From Candidatus Eisenbacteria bacterium (GTDB lineage Bacteria > Desulfobacterota > Binatia > DP-6): a stretch of 64,000 nucleotides of DNA. The position numbers and the translations under genes were made by a program. Positions 1 through 64,000 of the stretch are shown one piece after another. The number at the start of each line of letters is the position of its first letter. Positions within the stretch are counted from its first letter, which is position 1. The DNA lies in assembly GCA_035577985.1 (NCBI GenBank), contig DATJZY010000166.1, positions 1 to 64,000 on the forward strand. Direction: 5' to 3'. The notes under the pieces were generated by a model. That model was not told where the DNA came from and did not search any database. It was given only the letters and a program-made list of their open reading frames with translations.

Positions 1-1
1 C

Positions 2-310
2 GCGCCCACGACGACGACCGCCGCACCGACGACCACGACCGTGGCGCCTACGACGACGACCGCGGCGCCGACGACAACCACGGCGGCGCCCACGACCACG
101 ACGGCGGCACCCACGACGACTACTGCCGCGCCGACCACGACGACGGCGGCCCCGACGACCACGACCGCGGCGCCGACCACGACGACCGCCGCGCCGACTA
201 CGACGACGGCGGCTCCGACGACGACCACGGCGGCGCCGACGACCACGACCGCGGCACCGACGACCACGACGCTCCCGTCGTCGCCGAGCGGCGCGTACCT
301 CGACTACTGA
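2..310 (+). CDS. C-terminal end of a Thr/Ala/Pro-repeat (probably secreted) protein, partial
   Basis: The frame is open from the left edge of the window and stops at TGA 308-310, so only the C-terminus is visible. Almost all of it is a heptad, TTTTAAP, repeated about a dozen times. It ends in LPSSPSGAYLDY. Third codon positions differ between repeat units (gcg/gcc/gca, acg/acc/act), which argues that the protein sequence is maintained and the DNA has not simply slipped recently. Such Thr/Pro/Ala tracts usually serve as extended, possibly glycosylated linkers in exported proteins. The missing N-terminus would be needed to see a signal peptide or a folded domain. The final SPSGAYLD resembles the end of the CHRD protein nearby (SPSGAFID). 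Function unknown. Confidence 0.7.
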   Translation, partial: APTTTTAAPTTTTVAPTTTTAAPTTTTAAPTTTTAAPTTTTAAPTTTTAAPTTTTAAPTTTTAAPTTTTAAPTTTTAAPTTTTAAPTTTTLPSSPSGAYLDY

Positions 311-319
311 CGCAAGCTA

Positions 320-351
320 GGGGGCGAAGGCCTGCAAGGGGCCTCGCCCCC
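320..351 (+). terminator. Hairpin downstream of the Thr/Ala/Pro-repeat gene
   Basis: GGGGGCG (320-326) pairs with CGCCCCC (345-351), and AGGCC (328-332) pairs with GGCCT (340-344), with one bulged A and a 7-nt loop. It lies 10 nt after the stop codon. There is no T-tract, so it is terminator-like rather than a classic intrinsic terminator. Confidence 0.45.
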
Positions 352-430
352 GACGTGTAGTCGAGCGTCGTCGCGGGCGCGTATGCCTCGACTCCGCGAG
401 CGGCTCGGCTGATACTGCGCGCCGCGGCGC

Positions 431-754
431 ATGATCATCTCGCTCGTGCTCACGTTGGCGCTGGTGGCTGCCGTCGTCGCGACCATGCGGCGCCGCGGGT
501 ATCGCGCCAGGCTTCGCCGCGAGGCGGCCGAGCGGCAAGGCAGCTCGCCGGAGCGGGCCATCTACGTGCGCGGCTTCACCGAGATCGACGATCAGCTCGC
601 CCGCCGCTGGTGCGCGTGCGGGGGCTACCTCGAGCGAATGGGTGAGGGGACGCGGGAGGTGGGGGACCGCCGGTATCGCATCGTGCGGATGCGCTGTCAG
701 GAGTGCGAGGCGGTGGACGAGGTGTTCTTCGATACGACGGAGATCGTGCACTGA
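431..754 (+). CDS. Small membrane-anchored zinc-ribbon protein, function unknown
   Basis: 107 residues. Residues 2-18 form one hydrophobic helix followed by an Arg-rich stretch, so the protein probably has a single N-terminal membrane anchor with the rest cytoplasmic (positive-inside rule). The C-terminal part has two cysteine pairs, C61-x-C63 and C89-x2-C92, spaced like a zinc ribbon. I do not recognise a named family. It stands alone between the repeat-protein gene and the convergent CHRD gene, with no obvious operon partner. The ATG start places the hydrophobic segment at the extreme N-terminus, which supports it. A role in metal or nucleic-acid binding at the membrane is possible but is only inference. 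Confidence 0.6.
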   Translation: MIISLVLTLALVAAVVATMRRRGYRARLRREAAERQGSSPERAIYVRGFTEIDDQLARRWCACGGYLERMGEGTREVGDRRYRIVRMRCQECEAVDEVFFDTTEIVH

Positions 755-772
755 GGGGCGGGGGGGCGTGGC

Positions 773-895
773 CGCGAGGTCGGGGACGAGGCTTCGGCTT
801 CGGCTCCGCGGCGCGACAACACACACGGCTCGTCACGGCCCTTGCATTTCGTCGCGCCGCTTCGCAGGCGCCTCCGCCTCGTCCCCGACCTCGCG
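773..895. repeat. Large GC-rich nested inverted repeat
   Basis: CGCGAGGTCGGGGACGAGGC (773-792) is perfectly complementary to 876-895. A second, inner pair of 10-bp arms, 808-817 and 851-860 (GCGGCGCGAC and its complement), sits inside. The element fills most of the gap between two convergent genes. As RNA it would form a long hairpin; as DNA it could be a palindromic repeat or a miniature element. No coding sequence is apparent between 755 and 981. Confidence 0.7.
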
Positions 896-938
896 TTGCG
901 GCGCGCACGGCACGATCGCGTCGCTCGTTTGAGGCATC

Positions 939-968
939 CGAGTGCCGCGGCTTTGGCCGCGGCACTCG
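939..968 (-). terminator. Terminator-like hairpin of the CHRD gene
   Basis: A perfect 13-bp stem, CGAGTGCCGCGGC (939-951) with its complement (956-968), around a 4-nt loop, 13 nt beyond the stop codon of the minus-strand CHRD gene. No U-tract follows on the minus strand, so it may rely on stem strength alone or act with Rho. Confidence 0.55.
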
Positions 969-981
969 GTCGGTCGGTTCG

Positions 982-1773
982 CTAGTCGATGAAGGCACCC
1001 GACGGCGAAGCCGGTGGGGTGCAGGGGTTGGTCGGGAAGCAGGAGGCGTTGTCCGCGGCGAGGGTGCCGCCGAGCTTCGTGCACTGTGCTTCGGCCTTGA
1101 CCGGGGCGCAGAGCTTGCCGGAGACGGCGTTCGCGGCCTCGTTGATCGGCAGGCAGCAGGCGAGCGGCTTCTTCTTCGGCGCCTTGGTCTTGCCGCAGGA
1201 CGATGCGGCGATGGCGCGCTTGAGCGCCTTCACGTCATCGGACTTCTTCTCGGTCTTCGAGAGCTTCTTGATCTCGCCGCGCACGCACTTGAGGAACGTC
1301 TTTCGGTCGGAATCGCGGCAGCTGCAGGTTCCGTGGATCGTCTCGAGCCCCGTGATCTGCCCGCGGACCTCGCCAAGACCGTTGGTGCCGGTGTGGACGT
1401 TCACGTAGTAGCCACCCGACAGGAGGGTCGTCAGCTGCCCGGGAGTGAGCGGCTCCGTTTCGCCCCGGAAGGTCGTGTCGTCCACCTTGGTGAAGGTGAA
1501 CACGATCCCGCCCGCCACGCCTGGCGCGCCCTCGTGGATATGGGCTGCCAGGGCGGGGCCGGTCAGATCGTGGACCGTGACCTCGTACTCGATCGCGAGA
1601 TCGTTGTTGACCTCGATGGTGGCCGTGCCGCCAGTTGCCGCGGTCGTGCCCGTGGGGGCGGGAACCGACTCGGCGGTGGTGAGCGTGATGGTGCCTTCCA
1701 CCACGTGAGCTCGGGCAGGGGTCGTCGCCGCCAACGCCAGGGCGGCCAGTGAGCAACACACGAACGTGCGCAT
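982..1773 (-). CDS. Secreted CHRD-domain protein with Cys-rich C-terminal module
   Basis: 263 residues. Residues 1-22 form a signal peptide with an AxA-type cleavage site (ARA before HVV). Residues about 24-150 match the CHRD fold, first described in chordin: they include the AAHIHEGAPG segment, the GGYYVNVHT segment and the closing GEVRGQI motif. The rest is a Lys-rich segment with many cysteines (including CSC and CC pairs), likely a disulfide-rich module of the envelope or outside. It ends in SPSGAFID. The start has a strong Shine-Dalgarno (AGGAGG, 1780-1785 on the minus strand). CHRD proteins in bacteria have no firm general function; export is well supported and the role is unknown. Confidence 0.85.
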   Translation of the reverse strand: MRTFVCCSLAALALAATTPARAHVVEGTITLTTAESVPAPTGTTAATGGTATIEVNNDLAIEYEVTVHDLTGPALAAHIHEGAPGVAGGIVFTFTKVDDTTFRGETEPLTPGQLTTLLSGGYYVNVHTGTNGLGEVRGQITGLETIHGTCSCRDSDRKTFLKCVRGEIKKLSKTEKKSDDVKALKRAIAASSCGKTKAPKKKPLACCLPINEAANAVSGKLCAPVKAEAQCTKLGGTLAADNASCFPTNPCTPPASPSGAFID

Positions 1774-1796
1774 CGAGGTCCTCCTTCTGCGGTCGA

Positions 1797-1824
1797 CCTA
1801 TCGGTCGAATCGGGGGGGCGTCAA
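1797..1824 (-). promoter_or_regulatory. Candidate sigma70 promoter for the CHRD gene
   Basis: On the minus strand TTGACG (1819-1824) is followed after 16 nt by GATAGG (1797-1802), about 23 nt before the start codon. The -35 is good and the -10 is weak. Confidence 0.35.
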
Positions 1825-1961
1825 TCCTGGAGTCGACCCGCGCTGGCGCCGATCGTGTTCGCGACGCTGTGGCTGGCGCCAGTGGATCTGCCCACGCCGG
1901 CGCATCGGGTCGCCGCGGTGCCTGGTGCGTTGTCGTGCCGTGGGTGACCGAGGCGTTGCCG

Positions 1962-2102
1962 ATGGCGATGACGGCCTTCCTCGGCGTCGCGCTCCTTCGC
2001 CGATCCATGATCGTCCTCTTCATCGGCACGTTCATGCTGGCGCAGGCGATCTTCTTCCCGGGCTCGTGCTCGGCAGGTGACAGGAGCGTGTGCGCGCGCT
2101 AG
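1962..2102 (+). CDS. Possible small membrane protein
   Basis: A 46-residue frame with ATG at 1962, preceded by GAGG (1950-1953) at good spacing, ending 9 nt before the SDH_sah gene. Residues about 15-32 are strongly hydrophobic (MIVLFIGTFMLAQAIFF) and would make one transmembrane helix. It lies in an otherwise gene-free stretch of 338 nt (1774-2111). No family is recognised. Position and ribosome-binding site are the only support, so it may be chance. Confidence 0.3.
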   Translation: MAMTAFLGVALLRRSMIVLFIGTFMLAQAIFFPGSCSAGDRSVCAR

Positions 2103-2111
2103 CACGGGGTC

Positions 2112-2963
2112 GTGAGCGGCTTCGACCTGCTCTGGGCCTTCTTCCTCCTGTCGGCGCTCCAGCCCATGGTGCGCCAGCGGATCCTGGACATGAGCCGCGC
2201 GCGGTGCCTGCGCGAGCTGGAGGGCAAACGCAAGAGCCGGGTGATCGCGCTCGTCCATCGCCAGGAGACGATGAGCCTGCTCGGCTTTCCGATCGCGCGC
2301 TTCATCAACATCGAGGACTCCGAAGCCGTGCTGCGTGCCGTGCAACTCACCGACGCCGACGTGCCGATCGACATGATCCTCCACACGCCGGGCGGGCTCG
2401 TGCTCGCGGCCGAGCAGATCGCGAACGCGCTCGTCGCGCACCGCGCGAAGGTGACGGTGTTCGTTCCGCACTACGCGATGTCCGGCGGCACCCTGCTCGC
2501 ATGCGCCGCCGACGAGATCGTGATGGCACCGCACGCGGTCCTGGGTCCGCTCGATCCGCAGGTGGGCCAGTTCCCGGCCGTGTCGATCCTGCGCGCCGTC
2601 GCCCGCAAGGAGCAGACGGGCAAGGACATCGACGACCAGACGCTCATCCTCGCCGACGTCGCGGAGAAGGCCCAGCACCAGGTGCGCGGGCTCGTGGAGC
2701 GCATTCTCGTGAGCAACCAGTGGGAGGCGAGCCGGGCGGCGCCGCTCGCGTCCGCGCTCACCGACGGGCGCTGGACGCACGACTACCCGCTCACCGTCGA
2801 CGAGGCGCGCCAGCTCGGGCTGCCCGTCACGACCGGCGTACCAGACGAAGTCTACCGCTTCATGCAGCTCTTTCCGCAGTCGACGGCACGCCGTCCGAGC
2901 GTCGAGTACGTGCCCGTGCCGTACGTGGCCCCGCCGCGTCCGGATGGAGCGTCGAGGACATGA
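2112..2963 (+). CDS. SDH_sah-family ClpP-fold serine protease-like protein
   Basis: 283 residues with a GTG start. The N-terminus (about residues 3-16) is hydrophobic and probably anchors or associates the protein with the membrane. The core matches the serine dehydrogenase proteinase family (SDH_sah, Pfam PF01972), which shares the ClpP/crotonase fold of clan SK. IDMILHTPGG at residues about 86-95 is the oxyanion-type strand and loop. S124 in YAMSGGTLL is the expected nucleophile. The LGPLDPQ motif that follows is also typical. The family is related to membrane signal-peptide peptidase-like enzymes, but the substrate here is unknown. It overlaps the VOC gene downstream by 4 nt (ATGA), so the two are translationally coupled. 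Confidence 0.85.
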   Translation: MSGFDLLWAFFLLSALQPMVRQRILDMSRARCLRELEGKRKSRVIALVHRQETMSLLGFPIARFINIEDSEAVLRAVQLTDADVPIDMILHTPGGLVLAAEQIANALVAHRAKVTVFVPHYAMSGGTLLACAADEIVMAPHAVLGPLDPQVGQFPAVSILRAVARKEQTGKDIDDQTLILADVAEKAQHQVRGLVERILVSNQWEASRAAPLASALTDGRWTHDYPLTVDEARQLGLPVTTGVPDEVYRFMQLFPQSTARRPSVEYVPVPYVAPPRPDGASRT

Positions 2964-3355
2964 GCAATCCGATCAGGGTCGCCGACCTCGATCACGTGGT
3001 GCTCCGCTGCCGTGACCAGGAGCGGATGCTCGACTTCTACACCCGCGTGCTCGGCCTCACCGAGGAGCGCCGACTCGAGGCGATCGGACTCATTCAGCTC
3101 CGTGCGGGACGGAGCCTCATCGACCTCGTGCCCGGCACGCCGGCCGGGCTCGAGGGCGCGAACGTCGACCACTTCTGCCTCGCGATCGCGCCGACCGAGA
3201 TGGACGACGTCGTCCGCTACCTGCACGACCTCGGGGTCGAGACGGTGGGCGATCCCATGATCCGCTACGGGGCATCGGGCTACGGTCTCTCGGTCTACCT
3301 GCGCGACCCCGAGGGCAACGTCGTCGAGCTGAAGGTGCCGGGCGATGGGAATTGA
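2960..3355 (+). CDS. VOC (glyoxalase/dioxygenase superfamily) protein
   Basis: 131 residues, a usual single-domain VOC length with two beta-alpha-beta-beta-beta modules. The N-terminal module begins DLDHVVLRCRD, giving the expected first metal-ligand His. The second module carries VDHFCLAI, and the end YLRDPEGNVVEL is the classic closing motif with its Glu ligand. Substrate cannot be inferred; candidates are glyoxalase I-like, fosfomycin-resistance-like or ring-cleaving activities. The ATG at 2960 overlaps the stop of the preceding gene, and the next gene starts 11 nt inside its end, so the three are almost certainly co-transcribed. Confidence 0.85.
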   Translation: MSNPIRVADLDHVVLRCRDQERMLDFYTRVLGLTEERRLEAIGLIQLRAGRSLIDLVPGTPAGLEGANVDHFCLAIAPTEMDDVVRYLHDLGVETVGDPMIRYGASGYGLSVYLRDPEGNVVELKVPGDGN

Positions 3356-3671
3356 GATCGAGCCGCGCGAGCTGGCGGCGCGGCTCGCGGCCGGACAGCC
3401 GACGTATCTGGTCGACGTCCGTGAGCCGTGGGAGCACGCGCTCGTGGCGTTGCCTGGGAGTGTGCTCGTACCTTTGGGCGAGCTTCCCGCTCGCCATCGC
3501 GAGATCGCGCCGCCGTCCGGTGCGCTCGTCGTCGCCTACTGCCACCACGGCATGCGCAGTCTCGACGCCGCGATGTACCTCGCGTCGAAGGGGATTGCCG
3601 ACGTCGTCTCGCTCGCGGGCGGCATCGACGCGTGGGCCTGCGAGGTCGAGCCGTCGCTGCCACGCTATTGA
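3345..3671 (+). CDS. Single-domain rhodanese-like sulfurtransferase
   Basis: 108 residues, a complete rhodanese domain. VDVREPWEHA near residue 24 is the CH2A-like motif. C66 in the loop CHHGMRS is the catalytic persulfide cysteine, and the domain closes with LAGGIDAWA. The length and the loop fit GlpE-like or thiosulfate sulfurtransferases that move sulfane sulfur in the cytoplasm. The start lies inside the VOC gene (11-nt overlap). Co-occurrence with a VOC protein could hint at sulfur-linked detoxification, but that is inference. Confidence 0.9.
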   Translation: MGIEIEPRELAARLAAGQPTYLVDVREPWEHALVALPGSVLVPLGELPARHREIAPPSGALVVAYCHHGMRSLDAAMYLASKGIADVVSLAGGIDAWACEVEPSLPRY

Positions 3672-3737
3672 CGCTGGATTGGCTTGTTTTGGGCAGGGGT
3701 GGTTGTTATGGGTGACGCGGTTCTCGAGATGCGCGAC

Positions 3738-3820
3738 GCGAGAGTGGCGGAATTGGCAGACGCACGAGACTTAGGATCTCGCGGGCAACCCCCGTGGGGG
3801 TTCGAGTCCCCCCTCTCGCA
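3738..3820 (+). tRNA. tRNA-Leu (UAG)
   Basis: Acceptor stem GCGAGAG pairs with CTCTCGC. The anticodon stem CGAGA/TCTCG encloses loop CTTAGGA, giving anticodon TAG. A long variable arm marks a class II tRNA. The discriminator is A3820 and CCA is not encoded. Confidence 0.95.
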
Positions 3821-3838
3821 TGCCCACCGCGCGCGGCG

Positions 3839-3857
3839 CGGTCCCGGCGCGGGACCG
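3839..3857 (+). other. Short hairpin between tRNA-Leu and tig
   Basis: CGGTCCC (3839-3845) pairs with GGGACCG (3851-3857) around a 5-nt loop. It may mark processing or partial termination after the tRNA. There is no T-tract. Confidence 0.3.
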
Positions 3858-3869
3858 GCCTGAGGACGC

Positions 3870-5174
3870 ATGCAGCTCGAGCGCGTCGTCGTCGAGAGCC
3901 TATCGCCCGTCCGCAAGCGGGTGGAAGTGGAGGTCGCGGCCAGCGAGGTCGCGGGCGAGCTCGAGCGCGCGTATCAGAGCGTCGGCCGCGAGGCGCGCAT
4001 CCGCGGCTTCCGGCCGGGGCGGGTGCCGCGCGCGGTCGTCGAGCGCATGTTCGGCGAGCAGATCCGTCGCGACGTGCTGGCGCGCCTGGTCGAGCACTCG
4101 TTCCACCACGCGATAGAGGAGCACCGCCTCGACGTCGTCGGCGCGCCCGAGATCGACGCCGATGCCATCACGCCGGGGGCCAACCTCAAGTACTCGGCGA
4201 CCATCGACGTGCGACCCACGATCACGATCGGGGAGACGAGCGGCATCGAAGTCGGGCGGCCCGACCTCCAGGTGGACGACGAGGACGTGGACCGCGCGCT
4301 CGCGTCGCTGCGCGAATCGGTGGCCCAGCTCCGCCCGATCGACGACCGCGCGATCGTCGAATCGGGGGACGTCGTTTCGATCGACGTCACCACGCGCCTC
4401 GACGGCGGCGAGCCGCAGCGTCGCGAGGGCGTCCTGGTCGAGGCCGGGAGCGGCACCTTCCCGCTCGCGCTCGAGCGGCAGCTCGTCGGGCAGCACAAGG
4501 GCGCCCAGCTGACGCTCGAGGTGCCGTACCCCGCCGACTACGGCAATCCGTCGCTCGCCGGGAAGACCGTCGCCTTCGAGGTCGCCGTCGGCGACCTGAA
4601 GGCCAAGGAGCTGCCTCCGCTCGACGACGACTTCGCGCGCGACCACGGTCGCGCCGAGTCGCTCGCCGATCTCCGCGGGCGCATCCGTGCCGACCTCGAG
4701 CAGCAGGCGGCCGCCCGTGCCGATGCAGCCGTGCACGATGCGTTGCTCGAGCAGCTCGTCGCGCGCCATCCTTTTGACGTGCCGACGTCGCTCGTCGATC
4801 GCCGGTGCGACGCGATGCTCGCCGCGTTCGACGTCCGGCTCCCCGAGGGCCCCGAAGGCGAGCAGGCGCTCCAACAGCTGCGCAACGAGGTGCGACCGCG
4901 CGCCGAGCGCGAGGTGCGCGCCGACCTGTTGCTCGACGCCATCGCGACGGCGCGCGGCGTCGAGATCGACGACGACACCTTGGAAGCCGAGATCGGCACG
5001 CTGGCCGAGCGGCAGGGTCAAGCGCCTGAACGGATTCGAGCATTCTACGAGCGACCGGAGGCGCGGCGCGCGCTCCGCACGCGTCTCGGGCGTGAGCGGG
5101 CGCTTGCCTTGGTGCTCGCGGACGCAAAAGTTGTGCCGCGCGCCGTGCCCAAAGATGTTGCCCGTGCGGAGTAA
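3870..5174 (+). CDS. tig: Trigger factor, ribosome-associated chaperone and peptidyl-prolyl isomerase
   Basis: 434 residues, normal for the family. The N-terminal ribosome-docking domain carries the signature GFRPGRVPR at residues 46-54, which binds L23 at the tunnel exit. The middle part (about 150-245) is the FKBP-like isomerase domain, and the remainder is the helical C-terminal chaperone domain. It shields nascent chains co-translationally. GAGG lies 9 nt before the ATG. Its last codons carry the clpP promoter, and its stop lies 44 nt before the preferred clpP start. The order tig-clpP-clpX-lon is a conserved protein quality-control cluster. Confidence 0.97.
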
Positions 5175-5186
5175 TGCCGGTAGAAT
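5158..5186 (+). promoter_or_regulatory. Candidate sigma70 promoter for clpP inside the tig 3' end
   Basis: TTGCCC (5158-5163), 17-nt spacer, TAGAAT (5181-5186). Transcription would begin near 5192, downstream of the first in-frame ATG (5174) and upstream of the ATG at 5219, so the site bears on the clpP start choice. Confidence 0.45.
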
Positions 5187-5218
5187 CTTTTTCGAGCCCG
5201 AGTGGTGAGCCCGCGGCC

Positions 5219-5824
5219 ATGAACGCCAACCTGGTCCCCATTGTCATCGAGCAAACAGGTCGCGGTGAGCGAGCCTACGACATCTATTCCAGGCTCCTCC
5301 GCGACCGCATCGTGATCCTCGGCGGAGGGATCAACGACGAGATCTCGAACCTGGTCGTCGCGCAGCTCCTCTTCCTGGAGTCCGAGGACCCTGAGAAGGA
5401 CATCTTCCTCTACATCAACTCTCCGGGCGGCTCGGTGACCGCCGGTCTCGCGATCTACGACACGATGCAGTACGTGAAGCCCGACGTGTCGACGCTCTGC
5501 ATCGGGCAGGCCGCCAGCATGGGGGCGTGGCTGCTCGCCTCGGGAGCAAAGGGGAAGCGCTTTGCGCTTCCGCATGCGCGCATCATGATCCACCAGCCGC
5601 TCGGCGGAGTGCAGGGCCAGGCGGCGGACATCGACATCCAGGCCCGGGAGATCCTGCGGCTGCGCGAGCAGATGAACAACATCCTCGTGAAGCACACCGG
5701 GCAGAGTCTCAAGAAGGTCGAGAAGGACACCGACCGTGACCTCTTCATGACCGGGAAGCAGGCCGCCGAGTACGGCCTCATCGACGAGGTAATCGCGTCG
5801 CGACCCGGGAAGGCGAAGGTCTAA
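5219..5824 (+). CDS. clpP: ATP-dependent Clp protease proteolytic subunit
   Basis: 201 residues from ATG 5219. The catalytic triad is visible as S100 (GQAASMGAW), H125 (MIHQPLGG) and D174, with the same spacing as in E. coli ClpP. Fourteen subunits form the barrel that ClpX or ClpA feeds. An in-frame ATG at 5174 overlaps the tig stop and would add 15 residues. I prefer 5219 because the family usually begins just before [15 protein letters not shown] lies at proper spacing, and a promoter-like site places the transcript start after 5174. clpX follows 10 nt downstream. Confidence 0.96.
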
Positions 5825-5834
5825 GGGGGCAGGT

Positions 5835-7088
5835 ATGGCCAAGCACGGCGACGATCGCACCGGCAACCTGGTGTGCTCTTTCTGTGGCAAGAGCCAGGAC
5901 GAGGTACGCAAGCTCATCGCCGGACCGACGGTCTACATCTGCGACGAGTGCATCGACCTGTGCAACGACATCATCGCCGAGGAGGTCGATCAGGAAGAGA
6001 CCCTGTCGGCGACGTCGGCCGTTCCGAAGCCGTCCGAGATCAAGAAGGTCCTCGACCAGTACGTCATCGGTCAGGAGCGCGCGAAGAAGATCCTCGCGGT
6101 GGCGGTGCACAACCACTACAAGCGGATCGACTCGCAGCTCGTGACGGGCGACGTCGAGCTGCAGAAGTCGAACATCCTCCTCATCGGCCCGACCGGGTCC
6201 GGCAAGACCCTGCTCGCCCAGACGCTCGCGCGCTTCCTGCAGGTGCCGTTCGCCATCGCCGACGCGACGAGCCTCACCGAGGCCGGGTACGTCGGCGAGG
6301 ACGTCGAGAACATCATCCTGTCGCTCCTCCAGAACGCCGACTACGACGTCGAGAAGTGCCAGCGCGGCATCGTCTACATCGACGAGATCGACAAGATCGC
6401 CCGCAAGGGGGACAACCCCTCGATCACCCGGGACGTCTCCGGCGAGGGCGTGCAGCAGGCCCTGCTCAAGATCATCGAGGGGACGACCGCCAGCGTGCCG
6501 CCCAAGGGGGGCCGCAAGCACCCCCAGCAGGAGTTCCTGCAGGTCGACACGACCAACATCCTCTTCATCTGCGGCGGGGCCTTCGTGGGCCTGGACGACA
6601 TCATCCGCCGGCGCATCGGGGTCAAGGGGATGGGGTTCGGTGCCGATATCCGACGCAGGGACGAACGGGCCATGAGTCAACTTCTTGAAGAGGTCCAGAC
6701 CGAGGACCTGCTGAAGTTCGGGCTGATCCCCGAGTTCGTCGGCCGCCTGCCCGTCATCGCGACGCTCCAGGAGCTGGACGAGCAGGCCCTCGTCCGCATC
6801 CTGCGCGAGCCGAAGAACGCGCTGACGCGCCAGTATCAGAAGCTCTTCGAGATGGAGGGCGTGCACCTGCGCTTCACGGACGGTGCGCTCGGCGCGATCG
6901 CGCGCGAGGCGCTCAAGCGCAAGTCGGGCGCGCGCGGCCTGCGGGCGATCATGGAGAACATCATGCTCGACGTGATGTACGACATCCCGTCGCAGCCGAA
7001 CATCAAGGAAGTGTTGATCTCCGAAGAAGTGGTCACCAACCGCGACCAGCCGATCATTCTGTACCAGAAGGCCGCCGAGACGGCCTGA
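5835..7088 (+). CDS. clpX: Clp protease ATP-binding unfoldase subunit
   Basis: 417 residues. The N-terminal zinc-binding domain has C14, C17, C36 and C39. The AAA+ domain has Walker A GPTGSGKT at 118-125 and Walker B IDEID at about 182-186, with the GYVGEDVE segment between them. The GYVG pore loop grips substrate. The ClpX hexamer unfolds tagged proteins and threads them into ClpP, encoded immediately upstream. GGCAGGT precedes the ATG. It is followed 15 nt later by lon, so the three probably share a transcript. Confidence 0.97.
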
Positions 7089-7103
7089 GGGAACGGGGGT
7101 TAA

Positions 7104-9562
<2,459 letters not shown>

Positions 9563-9566
<4 letters not shown>

Positions 9567-9591
9567 CAGCCCTGGGGGTGGTTGGTAAAGC
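9563..9591 (+). promoter_or_regulatory. Candidate sigma70 promoter for the HU gene
   Basis: TTGACA (9563-9568) overlaps the lon stop codon; a 17-nt spacer leads to TAAAGC (9586-9591). The HU start lies 39 nt further on. Confidence 0.45.
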
Positions 9592-9630
9592 CGCCACTCC
9601 ACTGCGGGGAACTTAAAGGGGAGCGGGGCT

Positions 9631-9903
9631 ATGACCAAGGCGGACCTGATCGAGTCGCTCGCGACGAAGCTGGACCTTCAGAAGTCGCTCGCCGAACGTG
9701 CGGTGAACACGTTGTTCGACGACATCGAGTCCGCGCTCCAGAAGGGCGACAAGGTCAACATCTCCGGCTTCGGGACCTTCGCAGTATCCGCCCGCAAGGC
9801 GCGCACCGGCCGCAACCCCAAGACCGGCGAGGCGATCGACATTCCTGCGTCGAAGTCGGCCAAGTTCAAGGCCGGCAAGTCGCTGAAGGACAAGCTGAAC
9901 TAG
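9631..9903 (+). CDS. hup: HU-family DNA-binding protein
   Basis: 90 residues, the exact size of HU/IHF subunits. The N-terminal helices begin MTKADLIESLA. GFGTF at residues about 47-51 and the RNPKTGE segment of the DNA-inserting beta arm are diagnostic, and the C-terminus ends FKAGKSLKDKLN. It forms dimers that bend DNA and compact the nucleoid. A dedicated promoter overlaps the lon stop. The ribosome-binding site is AAAGGGGAG. HU genes follow lon in many Proteobacteria, so the context fits. IHF cannot be fully excluded, but the sequence reads as HU. Confidence 0.93.
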   Translation: MTKADLIESLATKLDLQKSLAERAVNTLFDDIESALQKGDKVNISGFGTFAVSARKARTGRNPKTGEAIDIPASKSAKFKAGKSLKDKLN

Positions 9904-9921
9904 CGGCGGGCGGAGCGGGGC

Positions 9922-10050
9922 GCGGCGGCAAGGTCGCGGACTTCGCTCGCGGTCCTCGGCGTAGGCGCGCCGCGTCGGTCGCGCATCCTGCCGGACCTCT
10001 TGCGCGCGCCAACGCCTGCGGGCTCGCTCCGCCCGCGACCTTGCCGCCGC
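9922..10050. repeat. Long-range GC-rich inverted repeat
   Basis: GCGGCGGCAAGGTCGCGG (9922-9939) is perfectly complementary to 10033-10050, with about 93 nt between the arms. It lies between the HU gene and tRNA-Val, 18 nt after the HU stop. It resembles the element at 773-895 in size, arm length and position after a gene. It may act as a strong terminator or be a palindromic repeat element. No coding sequence is seen in 9904-10139. Confidence 0.65.
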
Positions 10051-10139
10051 TCGCGCTGCGCGCATCGCTCGCGAGGGTCCTTCGCTCCTTGCTCTGGCCG
10101 TGGGGGAGAGTGTACGTGCGGCGCTCGAACGTTTTGGTC

Positions 10140-10211
10140 GGGCGGTTAGCTCAGCGGCAGAGCATCGGCCTTACAAGCCGGGGGTCGCAGGTTCGATCCC
10201 TGCACCGCCCA
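10140..10211 (+). tRNA. tRNA-Val (UAC)
   Basis: Acceptor GGGCGGT pairs with ACCGCCC. The anticodon stem TCGGC/GCCGG encloses loop CTTACAA, so the anticodon is TAC. The T arm GCAGG-TTCGATC-CCTGC is intact. The discriminator is A10211 and CCA is not encoded. Confidence 0.95.
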
Positions 10212-10238
10212 TTGGTTGTTCGCGCGTGCGGGCGCGGG

Positions 10239-11384
10239 TTACTGGCACCCCGTAGGGGTGCAGACGGTATTGGGCTCGAAGGTGCCGCCGCCGATGTTGC
10301 AGAAGGTCGACGTCGACGACGTATAGACCTCGCAGGCATCGGCTGTGGCCGCCTCGGGAGGGACGCAGCAATCCCCGGGACCCGTCGCCGTGCCGCAGGT
10401 ACCGTCGCTCCGGCAGACGCCCGAGGCCTGGCTGGCGAGGCAGTCTGAAGCGGTGGGCACCATCCCGCACTTGGCCGGGATCGGAACGCCCATGAAGATG
10501 AACCCGGGGTACGAACAGCAGACCGGGTTCGGGATCGTGGTGGTCGTGGTGGTGGTAGTTCCGGTGGGCTCGCTGCACCAGGTGATCGGGACGCGGAAGT
10601 CGACGAAGGCCTCGATGAGAGATACCCAGTAGCTACCGGAGGGGAAGGCGCTGTAGCAGGCAGGCTTCTGGTTGCTCGGGTTGATCGACGGCTCGCACAC
10701 CTTGTCGATCACGAGCGCCGCCTTCGCCTCCGCATGGCCCGGATCGAAGAGGCACGCCTGCGTAGCGGCGTCGCTCGGAACCGGTGGCGAGCAGCTCCCA
10801 GGCGCTATCCGGCCCTTGAGCTCGTTCGAGACGCACTTCTGGTAGCACTTGGTCTCCGCGTTCCAGAACTTGCCGAGCGTCTTCATGACGATGTCCTCGC
10901 ACTTGCCCTCGGCTTGGGTGGGTGTCCCGCCCGCGGCTTCGGTGCAATAGATCAGTGTGCCGAACGGGTCGGTTTGCGACGCGACATCACCGACGAACGG
11001 CTGTCCCGAGGAGCAGAGGCTCGGGTCGATCGCCGCATAGCACTCCGGGCAGTCCTTCGCGCACCCCTTCACGATCCCTGAACCGGCCTTCGCCTCGGCT
11101 CCCTTCACCGGGGCGTTGATGCAGGCGTTCGTGACCGGGTCAGAGAACCCAGGGCCAAAGCAACCGACGTATGGCCCGGACGTCCGTCGGTGGGTTGCGA
11201 CGCACTTCTGAGTGCACGCCGCCTGGGAGCTCACGAGCTTCCCCAACGCCTTCGCCGTATTCGCCTCGCACTTCGCCTCGTCGGCGGTGGGATCGGTGAT
11301 GGGCGGAAACTGGGCCAAGGCGAGTGATACGAAGAGCAAGAGTCCGGTGGCGGCTGCCGCCGCGGGTGTGGAGAATCGTGGCAT
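10239..11384 (-). CDS. Secreted Cys-rich protein with an internal duplication and a poly-Thr linker
   Basis: 381 residues from the ATG at 11384, chosen because it starts a clear signal peptide (MPRFSTPAAAAATGLLLF...LALAQ) with GAGG upstream. An upstream in-frame ATG at 11459 would fall inside the apparent promoter. After the signal come two related units of about 100 residues. Each begins KCE...K.LGK, has a C.QKCV motif, then CI/CL...AEAKA, and closes with ECYAA or ACYSA. A run of eight Thr then leads to a C-terminal disulfide-rich module with CC pairs. There are some 30 cysteines in all. No known family is recognised. It is likely an extracytoplasmic structural or binding protein. Confidence 0.8.
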   Translation of the reverse strand: MPRFSTPAAAAATGLLLFVSLALAQFPPITDPTADEAKCEANTAKALGKLVSSQAACTQKCVATHRRTSGPYVGCFGPGFSDPVTNACINAPVKGAEAKAGSGIVKGCAKDCPECYAAIDPSLCSSGQPFVGDVASQTDPFGTLIYCTEAAGGTPTQAEGKCEDIVMKTLGKFWNAETKCYQKCVSNELKGRIAPGSCSPPVPSDAATQACLFDPGHAEAKAALVIDKVCEPSINPSNQKPACYSAFPSGSYWVSLIEAFVDFRVPITWCSEPTGTTTTTTTTIPNPVCCSYPGFIFMGVPIPAKCGMVPTASDCLASQASGVCRSDGTCGTATGPGDCCVPPEAATADACEVYTSSTSTFCNIGGGTFEPNTVCTPTGCQ

Positions 11385-11445
11385 AATCGCGAACCTCGTT
11401 CGCACGATCGCGTCGCGCGTTTTCGCCCAGCTATCTTCGACAGGC

Positions 11446-11475
11446 AAGGTAGACGCCATGGTGAGGCCGTGTCAA
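11446..11475 (-). promoter_or_regulatory. Candidate promoter for the duplicated Cys-rich gene
   Basis: On the minus strand a perfect TTGACA (11470-11475), 18-nt spacer, TACCTT (11446-11451). It ends about 60 nt before the start at 11384. Confidence 0.4.
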
Positions 11476-11577
11476 CCATTTTCTCGAGAGCGTGGTCGGT
11501 GCAGCGCTGCGTTCGGCAGCGCCGCCTCGACAACGCTTTCCTTCGGGATGAGTATCCGGGTGCACGTACGGCTGGCC

Positions 11578-11660
11578 GATCGCTTCCGCGGCGCGATTCG
11601 GCGAGGCCGGCGCGAGGTGCGCGTATCGCTCCACCATCCGCCCCGAGGTGGACTGCCCCC
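11578..11660 (-). pseudogene. Remnant of a tyrosine recombinase (integrase) C-terminus
   Basis: Reading the minus strand, a short stretch gives GQSTSGRMVERYAHLAP and then a short tail. MVERYAHLAP is the conserved end of phage-type tyrosine recombinases, containing the nucleophilic Tyr (codon 11623-11625). The catalytic Arg/His motifs that should precede it are absent, and the stretch directly abuts the IS3 transposase remnant. It is too short to be functional. I read it as the scar of a lost integrated element. Confidence 0.5.
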
Positions 11661-11690
11661 GGTTCGGTGGACGGTTGATGGCTTGCGCGA

Positions 11691-11925
11691 TCAGTTCAGA
11701 AGCGGCTGGCTCCGCTCGTAGTTGACGGTTGAGCGGTAGTTGAGGGCGGAGTGACGTCGATGCGGGTTGTACCAGCCCTCGATGTACTCGAAAACGGCGA
11801 GACGGCCTCGGCCTGCGTCTGGAAGCGCTGGCGATCGAGCAGCTCGCACTCGATGGTCGCGTCTCGCACATCGCGTTGTCATACGCGTCCCCGACCGAGC
11901 CAATCGACGGGCGCACGCCCATCAG
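11691..11925 (-). pseudogene. IS3-family transposase (OrfB) C-terminal remnant, frameshifted
   Basis: On the minus strand one frame starts with GSVGDAYDNAMCE, the DDE-domain segment around the second Asp. A second frame continues VFEYIEGWYNPHRRHSAL and NYRSTVNYERSQP to a TGA at 11691-11693, the usual OrfB ending. A third frame bridges them (about 11810-11865, ECELLDRQRFQTQAEA). So at least two frameshifts and a small deletion separate the fragments. The DNA-binding N-terminus and most of the catalytic core are missing. This is a decayed insertion sequence; no terminal inverted repeats were identified. Confidence 0.8.
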
Positions 11926-12097
11926 CTAGCACCGACGGCCAAACGCGAGCGACGGGTATCGGCGACGCCCTTTTTTGCCCCGGATTTCTTCGTTCAGAGG
12001 AATTGCGCCGATCGGGCTGACAGCGGTAGAGTCTCGTCCGTCTCGGGATTGGGTCCGACACGTTTCCGAACTCGCCAACGCGCGTCTGGAGGAGACC

Positions 12098-13783
12098 ATG
12101 CTGATCCGAATTCGACGCGGCTACTTTTCGCTGCTTGCCGTCGGGCTCTTCGTCGTCACGCCGGCCGTGGGTCACGCGATCGTCAAATGCTCCGCGAAGG
12201 TGAATTCCAAGACCGGAGTGATCGACGTCTACGCCTCGGGCGTCTCCGGCACGCTCTTGTGGGGAGATCGAAGCGGTGCGGAGGCGACCAGCTTCTTCAA
12301 CGCCACCACCTGCATCGCGGGAGCGTCGGCCAGCCGGTGTGAGCTCGGGGCGGCCGGTTCGGTGCAGGCGATCACGCCTCCCGACCTCTGCACCGTCTAC
12401 TTGAAGGACAGCGGCCCCGAATGTGCAGCCCACATGAAGGGCTGCACGCCGGGAGTTCGTTTTGCGAGCCAGGAGCAGGCCGACGCGCTCCGGATGCTGG
12501 CTGCGGCCATTTCCTTCCACCACAGCGTGCCCACCATCGAGTTCAGCGGCGTCAACATCCAGATCGATTCCGGGTCCGGGGTCACCGACGCATCGCCCAA
12601 TGGAGCGGGAAATCTCATCATCGGTTACAACGAGCAGCGGTGTGCCGTGGCGGGGAACTCGTGCGCCACGGACGGCGATTGCGCTCCGGCTGCCTGCGCC
12701 AACATCGTGGGCGGCCTCGGGCATTGTGCCCTCGAGGCCACCGCTACATGCCTTTCGGACGATGACTGCACGCCGAACACCTGTCCTCGCAGGGACGGCT
12801 CCCACAACCTGATCATCGGTTCCAATCATTCGTACTCGAGCTTCGGTGGCCTGGTCGCGGGAGATCGCAACACGGTCAGCGGTACGAACGCGTCGGTCAC
12901 CGGCGGTCGTCTCAACACGGCGAGCGCACCCATGGCCTCGGTGAGCGGCGGCGTGTGCAACGTGGCGGGGCCGGGGTTCCCATCCTGCCCACGGTTTTCG
13001 GTCGACAGCGGTGCCAGTGCAATGTCCATCAGCGGAGGAGCCGAAAACATCGCCAGCGGTAACGTGGCCTGGGTGGGCGGCGGCGGCTTCAACACGGCGA
13101 GCGGGGTTTCCGCCTCGGTGAGCGGCGGTACCATAAACACGGCGAGCTGGGATTACGCCTCGGTGAGCGGCGGTTATGAAAACACGGCGAGCCGGAATTA
13201 CGCCTCGGTGAGCGGCGGTTATCTAAACAGGGCGAGCTCGGATTACGCCTCGGTGAGCGGCGGCTACGGGAACCAGGCAACCGGCGGATCGGCTTCGGTG
13301 TGTGGCGGCTGGAGCAACATGGCGAGCGGCGCGTACACCGCGGTGAGCGGCGGCTACGGGAACCAGGCAACCGGCGGATCGGCTTCGGTGTGTGGCGGCT
13401 GGAACAACACGGCGAGCGGGGACTATGCCTCGGTCAGCGGCGGGGAATGCAATCAGGCCGGAGCGGGTCCCGCGCCCTGTGTGACTCCCTTGCCCAATGC
13501 CGGGGCAGCCGTCAGCGGCGGGTTCTCGAACGTCGCGAGCGGCGAAACCGCCTCGGTGAGCGGCGGCATTGCCAACATGGCGACCGGCCGCGGCGGCTCG
13601 GTGACCGGTGGGTACAACAACACGGCGAACGGTCTCGTCGCGTCGGTGAGCGGCGGGGGGACCAACGCCGCCAATACCGACTTCAGCTCGATCAGCGGCG
13701 GCGCCCTTCTGACGACTGGGAGTACCACCTTCGAGTGGCATTCGGGGCATTCCTCGGGCTATCCCACCGGCACGGAGTACTGA
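12098..13783 (+). CDS. Secreted beta-solenoid protein with YadA-head-like SVSGG repeats
   Basis: 561 residues from ATG 12098, which has a perfect GGAGGAG 3 nt upstream and begins a signal peptide ending near VGHA. The N-terminal ~150 residues form a Cys-containing domain. A NLIIGYNE...SHNLIIG region follows, split by an insert with two CxxDxDC-type motifs (CATDGDCAP, CLSDDDCTP). From about residue 260 the protein is built of 15-residue repeats of the form SVSGGYxNTASGxYA, like the head repeats of trimeric autotransporters. There is no C-terminal translocator barrel, so it is not a classical autotransporter. Probably an exported, fibrous surface protein; the export route beyond the signal peptide and the ligand are unknown. 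Confidence 0.8.
   Translation: MLIRIRRGYFSLLAVGLFVVTPAVGHAIVKCSAKVNSKTGVIDVYASGVSGTLLWGDRSGAEATSFFNATTCIAGASASRCELGAAGSVQAITPPDLCTVYLKDSGPECAAHMKGCTPGVRFASQEQADALRMLAAAISFHHSVPTIEFSGVNIQIDSGSGVTDASPNGAGNLIIGYNEQRCAVAGNSCATDGDCAPAACANIVGGLGHCALEATATCLSDDDCTPNTCPRRDGSHNLIIGSNHSYSSFGGLVAGDRNTVSGTNASVTGGRLNTASAPMASVSGGVCNVAGPGFPSCPRFSVDSGASAMSISGGAENIASGNVAWVGGGGFNTASGVSASVSGGTINTASWDYASVSGGYENTASRNYASVSGGYLNRASSDYASVSGGYGNQATGGSASVCGGWSNMASGAYTAVSGGYGNQATGGSASVCGGWNNTASGDYASVSGGECNQAGAGPAPCVTPLPNAGAAVSGGFSNVASGETASVSGGIANMATGRGGSVTGGYNNTANGLVASVSGGGTNAANTDFSSISGGALLTTGSTTFEWHSGHSSGYPTGTEY
13251..13403 (+). repeat. Direct repeat: 63-bp identical copies 90 bp apart inside the solenoid gene
   Basis: The sequence at 13251-13313 recurs at 13341-13403 without mismatch, while neighbouring 45-nt repeat units have diverged. 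The 90-bp offset equals two 15-residue repeats, pointing to a recent in-frame duplication of a two-repeat unit. Confidence 0.85.
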
Positions 13784-13880
13784 GCGGTCGAACTGATGTG
13801 AACCCCACCTGCCGGTAGTCGCGCGCGGCGCTCGCCGTTCGACCCCATCGCCCATCGTCGCTCGATGGTGCGTGCTCGGG

Positions 13881-13908
13881 TTGACCCGCGGGGACGGCCG
13901 CCGATATG
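13881..13908 (+). promoter_or_regulatory. Candidate promoter for the downstream Cys-rich gene
   Basis: TTGACC (13881-13886), 16-nt spacer, GATATG (13903-13908). The -10 would overlap the in-frame ATG at 13906, which favours translation from ATG 13927. Confidence 0.3.
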
Positions 13909-13926
13909 CGGCGCGGCAGGCGGCGC

Positions 13927-14712
13927 ATGCGCGGAGACGGTCTACGCCTGGCGATCGTACTCGTTGTGGCTATCGCGTCGTCCGGTCGGACCGCGGCCGC
14001 ATCCTGCGACGATCCCGCGGCGGTCGCGGCGACGCGGGCCGATGTCGACGCCCAATGCGACTGCATCGGCGCGCCGACGCGCTCGGCGTGGCTCCGATGC
14101 GCCGCCGCCACCGTTCGAGCGCGCGTGCTCGCCGGGACGTTGCCTGCCTCGTGCCGCGGCGTCGTGAAGAAATGCGCATCGAAGTCGACGTGCGGGCGGC
14201 CGGGGTGGGTGGCCTGCTGCCGGACGAGCGGGGGGCGCACTTCGTGCCGGACCAGGCGCTCGGCGGCGGCCTGCACGGCACCGGCGGGCGGCTCGGCGTG
14301 TGTGAGCTCGGTGCCGAGCTGCTGCGACGCCTGCGTCGGAGCCGGCTGCGTCGTCACCACGACGACGACGCTCGCGACCACCACCTCGACGACGCTGCGT
14401 CCGGCCTCCTGCTTCGCCGTCGTCCAGCCGCCGGGGTCGTGCAGCGACGACGACGGGTGCCCGCCCGGGTATGCCTGCGCCGGCGGCGAATGCCGCGCGG
14501 GCTCGTGCGCGACCCGGACCGACTGCCCGGCGGGAGGGGAGTGCGTGATCGTCGCCGGAGACCCCGTGGGGACGTGCGTCTGCCGGGGGTGCGACGCCCT
14601 CTCGTGCCCGCTCGCCTGCCGGCGGAGCCTCCTTCAGACGGGGTGTCTCTGCGCCTCCGAGCACGACTGCCCGGACGAGGACGACGTGTGCTTCCTTTCC
14701 ATCTGCTCCTGA
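13927..14712 (+). CDS. Secreted Cys-rich protein with poly-Thr linker and CxxDxDC modules
   Basis: 261 residues from ATG 13927 (an alternative ATG at 13906 adds seven Arg-rich residues). A hydrophobic signal segment of about 16 residues is followed by a first Cys-rich part with CC pairs. A Thr-rich linker (TTTTTLATTTSTTL) leads to a second disulfide-rich part with DDDGCPPGYACAGGECRAG, ATRTDCPAGGEC and ASEHDCPDEDDVC motifs, related in style to the insert of the upstream solenoid protein. No enzyme motif is visible. It looks like an extracytoplasmic multi-disulfide protein and shares architecture with the protein at 10239-11384. Confidence 0.75.
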   Translation: MRGDGLRLAIVLVVAIASSGRTAAASCDDPAAVAATRADVDAQCDCIGAPTRSAWLRCAAATVRARVLAGTLPASCRGVVKKCASKSTCGRPGWVACCRTSGGRTSCRTRRSAAACTAPAGGSACVSSVPSCCDACVGAGCVVTTTTTLATTTSTTLRPASCFAVVQPPGSCSDDDGCPPGYACAGGECRAGSCATRTDCPAGGECVIVAGDPVGTCVCRGCDALSCPLACRRSLLQTGCLCASEHDCPDEDDVCFLSICS

Positions 14713-14718
14713 CCACCG

Positions 14719-14747
14719 TTGAAAGATCGACGCGGGTGGGCTACTTA
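14719..14747 (+). promoter_or_regulatory. Candidate promoter for tRNA-Asp and the rplM operon
   Basis: TTGAAA (14719-14724), 17-nt spacer, TACTTA (14742-14747); the tRNA begins 23 nt downstream. Confidence 0.45.
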
Positions 14748-14769
14748 CGCTCGCTCCAAACCGGGGTAC

Positions 14770-14843
<74 letters not shown>

Positions 14844-14870
14844 TCATCACCCCCTGCGAGCAGCGAGCAC

Positions 14871-15320
14871 ATGTCGACGACACGAACGACGCGAACCCTC
14901 ACGACCGAAGCAGCCTACGCCGCGCGCCGCTGGTTCATCGCCGACGCGGACGGGCAGGTCCTCGGCAGACTCGCCACGCGCGTGGCGAGCGTGCTCCGCG
15001 GCAAGCACAACCCCGGCTACTCGCCCCACGTCGACGCGGGCGACTTCGTGGTCGTCGTGAACGCGAAGAAGGTCCGCCTCACGGGCAAGAAGCTCGACGA
15101 GAAGGTCTACGTCCGGCACAGCGAGTATCCCGGTGGCGTGCGTCGCGCCACGGCGGGCGAGGTGCTGGCGAAGCAGCCGACGCGGCTCATCCACGAGGCG
15201 GTCGTCGGCATGCTGCCGAAGAACCGCCTCGGCCGGAAGCTCGCGACCAAGCTCAAGGTGTATGCCGGCCCCGACCACCCGCATCAGGCGCAGAAGCCGT
15301 TGCCGCTCTCCGAAGCGTAG
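14871..15320 (+). CDS. rplM: 50S ribosomal protein L13
   Basis: 149 residues, slightly above the usual ~142 because of a Thr-rich N-terminus. [16 protein letters not shown] at about 20-35 opens the conserved fold. [16 protein letters not shown] and the [11 protein letters not shown] segment near residue 115 are diagnostic. An early-assembly protein of the large subunit. rpsI follows 13 nt later, the conserved rplM-rpsI pair. Confidence 0.97.
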
Positions 15321-15333
15321 CGAGGCCATCCGA

Positions 15334-15735
15334 ATGAGTGCAGAGTCGAACGTGTTCGTGGGTACGGGCAAGCGGAAGTCGTCGGTCGCGCGCGTGCGTC
15401 TCGCGCCCGGGAGCGGCAGCGCGATCGTCGTCAACACGCGCACGATCGAGAGCTACTTCCCGCGCGAGACGTCGCGGATGGTGATCAACCAGCCCTTCGA
15501 GGTGACGTCCACGGTCGGGCAGTACCACGTCGACGTGAACGTCCACGGCGGCGGCAACGCGGCGCAGGCGGTGGCCGTGCGCCACGGCATCACGCGCGCG
15601 CTGCTGCTCGCGAACCCGGAGCTCCGGCCGGCGCTCAAGAAGGCCGGCTTCATCACGCGCGACTCGCGCGAGGTCGAGCGCAAGAAATACGGGCGCCACA
15701 AGGCGCGCAAGCGGCCGCAGTACTCGAAGCGCTGA
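15334..15735 (+). CDS. rpsI: 30S ribosomal protein S9
   Basis: 133 residues. [14 protein letters not shown] near the start and the basic C-terminal tail ending RPQYSKR, which reaches the P-site tRNA, are typical. ATG 15334 follows the rplM stop by 13 nt, so the two are co-transcribed. argC lies downstream behind a small palindrome. Confidence 0.97.
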
Positions 15736-15749
15736 GCGTTGCGCCTGCC

Positions 15750-15770
15750 CCACGTGTCACGTACACGTGG
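15750..15770. promoter_or_regulatory. Palindrome overlapping the argC start region
   Basis: CCACGTGT (15750-15757) and ACACGTGG (15763-15770) form a perfect 8-bp inverted repeat around CACGT. It sits between rpsI and argC and covers the possible GTG start at 15767. It could be an operator or an RNA hairpin that limits argC translation. Confidence 0.4.
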
Positions 15771-16813
15771 CCACCATGGCGGGAACGAAGCCTGTTCCGG
15801 TCGCGGTACTGGGCGCCACGGGATACGTCGGCGCGGAGCTGCTGCGCGTGCTGTCCCGCCATCCCGGGATCACGCTCGCGTTCGTCTCCTCGGAGCAGTA
15901 CCGCGGCAAGCGGGCCTCCGACGTGTATCCGGCGCTGCTCGGCTACGCCGACCTCGTGCTGGAGGCGCCCGATCCCGCGGCCGCAGCCGCCAAGGCCGAC
16001 GTCGTTTTCACGGCGCTGCCGCACGGCGCGTCGGCGCCGATCGTGGCCGCGCTACGGCGCGTCGGCAAGATCGTCATCGACCAGTCGGCCGACTTCCGGC
16101 TGCGGAACGTCGCAGACTACGCGAAATGGTACGGCGACCATCACGTCGCGCCCGAGCTCATCCGCGAGGCCGTGTACGGCATTCCCGAGATCTATCGGGA
16201 GCCTCTGCGGTCGACGAAGCTCGTCGCGGTCCCGGGCTGCTATCCCACCTGCGCGCTCCTGGGGCTCGTGCCGCTCGTGCGCGCGGGGCTCGTGTGCGAC
16301 CCCGTCGTCATCGACGCGAAATCGGGCACGACCGGCGCCGGACGCGCGGCGAAAGTCGAGCAGCTCTTCGCCGAGGTGAACGAGAACTTCCGGCCCTACG
16401 GCGTCGACGGACACCGGCACGGCGTCGAGATCGATCAGGAGCTGCGCGCTGCGGGTGCGCCGCACGGCGCGCTCTTCATCCCGCACTTGCTCCCGATCTC
16501 GCGCGGCATGGAGTGCACGATGTACGTCCGCGTCGCGTCCGAGCCCCCGCTCGCGCGCCTGTTCCAGGACGCCTACGCGCGCGAGCCGTTCGTCGTCCTG
16601 CGCGGCGCCGAGCCGCCGACCCTCCGCGAGGTGCGCGGCACGAACCGGTGCGCCATCTCGTGGCGGTACGACGCGTCGACCGGCTACGCGGTCGTCATGA
16701 CGGCGCTCGACAACCTCGGCAAAGGCGCCGCCGGCAATGCCGTGCAATGCATGAACATCGTCCTCGGCCTCCCCGAAACCGCCGGCCTCGACGCCGCGGC
16801 ACTGGTCCCGTAG
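15767..16813 (+). CDS. argC: N-acetyl-gamma-glutamyl-phosphate reductase
   Basis: 348 residues from GTG 15767; an ATG at 15776 (MAGTKPVPVAV) is equally plausible and would be three residues shorter. It catalyses the NADPH-dependent third step of arginine biosynthesis. GATGYVGAELLR near residue 17 is the nucleotide-binding loop. The catalytic Cys is C158 in VPGCYPT (C155 from the ATG). The KSGTTGAGR segment and GHRHGVEI follow in the expected order. The position after rplM-rpsI is conserved in many Deltaproteobacteria. No other arg gene is adjacent. The gene ends 3 nt from the convergent lptG stop. Confidence 0.96.
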   Translation: MATMAGTKPVPVAVLGATGYVGAELLRVLSRHPGITLAFVSSEQYRGKRASDVYPALLGYADLVLEAPDPAAAAAKADVVFTALPHGASAPIVAALRRVGKIVIDQSADFRLRNVADYAKWYGDHHVAPELIREAVYGIPEIYREPLRSTKLVAVPGCYPTCALLGLVPLVRAGLVCDPVVIDAKSGTTGAGRAAKVEQLFAEVNENFRPYGVDGHRHGVEIDQELRAAGAPHGALFIPHLLPISRGMECTMYVRVASEPPLARLFQDAYAREPFVVLRGAEPPTLREVRGTNRCAISWRYDASTGYAVVMTALDNLGKGAAGNAVQCMNIVLGLPETAGLDAAALVP

Positions 16814-16816
16814 CTC

Positions 16817-17923
16817 CTAGTCGGCCGCGGCGAAGTAGTAGCCGGCCAGGAGCATGAAGATGCCGTTCGCGGTCCACGCCGCGAGCAGCGGCGGAAACGC
16901 GTTCGCCTGGCCGAGCGCCCGGGCGAACCCGACGACGAAGAAGTACGTGACGCCGACGGCGAAGCCGAGCCCGAACGCGGCCGGCAGGCTCGTCGCGCGC
17001 GTGCCGCGCGCCACCAGCGGGATCGCGAGCAGCATCATGATGAGGCTCGCCGCCGGCGTCGCGATCTTCAAGTGCAGGTCGACCCAGCTCTCCGACGCAT
17101 CGACGCCCTTGGCGCGCAGGCTCCGGATCTGGCGCCGCAGCATGCTGTAGCTGAACTCCTCCGGCTCGACGGCGACGACGCGGAAGTCGTCGAGCGATTC
17201 CGGGAGAACGAAGCCCTGCGGCACGCCAGCTTCCTCCCGCACGCCGTCGGAGCCGAGTCGCATGGTGCGCGCATCGGGGCTGAGCACCCACGCACCGTCC
17301 TTCCACTCCGCCTCCTTCGACTCGATGACGCGCGAGGGCCGGAACTCATCGCGCCGCATCTGGTAGATCGTGAGGCCGTACAGCTTGCGGCGCCCGGGGG
17401 CGATGCGATTCACGTTGTAGAAGCCGGCCCGGCCGTGGAACCAGACCTCGCGCCCGGCGAACACACCGGCCGGGCCGGTGCGCTTTCGCACCTCCTGGTT
17501 CCAGATCTGGTTCCACTGGCGCGCGCTCGCCGGCACGACGGTCTCGCCCCACAGGAAGGTCGCGACGCCGATGCCGATCGCCACGATCGCCAGCGGAACG
17601 GCGATCTGCCACAAGCTGACGCCGCAGCTCCGCAGCGCCACGAACTCGTTGTTGCGGGCGAGGAGCCCGAGCCCCGCGAGCGCGCCGGCGAGCACCGCGA
17701 CCGGCGTGGTCTGGAGCAGGATGGAGGGGATCTTGTAGAGGAACGCCCGCACGATCGTGGAGGCGCTCGCGTCGTGGCGCAGGAAATCGTCGAAGCGGTC
17801 GAAAAACTCCGCCAGGATGTAGATCGCGACGAAGGCGACCATGGTGAGCGCGAAGGCGCGCAGGAACTCACCCGTCAGATGGCGCGCGAGCGTGGGGAGG
17901 AACAGACGCCGGCGCGCGGTCAT
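16817..17923 (-). CDS. lptG: LPS export ABC transporter permease LptG
   Basis: 368 residues of the YjgP/YjgQ family. Three helices at each end flank a large periplasmic beta-jellyroll (about residues 125-265), and ARNNEFVALRSCGVS near residue 95 is the coupling-helix region that contacts LptB. With LptF and LptB it extracts LPS from the inner membrane. The ATG at 17923 overlaps the lptF stop (ATGA), so the pair is translationally coupled. lptB is not in this window. Confidence 0.93.
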   Translation of the reverse strand: MTARRRLFLPTLARHLTGEFLRAFALTMVAFVAIYILAEFFDRFDDFLRHDASASTIVRAFLYKIPSILLQTTPVAVLAGALAGLGLLARNNEFVALRSCGVSLWQIAVPLAIVAIGIGVATFLWGETVVPASARQWNQIWNQEVRKRTGPAGVFAGREVWFHGRAGFYNVNRIAPGRRKLYGLTIYQMRRDEFRPSRVIESKEAEWKDGAWVLSPDARTMRLGSDGVREEAGVPQGFVLPESLDDFRVVAVEPEEFSYSMLRRQIRSLRAKGVDASESWVDLHLKIATPAASLIMMLLAIPLVARGTRATSLPAAFGLGFAVGVTYFFVVGFARALGQANAFPPLLAAWTANGIFMLLAGYYFAAAD

Positions 17924-19110
17924 CCCGTCGCCCCCGCATAGCCGGTGCGCGCCACCGCGCGGCGCAGGCCCTCGGTGAGACGCTCGAGCCACCGGCCTTC
18001 GACGAGGGGCCGCTCGCGGGCGGCGCGGCGGAAGAGCACGAGCCCCAGGATGCCGAGCGCGACGTTCGGCAGCCAGAGGCCGACCACGGCGGGTACGCTG
18101 CCCTGCTCGGCGAAGCCCTGCCCGGTCGAGAGCAGGATGTAGTACGTGAAGATCACGACCAGGCTGACGGCGAAGCCGCGCGACCGGACCGCGCGGGCCG
18201 GCTGGATGCCGAGCGGCATTGCGACGAGGCCGAACACGACGCAGGCGAAGGGGATCGAGAACTTTCGGTGGTACTCGACCAGCTCGGGGAGCGCCGATTT
18301 GCCGGCGGCGGTCTTCGCCTCGATCGCCGCGGTGAGCTGCGGCAGCGTCAGCTCCTTGGGATCGTCGTTGCGTTGCTGGGAATCGGCGAGCGTCGCGCGC
18401 AGGTCGAGGTTCACGTCGTAGGACTTGAAGTCGGTCTGGTAGCTCACCTGCTCGGCGGTGTCGCTCGTGTGGATGGTCCCCTCGAGGAGGCGCAGCGTCA
18501 GCGTCTCGCGCTCGGGATCGGGGATCATGAGCCCTTCGCGCGCGAAGATCGTGTTCTGCTGCTCCGGGTCGCGCTCGTCGGCGATCAGCACGTGGTCCAG
18601 GTGGTCGGTGGCGTCGATCTGCTCGGCGTAGATGATGAGACCGGGGAAGTCGTCGTTGAAGATCTGCGGCTTCAGACCCGCCGTCGCGCGCGTGCGGGCG
18701 ACGTCCCACATGGCGGTCCGCAGCGCCCGGTTGCCCCACGGGCGCGCGTACCACGCGAGCGCAGCGGTGATGATCGTGACGATGACCACGAACGTGGCGA
18801 CCGGCGGCACGAGCTGGTAGAGGCTGACGCCGGAGCTGCGAAGGGCCGTGATCTCGGCGTCGGCCGACAGGCGTCCGAATGCGACCAGGATGGCGAGCAG
18901 CATCGCCATCGGGACCGTCACCTCGAGGAAGGCCGGCAGGAGGCACAGGAAGATGCGCGCGACGTTGGTGAACGGGACGCCGCGGTTCACCACCAGCTCG
19001 ATCAGCCGCAGCAGCCGGGCGAGCAAGAGGACGAACGTGAAGATCGACAGACCGAGGCCGAAGGGAACCAGGATCTCCCGGAACAGATACCGATGGACGA
19101 TCTTCCCCAT
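17920..19110 (-). CDS. lptF: LPS export ABC transporter permease LptF
   Basis: 396 residues, YjgP/YjgQ family. It begins MGKIVHRYLFREILVPF, with transmembrane helices near 15-40, 55-90 and 100-125, a periplasmic jellyroll, and three C-terminal helices. SADAEITALRSSGVSLYQL near residue 79-97 is the cytoplasmic coupling motif. The upstream neighbour rlmB is divergent with only 34 nt between the start codons, so any promoters must be very compact or lie within coding sequence. It forms the LptB2FG complex with the next gene. Confidence 0.93.
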   Translation of the reverse strand: MGKIVHRYLFREILVPFGLGLSIFTFVLLLARLLRLIELVVNRGVPFTNVARIFLCLLPAFLEVTVPMAMLLAILVAFGRLSADAEITALRSSGVSLYQLVPPVATFVVIVTIITAALAWYARPWGNRALRTAMWDVARTRATAGLKPQIFNDDFPGLIIYAEQIDATDHLDHVLIADERDPEQQNTIFAREGLMIPDPERETLTLRLLEGTIHTSDTAEQVSYQTDFKSYDVNLDLRATLADSQQRNDDPKELTLPQLTAAIEAKTAAGKSALPELVEYHRKFSIPFACVVFGLVAMPLGIQPARAVRSRGFAVSLVVIFTYYILLSTGQGFAEQGSVPAVVGLWLPNVALGILGLVLFRRAARERPLVEGRWLERLTEGLRRAVARTGYAGATG

Positions 19111-19144
19111 GGGGGAGGCGCCGCGGCGCGCCGTCTTCTAACCG

Positions 19145-19885
19145 ATGGCACGCGGACGAACAACCGATGGCCCGCTCGTCGTCTACGGAACGAACGCCGT
19201 CGAAGGCGCGTTGCGCAGCACGGCGGGCGTCCGCCGCGTCGCGGTGCTGCGCGGACGACCCGCGCCGCGCATCGTCGAGCTCGCGCGTGCGCGGCGCCTG
19301 GCCGTCGAAGAGCTCGACCACGCCGGGCTCGAGCGGCTGGCCGGAACGCCGCATCATCAGGGCGCCGTGGTCCTCGGCGATCCGTATCGGTACAGCGCCA
19401 TCGAGGACGTGATCGCGCCGGAGCGCGGCTCGGTGCTGGCGCTCGACTCGGTCCAGGACCCGCGGAACTTCGGGGCGATCATCCGGACCGCGCGCGCCGC
19501 CGGCGTGGGGGGCATCGTCGTCCCGCAGGACCGCAGCGTCGGCGTGACCGGGGTGGTGGCGGCGACCTCGGCGGGCTGTCTCTTCGATCTCCCAATTGCC
19601 CGGGTCCCGAACCTCGCGCGGGCCTTAGGTACGCTAAAGGACGCCGGATTTTGGCTCGTCGGTCTGGTCGCGGGAGCCGAGCGATCGGTCTTCGACCTGC
19701 CCGACCTCGAGCGTCCGGCGATCGTGGCCGGCGGGGAGGGGGAGGGACTGCGACCACTCGTGCGCCGGGGCTGCGACTTCGAGGCGTCCCTCCCGATGGC
19801 TGCCGGGGTCGAGTCGCTGAACGTCTCGGTGGCCACGGCGATCGCCCTCTACGAGATCGTCGTGCGGCGTCGCCGGCGCGGCTAA
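19145..19885 (+). CDS. rlmB: TrmH/SpoU-family 23S rRNA 2'-O-methyltransferase (RlmB-type)
   Basis: 246 residues with an N-terminal substrate-binding domain (about 10-85) and a C-terminal SPOUT (knotted) methyltransferase domain. The motifs are in order: DSVQDPRNFGAIIRTA, then GGEGEGLR, then SLNVSVATAIALYE, which together define the SpoU family and its SAM site. The size and N-domain favour RlmB, which methylates G2251 of 23S rRNA, but a closely related tRNA methyltransferase cannot be excluded from sequence alone. Confidence 0.88.
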   Translation: MARGRTTDGPLVVYGTNAVEGALRSTAGVRRVAVLRGRPAPRIVELARARRLAVEELDHAGLERLAGTPHHQGAVVLGDPYRYSAIEDVIAPERGSVLALDSVQDPRNFGAIIRTARAAGVGGIVVPQDRSVGVTGVVAATSAGCLFDLPIARVPNLARALGTLKDAGFWLVGLVAGAERSVFDLPDLERPAIVAGGEGEGLRPLVRRGCDFEASLPMAAGVESLNVSVATAIALYEIVVRRRRRG

Positions 19886-19909
19886 GGCAGCGCCCGGCCT
19901 TCCGTTTCA

Positions 19910-19938
19910 TTGACAGCCCATAGCCCCGGTGTTATCAA
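19910..19938 (+). promoter_or_regulatory. Sigma70-like promoter of the tRNA-rpmG-secE-nusG superoperon
   Basis: A perfect TTGACA (19910-19915), 17-nt spacer, TATCAA (19933-19938). It is the best promoter candidate in the window. It lies 126 nt before the first tRNA and heads a block of + strand genes running to about 51.4 kb. The 178-nt gap 19886-20063 holds nothing else evident. Confidence 0.65.
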
Positions 19939-20063
19939 TCGGCGCTTCGTCACGGTGGGTAAAGGTGTCTTCTCGCCACTTGCCGTTCGGACATCCCGTC
20001 CGGACCGGCCGGGGAGGTTTCTCGAACAACTTGGACAACAACGTACCCGAGCGCGGGTGGCGC

Positions 20064-20139
20064 GCCGATGTAGCTCAGGTGGTAGAGCGGCTGACTTGTA
20101 ATCAGCAGGTCGTCGGTTCGACTCCGACCATCGGCTCCA
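20064..20139 (+). tRNA. tRNA-Thr (UGU)
   Basis: Acceptor GCCGATG pairs with CATCGGC. The anticodon stem GCTGA/TCAGC encloses loop CTTGTAA, giving TGT. The discriminator is T and an encoded CCA follows (20137-20139), the only one in the window. Confidence 0.95.
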
Positions 20140-20162
20140 TGTTCGCCGAGGGAACGAGACGA

Positions 20163-20245
20163 GGAGAGGTGCCCGAGCGGCCAAAGGGAGCAGACTGTAA
20201 ATCTGCCGGCGTACGCCTTCGGAGGTTCGAATCCTCCCCTCTCCA
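20163..20245 (+). tRNA. tRNA-Tyr (GUA)
   Basis: Acceptor GGAGAGG pairs with CCTCTCC. The anticodon stem GCAGA/TCTGC encloses loop CTGTAAA, giving GTA. The long variable arm fits class II tRNA-Tyr. The discriminator is A20245 and CCA is not encoded. Confidence 0.95.
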
Positions 20246-20280
20246 CTGTGAGCGAGCGAGTCGAACGAAGAACATGCGAC

Positions 20281-20353
20281 GCGGGAGTAGCTCAGTTGGC
20301 AGAGCACGAGCCTTCCAAGCTCGGGGTCGCGGGTTCGATTCCCGTCTCCCGCT
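20281..20353 (+). tRNA. tRNA-Gly (UCC)
   Basis: Acceptor GCGGGAG pairs with CTCCCGC. The anticodon stem CGAGC/GCTCG encloses loop CTTCCAA, giving TCC. CCA is not encoded. Confidence 0.95.
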
Positions 20354-20390
20354 CGTGGCAGCGAGCGTCGGCAGGATGATCGACGGATAT

Positions 20391-20463
20391 GCCCATGTAG
20401 CTCAGGTGGCAGAGCACTTCCTTGGTAAGGAAGAGGTCACCGGTTCGAATCCGGTCATGGGCT
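20391..20463 (+). tRNA. tRNA-Thr (GGU)
   Basis: Acceptor GCCCATG pairs with CATGGGC. The anticodon stem CTTCC/GGAAG encloses loop TTGGTAA, giving GGT. CCA is not encoded. The order Thr-Tyr-Gly-Thr matches the E. coli thrU-tyrU-glyT-thrT cluster. Confidence 0.95.
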
Positions 20464-20512
20464 CGGGGATGGCGGCCTCGCCGCGAGGGCGGAAGGGCCC
20501 AGTGAGGTTTCG

Positions 20513-20665
20513 ATGCGCGATTTGATCAGTCTGGTCTGTGACGGATGCAAACGAAGGAACTACACCAGCACGAAGAACAAGAAGAAGACCACGGAGAAAT
20601 TGTCGTTCCGCAAGTTCTGCCCGGCGTGCCGCGCCCACACGGTCCACAAGGAGGGCAAGGTCTGA
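20513..20665 (+). CDS. rpmG: 50S ribosomal protein L33
   Basis: 50 residues, normal for L33. C9 and C12 (CDGC) and a second CPAC pair near the C-terminus would bind zinc, so this is the C+ form. GTGAGG lies 6 nt before the ATG. It sits between tRNA-Thr and tRNA-Trp at the place where some bacteria carry tufB. Confidence 0.95.
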
Positions 20666-20686
20666 GGGGTGCGCCCCGGCGTGTGG

Positions 20687-20760
20687 GGGTCAGTAGCTCT
20701 AATTGGTAGAGCACCGGACTCCAAATCCGGGGGTTGCAGGTTCGAGCCCTGCCTGACCCG
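20687..20760 (+). tRNA. tRNA-Trp (CCA)
   Basis: Acceptor GGGTCAG pairs with CTGACCC. The anticodon stem CCGGA/TCCGG encloses loop CTCCAAA, giving CCA. The discriminator is G20760 and the 3' CCA tail is not encoded. secE follows 15 nt later. Confidence 0.95.
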
Positions 20761-20775
20761 TCTCTGCGAGCTTCT

Positions 20776-20985
20776 ATGAACGGACGCGATTGGAAGCAGC
20801 CCCTCGTACGCTCCCAGGCCTTCCTCGAGGAATGCTGGGGAGAGCTCAAGCGGGTTCATTGGCCGACCTGGGAGGAGACTCGGGCGGCGACGATTGCCGT
20901 CATCATCGGCGTCGTCTTCGTCGGGTTGTATCTCGGGCTGATCGATTCCGTGCTCTCCTTCGTCTTCACGCGGGTGTTGGGCTGA
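20776..20985 (+). CDS. secE: Preprotein translocase subunit SecE
   Basis: 69 residues, the short single-helix form. The amphipathic segment [17 protein letters not shown] at about 19-35 is the family hallmark, followed by one transmembrane helix ([17 protein letters not shown]). It clamps SecY in the inner membrane. ATG 20776 was chosen over upstream in-frame starts that fall in the tRNA. The stop TGA shares its A with the nusG ATG. Confidence 0.95.
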
Positions 20986-21536
20986 TGGCGACCGCCGCCG
21001 ACAGACAGTGGTACGTGGTGCACACCTACTCGGGCTACGAGCACAAGGTGAAGACCTCGCTCGAAGAGCGCGTGCGCTCGTGCTCCAGCCCCGATCTCTT
21101 CGGCGAGATCCTCGTTCCGTCCGAGAAGGTCGTCGAGCTCGTGAAGGGCAAGAAGAAGACGTCGTCGCGGAAGTTCTTTCCCGGCTACATCCTCGTGAAC
21201 ATGAAGCTCAACAACGAGACGTGGCACATCGTGAAGTCGACGCCCAAGGTCACGGGCTTCCTCGGTGGCGCCACCGACCCGAGCTCCATTCCGCCCATCT
21301 CCGAAGCCGAGGTGCGGGAGATCACGCACCAGATGGAAGAGGGCGCGGTCAAGCCCAAGCCGAAGGTGCTCTTCGAGCAGGGCGAGAACGTGAAGGTGGT
21401 CGACGGCCCGTTTCAGGACTTCAACGGCGTCGTCGAGGAAGTGAAGCCCGACAAGGGCAAGCTGCGGGTGCTCATCAGCATCTTCGGGCGCGCAACGCCC
21501 GTCGAGCTCGACTTCGTGCAAGTGGAGAAAGCGTAG
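20985..21536 (+). CDS. nusG: Transcription termination/antitermination factor NusG
   Basis: 183 residues. The N-terminal NGN domain begins [16 protein letters not shown] and binds the RNA polymerase clamp. The C-terminal KOW domain ([21 protein letters not shown]) contacts S10 or Rho. The start codon overlaps the secE stop by 1 nt. It couples transcription and translation, and the neighbourhood secE-nusG-rplK is universal. Confidence 0.97.
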
Positions 21537-21542
21537 CCGGAC

Positions 21543-21965
21543 ATGGCGAAGAAGGTCGTAGCGGAAGTGAAGCTGCAGATTCCGGCCGGGGCGGCGAACC
21601 CGAGCCCGCCGGTGGGCCCCGCGCTCGGACAGCGCGGCGTCAACATCATGGAGTTCTGCAAGGCGTTCAACGCCCAGACGCAGTCGCAGGGCGGGCTCAT
21701 CATCCCGGTCATCATCACGGTGTACGCGGACCGGTCGTTCACGTTCGTGACGAAGACGCCGCCAGCGTCCGTGCTGCTGAAGAAGGCCGCCGGCATCGAG
21801 AAGGGCTCCAGCGAACCGAACAAGACCAAAGTCGGCCAGGTGACGCGCAAGCAGGTCGAGGAGATCGCGAAGCTGAAGATGCCCGATCTCACCGCGGCCA
21901 GCCTCGAGGCGGCGATTCGCACGGTCGAGGGCACGGCACGAAGCCTCGGGCTCGAGGTCGTCTAG
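21543..21965 (+). CDS. rplK: 50S ribosomal protein L11
   Basis: 140 residues. [26 protein letters not shown] at about residues 18-43 is highly conserved and includes the thiopeptide-binding Pro region. The C-terminal half binds the GTPase-associated centre of 23S rRNA. It starts 6 nt after nusG. Confidence 0.98.
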
Positions 21966-21973
21966 GGGACATC

Positions 21974-22687
21974 ATGGCGAAGGCGGGCAAGCGATACCGG
22001 AACGCGGCGGCGAAGATCGATCGGGAGAAGCGCTACCCGATCGACGAGGCGATCGGGGTCCTGCTCGACGCGGGCGGCGCGCCGAAGTTCGACGAGAGCG
22101 TCGAGATGGCGATCCGGCTCGGCGTCGATCCGCGTCAGGCCGATCAGAACGTGCGCGGCACCGTGGTGCTCCCGCACGGGACCGGCAAGAGCGTCCGCGT
22201 CCTCGTGTTCGCCAAGGGCGACAAAGTGAAGGAGGCGCAGGACGCGGGCGCGGACTTCGTCGGCGCGGACGACATGGTGAAGAAGATCCAGGACGAGCAG
22301 TGGCTCGACTTCGACACGGCCATCGCGACGCCCGACATGATGGGGCAGGTCGGCCGGCTCGGTAAGGTGCTCGGTCCGCGCGGCCTCATGCCGAACCCGA
22401 AGGTCGGCACGGTCACGTTCGACGTCGGCAAGGCCGTCCGCGACGTCAAGGCGGGCAAGGTCGAGTTCCGCGTCGAGAAGGCGGGCATCGTGCACGTGCC
22501 GATCGGCAAGCGGAGCTTCGGCGCCGACAAGCTGCGCGAGAACGCCCACGCGCTCATCGCGAGCCTCACGCGCGCGAAGCCGGCGGCCTCCAAGGGCCAC
22601 TACCTCCTCAGCATCGCCGTCTCGACCACCATGGGCCCCTCGGTCCGCATCGATCCCGCAACGACGCAATCGGCGGCGGCAGCCTAG
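21974..22687 (+). CDS. rplA: 50S ribosomal protein L1
   Basis: 237 residues. It forms the L1 stalk and helps release E-site tRNA. The motif [14 protein letters not shown] near residue 134 is diagnostic. In many bacteria L1 also binds its own mRNA to repress the rplKA unit; no copy of the target was identified here. It follows rplK by 8 nt. Confidence 0.97.
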
Positions 22688-22703
22688 AGGAAACGACGAC
22701 ACC

Positions 22704-23231
22704 ATGAATCGCGCTGAAAAGGTCGAAAACGTCGAGTCGCTGCAGGGGGACTTCTCCCGCGCGACCGTCGCCGTGCTGGCGGAGTACCGCGGGCTCACGG
22801 CGGGCCAGATGACGCGCCTGCGCCGAGCGCTCCGCGAGGCCGACGGACGGTGCCGCGTCGCGAAGAACCGCCTCGCCAAGCGCGCCATCTCGAACACGCG
22901 CTACGCATCGCTCGAAGGCATGCTGAAGGGGCCCACGGCCGTGCTGATCGGCTTCAAAGATCCGGTCGCGCTCGCCAAAGTGGCGATGAAGCTCGCCGAC
23001 GAGATGCCGAAGCTCGAGATCAAGGGCGCGGTGCTCGACGGCGAAGTGCTGCCGGCTCGCGGCGTGAAGGCGCTCGCCGACCTGCCGCCGCGCGAGGTGC
23101 TGCTGGCGCAGCTCCTCGGCCTCCTGCAGGCCCCGGCGAGCCAGGTGCTCAGAACTCTGAACGAACCTGCTGCGCAGCTCGCGCGGCTGGTGGATGCGCT
23201 CGCGAAGCGGGCGGACGGCGGCGCGGCGTAG
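22704..23231 (+). CDS. rplJ: 50S ribosomal protein L10
   Basis: 175 residues. It anchors the L7/L12 dimers to the ribosome: the N-terminal domain ([20 protein letters not shown]) binds rRNA, and the C-terminal helix carries the L12 dimers. The gap to rplA is only 16 nt, so the long structured L10 leader known from E. coli is not present at the usual place. GAGGAAACGAC precedes the ATG. Confidence 0.96.
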
Positions 23232-23269
23232 CCGCTTCGCGAATCGGAACACAGCGGAAAGGATTAGCG

Positions 23270-23656
23270 ATGGAAGTGACGCGTGAGCAGGTGAAGGATT
23301 TTCTGAAGAACATGTCCCTCATGGACGCGGCGGCGCTCGTGAAGGAGCTCGAGCAGGAGCTCGGCGTGTCGGCGGCGGCGCCCGTGGCGGTCGCGGCAGT
23401 CGGCGCGGCTCCGGCCGGCGGTGCAGCGGCTCCCGCGGCCGAGAAGGACGAGTTCACCGTGGTCCTCACGGCGGGCGGCGAGAAGAAGATCCAGGTCATC
23501 AAGGTGGTCCGGGAGCTGACGGGCCTCGGTCTCAAGGAAGCCAAGGACCTCGTCGACGGTGCGCCCAAGACCGTCAAGGAAGGCGTGGCCAAGGCGGAAG
23601 CCGAGGGCATGAAGAAGAAGCTCGAGGAGGCGGGTGGCACGGTCGAGCTGAAGTGA
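23270..23656 (+). CDS. rplL: 50S ribosomal protein L7/L12
   Basis: 128 residues. The N-terminal dimerisation helix, an Ala/Pro-rich flexible hinge (about 38-60) and the C-terminal factor-binding domain ([22 protein letters not shown]) are all visible. It recruits elongation factors. It follows L10 by 38 nt with AGCGGAAAGGA as ribosome-binding site. Confidence 0.97.
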
Positions 23657-23702
23657 CCGCGAGTCGCACGACGTTCACCCCACGGCCGGTACGGGTCCAG
23701 TC

Positions 23703-23716
23703 GCCAGACGTCTGGC
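23703..23716. other. Perfect 14-bp palindrome before rpoB
   Basis: GCCAGACGTCTGGC is its own reverse complement and lies immediately before the AGGAG ribosome-binding site of rpoB, in the 70-nt rplL-rpoB gap. It could be a protein-binding site or simply part of the RNA leader. Confidence 0.35.
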
Positions 23717-23726
23717 AGGAGCATCG

Positions 23727-27866
<4,140 letters not shown>

Positions 27867-27888
27867 GACGGGGGAGAGGACTCGGCGT

Positions 27889-32034
<4,146 letters not shown>

Positions 32035-32057
32035 CCCGCACGACGCGCGACTCAAGG

Positions 32058-32086
32058 TTGACAGGAAGAAGAAGCTTCCCTAAAAC
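32058..32086 (+). promoter_or_regulatory. Sigma70-like promoter of the str operon (rpsL)
   Basis: A perfect TTGACA (32058-32063), 17-nt spacer, TAAAAC (32081-32086), 27 nt before rpsL. It is in an AT-richer 79-nt gap between rpoC and rpsL and would give the str genes independent transcription. Confidence 0.6.
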
Positions 32087-32113
32087 AGCGAATTTCCGTC
32101 AGGACGAGACACG

Positions 32114-32485
32114 ATGCCGACCATCAACCAGCTCGTGAAGCACGGGCGCCTGAAGCAGAACGTGAAGGGCAAGGCGCCGGCGCTGAACCGCTCGCCGCAG
32201 AAGCGCGGCGTGTGCACGCGCGTGTACACGACGACGCCGAAGAAGCCCAACTCGGCGCTGCGCAAGGTGGCGAAGGTCCGGCTCACGAACGGCATCGAGA
32301 TCATCGCGTACATCCCGGGCGTCGGGCACAACCTGCAGGAGCACTCGGTCGTCCTGATCCGCGGCGGCCGCGTGAAGGACCTGCCGGGCGTGCGGTACCA
32401 CATCATCCGCGGCACTCTCGACTCGATCGGCGTCCAGGATCGACGGCAGAGCCGCTCGAAGTACGGAGCGAAACGGCCGAAGTAA
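32114..32485 (+). CDS. rpsL: 30S ribosomal protein S12
   Basis: 123 residues. [18 protein letters not shown] carries the decoding-centre Lys of the streptomycin-sensitive form, and the second loop [17 protein letters not shown] is intact, so no resistance substitution is visible. First gene of the str operon, with its own promoter. Confidence 0.98.
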
Positions 32486-32555
32486 GGAGTCGGTGAGGCC
32501 GACGCGGCGCCCCGGGGCTCGTGCCCGCCGCCGCGAGGTCGCTGGGTGTATCACT

Positions 32556-33026
32556 ATGCCGCGCAAAGGCGAAGTCAAACGCAGGGACATCCTCCCGGAT
32601 CCCAAGTTCAACGACCGGCTCGTCACGAAGTTCATCAACAGCATGATGAACGGCGGGAAGAAGAGCGTCGTCGAGGGGATCTTCTATCGCGCGCTCGACA
32701 TCGTGGGCGAGCGCTCGAAAGAGGACGCGGTCGGCGTGTTCCGGCGCGCGCTCGATCAGGTGAAGCCGACGGTCGAGGTGCGCTCCCGGCGCGTCGGCGG
32801 TGCGAACTACCAGGTGCCGTCCGAGGTGCGTCCCACCCGACGGACGTCGCTCGGCATGCGCTGGATCGTCCAGAACGCCCGTCTGCGCCCGGAGAAGTCC
32901 ATGGTCCAGAAGCTCGCGGGCGAGATCCTCGATGCCGCGGCGGGTCGCGGCGGCGCCATGAAGAAGAAGGAGGACACGCACCGGATGGCGGAGGCGAACA
33001 AGGCCTTCGCCCACTATCGCTGGTAG
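32556..33026 (+). CDS. rpsG: 30S ribosomal protein S7
   Basis: 156 residues, the usual length. It nucleates the 30S head. [20 protein letters not shown] is a typical start, and [16 protein letters not shown] near residue 85 contacts rRNA near the E site. ATG 32556 is preferred over upstream in-frame starts in the 70-nt gap to rpsL. Confidence 0.97.
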
Positions 33027-33038
33027 CGCGTATCCCCC

Positions 33039-35144
<2,106 letters not shown>

Positions 35145-35168
35145 TCGGAGCCACGGAGGAAGGAGCTC

Positions 35169-36359
<1,191 letters not shown>

Positions 36360-36371
36360 GCACGCCGTCGG

Positions 36372-36680
<309 letters not shown>

Positions 36681-36682
36681 CC

Positions 36683-37351
36683 ATGGCCACCGCCGTCACA
36701 GGGCTCATCGGCCGCAAGCTCGGCATGACCCAGGTCTACACGGCCACGGGCGTGCTCGTGCCGGTCACCGTGATCGAGGCCGGTCCGTGCACCGTCGTCG
36801 CCATGCGCAACGCCGAGCGCAACGGCTACGCCGCCGCCCAGCTCGGGTTCGACACCCTCGACGCAAAGAAGCTCTCGAAGCCCCGCGCGGGACAGTTCAA
36901 GAAGGCGGGCACCGCCGGCTTCCGCACGCTGCGCGAGTTCCGGCTCGGCGAGGGCGACGTCCCGGCGGTCGGCGCCGCGGTGAGCGTCGCGGACGTGTTC
37001 ACGCCCGGCGAGCGCATCCTGGTCACCGGTGTCTCCAAGGGCCGCGGCACGGCCGGCGTCATCAAGCGCCACCACTTCAGCGGCTTTCCCGCCACGCACG
37101 GCACGCACGAGTACTTCCGGCACGGCGGCTCGATCGGCAACCGCTCCTTCCCCGGTCGGGTGATGGCGGGCAGGCGCATGGCCGGTCGCATGGGCGCCGA
37201 GCGAGTGACCACGAGCAACATCGAGGTCGTCGCGATCCGTCCCGACGAGAACCTGCTGCTCGTGCGCGGCACGGTGCCCGGCGCCCGCAACGCGACGGTC
37301 CTCGTCCGGCGCGGCAAGGCCCGTGCGGGCGCGACGGAGGCGCGGTCGTGA
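36683..37351 (+). CDS. rplC: 50S ribosomal protein L3
   Basis: 222 residues. It binds 23S rRNA near the peptidyl transferase centre. [13 protein letters not shown] at the start and the [22 protein letters not shown] loop are diagnostic; the loop includes the Gln/Asn position that is methylated in many bacteria. It begins 2 nt after rpsJ. Confidence 0.97.
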
Positions 37352-37995
37352 GCATCGAGACATCGGTCATCGTCCCGGTCGTGTCGCAGACCCGGAAGCC
37401 CGCGGGCGAGATCAGCGTGCCGGCAGCCGTCCTCACGGGTCCGGTGCGCGAGAGCCTCCTCCACGAGATGGTGAAGAGCCAGCTCGCGTCGCGTCGCGCC
37501 GGAACCCACGCCACGAAGACCCGTCACTTCGTCTCGGGCGGCGGCAAGAAGCCGTGGAAGCAGAAGGGCACCGGGCGCGCCCGCGCCGGCAGCATCCGCT
37601 CGCCGCTGTGGGCCGGCGGCGCGGTCATCTTCGGACCGCAGCCGCGCAGCTACGCCTACCAGATGCCGAAGTCGGCGCGCCGCGCGGCCCTCCGCTCGGC
37701 GCTCGCCGCGCGGCACGCCGAGGGCAAGCTCGTGGTCGTCGACGCGCTCACGCTCCCCGAGCCGAAGACCAAGAAGATGCTCGAGTGCCTCGCCGGTCTC
37801 GGCGTCGAGGGCAGCGCGCTCGTCGTGCTCGCCCAGAACGACGACGCGGTGATGCGCGCCTCCCGGAACCTGCCGCACGTGAAGGCGATCCTCGTGGGCG
37901 GCCTCAACGTCTACGACGTGCTGAAGCACGCGACGCTGGTCGTCACGCGCGACGCGCTCGAGCAGCTCGCCGCCCGACTCATGGAGGCCGCGTGA
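37348..37995 (+). CDS. rplD: 50S ribosomal protein L4
   Basis: 215 residues from GTG 37348, which overlaps the rplC stop. The extended loop [20 protein letters not shown] lines the exit tunnel. In E. coli L4 also represses the S10 operon; no matching leader is recognised here. It is followed by a 106-nt gap before rplW, unusually long for this operon. Confidence 0.96.
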
Positions 37996-38101
37996 GCGGC
38001 CGACGTCCATCGGAGCGCCACGCCCGCGCGTCGAACGGCGCGATGCGCACGGGGACCCCTTGCGGGTGCCCGCCGGTCACCGGTGTCCAACGGGAGGCGG
38101 A

Positions 38102-38389
38102 ATGAACGCCGTCGACGTCATCAAGGGCCCGATCGTGACCGAGAAGGGCACGCTCGTGAACGAGCAGGCGAATCAGGTCGTCTTCCGGGTCGACGCGCGC
38201 GCAAACAAGGTCGAGATCCGCTCGGCGGTCGAACAGCTCTTCAAGGTGAAGGTCGAGAAGGTCTGCACGACGCGCGTGCTCGGCAAGACGCGGCGGGTCG
38301 GCCGCCATGCGGGACGGCGCCCCAGCTGGAAGAAGGCGTACGTGACCCTCGCCGAGGGCAACCGCATCGACTTCTTCGAGGGAGCCTGA
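38102..38389 (+). CDS. rplW: 50S ribosomal protein L23
   Basis: 95 residues from ATG 38102, which has GGGAGGCGG upstream. The in-frame ATG at 38060 has no good site and lengthens the protein beyond the family. It is a tunnel-exit protein and the docking site of trigger factor, encoded at 3.9 kb. The stop is 4 nt before rplB. Confidence 0.95.
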
Positions 38390-38393
38390 GCCG

Positions 38394-39218
38394 ATGCCAG
38401 TCATCCAGTACCGGCCCACCTCCGCGGGACGCCGCTTCCAGACGGGCTACGACTTCGGCGAGATCACGAAGAGCACGCCCGAGAAGTCGCTGCTGACGCC
38501 GCTGCCCAAGTCGGGCGGGCGCAGCAACACGGGACGCGTCACCGCGTACCACCGGGGCGGCGGCCACAAGCGCCGCTACCGCCAGATCGACTTCAAGCGC
38601 AACAAGGACGGCGTGCCGGCGGTCGTGAAGGGCATCGAGTACGATCCCAACCGCTCCGCGCGCATCGCGCTCCTGTTCTACGCCGACGGCGAGAAGCGCT
38701 ACATCCTGGCGCCGGTCGGCCTCGGCGTGGGCGACCGCGTCGAGACGGGCGCGCAGGCGGACATCAAGCCCGGCAACTCCCTGCCGCTCGCCAACATCCC
38801 GCTCGGCTCGGTCGTGCACAACGTGGAGCTGCGCGAGGGCCGCGGCGGACAGCTCGGGCGCGCGGCGGGCACCGCCATCCAGCTGATGGCGAAGGAGGGC
38901 GATTACGCGCTCCTGAAGATGCCGTCGGGTGAGCTGCGCAAGGTGCGCCTGGCGTGCCGCGCATCGATCGGCCAGGTCGGCAACCTCGACCACGAGAACA
39001 TCTCCTTCGGCAAGGCGGGCCGGGTGCGGTGGCTCGGGCGACGGCCGACGGTCCGTGGCATCGCGATGAACCCGGTCGACCACCCGCACGGCGGCGGCGA
39101 AGGTCGCTCGAAGGGCAACCACCCGCAGACGCCGTGGGGCAAGCCGACCAAGGGCTACAAGACTCGCCACAACAAGCGCACGAACAAGTACATCGTTCAG
39201 CGCCGCAAGGGACGCTGA
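38394..39218 (+). CDS. rplB: 50S ribosomal protein L2
   Basis: 274 residues. It is required for subunit association and peptidyl transferase activity. The C-terminal region [20 protein letters not shown] contains the conserved His of the PVDHPHGG motif. It ends with the typical basic tail. Confidence 0.98.
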
Positions 39219-39231
39219 GGGGGGACGATCG

Positions 39232-39579
39232 GTGGCACGCTCGGTCAAGAAGGGTCCGTTCGTGGACCTCCACCTCCTGAAGAAGGTTCAGGGGATGGTC
39301 GCCTCGGGCGAGAAGCGCGTGGTGAAGACCTGGTCGCGCCGCTCGACGATCACCCCGGACATGGTCGGGTTCACGTTCGCCGTGCACAACGGAACGAAAT
39401 TCATCCCGGTGTTCGTCACCGAGAACGCCGTCGGGCACAAGCTCGGCGAGTTCTCGCCGACGCGCATGTTCCACGGTCACTCGGGTGACCGCAAGGCCAA
39501 GGTCGAGGGCGCCGCGGCGCCGGGCGCTCCGACCGCGCCGGGCGCGCCGGCCGCCGGTGCGCCGCCGAGGCGAGGCTAG
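39232..39579 (+). CDS. rpsS: 30S ribosomal protein S19 with an Ala/Pro-rich tail
   Basis: 115 residues from GTG 39232; S19 is usually about 92. Residues 1-92 are canonical ([47 protein letters not shown]). The final ~22 residues are [20 protein letters not shown]-like low complexity. Binds the 30S head near the A site. The rplV start lies 4 nt after the stop. Confidence 0.96.
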
Positions 39580-39583
39580 GGCG

Positions 39584-39934
39584 ATGGAAGCCCGGGCAAT
39601 GACGCGCTACGCACGCCTCACCGCGCAGAAGGCGCGCCTCGTGGTCGACATGATCCGCGGCAAGCGTGTCGAGGAGGCGCTCGGCATCCTGCAGTTCACG
39701 CCGAAGCGCGGCGCCAAGATCGTCGCCAAGACCCTCAAGTCGGCGGTCGCCAACGCCGAGCACGGCAGCCGCGTCGACGTCGACGCGCTCTACGTGAAGC
39801 GGGCGTTCGTGAACGAAGGCCCGACCGCCAAGCGCTCGCTCCCGCGCGCCCACGGACGGGCGACGCCCATCTTCAAGCGGACCAGCCACATCACCATCAT
39901 CGTCGACGAGCGCCGCCCGGGCGCGGAGGCCTGA
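39584..39934 (+). CDS. rplV: 50S ribosomal protein L22
   Basis: 116 residues from ATG 39584. It lines the exit tunnel with a long beta hairpin; [14 protein letters not shown] forms the hairpin tip, the site of macrolide-resistance changes elsewhere. [13 protein letters not shown]-like sequence near the start ([13 protein letters not shown]) is conserved. Confidence 0.96.
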
Positions 39935-39936
39935 GC

Positions 39937-40599
39937 GTGGGTCAGAAAGTTCATCCGAAAGGCTTTCGCCTGAACGTCACCGAGGGTTGGGACTCGCGCT
40001 GGTATGCGCGCCGCGAGTACACCGACCTGCTCCACGAGGACGTGAAGGTCCGCAACTTCCTGAAGAAGCGCCTCTACCACGCCGGCGTCTCGAAGATCGA
40101 GATCGAGCGCGCCGCGAACAAGGCGAAGATCAACATCCACACGGCGCGGCCCGGCATCGTCATCGGCAAGAAGGGCGCCGAGATCGAGAAGCTGAAGCAG
40201 GAGCTCCAGAAGCTCACCGCCAAGGAGACGTTCATCAACATCCACGAGGTGCGCCGGCCGGACGTCGACGCGCAGCTCGCGGCCGAGAACGTCGCCCTCC
40301 AGCTCGAGCGCCGCGTCGCGTTCCGGCGCGCGATGAAGGAAGCGGTCGCGCGGGCCATGCGCATGGGCGCACTCGGCGTCCGCATCCAGTCGTCGGGTCG
40401 TCTGGGCGGCTCCGAAATCGCGCGCTGCGAGTGGTACCGCGAGGGGCGTGTGCCGCTGCACACGCTGCGGGCCGACGTGAATTTCGGCTTCGCCGAAGCG
40501 AAGACCACCTACGGCGTCATCGGCGTCAAGGTGTGGATCTTCCGCGGCGAGGTGCTCACGCGTCAGGAGGAGGAGCAGCGCGCCGCGCTCGGCGTGTAG
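39937..40599 (+). CDS. rpsC: 30S ribosomal protein S3
   Basis: 220 residues from GTG 39937, 2 nt after rpl[24 protein letters not shown] is the conserved start. The KH domain ([16 protein letters not shown]) follows, then the C-terminal domain with [17 protein letters not shown]. Part of the mRNA entry helicase. Confidence 0.97.
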
Positions 40600-40613
40600 C
40601 GTAGAGGGAACCC

Positions 40614-41039
40614 ATGCTCGCTCCGAAGAAGGTCAAGTGGCGCAAGATGATGAAGGGGCGTCGTCGCGGGACGGCGTGGCGGGGCAGCTCGCTCACGTTC
40701 GGCGACTTCGGGCTCCAGTGCACCGACCGCGCGTGGCTGACGGCGCGCGAGATCGAGGCCGCACGCGTCGCGCTCACGCGCGCCATCAAGCGCGGCGGTC
40801 GCGTCTGGGTGCGCGTGTTCCCCGACAAGCCGCTCACGAAGAAGCCGGCCGAGACCCGCATGGGCAAGGGCAAGGGCGCGCCCGAGGTGTGGGTGGCCGT
40901 CATCAAGCCGGGCCGCATCCTGTTCGAGATGGAAGGCGTCGAGCGCGAGGCCGCCAAGGCCGCGCTCAAGCTCGCCGCCGCGAAGCTGTCCGTGCCCACG
41001 CAGATCCGCGAGCGGCACGCCCAGGTGGCCGGCGCATGA
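40614..41039 (+). CDS. rplP: 50S ribosomal protein L16
   Basis: 141 residues. [18 protein letters not shown] and [21 protein letters not shown] are diagnostic; the latter holds the conserved Arg that is hydroxylated in some bacteria. It contacts A-site tRNA. The stop overlaps the rpmC ATG (ATGA). Confidence 0.97.
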
Positions 41040-41248
41040 AGGCGAGCGACCTCCGCAACCTCACGGTCGACGAGCTGCGCGTGCGCGAGCGCGAGCTCGT
41101 CGACGAGATCTTTCACCTCCGGCTTCGTCGCGCGACGGCGCAGCTCACCAACCCGACGAAGCTCCGCGAGAGCCGTCGCACGCTCGCGCGTGTGAAGACG
41201 CTCCTCGGCGAGCGGGCGCGGGCGGCCCAGGGAGTGTCGGCGAAATGA
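41036..41248 (+). CDS. rpmC: 50S ribosomal protein L29
   Basis: 70 residues, two helices. It begins [26 protein letters not shown] and includes [15 protein letters not shown], the family signature. Located at the tunnel exit beside L23. Overlaps rplP and rpsQ by 4 nt on each side. Confidence 0.95.
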
Positions 41249-41577
41249 GCGGGCGACGAAAGCATCGCGAAGGCCTCGTGGTGTCGAACAAGATGGACAA
41301 GACGGTCGTCGTGATCGTCGAACGACTGGTGCGCCACGCGCGCTACGAGAAGTACCTGCGGCAGCGCGAGCGCTACAAGGCGCACGACGAGCAGAACCGC
41401 TGCCAGATCGGCGATCGCGTACGGCTGATCGAGACCCGGCCGCTGTCGCGCGGCAAGCGCTGGGCGGTCGAGGCCATCCTGTCGCGGAGCGAGGCCCTGG
41501 CCGACGTGATCGCGGCGGCCGAGGCCGAGAAGAAGGCCGCCCAGGCGGCCGCGAAGGCGGCGGAGCCGACCCCATGA
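41245..41577 (+). CDS. rpsQ: 30S ribosomal protein S17 with an Ala/Lys-rich tail
   Basis: 110 residues; S17 is usually about 84. [26 protein letters not shown] and the [21 protein letters not shown] motif are canonical. The last ~30 residues ([20 protein letters not shown]) form a helix-prone extension. Starts 4 nt inside rpmC and overlaps rplN by 4 nt. Confidence 0.96.
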
Positions 41578-41942
41578 TCCAGGCCGAGACGGTGCTCGAC
41601 GTCGCCGACAACTCGGGGGCCCGCAAGGTCCTCTGCATCAAGGTCCTCGGCGGGAGCAAGCGGAAGTACGCCAGCGTGGGTGACGTCATCGTCGTCTCGG
41701 TGAAGGAAGCGATCCCCAACGCGAAGGTGAAGAAGGGCGAGGTCATGAAAGCGGTGGTCGTCCGGACCGCGAAGGAGATCGGCCGCAAGGACGGCTCCTA
41801 CATCCGGTTCGACACGAACTCGGCGGTGCTCATCGACAACGCGCGCGAGCCGGTCGGGACCCGCATCTTCGGACCGGTCGCCCGCGAGCTGCGAGCGAAG
41901 AAGTTCATGAAGATCATCTCGCTCGCGCCGGAGGTGCTGTGA
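41574..41942 (+). CDS. rplN: 50S ribosomal protein L14
   Basis: 122 residues, exact family length. [19 protein letters not shown] opens it and [23 protein letters not shown] closes it, both strongly conserved. It sits at the subunit interface and is the RsfS binding partner. Confidence 0.98.
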
Positions 41943-42265
41943 TGGCGCTGCAGCGCCTGCGCAAAGACGACACCGTGATCGTGATCGCCGGCCGCGAGCG
42001 CGGCAAGACCGGCAAGGTCCTGCGCGTGCTCCGTGAGACGGACCGCGTGATCGTCGAGCGCCTGAACGTGATGAAGCGGCACTTGAAGCCGCGCGGCCAG
42101 GTGGCCGGCGGCATCGTCGAGAAGGAGGCCGGCATCCACGTCTCCAACGTGCAGCTCCTGTGCGCGCGCTGCGGGAAGCCCGCCCGCGTCGGCGCGCGGC
42201 GACTCGAGGACGGCCACGGCGTGCGGATCTGCCGGCGCTGCGGCGATCAACTGGACAAGGCCTGA
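41942..42265 (+). CDS. rplX: 50S ribosomal protein L24
   Basis: 107 residues from ATG 41942, which shares its A with the rplN stop; a GTG 3 nt earlier is possible. The KOW motif is at [22 protein letters not shown]. The C-terminal part has CARC and CRRC pairs, a zinc-ribbon form of L24. Initiates 50S assembly. Confidence 0.95.
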
Positions 42266-42266
42266 C

Positions 42267-42809
42267 ATGCCGGCACGAATGCGCGAACGCTACAAGACGG
42301 ACGTGGTGCCCGGGCTCATGCGGGACCTGGGGTACACGAACGTCCTCCAGGTGCCGAAGCTCGAGAAGATCGTGCTCAACATGGGGCTCGGCGAGGCCGT
42401 GCAGAACCCGAAGATCATCGACTCGGCGGTCGAGGAGATGACGGCGATCTCGGGGCAGAAGCCGGTCGTCACCAAGGCACGCAAGGCCATCTCGAACTTC
42501 AAGCTGCGCGAGAACATCGCGATCGGGGTCATGGTGACGCTGCGCGGGGAGCGGATGTACGAGTTCCTCGACCGCTTCGTGTCCGCGGCGCTCCCGCGGG
42601 TCCGCGACTTCAAGGGCGTGCCCGATCGCGCGTTCGACGGCCGCGGGAACTACTCGATCGGCCTGCGCGAGCAGACGATCTTCCCCGAGATCAACCTGGA
42701 CAAGGTCGACAAGATCAAGGGACTCACGGTGACCATCTGCACGAGCGCCCGCAGCGACGCGGAGGGCAAGGCGCTGCTCCGTGCGCTGGGCATGCCCTTC
42801 CGCGCGTAG
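42267..42809 (+). CDS. rplE: 50S ribosomal protein L5
   Basis: 180 residues. It binds 5S rRNA and the central protuberance. [16 protein letters not shown] and the [25 protein letters not shown] region are diagnostic. It follows rplX by 1 nt. Confidence 0.98.
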
Positions 42810-42820
42810 AGAGACGACGT

Positions 42821-43006
42821 ATGGCGAAAACCTGTCTCATGATGAAGGCGGCGCGACCGCCGAAATTCAAGGTCCGGGCCTACAACCGCTGCCCGCTGTG
42901 CGGCCGTCCGCGCGCATTCTACCGGCGCTTCCGGATGTGCCGCCTGTGCCTGCGCAACCTCGCCCGCAAGGGCCAGATTCCCGGCCTGACCAAGGCCAGC
43001 TGGTGA
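42821..43006 (+). CDS. rpsN: 30S ribosomal protein S14, zinc-binding type Z
   Basis: 61 residues, the short zinc form (also named rpsZ). CPLC and CRLC pairs bind one zinc. [23 protein letters not shown] is characteristic. It lies in the spc operon between L5 and S8, its usual place. Confidence 0.97.
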
Positions 43007-43013
43007 GCACCGC

Positions 43014-43412
43014 ATGCTGACCGATCCCATCGCCGACATGCTCACCCGCATCCGCAACGGCGCCCAGGCGCGCAAGACGACCGTCGACATGCCGTGGTCG
43101 CGCCACAAGGAAGCGATCGCGAAGGTGCTGGTCGAGGAGGGCTACCTCGAGAGCGCTGCCGGCGCCGCCACCGACGACGGCAAGCGCGTGCTCCGCATCG
43201 GCCTGCGCTACGACGACCGGCGCCGCCCGGTCATCGAGGGCATCAAGCGCATCTCGCGGCCGAGCCTGCGCGTGTACGTCGGGGCGACCGAGATCCCGGC
43301 GGTGCGCAAGGGGCTCGGCATCAACGTGCTGTCCACGCCGAAGGGCATCCTCGTCGATCGCGAGGCCCGCAAGCAGGGCGTGGGCGGCGAGCTCATTTGC
43401 ACGGTGTGGTAG
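43014..43412 (+). CDS. rpsH: 30S ribosomal protein S8
   Basis: 132 residues. It begins MLTDPIADMLTRIRNGAQA, and the C-terminal half has the GLGINVLSTPKGILVDREARKQGVGGELICTVW motif. In E. coli S8 is the spc-operon autoregulator. It starts 7 nt after rpsN. Confidence 0.98.
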   Translation: MLTDPIADMLTRIRNGAQARKTTVDMPWSRHKEAIAKVLVEEGYLESAAGAATDDGKRVLRIGLRYDDRRRPVIEGIKRISRPSLRVYVGATEIPAVRKGLGINVLSTPKGILVDREARKQGVGGELICTVW

Positions 43413-43419
43413 GACGATC

Positions 43420-43968
43420 ATGTCGCGCATAGGACGCATGCCGATCACGGTGCCGAGCGGCGTGAAGGTGCACGTCGCGGACGGCACGGTGCGGGTCGAG
43501 GGGCCGAAGGGCAAGCTCACGCGCACGCTGCCGCGCGAGGTCGCGGTCGCGGTCGAGGGCACGACGGTCAACGTGTCGCGCCTCGAGGAGACGCGGCGGG
43601 CGCGCGGCATCCACGGCCTCACGCGGAGGCTCGTCTCCAACATGGTCGAGGGCGTCTCGAAGGGGTTCACCCGCACGCTCGAGATCAACGGCGTCGGCTA
43701 CCGCGCGGATGCGCGCGGCAACCTCCTGCACATGACGCTCGGCTACTCGCACCCGATCGCGTTCCAGCTCCCGCCCGGCGTGACGGCCAAGGTCGACAAG
43801 CAGGTCACGATCACGCTCGAGGGCCCGGATCGCGAGATGCTGGGCCAGATCGCGGCCGCCCTGCGCGAGCTGCGACCGCCGGAGCCGTACAAGGGCAAGG
43901 GCATGAAGTACGTCGAGGAGACGATCCGCCGGAAGGCCGGCAAGGCCGCCGGAGCGGGAGCACGCTGA
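43420..43968 (+). CDS. rplF: 50S ribosomal protein L6
   Basis: 182 residues, two homologous domains. [16 protein letters not shown] opens the first, and the end carries [21 protein letters not shown], the L6 signature. Binds near the factor-binding site. Its stop TGA (43966-43968) shares its final base with the rplR ATG. Confidence 0.97.
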
Positions 43969-44333
43969 TGCCGAATCCCCAGAGCCGGATTGCCCGCCAA
44001 CGCCGCCAGGAGCGGGTGCGGCGTCGCGTCCGCGGCACCGACGGCCGCCCGCGGTTGTCGATCTTCCGCAGCGGCAAGCACATGTACGCCCAGGTGATCA
44101 CCGACGCCTCCGGGCGCACGCTCCTGGCCGTCTCGACGCTCACGCCCGAGCTGCGCACCCAGCTCCCGAAGACGACCACCGTCGCGGCGGCCAAGGAGGT
44201 CGGCAAGCTCGTCGCGCGCCGCTGTCAGGAGAAGGGCATCACGAGCGTGATCTTCGACCGCAATGGCTTCCTCTATCACGGGCGCGTGCGCGCGGTCGCC
44301 GACGGCGCGCGCGAAGCCGGTCTGCAGTTCTAG
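43968..44333 (+). CDS. rplR: 50S ribosomal protein L18
   Basis: 121 residues. It binds 5S rRNA with L5 and L25. [16 protein letters not shown] and the closing VFDRNG-like segment ([25 protein letters not shown]) are conserved. Overlaps rplF by 1 nt. Confidence 0.97.
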
Positions 44334-44345
44334 GAGACGCAACAG

Positions 44346-44891
44346 ATGGCGCAAACGGGCGGACAAGGGCAGCGCGGCGGACAGAACCAGCGGCGAATCG
44401 TCGACGACCGCGGCGTGGAGCTGAAGGAGAAGGTCGTCCACATCAACCGCGTCGCCAAGGTCGTGAAGGGCGGCCGCCGCTTCAGCTTCAGCGCTCTCGT
44501 CGTCGTCGGCGATGCCAACGGTCGCGTGGGCTTCGGGCTCGGCAAGGCGAACGAGGTCCCCGAGGCGATCCGCAAGGGCATCGAGCGGGCCAAAAAGGGC
44601 ATGCTCGACGTGCCCGTGAAGGACGGCACCATTCCCTACGGGGTGACCGGCCGCTTCGGCGCCGGCGTCGTCATGCTGCGTCCCGCCTCGGAAGGCACGG
44701 GCGTCATCGCGGGCGGCGGCGTGCGCGCGGTCGTCGAGCTGGCCGGCGTCGCCAACGTGCTCACCAAGTGCATCGGCTCGAACAACCCCCACAACATGGT
44801 GCGCGCCACGTTCGAGGCGCTCCGCGAGCTCCGGCCGCCACAGCAGCTCGCGGCGCTGCGCGGAAAATCGCTCGGAGACCTCGGCGTATGA
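44346..44891 (+). CDS. rpsE: 30S ribosomal protein S5
   Basis: 181 residues. The double-stranded-RNA-binding fold carries [26 protein letters not shown], and the C-terminus has [16 protein letters not shown]. It helps decoding fidelity and mRNA unwinding. The stop overlaps the rpmD start. Confidence 0.97.
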
Positions 44892-45070
44892 GCGACAAGA
44901 TGATCAAGGTGACGCTCCGCAAGAGCGAGATCGGCACCAGCCCCCGCCAGCGGCTCACGCTGCACGGCCTCGGGCTCAAGCGCATCGGCCGCTCGGTCAT
45001 CTTGAAGGACTCGCCGGCCGTGCGCGGGATGATCGCCAAGGTGGCGCATCTCGTCGAGACGGAGGGATAG
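44888..45070 (+). CDS. rpmD: 50S ribosomal protein L30
   Basis: 60 residues. [29 protein letters not shown] is the whole-family signature. ATG 44888 overlaps the rpsE stop (ATGA). L30 is dispensable in some lineages but is present here. Confidence 0.95.
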
Positions 45071-45074
45071 CCAG

Positions 45075-45515
45075 ATGGATCTCTCACGCCTGCGTCCGGC
45101 GCCGGGCTCGACCCGGCCGATCAAGCGGGTGGGCCGTGGGCCCGGCTCCGGGCATGGCAAGACCGCCGGGCGCGGCCACAAGGGCAAGGGCGCGCGCTCG
45201 GGCGGGAACGTCAAGCCGGGATACGAGGGCGGCCAGATGCCGCTGCAGCGCCGGCTCCCCAAGCGCGGCTTCCGTCCCGTCCGACGCTCCGTGTTCGCGG
45301 TCGTGAACCTGGGACAGCTCGCGGAGTTCGCCGCCGGCAGCACCGTCGGACCCGAGGAGCTCCGCGCCCACGGGCTCGTCCGCGGCAAGCTACCCGTCAA
45401 GTGCCTCGCCGAGGGCGCGCTCGAGCGGGCGCTCACGGTGAGGGCCCACGCCTTCAGCCAGAAGGCACGCGAGCGGATCGAGGCGGCCGGGGGCCGCGTC
45501 GAGGTACTCGGGTGA
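45075..45515 (+). CDS. rplO: 50S ribosomal protein L15
   Basis: 146 residues. GRGPGSGHGKTAGRGHKGKGARSG near the N-terminus is the glycine/basic rRNA-binding tail; the C-terminal fold closes with KARERIEAAGG. Late 50S assembly protein. Its stop overlaps the secY GTG. Confidence 0.97.
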   Translation: MDLSRLRPAPGSTRPIKRVGRGPGSGHGKTAGRGHKGKGARSGGNVKPGYEGGQMPLQRRLPKRGFRPVRRSVFAVVNLGQLAEFAAGSTVGPEELRAHGLVRGKLPVKCLAEGALERALTVRAHAFSQKARERIEAAGGRVEVLG

Positions 45516-46819
45516 TCGAAGGGTTCTCCAACTCCGTCAAGATTCCCGAGCTGCGCAAGCGGCTCGTCTTCACGGCGGTGATGCTCGCGGTCTACCGGCT
45601 GGGCGTCCACGTCCCCACGCCCGGCATCGACGGGACGGCGATCGCCGCCTTCATGCGCCAGCAGACGAACAACGTCATGGGCATGGTGCGCATGTTCTCC
45701 GGGGGGGCGCTCGAGCGGTTCTCGATCTTCTCGCTCGGCATCATGCCGTACATCAGCGCGAGCATCATCCTGCAGCTCCTCACCGTCGTCATCCCCTACC
45801 TGGAGAAGCTCTCCAAGGAGGGCGAGATGGGACGGCGCAAGATCACGCAGTACACGCGCTATGGCACCATCGTCCTCTCGCTGCTCCAGAGCTTCTTCAT
45901 CGCGTTCGGGCTCGAGAGCGTCGAGGCGCCGGGCGGCGGCGCGGTCGTGTTCCACCCGGGGTGGTACTTCCGGCTCATGACCATGATCACGCTCACCACC
46001 GGCACCGCGTTCATCATGTGGCTCGGCGAGCAGGTGACCGAGCGCGGCATCGGCAACGGGATCTCGCTCATCATCTTCTCCGGCATCGTGGCGTCGCTGC
46101 CGAGCGCCGTCGGCTCGACGCTCGAGTACATCCGGCTGGGCGAGCTGCCGCTCTTCGTGGCGATCTTCGTCGCCGCGCTCATGGTGGTGGTGGTCGGCGC
46201 GATCATCGTCATGGAGCGTGGCCAGCGCCGCATCCCCGTGCAGTACGCGAAACGCGTGGTCGGTCGGCGCATGTACGCGGGGCAGAGCTCCCACCTGCCG
46301 CTCAAGATCAACACGTCGGGCGTGATCCCGCCCATCTTCGCCTCGTCGATCCTGCTGTTCCCGGCGACGATCACGAACTTCATCGACCATCCAGTCGCCC
46401 AGTGGATCTCGACGCATCTCGCGCCGAACACGTGGATCTACTACCTGACCTACGTCGGGCTCATCATCTTCTTCTGCTACTTCTATACCGCGGTCAGCTT
46501 CAACCCGACGGACGTCGCCGACAACCTGAAGAAGTTCGGCGGCTACATCCCGGGCATCCGGCCCGGCCAGCGCACCGCGGAATACATCGACCACGTGCTC
46601 GTGCGCATCACGCTGCCGGGGGCCCTCTACGTGGCCGCCGTGTGCGTCTTGCCCACCATCCTCATCGACCGCTTCCGCGTCCCGTTCTACTTCGGCGGAA
46701 CGGCGCTCTTGATCGTCGTCGGCGTCGCTCTCGACACCATCGCCGCCCTGCAGACGCACATGATCACTCGGAGCTACGAGGGATTCATGAAGCGTGGCCG
46801 CATTCGTGGACGCCGCTAG
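45512..46819 (+). CDS. secY: Preprotein translocase channel subunit SecY
   Basis: 435 residues from GTG 45512, which overlaps the rplO stop. Ten transmembrane helices are visible; the first begins KRLVFTAVMLAVYRLGVHVPTPGID. The FSIFSLGIMPYISASIILQLL segment and the cytoplasmic RRIPVQYAKRVVGRRMYAGQSSHLPLKIN loop are diagnostic. With SecE it forms the protein-conducting channel. It ends 8 nt before adk. Confidence 0.98.
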   Translation: MIEGFSNSVKIPELRKRLVFTAVMLAVYRLGVHVPTPGIDGTAIAAFMRQQTNNVMGMVRMFSGGALERFSIFSLGIMPYISASIILQLLTVVIPYLEKLSKEGEMGRRKITQYTRYGTIVLSLLQSFFIAFGLESVEAPGGGAVVFHPGWYFRLMTMITLTTGTAFIMWLGEQVTERGIGNGISLIIFSGIVASLPSAVGSTLEYIRLGELPLFVAIFVAALMVVVVGAIIVMERGQRRIPVQYAKRVVGRRMYAGQSSHLPLKINTSGVIPPIFASSILLFPATITNFIDHPVAQWISTHLAPNTWIYYLTYVGLIIFFCYFYTAVSFNPTDVADNLKKFGGYIPGIRPGQRTAEYIDHVLVRITLPGALYVAAVCVLPTILIDRFRVPFYFGGTALLIVVGVALDTIAALQTHMITRSYEGFMKRGRIRGRR

Positions 46820-46827
46820 AGGATGTG

Positions 46828-47472
46828 GTGCGAGTGGTGATGATCGGGCCCCCAGGGGCGGGCAAGGGGACGCAGGCGCGCCTGCTGTCCGAGCGTTTCG
46901 GGATCCCCCAGATCTCCACCGGCGAGATCCTGCGCGAGGCGCAGGACGAGGGGACGGCGCTCGGCCGTGAGGCGCAACGCTACATGGACGAGGGACGACT
47001 CGTCCCCGACGACATCGTGATCGGCATCGTGGATCAGCGGCTCGGCGCCACCGACTGCACGAAGGGCTTCATCCTCGACGGCTTCCCGCGCACCGTCGCG
47101 CAGGCGCAGGCGCTCGACGGAATCCTGCGCCGGCACGGCACGACGCTGGACGCGGTCGTGGCGGTCGAGGTCCCGCGCGCCGAGCTGGTCGAGCGGCTCG
47201 CCGGGCGGCTGGTATGCCGGAGCTGCGGAGCGATGTATCACCGCACCTTCGACCCGCCCGGGGTTCCGAACGTATGCGACCGCTGCGGCGCGACGCTCAG
47301 CCAGCGCGACGACGATCGCGAGGATCGCATCAGCCGGCGTCTGGATCAGCTCGCCAAGGAGGTCGCGCCGGTCGCGCACTACTACCGCGAGGCCGGGCTC
47401 CTGCGACCCGTCGACGGAACGGGGTCTCGCGACGACGTCTTCGCGCGCATCACCGCGAGTCTGCCGGCATGA
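46828..47472 (+). CDS. adk: Adenylate kinase, zinc-lid type
   Basis: 214 residues from GTG 46828 (GTG 46825 or later GTG/ATG codons in the same run are possible). It interconverts ATP + AMP and 2 ADP. Walker A GPPGAGKGT is at residues 7-15, the DGFPRT motif near 84-89, and the lid carries CRSCGAMYH...CDRCG, a four-Cys zinc site. The secY-adk-map order is conserved. Its stop overlaps the map ATG. Confidence 0.96.
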   Translation: MRVVMIGPPGAGKGTQARLLSERFGIPQISTGEILREAQDEGTALGREAQRYMDEGRLVPDDIVIGIVDQRLGATDCTKGFILDGFPRTVAQAQALDGILRRHGTTLDAVVAVEVPRAELVERLAGRLVCRSCGAMYHRTFDPPGVPNVCDRCGATLSQRDDDREDRISRRLDQLAKEVAPVAHYYREAGLLRPVDGTGSRDDVFARITASLPA

Positions 47473-48230
47473 TCGTGCTCAAGTCGCGCGAAGAGATCGA
47501 GCGCATGCGGGTGGCGAGCACGATCGTCGCCGAGGTGCTGGCGGCGCTGCGGGAGCGGGCCAAGCCCGGTGTCACGACCGCCGAGCTGGACGAGGTCGCC
47601 GAGGAGCTGACGCGCAAGCGCGGCGCCAAGCCCGCCTTCAAGGGCTACGTCGTGCAGGGGCGCGTCTTCCCGGCCACCGTGTGCATCTCGGTGAACGAGG
47701 AGGTCGTGCACGGGGTGCCCTCCAAGCGGCGGGTCCTGAAAGAGGGCGACATCGTCGGTCTCGACTTCGGCGTGTCCGTGGACGGCTACTTCGGCGACGC
47801 GGCCATGACCGTCCCGATCGGCAAGGTGCCCCAGAAGGCGCAGCGCCTGATGGAGGTCACCAAGGCCGCCCTCGAGGCGGGCATCGACGCCGTCCGGCCC
47901 GGCGGCTACATCTCGGACATCTCCGGGGCCATCCAGGACGTGGCCGAGGGCGCCGGCTACTCGCTCGTGCGTGAGTTCGTCGGGCACGGGATCGGACGCA
48001 AGCTGCACGAGGACCCGCAGGTCCCGAACTACCGCACGGGGACCCGCGGCGTGCGCATCCAGGAGGGGCTCGTGCTCGCCATCGAGCCCATGGTGAACGA
48101 GGGAGGTCCCGAGGTGTACGTCCGGGAGGACGGCTGGACGGCCGCGACCCGCGATGGGAGCCTGTCGGCGCACTTCGAGCACTCCGTTGCGGTGACCGCG
48201 AACGGACCGTATATTTTGACGCTTGCCTGA
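47469..48230 (+). CDS. map: Methionine aminopeptidase, type I
   Basis: 253 residues. It removes the initiator Met. The five dinuclear metal ligands are in LDFGVSVDGYFGDAAMT (two Asp), GHGIGRKLHEDP (His), IEPMVNEG (Glu) and EHSVAVT (Glu). The N-terminus lacks the zinc-finger extension of the longer forms. It overlaps adk by 4 nt and ends 9 nt before rpmJ. Confidence 0.97.
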   Translation: MIVLKSREEIERMRVASTIVAEVLAALRERAKPGVTTAELDEVAEELTRKRGAKPAFKGYVVQGRVFPATVCISVNEEVVHGVPSKRRVLKEGDIVGLDFGVSVDGYFGDAAMTVPIGKVPQKAQRLMEVTKAALEAGIDAVRPGGYISDISGAIQDVAEGAGYSLVREFVGHGIGRKLHEDPQVPNYRTGTRGVRIQEGLVLAIEPMVNEGGPEVYVREDGWTAATRDGSLSAHFEHSVAVTANGPYILTLA

Positions 48231-48239
48231 GGCCCCCCA

Positions 48240-48353
48240 ATGAAAGTACGTGCATCGGTGAAGCCCATTTGTCGGAAGTGCAAGATCATCCGCCGGCACG
48301 GCGTCGTACGGGTGCTGTGCGAAAACCCGCGCCACAAGCAGCGCCAGGGCTGA
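48240..48353 (+). CDS. rpmJ: 50S ribosomal protein L36
   Basis: 37 residues: C11-x2-C14-x12-C27-x4-H32, the zinc-binding form. It begins [21 protein letters not shown] and ends in the usual RHKQRQG. It follows map directly; infA, normally between map and rpmJ in many bacteria, is absent here. Confidence 0.96.
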
Positions 48354-48374
48354 GCGGGACGGAGGAGTAGCCGG

Positions 48375-48758
48375 ATGGCACGCATCGCCGGAGTCGACCT
48401 GCCGCGCAACAAGCGGATGGAGATCGCGCTCACGTACATCTACGGAATCGGCCGCTCGGCGGCGCTCACGATCTGCACCGGGGCCGAAGTCGATCCCGGG
48501 CGCCGGACCGACGATCTCACCGACGACGAGGTGAACCGGATCCGCCGCGAGATCGACACGAACTTCAAGGTCGAGGGCGATCTGCGCCGCGAGGTCACGC
48601 AGCACATCAAGCGGCTCGTCGACCTCGGCTGCTACCGCGGTTTGCGGCATCGCAAGAACCTGCCCGTGCGCGGGCAGCGCACGCACACGAACGCGCGCAC
48701 CCGCAAGGGTCCGCGCAAGACGGTCGCCGGCAAGAAGATGGCGCCGCCGAAGGGCTGA
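48375..48758 (+). CDS. rpsM: 30S ribosomal protein S13
   Basis: 127 residues. [26 protein letters not shown] and the tail [22 protein letters not shown] are canonical; the tail contacts P-site tRNA. First gene of the alpha-operon part. Confidence 0.98.
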
Positions 48759-48772
48759 GGAGCACAGCGAGC

Positions 48773-49204
48773 ATGGCCAAAGAGCCCGAGGGAGGCGCCG
48801 CCAAGGGCGCCGCGCCGGATGCCACCGCCTCCGCGCGACGGCGCAAGGCGAAGCGCGTCGTCGTGGAAGGCGTCCTGCACATCCACTCGACGTTCAACAA
48901 CACCATCGTCACCGTCACCGACCAGCAGGGCAACGTGCTCGTGTGGTCGAGCGCGGGCCAGTGCGGATTCAAGGGGTCGCGCAAGGGCACGCCGTTCGCG
49001 GCGCAGGTGGCGGCCGAAGCCGCCGCACGCAAGGCGGCCGAGCTCGGCATGCGCCACCTTCAGGTCTACGTGAAGGGCCCGGGGGCGGGGCGCGAGTCGG
49101 CTCTCCGCAGCCTGCAGGCCGCGGGGTTCACCGTGAGCATCATCAAGGACGTGACCCCCATCCCCCACAACGGCTGCCGGCCCCCCAAGCGCCGGCGAGT
49201 CTGA
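48773..49204 (+). CDS. rpsK: 30S ribosomal protein S11
   Basis: 143 residues; the family averages about 129, the extra length being an Ala/Gly-rich N-terminus ([19 protein letters not shown]). The core [30 protein letters not shown] and the ending [16 protein letters not shown] are diagnostic. Part of the mRNA exit platform. Confidence 0.97.
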
Positions 49205-49213
49205 GGACATAGC

Positions 49214-49840
49214 GTGGCACGATACACCGGAGCCGTCTGTCGCCAGTGTCGCCGGGAGGGGCTGAAGCTCTTCTTGAAGGGCGAGCGCTGCTACACCGAC
49301 AAGTGCGCGATCGAGCGCCGCAACTACCCACCCGGGCAGCACGGGCAGGCGCGCCCGAAGTTCTCCGAGTATTCGATCCAGCTGCGCGAGAAGCAGAAGC
49401 TCCGCCGGATCTACGGCGTGCTCGAGGGGCAGTTCCGTCGCTATTTCCACATGGCGGACCGCGCCAGGGGCGTGACCGGCGAGACGCTGCTCCAGCTCCT
49501 CGAGCGGCGCCTCGACAACATGGTGTACCGGATGGGCTTCTCGACCTCGCGCGCGGAGGGTCGCCAGCTCGTGCGGCACGGCCACTTCACGGTGAACGGC
49601 CGCAAGGTCGACGTGCCCTCGTACCTGGTGAAGCCCGGCGACGTGGTCGCGGTGCGCGAGAAGAGCCGGCAGGTGGCCCGCATCCAGGAGGCGCTCGAGC
49701 TCGCCACGCGCCGCGGGATCCCGGATTGGCTCGAGGTGACGGCCGATCAGTTCGCGGGACGCGTGAAGGGGCTTCCGTCCCGGTCCGATCTCACCATGCC
49801 CATCAACGAGAAGCTGGTCGTCGAGCTCTATTCGAAGTAA
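49214..49840 (+). CDS. rpsD: 30S ribosomal protein S4
   Basis: 208 residues from GTG 49214. An N-terminal zinc-site-like set of cysteines (CRQC...C...C) is followed by the S4 RNA-binding domain ([30 protein letters not shown]). Primary 16S binder; in E. coli it represses the alpha operon. A hairpin follows the stop. Confidence 0.97.
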
Positions 49841-49858
49841 CGCCCGCGACGGGCGTTT
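49841..49858 (+). terminator. Small hairpin between rpsD and rpoA
   Basis: CGCCCG (49841-49846) pairs with CGGGCG (49850-49855), followed by TTT. The stem starts at the first base after the rpsD stop codon. It may be a weak attenuator that lowers rpoA-rplQ expression or a stabilising 3' end. Confidence 0.4.
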
Positions 49859-49877
49859 CGACCAGAGGAAGGCGTAA

Positions 49878-50942
<1,065 letters not shown>

Positions 50943-50945
50943 CCC

Positions 50946-51422
50946 ATGCGCCATCGCGTCGCCGGCAAGAAGCTGAATCGCTCGCCCGCGCACCGGCGAG
51001 CGCTGTTCCGGAACCTGGTCGCGGCGCTGCTCGCGCACGAGGCCGTGCGCACCACCGACGCCAAGGCGAAGGAGCTGAAGCGCTGGGGTGACCGCATGAT
51101 CACGCTCGGCAAACAGGGCACGCTCCACGCCCGCCGCCGCGCGGCGGCGCTGGTCGGGAGCCGCACGCTCGTGAAGAAGCTCTTCGACGAGCTCGCGCCC
51201 CGCTACCAGGAGCGCAACGGCGGCTACACGCGGGTCGTGAAGCTCGGGGTGCGCCTCGGCGACGCGGCGCCGGTGTCCCTGGTCGAGCTCGTCGACCGCG
51301 CCGGCAGCGAGCCGGAAACGGGCAAGAAGAAGCCGCAGCGCCGCCGCACGCCAGCCAAGAGCGAGGGCGCGGCCCCGAAGAAGCGCGCCGCCGCACCGAA
51401 GAAGCGCGCCGCGGCCGGCTGA
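50946..51422 (+). CDS. rplQ: 50S ribosomal protein L17 with a Lys/Ala-rich tail
   Basis: 158 residues; the conserved part ends near residue 118 ([29 protein letters not shown]... to SLVELVDR). The rest is [27 protein letters not shown]-like, low complexity and strongly basic. Last gene of the ribosomal block. Confidence 0.96.
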
Positions 51423-51450
51423 GCAGGCGCCGACGGGCACGGCGCGCAGT

Positions 51451-51479
51451 TTGACTGGGCCGGGGGCGGCGGCTACAAG
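51451..51479 (+). promoter_or_regulatory. Sigma70-like promoter heading the argS-like/SPOR/trp unit
   Basis: TTGACT (51451-51456), 17-nt spacer, TACAAG (51474-51479), 77 nt before the ATG at 51556. It is the only promoter-like site seen before the trp genes. The leader 51480-51555 shows no Trp-rich peptide. Confidence 0.5.
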
Positions 51480-51555
51480 CGCCGCATGCTCGCCGGCTCG
51501 ACGATCCCGTCGCCCATCCGCGGTGAGCGGTGTCTTTGGCGCCGCTTCGGCGGGC

Positions 51556-52674
51556 ATGAAGCGTCCGCTTGAGGCGCTGCTCCAGGACGCGCTCCACGCG
51601 GCCATCGCCGCCGGCGACCTCCGGGTGCCCGAGGCGCCCGCCTGCGCCATCGAGGATCCCGAGCTAGCGACCTTCGGCGACGCGACCTGCGCCGTCGCCC
51701 GCAAGATCGCGCGGCCCCTCGGGCGGCCCGCGCTCGACGTCGCGCGCACGATCGTGCGGCACGTGCGCGATCCGCACGGCTGGCTCGACGCCGTCGAGGC
51801 CGCCGGGCCCGGATTCATCAACCTCACCGCGTCGCTCGCGTTCTGGCGGACGGAGCTCGCGCGGGTCCTGGATGCGGCGGCGCCGGACGCTCGTGAGCCC
51901 GCGGCGGTCGTGACGATCGCCGCACCGGACGATCCTTCCGCCGGGCGCGTCGCCGTGGTGGCCGACGCGATCGCACGCCTGCTGGGTCGGGTGGGATGCC
52001 GCGTGGAGCGCGTGCGCGCCGACGCGGACGTTCCCGCGGCGCTCGGGACGGCAGCGGACCGGTGCGTGGTGGTCGGCTCGGCGGCGACGGGCGGCGTTCT
52101 CGCTCGCGCAAAGCGCCTTCGCGCCGAAGCGGGCGGCGATCCGACCACCACCACCATAGTGACGGTCGCAGCCCTCGGCGCCACGTCGCGGGGTCGATCG
52201 CTCGACGCGGCCGGCGTCGCGCGGCTCCTCGCGATGGACGCGGCGCGCTTCGCCCTCCTCGGCGAAGAGGCGGACGTCCCGGTCGAGCTCGACGTCGATC
52301 TCCTCGGCGCCGAGCGCATCGACAACCCGCTCTTCGCCGTGCGCTACGCGCTGGTTCGTCTCGCGCGCGCCGCTGGTGCCGAGTTGCCGGCGCCCGACCT
52401 CGAGCGACTCGGGGCGGCGGAGCTGCCGTGCCTGCGCCTCGTGGCGCGCCACCGGGACGTGCTCGATCTCGCCGTGCGGCGCGCCGAGCCCCACCTCGTG
52501 GTCGCGCACGTCCGGGCGGTCGCGGCGGCGGCGCATCGGTACTACAATCGGCACCATCCGCACATCGGCGACCCGCGCGACGTGGCGGCGCGCGCGGCGA
52601 TGCTGCGTGGTATCGGGACCGTGCTTCGCGATGGGCTCGCGCTCGCCGGCGTGCGCGTCGCGGAAGGGGGATGA
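51556..52674 (+). CDS. Arginyl-tRNA synthetase-like protein lacking the catalytic core
   Basis: 372 residues, against about 550-590 for ArgRS. Residues 1-108 match the ArgRS N-terminal (Add-1) domain that reads the tRNA elbow, ending GPGFINLTASLAFW. Residues 255-372 match the C-terminal DALR anticodon-binding domain (DNPLFAVRYALVRLARA; HRYYNRHHPHI). Between them only ~145 residues remain. Where HxGH should be the sequence is APDDPSAGRVA (123-133), and the KMSKS region reads ALGATSRGRS (206-215) just before the conserved SLDAAGVARLLAMDAARFALL. Aminoacylation is therefore very unlikely. The place, before a SPOR gene, is that of argS in relatives. Possible roles: tRNA-Arg sensor, regulator or chaperone. 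The true argS must be elsewhere. Confidence 0.8.
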   Translation: MKRPLEALLQDALHAAIAAGDLRVPEAPACAIEDPELATFGDATCAVARKIARPLGRPALDVARTIVRHVRDPHGWLDAVEAAGPGFINLTASLAFWRTELARVLDAAAPDAREPAAVVTIAAPDDPSAGRVAVVADAIARLLGRVGCRVERVRADADVPAALGTAADRCVVVGSAATGGVLARAKRLRAEAGGDPTTTTIVTVAALGATSRGRSLDAAGVARLLAMDAARFALLGEEADVPVELDVDLLGAERIDNPLFAVRYALVRLARAAGAELPAPDLERLGAAELPCLRLVARHRDVLDLAVRRAEPHLVVAHVRAVAAAAHRYYNRHHPHIGDPRDVAARAAMLRGIGTVLRDGLALAGVRVAEGG

Positions 52675-52682
52675 GGGGGAGC

Positions 52683-53468
52683 ATGGCGAAGGCACCGCGT
52701 CCGGCGCTCAGGTTCGTGGATCGATTGGTGCTGCTCGTCGCGTGGCTCGTCACGTGCGGCCTCGTGTACGTGCTCGGCTTCTACGTCGGGAACAAGACGC
52801 AGGAGCACCGGCCGGGCATGGAGGAGCGCGAGGTGCGCCTGCCCGTGACGTCCGTTCCACCACCCGAAGGCCAGCGCCCCAAGGAGGCGAGGGAGTTCCC
52901 GAGCTTCTACCAGGCGCTGCCGGGCGGCGAGCGGCCGATCGAGGTCGCGCGCGCCCCGACGTCGACCACCGTGACGGTCGTTCCGACGACCGTGCGCCCG
53001 ACGACGACCGTACCGGCGGGCGCCGCCCCGACTGCGACGACGCTCAAGCCCGCCGTGACGACGACGCCGACCACGCGTCCCTCGACGACGACGCTGCCGC
53101 GCCCACCCGCCGCGACGCCGAGCCCGCCGCCCGGCGCGACGACGGGCCCGCCGCCCGCGGTGACGTCCGCGCCGCCCGCGGCGCCGCCGGCTGCCACGCC
53201 GCCGCCGGCCGCCACCCGACCGGTCGCCCACACGCCGTCGTGGACGGTCGAGGCGAGCCCGACGCGCAGCCGCGTCGAAGCCGAGCAGCTCCAGGCGACG
53301 CTCCGAAAGCGCGGCTACGACGCCACCCTGGTGCAGGTCCAGCGTGACGGCGACGCCTGGTATCGGCTGCGGATCGGGCGCTACGCGACCGCGGAGCAGG
53401 CGAACGAGGTGATGCGCAAGCTGCGGGACGGCGAGGGCGTGGCGCATGCCTTCGTCGCGTCGGAGTAG
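52683..53468 (+). CDS. Membrane-anchored SPOR-domain protein
   Basis: 261 residues. One transmembrane helix at about 12-35 is followed by a periplasmic linker of roughly 130 residues rich in Thr, Pro and Ala, then a SPOR domain (about 186-261: [22 protein letters not shown]...[10 protein letters not shown]). SPOR domains bind denuded septal peptidoglycan, so the protein probably acts at the division site. ATG 52671, overlapping the previous stop, is an alternative start. It is inserted between the argS-like gene and trpE, which it precedes by 3 nt. Confidence 0.88.
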
Positions 53469-53471
53469 CGC

Positions 53472-54997
53472 GTGAGTCAGCCGACCCCATCGCGGCGCGC
53501 ACCGGCCGGCGCCACGGTTCGCGCGGGCGCGGTCTTCCCGTCGCGCGAGGACTTCCACGGCCTCGTGCGCCAGGGGAACCTCGTTCCCGTCACGCGCGAG
53601 ATCCTGGCGGACCTCGAGACACCCGTCTCGGCGTTCCTGAAGGTGCATCGGGGGCCGTACGGCTTCCTGCTCGAGAGCGTCGAGCACGGCGAGAAATGGG
53701 GCCGCTACAGCTTCCTCGGCACCGAGCCGGCGCGCGTGCTGCGGCTGCGCGGACGGAGCGTCGAGCTCGAGACGCCCGGCGGCGCGACCGTCCGGCGCGA
53801 GACCGACGATCCGTTCGGCGAGGTGAAGCGCCTGCTCGCGCCGTATCGACCCGTCGCCGTGCCGGGTCTGCCACGCTTCACGGGCGGCGCCGTCGGCTAC
53901 GTCGGCTACGACATGGTGCGCGCATTCGAGCGGCTGCCCGTGCGGACCACCGACGACCTCGGCATGCCGGACGCCTGCCTCATGCTGGTGCGGAGCCTCC
54001 TCGTCTTCGACAACATGGCGCAGAAGATCAAGGTCGTCGCGCACGCGCACGTGACCGACGACACGTCGCCCAACGCCGCCTACGACGAGGCGGTGGCGCG
54101 CGTCGACGAGCTGGTGGCACGGCTCGGCGCGGCGATCGTGGAACCGCGGGGCAGCGGGCGGGCGAGCGGCGAGGTGCGCTCCAACGTCTCGCCCGAGGCG
54201 TACCAGTCGATGGTGCGCCGGGCGAAGGAGTACGTCTTCGCGGGCGACGTCATCCAGGTGGTGCTCGCGCAGCGCTTCGAGCTGCCACTGAGCGCGGCGC
54301 CCTTCAACGTGTACCGCTGCCTGCGGACGGTGAATCCGTCGCCGTACCACTTCTTCCTCGCGCTCGGCGCCGACACCGTGGCCGGCGCGTCGCCCGAGGT
54401 GATGGCGCGCGTCGAGGGCGGCGAGGTGACGGTCCGCCCCATCGCCGGTACGCGGCCGCGCGGCACGATCGAGAAGGAGGACGCGGAGCTGGCCGCGGAG
54501 CTGCTCGCCAATCCGAAGGAGATCGCCGAGCACGTGATGCTGGTCGACCTGGCCCGCAACGACGTCGGCCGGGTGTCGGAGATCGGCTCGGTCGCCGTCA
54601 CCGAGCGGATGATCCTCGAGCGCTACTCGCACGTGATGCACCTCGTCTCGAACGTACGCGGGAAGCTCATGCCCGACGTCGACGCGTTCGACGCGTTTCG
54701 CGCCACGTTCCCGGCGGGCACGCTCACCGGCGCGCCGAAGGTCCGTGCGATGGAGGTCATCGAGGAGCTCGAGCCCGTGCGGCGCGGGTTCTACGGCGGC
54801 GCGGTCGGCTATTTCGCGTTCGGCGGCGCCATGGACACGGCGATCGCGATCCGCAGCGTCCTCATGCGCGACGGCCGCGCCTACATCCAGTCGGGCGCGG
54901 GCATCGTCGCCGACTCCGATCCGGAGGCCGAGCACCGCGAGTGCGTCAACAAGGCGCGCGCGATGATCCAGGCCGTGCGGCTGGCGGAGGCGTTGTG

Positions 54998-54998
<1 letters not shown>
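53472..54998 (+). CDS. trpE: Anthranilate synthase component I
   Basis: 508 residues from GTG 53472. It converts chorismate and ammonia (from TrpG glutaminase) to anthranilate. The N-terminal part has [18 protein letters not shown] with the Ser of the Trp feedback site (LLES). The chorismate-binding domain carries [25 protein letters not shown], and [18 protein letters not shown] near the C-terminus. First trp gene; its stop overlaps the trpG ATG. Confidence 0.97.
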
Positions 54999-55584
<586 letters not shown>

Positions 55585-55588
<4 letters not shown>

Positions 55589-56613
55589 CACCGCAGGCCG
55601 CGCTCGGCCGGCTCGTCGGGGGCGACTCTCTCGCCGAAGACGAGATGGCCGCCCTCATGACCGCGCTCCTGGACGGCCAGATGACGCCGGCCCAGATCGG
55701 CGCGATCGCCGTCGCGCTGCGGATGAAGGGGGAGAGCGAAGCCGAGCTGGCGGGCGCCGCGCGCGCGATGCGCGCGCACATGACCCGGGTCGAGGGTGCG
55801 CCTGCGGGCGCCGTCGACACCTGCGGGACGGGCGGCGACGGCGCCGCCACGCTCAACGTGTCGACGGCAGCGGGGCTGGTGGTCGCGGCGGCCGGCGTGC
55901 CGGTGGCAAAGCACGGCAACCGGGCCGCGTCGGGCAGCGTCGGCGGCGCCGACGTCCTGGAGGGGCTCGGCGTGCGCCTCGTGCTCGATCCCGCCGCCGC
56001 GTCGGCGTGCCTGCGCGAGGTCGGATTCGTCTTCCTGTTCGCCCCCGCGTTCCATCCCGCGCTCCGCCACGCCGCGGCGCCGCGCCGCGAGCTCGGGGTC
56101 CGCACGTTCTTCAACCTGATCGGGCCGCTCGCGAATCCCGCCGGCGTCGGGCGGCAGGTGATCGGCGTGGCCGAGCGCCGGTGGGTCCTCCCGCTCGCGC
56201 ACGTGCTCCAGCGGCTCGGCGCCGAGCGCGCGTGGGTCGTGCACGGCGCCGTCGGCCTCGACGAGCTGGCGCTCTCGGGCGAATCGCTGGTCGCGGACGT
56301 GACCCCGGGTGCGGTGGACACGCGCACCGTGAGGGCCGCGGACGCGGGTGTTCCATCTGCCCCGCTTGCCGCCCTGCGGGTCACGAGCGTCGCCGATGCG
56401 GTCGCGCGTGTGCGCGCCGTCCTCGCCGGAGAGCACGGACCGGCACGCGACGTGGTCTGCCTCAACGCCGCCGCCGCGCTGGTCGTGGGCGGGGCGGCGC
56501 GCGACCTGCGCGACGGCGCCGGGCAAGCGGCCCGCGCCATAGACGGCGGCGCCGCGACGGCGCTCCTCGAGCGGCTCGTCGCCTTCACGCAGGCTCGAGG
56601 AAGCGGGGCATGA
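55585..56613 (+). CDS. trpD: Anthranilate phosphoribosyltransferase
   Basis: 342 residues. It joins anthranilate and [21 protein letters not shown] (about 78-94) is the PRPP loop and [21 protein letters not shown] (about 110-130) the anthranilate site; the second metal motif is near [13 protein letters not shown]. The start overlaps trpG and the stop overlaps trpC, both by 4 nt. Confidence 0.97.
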
Positions 56614-57383
56614 TCCTCGACGAGATCCTCGCTCACAAGGTCGACGAGGTCTCGGCGCGCAAGCGCGAGGTGCCCCCGTCGGCCCTGCGCGAGCGGCCCC
56701 TCTACGCCGAGCCGCGCCGCGGCTTCCGGGCGGCGCTCGCCGCGCGGCCGGCGCCCGCCGTGATCGCGGAGCTGAAGCGCGCCTCGCCGTCCAAGGGCGT
56801 GATCCGTACGCACTACGACCCACCCGCCCATGCGCGGAGCTACGAAGCCGCCGGTGCCGCCGCGCTGTCGGTCCTGACCGACGAGCGCTTCTTCGAGGGC
56901 CATCTGGACCATCTCGCGATCGTGCGCGGCGTCGTCGCCCTCCCGTGCCTGCGCAAGGACTTCCTCGTCGATCCGTACCAGATCGACGAAGCACGGGCGT
57001 TCGGCGCCGACGCCGTGCTCGTGATCGCCGCCGCCGGCTCGGCGGCGCTGCGCGTCGAGCTGCTGGCGGCGGCGCGCGAGGCGGGGCTCGACGCGCTCGT
57101 CGAGGCGCACGACGAGCGCGAGCTCGAGTGGGCGTTGGCCGCGGGTGCGACGCTCGTGGGCGTCAACAACCGCGACCTCGCGACCTTCGCCGTGAGCCTC
57201 GAGACCACCGAGCGGCTGGCGGCGCTCGTGCCGCCGGGAATCCTCCTCGTCGCCGAGAGCGGCATCCACTCGGCGGGCGACGTCCGTCGCATGGTGGCGG
57301 CCGGCGCCCGCGCGGTCCTGGTCGGCGAGGCCTTCATGGCGGCGCCGGATCCCGGGGCGGCGCTCGCGGAGTTCCTCACGTGA
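56610..57383 (+). CDS. trpC: Indole-3-glycerol phosphate synthase
   Basis: 257 residues, a TIM barrel not fused to TrpF. It closes the indole ring. AVIAELKRASPSKGVI (about 50-65) carries the catalytic Glu and Lys, LRKDFLVDPYQIDEAR the second Lys, and VNNRDL with LVAESGI the remaining substrate contacts. It overlaps trpF by 4 nt. Confidence 0.97.
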   Translation: MILDEILAHKVDEVSARKREVPPSALRERPLYAEPRRGFRAALAARPAPAVIAELKRASPSKGVIRTHYDPPAHARSYEAAGAAALSVLTDERFFEGHLDHLAIVRGVVALPCLRKDFLVDPYQIDEARAFGADAVLVIAAAGSAALRVELLAAAREAGLDALVEAHDERELEWALAAGATLVGVNNRDLATFAVSLETTERLAALVPPGILLVAESGIHSAGDVRRMVAAGARAVLVGEAFMAAPDPGAALAEFLT

Positions 57384-57988
57384 GCGTGGTCGTGAAGATC
57401 TGCGGCGTCTGCACGCCCGAGGACGCGCGGGCCGCGGTCGACGCCGGCGCCGACCTCCTTGGCCTCAACTTCGTGCCGTCGAGCCCGCGCTATCTCGTGC
57501 CCGACGCGGCGCGCCGCGTGGCGGCGGCCGCCACCGTGCCGCTCGTCGGGGTCTTCGTCGACGCCCCGCGGGAGGAGGTCCTGCGCATCGCCGCGCACGT
57601 CGGCCTCGCAGGCCTCCAGTTCCACGGCGACGAGCCACCCGCGTACTGCCGCGGCTGGACGCAGCAGACGATCAAGGCGCTGCGGCCGCGCCCCGGCGAG
57701 GACGCGGCGGCGCGCGCCGCCGACTACGACACCGACTTCATCCTGCTCGACACCTGGGTTCCCGGCGTCGCCGGCGGCACGGGCGTCGCGCTCGACCCGG
57801 CGGCCGCGTGCGGTCTTCCGCGCGACCGCCTGTTCGTGGCCGGGGGCCTTCGGCCCGAGACGGTGGCGGACGTCGTGCGCGCGCTGCGTCCCCACGGCGT
57901 CGACGTGGCCTCGGGCGTCGAGCGCAGACCCGGAGTGAAGGACCATGACAAGATCCGCGAGTTCATCCGACGCGCGAAAGCTGCCTGA
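57380..57988 (+). CDS. trpF: Phosphoribosylanthranilate isomerase
   Basis: 202 residues from GTG 57380. The catalytic Cys is C7 (VKICGV) and the acid is the Asp of ILLDTW; LQFHGDE and VAGGLRPE bind phosphate. Its 3' end overlaps trpB by 44 nt, the longest overlap in the operon. Confidence 0.96.
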
Positions 57989-59165
57989 CGCCGAGGGGCA
58001 CTTCGGGCAGTACGGCGGCCGCTTCGTCGCCGAGACGCTCATGCCGGCGATCCTCGACCTCGAGCGGGCGTGGTCGAAGCTGCGCAAGGACCCAGGCTTC
58101 CGGCGCGAGTTCCACGGCTGGCTCGCCGACTACGCGGGGCGTCCGACGCGCCTCCACTTCGCGCGGCGCCTGACGGAGCGGCTGGGCGGGGCGCGGATCT
58201 ACCTGAAGCGCGAGGACCTCCTCCACACCGGAGCGCACAAGATCAACAACACGATCGGCCAGGCGCTCGTCGCCCGGCGCCTGAAGAAGCGCCGGCTGAT
58301 CGCCGAGACGGGGGCGGGGCAGCACGGCGTCGCGACGGCGACCGTCGCCGCGTTGTTCGGCATGCCGTGCGAGATCTTCATGGGCGCCGAAGACGTGCGC
58401 CGGCAGAGCCTCAACGTGTTCCGCATGAAGCTCCTCGGCGCCGAGGTCCGCGTGGTCGAGTCGGGTGCGCGTACGCTGAAGGACGCCATGAACGAGGCGC
58501 TGCGCGACTGGATCGCGACCGTGACCGACACGTTCTACGTGATCGGCACCGTGGCGGGCCCGCATCCGTACCCGCTCATGGTCCGCGACTTCCAGTCCGT
58601 CATCGGCGCGGAGGCGCGCCGCCAGATCCTGAAGGCCACCGGGAAGCTGCCCACCGCGGCCGTCGCATGCATCGGCGGCGGCTCGAACGCGATGGGGCTC
58701 TTCCACGCCTTCCGCAACGACCGCCGGGTCCAGCTCGTCGGCGTCGAGGCGGCCGGCCGCGGCCTCGAGACGGGCGCGCACGCGGCGTCGCTCTCGGCGG
58801 GGCAGGTGGGTGTCCTGCACGGCAACAAGACGTACCTGCTGCAGGACGAGACCGGGCAGATCCGCGAGGCCCACTCGATCTCGGCGGGGCTCGACTACCC
58901 GGGCGTCGGGCCGGAGCACGCGTATCTCCGCGACACCGGCCGCGCGACGTACGTGACCGCGACCGACGACGAGGCGGTGTCGGCACTCCAGCTCCTGTCG
59001 TCGACCGAAGGCATCATCCCCGCGCTCGAGAGCGCCCACGCGATCGCGCACGTGGCGCGCATCGCGCCGGCGATGCGGCGCAGCGACGTGCTGCTCGTGT
59101 GTCTGTCCGGCCGCGGCGACAAGGACATGGGCACGGTCGCGCAGCACCTCGGAGTGCGCCTCTGA
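57945..59165 (+). CDS. trpB: Tryptophan synthase beta chain
   Basis: 406 residues. It condenses indole and serine. The PLP Lys is K99 ([11 protein letters not shown]) and the phosphate-binding loop GGGSN is at 244-248. [17 protein letters not shown] begins the conserved part at residue 18, so the ATG at 57945 is the only sensible start despite overlapping trpF. TrpB1 type, which pairs with the TrpA encoded next. Confidence 0.97.
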
Positions 59166-59968
59166 TGACACGCATCGACGACACGTTCGCTGCGCTGCGC
59201 GCGCGGCGCGAGGTGGGCTTCGTCGCCTACCTCACGGCGGGCGACCCGTCGCTCGCCGTCACGCCCGATCTCCTGCGCGCGCTCGTGGCGGGAGGAGCCG
59301 ACCTGATCGAGCTCGGGGTGCCGTTCTCCGACCCGATGGCCGACGGCCCGGTCCTGCAGCGCGCCGCCACGCGTGCGATCGCCGCCGGCACGAGCCTCGC
59401 GCGCGTGCTCGAGATGGTCGCCGAGCGCCGTGCCGAGCTGCCGGTGCCGATCGTGCTCTTCGGCTACTACAACCCGTTCTTTCGCTACGGGCTCGACGCG
59501 GTGGCGCGCGACGCGCGCTCGGCCGGGGTCGACGGCTTCCTGTGCGTCGATCTGCCGCCCGAGGAGGCGGCCGATCTCTCGGCGGCGCTCGCGCGCAACC
59601 AGCTCGACCTGATCCGTCTGCTGGCGCCGACCACGCCGATCACCCGCGCAAGGAAGATCGCGAACGCGGCGAGCGGCTTTCTCTACTTCGTCTCCGTGCT
59701 GGGCGTGACGGGGGCTCGACGTGAGCTGCCGCGCGAGCTCGAGGAGCTCGTGCGGCGCGTCGCCGCCGTGACGGCGCTTCCCATCGGCGTCGGCTTCGGC
59801 GTCCAGACCCCCGAGCAGGCACGCTGGATCGCCGGCTTCGCCGACGCGGTCGTGGTGGGCAGCGCGATCCAGCGCCTGGTCGAGGAGCACGGCGCCGCCG
59901 GCGCGCCGGCCCGCGTCGAGGCCTTCGTGCGGAGCCTCAAGGACGGCATGCGCGCGGCCGAGCGGTGA
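59165..59968 (+). CDS. trpA: Tryptophan synthase alpha chain
   Basis: 267 residues, a TIM barrel that cleaves indole-3-glycerol phosphate. Catalytic E49 and D60 (LIELGVPFSDPMADGP) sit at the same numbers as in the Salmonella enzyme. FVSVLGVTGAR and GVGFGVQTPEQ bind phosphate. It overlaps trpB by 1 nt and folC by 4 nt. Confidence 0.97.
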   Translation: MTRIDDTFAALRARREVGFVAYLTAGDPSLAVTPDLLRALVAGGADLIELGVPFSDPMADGPVLQRAATRAIAAGTSLARVLEMVAERRAELPVPIVLFGYYNPFFRYGLDAVARDARSAGVDGFLCVDLPPEEAADLSAALARNQLDLIRLLAPTTPITRARKIANAASGFLYFVSVLGVTGARRELPRELEELVRRVAAVTALPIGVGFGVQTPEQARWIAGFADAVVVGSAIQRLVEEHGAAGAPARVEAFVRSLKDGMRAAER

Positions 59969-61284
59969 CGGCGTACACCGACACCATCGCCTACCTCCAC
60001 GGCCTCGAGGTCACGAAGGGCTGGGACCTCGAGCTCGAGCGCATCCGCGCGGCGCTCGCGCGCCGCGGGCATCCCGAAGCACGCGTGCCGGCGCTCCACG
60101 TGGCGGGCACGAACGGGAAGGGGTCCACGGCCGCGATGCTCGAGGCCGTGCTGCGCGCCGCCGGCTACCGGACGGGCCTCTACACGTCGCCGCACCTCGT
60201 CGACTTCGCCGAGCGCATCCGCGCAGGAGGGCTCGCGATGCCGCACGACGCGATCGTCGAGCTCGTCGCGGAGCTGCGGGGCGATCTCGATCGGGCGGGC
60301 ATCGCCCTCACGCACTTCGAGTTCGCGACCCTGCTCGCGCTCGAGTGGTTCGCCCGCATCGGCGTCGAGGTGGGCGTGATCGAGGTCGGCCTCGGCGGCC
60401 GGCTCGACGCGACCAACGTGGTGCACCCGATCGTGACCGCCGTGACGTCGATCGCCCGCGACCACGAGGAGTTCCTCGGCAGCGATCTCCGCTCGATCGC
60501 GCGCGAGAAGGCGGGCATCGCCAAGCCCGGCGTCCCACTCGTGGTCGGGCGGATCGTGACCGAGGCCGAGGACGTCGTCGTCGCCCACGCGCGCGCGGTG
60601 GGCGCTCCGGTCGTCTCCGCGGTGCGCGATGCGACCCTCGAAGCGGGTGCGGGCGGGCTCGCCTTCCGGGGGCCCCGGGGCCACGCATGGGACCGCCTCC
60701 GGATCGGCCTGCCGGGCGCCGTGCAGGAGGAGAACGCACGCGTCGCGCTGACGGTCCTTTCGTGTGCGGCGGAGCGGTTCCCGTGCACGGTCGACGCCGT
60801 CCGCGGCGGGCTCGGGGCGGCGCGGTGGCCCGGCCGGCTCGCGACCCTGCGGGAGCGCCCGCGCGTGGTGGTGGACGGCGCCCACAATCCGGCCGGCGTC
60901 GAGATGCTCCTGCGCGAGCTTCCGGCCCTGGTCGCCGACCGTCGCGTGACCCTCGTCTTCGCGGTCATGGCCGACAAGGCGTGGCAGGCGATGCTCGATC
61001 CGCTCGCGCGGGCATCGGCGCGCGTCGTGCTGACGCGCGTCGGGCGGCGCGGTCTCGATCCACAGGTCATGGCGGCCCACGTCGGCGATCAGATCCCGAC
61101 GGACGTCCTCGAGGAGGCGCGCGCCGCCGTCGAGCGTGCGCTCGCGGTCACGGCCGACGACGGCGCCGTCGTGGTCGCCGGATCGCTGTTTCTGGCGGGC
61201 GAGGCCTACCTCGCGCTCGGCCAACGCGAGCTGATCCCGCCTTGGCAAGGTTGGGAGCGAATTGGTACACAGGCGCGCCCATGA
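59965..61284 (+). CDS. folC: Folylpolyglutamate synthase / dihydrofolate synthase
   Basis: 439 residues from GTG 59965. Mur-ligase-like: the P-loop GTNGKGST is at residues 48-55, SPHLVDFAERIR follows, then VGLGGRLDATNVV, and DGAHNPAGV opens the C-terminal domain. It adds glutamate to folates. Whether it also has dihydrofolate synthase activity cannot be told from sequence. It overlaps lptD by 4 nt. Coupling with trp genes fits shared chorismate chemistry and a conserved deltaproteobacterial neighbourhood. Confidence 0.95.
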   Translation: MTAYTDTIAYLHGLEVTKGWDLELERIRAALARRGHPEARVPALHVAGTNGKGSTAAMLEAVLRAAGYRTGLYTSPHLVDFAERIRAGGLAMPHDAIVELVAELRGDLDRAGIALTHFEFATLLALEWFARIGVEVGVIEVGLGGRLDATNVVHPIVTAVTSIARDHEEFLGSDLRSIAREKAGIAKPGVPLVVGRIVTEAEDVVVAHARAVGAPVVSAVRDATLEAGAGGLAFRGPRGHAWDRLRIGLPGAVQEENARVALTVLSCAAERFPCTVDAVRGGLGAARWPGRLATLRERPRVVVDGAHNPAGVEMLLRELPALVADRRVTLVFAVMADKAWQAMLDPLARASARVVLTRVGRRGLDPQVMAAHVGDQIPTDVLEEARAAVERALAVTADDGAVVVAGSLFLAGEAYLALGQRELIPPWQGWERIGTQARP

Positions 61285-64000
61285 GCGTCGACCAGGTCGT
61301 CCGGTTGGGACTGGCAGCCTTGCTGCTGGTCGCCGGGCGTGGTTGGGCGGGCGAGCTCGACGGACCCACGATGTCCGCCGAGGTACGCGTGCTGTCCGGG
61401 CCGAACGCGCCGACGGTGATCACGCTCCAGGCCGAGCCCGACGCGCGCATCGAGGACCGCACGCCGGGCGCGCATCCGGCGTCGGACGTGAAGGGGCCGG
61501 CGAGCGTCGGCGAGACGTTCACCGACGAAGTGAGCTTCCTGGTCGCCGGCGCACCCGTCTCGCGCCAGGCCGCGATCGAGGTCGCCGACGCGCTCGTCTC
61601 GACGGTGCGCCTGTCGCCCGAGGCGGGCGGCACCCAGGTGGTCGTGTTCGTCCGGCAGCCGGTCAGCTACACGATCGCCCACCCGACGGCGACGGGCGCC
61701 ATCGCCGTCACGCTGCGGCCCCGCACGGTCGCGACCGCGGCCGCGCAACCTGCCGGTACGCGCAAGCGTGCGGCGCCGCGCGCCGAAGGCGAGAGCAACC
61801 AGGTCGCCGTCGACGCCGCGGAGATGCAATACGACCAGGACCAGAACGTCCTCACCGCGCGCGGCGGCGTGACGCTCACGCGCGGCGAGACGACGGTGCG
61901 CGCCGACGAGGTGACCTACGATCGCACGACGGCGGTCGCCGAGGCGCGCGGGCACGTCGTGGTGGTCGATCCCGAGGGCACGATGGAGGGCGAGGCGGCG
62001 CGCCTCGACCTCGACGACGAGACCGGCTGGGTCGTCGACGCGGAAGCCGACATGAAACGGAGCCCGTACCACTTGAAGGCGGGCCAGGTGGAGAAGCTGG
62101 GCGGGCCCTGCTACCGGGTGGAGAACGGCGTCTTCACGACCTGCCGCTGCGGCGGCATCGAGTCGCCCTCGTGGAGCATCGCCGGGAAGGAGACCAACGT
62201 CACGCTCGGCGGCGTCGGCGTCACCAAGGACGCCACCCTGCGCGTGCAGGACACACCGGTCTTCTGGTCGCCGTACTTCCTCTTTCCGGCCAACACGGAG
62301 CGCGAGACCGGCTTCCTCTTCCCGCGCCTGGGCTACTCGAACAAGCGCGGCTTCCTCTACGAGCAGCCGTTCTTCTGGGCGATCGACAAGAGCAACGACG
62401 CGACCATCACCGCCGATCTCGAGACCGCCGCCCGCGTCGGCGTGATCGGCGAGTACCGCTATCAGTGGTCCAAAGAGACGCGCGGCATCTTCACCGGCGC
62501 CTACTTCAACGAGCGGATCGGCGGAAGCCCCGAGCCGATCACGCCCCTCTCGCCCCAGTCGGCGGAGGTGCCCGTCAATCGCTGGGTCGTGGCCGGGCGG
62601 CACATCCAGCCGTTCCTGTGGGACAGCAAGCTCTACCTCGACGTGCTCCGCGTGAGCGACGACGACTTCTTCCGCGAGATCCGCGCCTTCTCGTCGACGG
62701 TCCGCAGCGACATCCAGATCCGCAGCACGCGCTTCACCCGCTCGCGGCTCGGCGCCATCAAGACGTGGGACGACGGCCTGGCGCAGGTCGACGCGACGGC
62801 GTACCAGGACCTGATAGATTCGCAGGACCTGACGCTCGACCGGGTGCCGCGGGTGAACGCCGAGCACGCGATGCCGCTGCTCGGCGGCGTGGTCGTGGGC
62901 CGGCTCGCCGGCGAGGCGACCGATTTCCAGCGCACCGAAGGCTACGACGGCCTGCGGCTGGACTTTGCCCCCGAGCTCACGCTGCCCTTCAATTGGGGAC
63001 GCTACCTGTACGGCTCCGTCCGCGGGCAGTTTCGCGAAACCGCATACCACCTGACCAACGGCGAGCAGGTGGGGATCTTCGTGCCGGACAACCCGGGTAT
63101 CGCGACGAAGTTCGCGCTCGGAAAGAACGTGCTGCCCGACCTCGACACGAACCGCAGCCGCGAGATCGGCGAGGTCCATACGACGCTCGGAACCGAGCTC
63201 ACCCACGTCTACCGTTTCCCGTACTTCGGGTTCGAGAAGATCCGGCACACGATCGAGCCGGAGATCCAGTACCTGTACGTCCCACAGGTGGGGCGCGACG
63301 TGGGCTCCGTTCGCACGCGCGTCGACGGCAATCCGGGGACGCTGTTCAGCGAGGGGTATCTCTTCGACGACGTCGACGCGATCAACCGGCGCAACTTCAT
63401 CTCGTACGGCGTCACCACCCGGGTCTTCGGGCGGGCCGCCACCGCCACCGAGACCGCGCGCGCCGCGAGCGAGCTCGCCGAGGAGGCGGCAGCCTCCGAG
63501 GACGACGAGGACAACGAGGACGAGGACGGCGAGAACCTGTCCGATCAGTTCGATCAGGTCGCGGCGGACATGCTCCCGCAAGGCCTGCCGCTGGCGGCGG
63601 CGCCGCCCGGGAAGCCGCGCAAGCCGACGGCGGCTACCCCCGCGAGCGTCAACACCTCGCAGGAGCTCGCGCGCGCGAGCGTGCTCCAGGGCTACGACAT
63701 CTCGCGCAGCATCGCCGGCGGGAGCCATCTCTCCGACCTCGACTTCCAGCTGCGCGTGACGCCGACGGGGTACCTGGGCTTCTCGTACGCGAACTCCATC
63801 GACCTGAACGACGGGCGGCTCCTCGCACAGTCGATCGGCATGGTGCTGCGCGAGCCGTGGTGGCAGCCGCCCCCGGGACGCGTCAGCTTCCAGAGCCCGT
63901 CCGCGATCGGCGCCTCGTACCGGTTCACCGCCGACAACTTGAACGCCGGCCTCACGCCCGGATCGCCGGAGAACCGGCTCTTCAACAACCCCGACCCGGT
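61281..64000 (+). CDS. lptD: LPS-assembly protein LptD, 3' truncated by the window edge
   Basis: 906 residues are visible and the frame is open at the right edge. A signal peptide ends near GWAG. Residues about 28-155 form an AMIN-like domain unusual for LptD. The OstA/LptA-like jellyroll follows (VDAAEMQYDQDQNVLTARG to about 270), then the beta-barrel region beginning near PVFWSPYFLFPANTERETGF. Cys residues C277, C288 and C290 may form the disulfide needed in other LptD proteins. An acidic run (EDDEDNEDEDGE) near residue 742 and a Pro-rich stretch interrupt the barrel. It inserts LPS in the outer membrane. It overlaps folC by 4 nt. Confidence 0.9.
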   Translation, partial: MSVDQVVRLGLAALLLVAGRGWAGELDGPTMSAEVRVLSGPNAPTVITLQAEPDARIEDRTPGAHPASDVKGPASVGETFTDEVSFLVAGAPVSRQAAIEVADALVSTVRLSPEAGGTQVVVFVRQPVSYTIAHPTATGAIAVTLRPRTVATAAAQPAGTRKRAAPRAEGESNQVAVDAAEMQYDQDQNVLTARGGVTLTRGETTVRADEVTYDRTTAVAEARGHVVVVDPEGTMEGEAARLDLDDETGWVVDAEADMKRSPYHLKAGQVEKLGGPCYRVENGVFTTCRCGGIESPSWSIAGKETNVTLGGVGVTKDATLRVQDTPVFWSPYFLFPANTERETGFLFPRLGYSNKRGFLYEQPFFWAIDKSNDATITADLETAARVGVIGEYRYQWSKETRGIFTGAYFNERIGGSPEPITPLSPQSAEVPVNRWVVAGRHIQPFLWDSKLYLDVLRVSDDDFFREIRAFSSTVRSDIQIRSTRFTRSRLGAIKTWDDGLAQVDATAYQDLIDSQDLTLDRVPRVNAEHAMPLLGGVVVGRLAGEATDFQRTEGYDGLRLDFAPELTLPFNWGRYLYGSVRGQFRETAYHLTNGEQVGIFVPDNPGIATKFALGKNVLPDLDTNRSREIGEVHTTLGTELTHVYRFPYFGFEKIRHTIEPEIQYLYVPQVGRDVGSVRTRVDGNPGTLFSEGYLFDDVDAINRRNFISYGVTTRVFGRAATATETARAASELAEEAAASEDDEDNEDEDGENLSDQFDQVAADMLPQGLPLAAAPPGKPRKPTAATPASVNTSQELARASVLQGYDISRSIAGGSHLSDLDFQLRVTPTGYLGFSYANSIDLNDGRLLAQSIGMVLREPWWQPPPGRVSFQSPSAIGASYRFTADNLNAGLTPGSPENRLFNNPDP

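Follow-up and report, generated by a model that had tools for sequence, protein, structure and literature searches.

The Add-1 domain of arginyl-tRNA synthetase (ArgRS) holds the contact with the D loop and elbow of the tRNA. In E. coli, arginine identity is determined mainly by the D-loop residue A20, along with the anticodon residue C35 (PMC9976931). Synthetase relatives have been reused outside tRNA charging, as described for HisZ, GluQ-RS, and PoxA (PMC9437257), and the vertebrate DALR protein DALRD3, which is without catalysis, binds arginine tRNAs and works with METTL2 as a tRNA-Arg adaptor (PMC7237682). For NrtL, an "ArgS-related anticodon-binding protein" (NF045898), no relevant paper was found in the library searched, although the NCBI family name exists. 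Here, these proteins are compared with P0001, the protein encoded by the ORF at 51556–52674 of the window, the whole 64,000-nt stretch of DNA from Candidatus Eisenbacteria bacterium (contig DATJZY010000166.1) that was analyzed. All features of the locus given below lie on the plus strand.

Domains kept and motifs lost in the native argS

The ORF encodes 372 aa from ATG to TGA with no internal stop and occupies the argS slot by synteny. A Pfam search of P0001 matched Arg_tRNA_synt_N (PF03485) at residues 7–91 (E 1.2e-12) and DALR_1 (PF05746) at residues 288–370 (E 2e-8), both over their cut-offs, and returned no match to the catalytic core PF00750 and no regulatory domain. The NCBIfam argS profile TIGR00456 gave 54.9 bits, below its cut-off of 261.65, and the sole match in a scan of P0001 against named genomes was a mycobacterial ArgRS. 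In an alignment with family and class relatives, the Add-1 domain (51556–51873, residues 1–106) was kept together with its GPGFIN segment. It is followed by a relic of the HIGH region (51925–51954, residues 124–133, PDDPSAGRVA), where a 3-aa deletion and substitutions have turned the native PTGPLHIGHGR.AV into DPSAGRVAV, and by a relic of the KMSKS region (52180–52203, residues 209–216), where the native V(R/K)M(G/S)(K/T)R reads ATSRGRSL and a 10-aa deletion lies just after. Two flanking stretches were still alignable: the post-HIGH helix (ADAIARLL..G..VER) and, beyond KMSKS, the DAARFALL segment. In the DALR anticodon-binding bundle (52324–52665, residues 257–370), YVQYAHAR was altered and the C-terminal APERM altered or lost, and the net charge was +6, compared with −4 to +2 in the relatives. 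A predicted structure of P0001 (pLDDT 45, from a thin alignment with one homologue) was discarded. Among the features of the ArgRS enzyme class, Add-1 and DALR were thus present, whereas HIGH, KMSKS, and the PF00750 core were absent, and we infer that P0001 would be unable to aminoacylate. The sequence-only reading had described a derived, catalytically dead ArgRS with both ends kept and with alignable residues flanking the two lost motifs; the Pfam and alignment results are consistent with that description, and a chance likeness to ArgRS was rejected on the matches of the end domains and the alignment of those flanks.

Relative to the family argS, P0001 has nine deletions, of 7, 3, 41, 12, 65, 29, 10, 6, and 1 aa (174 aa in total), all in frame. 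How the big central gap is split depends on the alignment, and at least six deletions are clear under any alignment. The argS core has been eroded in steps, by a series of separate deletions together with substitution; the loss of the core read earlier from the sequence therefore stands, but not the single cut. The frame is open, with none of the frameshifts or internal stops that would mark a pseudogene, and by our own estimate the chance of at least six deletions all falling in frame is roughly one in 3^6. An assembly error, which the earlier reading had named as a threat to its claim, was rejected because of the at least six separate deletions, the changes in the remaining core residues, and the family gene order on both sides; contamination was likewise rejected, given the gene order of the contig conserved on both sides and the same deletions. 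That reading had named the absence of homologues with these deletions from related genomes as a refuting outcome, and this outcome applies by half: searches of 148 class genomes and of a 395-genome sample of the phylum recovered no such homologue, but an independently derived Streptomycetaceae protein, described below, has the same architecture.

SPOR, the trp genes, and folC come next after argS in most of the class's families that were sampled. Within the family, argS lies directly after rpsD-rpoA-rplQ; in some other families rplQ is more distant, or no nearby copy was detected. The position of the ORF is that at which relatives keep argS (rplQ-argS-SPOR-trp-folC), as had been stated from the sequence. 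In six of six sampled family relatives (G001–G006; in G002 the gene is partly masked), the best match to the P0001 gene was argS, which was full-length and approximately 43–48% identical over the ends. A tree built from the trp and rpoA proteins placed the source genome with G001 and the other family members, so the truncation is derived in the source lineage. By position, the ORF is orthologous to the family argS; it is the ancestral argS native to this organism and not a duplicate, and the earlier term "paralogue" had to be given up; the working copy, argS2, is a foreign xenologue.

Two observations concern argS in other genomes. The gene looks mosaic in G003 and G004 (L037 and L038), whose catalytic core is 77–81% identical to that of family f6 (G011, L041) and 45% to that of G005 (L039); in Add-1 and DALR, the two genes resemble their own family more (64–75% vs. 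46–54%), a pattern suggestive of intragenic recombination that exchanged the core. In G037 (L028, G037:C68), a single short contig carries two argS copies that have identical match scores and are separated by 2.2 kb, either through a tandem duplication or as an artefact of assembly.

The surroundings of the ORF are also those of the family. A promoter at 51451–51479, with TTGACT as −35 (51451–51456), a 17-nt spacer, and TACAAG as −10 (51474–51479), corresponds to TTGAC...TA(C/G)AA upstream of the full-length argS in five family relatives; an automatic promoter scan missed it, since the scan requires T at the last −10 position. The leader motif CTTTGGCGCC at 51534–51543, 13–22 nt ahead of the start codon, contains CTTTGG identical in five of five aligned family relatives, followed by CGCC in most. 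The argS/SPOR junction (52675–52685) has an SD-like GGGGGAG directly after the TGA and the SPOR ATG at 52683, and the same TGA/SD/ATG arrangement follows the full-length argS in five family relatives. Downstream, SPOR, trpE, trpG, trpD, trpC, trpF, trpB, trpA, and folC (52683–61284) follow in an order shared with the argS loci of family and class relatives. The listed trpB ORF starts 44 nt before the trpF stop (57945–57988), and trpB may in fact start at a later codon. The intact frame, the start, and the promoter noted earlier from the sequence were hence borne out. The P0001 gene resembles the full-length ArgRS genes of G001–G006 in position, promoter, leader motif, start, stop context, and domain ends, and differs from them in that HIGH, KMSKS, and approximately 174 further core residues are present in the relatives.

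The displacing enzyme argS2

A second, full-length argS, which the sequence-only reading had proposed to look for, was found. This gene, argS2 (C166:68603–70333, minus strand, beyond the window end), is the sole PF00750 match and the sole full-length argS of the genome. In the tree, it falls in another ArgRS clade than the native argS, where functional argS genes from streptomycete-like genomes are its neighbors and the argS of family f5 comes next (UFBoot 96–100). A sugar-nucleotide epimerase gene and gspE, which are adjacent in four family relatives (approximately 80 bp apart in G005), here have argS2 between them. Thus, argS2 is a foreign xenologue, a single-gene acquisition inserted 17 kb from the old gene, and since the contig otherwise keeps the gene order of the family, contamination is very unlikely. 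The codon usage of argS2 is that of the resident genes (GC3 0.95), suggesting that its acquisition was probably not very recent and that the displaced state is not brand new.

Comparable argS switches were found in the families f5 and f12 and in genome G040. SPOR comes after rplQ in f5 and f12 (L086–L097, L099), where no remnant of the native argS was detected between the two genes, and a search for native argS in G040 found none. In the stretches compared, trpE and trpG are also missing behind SPOR in f5. The present locus captures the replacement of an essential gene at an intermediate stage: the incoming gene and the site of its insertion, the native gene left behind, and relatives in the intact state have all been identified, and the neighboring families f5 and f12 add cleanly completed argS replacements.

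The same families bear on the moonlighting roles suggested from the sequence, namely tRNA-Arg sensing, regulation of the operon, or partnership with another enzyme, none of which is favored by the fact that f5 and f12 run the SPOR-trp unit with the old argS deleted. A sensor of tRNA-Arg or arginine controlling the SPOR-trp-folC unit would suit a gene that heads this unit and keeps its tRNA-binding ends; the head-of-unit position is inherited, however, because full-length argS holds the same slot in relatives, and no regulatory domain was found by Pfam. We consider such a regulator highly improbable.

Constraint on the remnant

Branch lengths were computed on a fixed species tree, with the core represented by three alignable segments. 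The branch to the P0001 gene was 1.16 for Add-1, 1.61 for DALR, and approximately 3.2 for the core, compared with 0.21 for the trp/rpoA proteins; the branches of the sister genome were slower, at 0.45 for Add-1 and 0.31 for DALR. Equal branch length was rejected for Add-1 against the core (2dlnL 8.8, 1 df) and for both ends against the core (7.5), and DALR alone against the core was marginal (4.1). Among the columns conserved in the relatives, P0001 kept 28 of 33 in Add-1, 19 of 30 in DALR, and 15 of 25, 11 of 23, and 12 of 27 in the core segments, so that Add-1 stood out against the 57 of 105 kept elsewhere (Fisher P 0.002). GC by codon position was live-gene-like in Add-1 (0.79/0.53/0.93) and nearly flat in the middle (0.78/0.69/0.81). 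The end-biased rates, together with the preserved frame, promoter, leader motif, and SPOR junction, argue against uniform neutral decay of the P0001 gene. Since only one lineage is concerned and the ends evolved faster than in the sister genome, a function of P0001 is not proved by these data.

A displaced argS that is slowly decaying, its frame kept open by chance and high GC and with no present function, would account for the fast evolution throughout P0001 in a single lineage, for the weakened codon usage in the middle, and for the clean loss of argS in f5 and f12; moreover, GC-rich DNA leaves spurious long ORFs, of which an 840-aa antisense ORF here is an example. Such a pseudogene fits poorly, however, with at least six deletions all in frame, with the end-biased constraint, with the preserved start, stop, and promoter, and with a displaced state that, judged from the resident codon usage of argS2, is not brand new, and we regard it as rather doubtful.

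Alternatively, the protein might be inert, and the selected feature might be unbroken translation from the promoter to the SPOR start, averting polarity and allowing coupling, so that in-frame deletions would be tolerated and frameshifts would not. The conservation of the promoter, the frame, the stop position, and the 8-nt stop/SD/ATG junction, as well as the many in-frame deletions, agrees with such an operon-leader ORF, and the streptomycete NrtL likewise stops approximately 15 nt ahead of lysA. A leader ORF would nevertheless be expected to decay equally along the protein, whereas Add-1 was better kept than the core, and f5 and f12 lost the argS ORF yet kept SPOR-trp. This explanation appears unlikely to us.

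The reading we favor, with about even confidence, is that P0001 is a weakly constrained, non-catalytic tRNA-Arg-binding accessory or remnant of the displaced native argS, because Add-1, including GPGFIN, is its best-kept part and the DALR bundle has turned basic. With the foreign argS2 inserted, the native argS has lost its catalytic core by in-frame deletions while the ends, the start, the stop, and the promoter have stayed, and P0001 would be held by weak, end-biased purifying selection. NrtL offers a parallel for this reading, and DALRD3 a precedent. As a non-catalytic accessory, it would bind the tRNA-Arg elbow via Add-1 and the anticodon arm via the basic DALR bundle, and ribosomes translating its ORF may also be passed on to the SPOR start codon that follows closely. 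Against tRNA binding speak the alterations in the anticodon-recognition motifs YVQYAHAR and APERM, and the basic DALR could reflect GC-rich drift.

NrtL and other known systems

The NrtL profile NF045898 was the only one that matched P0001 along its whole length, at 87.9 bits and thus below its cut-off of 340. Large, streptomycete-like genomes, which we take to be Streptomycetaceae, carry genuine NrtL genes in the slot held by argS in Mycolicibacterium, directly upstream of lysA-hom-thrC-thrB. In the match table for 61 genomes of this family, tallied by hand, approximately 19 had native-clade argS only, approximately 14 had native-clade argS and a second, weaker-matching argS, and approximately 26 had NrtL (24 over the NF045898 cut-off), nearly all of them also with a weaker-matching argS. 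The three states (native argS, native plus second, and NrtL plus second) occur side by side in G676–G733, G171, G255, and G276, and look like a stepwise displacement series. The second argS beside NrtL belonged to the clade of argS2 in three of three genomes examined by tree. NrtL itself nests in the actinobacterial argS, and P0001 falls, on a long branch, on the side of its class's native argS; the core-less Add-1/DALR architecture has therefore arisen at least twice. P0001 was rejected as a member of NrtL on its score below the cut-off and its separate tree placement, with which synteny agrees.

The dN/dS values of NrtL were obtained by NG86 on GC-rich genes and serve for comparison only: the medians over NrtL pairs were 0.47 for Add-1, 0.81 for the core relic, and 0.48 for the DALR side, and in three genomes NrtL gave 0.46–0.62, compared with 0.08–0.20 for the neighboring lysA, hom, and thrC. 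P0001 and NrtL can be seen as a replicated natural experiment, in which selection would keep the tRNA-binding ends once synthetase catalysis is taken over, and the two independent cases may represent a repeatable route for retiring, and possibly reusing, an essential enzyme. Only tentatively do we extend this to the possibility that displacement of native argS by foreign argS recurrently yields non-catalytic tRNA-Arg-binding Add-1/DALR proteins, evolved at least twice, perhaps since the foreign enzyme serves some isoacceptors poorly. The two proteins raise one common question, which is testable in Streptomyces.

NrtL resembles P0001 in keeping Add-1, the relic of the post-HIGH helix, the DAAR segment, and DALR with the catalytic core removed, and in sitting in the argS slot of its lineage beside a foreign, functional, full-length argS of the clade of argS2. 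It differs in its separate origin, in its location before lysA rather than before SPOR-trp, and in sequence (approximately 31–32% identity to P0001). DALRD3 shares with P0001 an ArgRS-type DALR domain and the absence of the catalytic motifs, but its N-terminal half is without a recognizable domain and it has METTL2 as a partner, whereas P0001 has Add-1 and no known partner. HisZ, GluQ-RS, and PoxA keep the catalytic fold, and the catalytic core is exactly what P0001 has lost.
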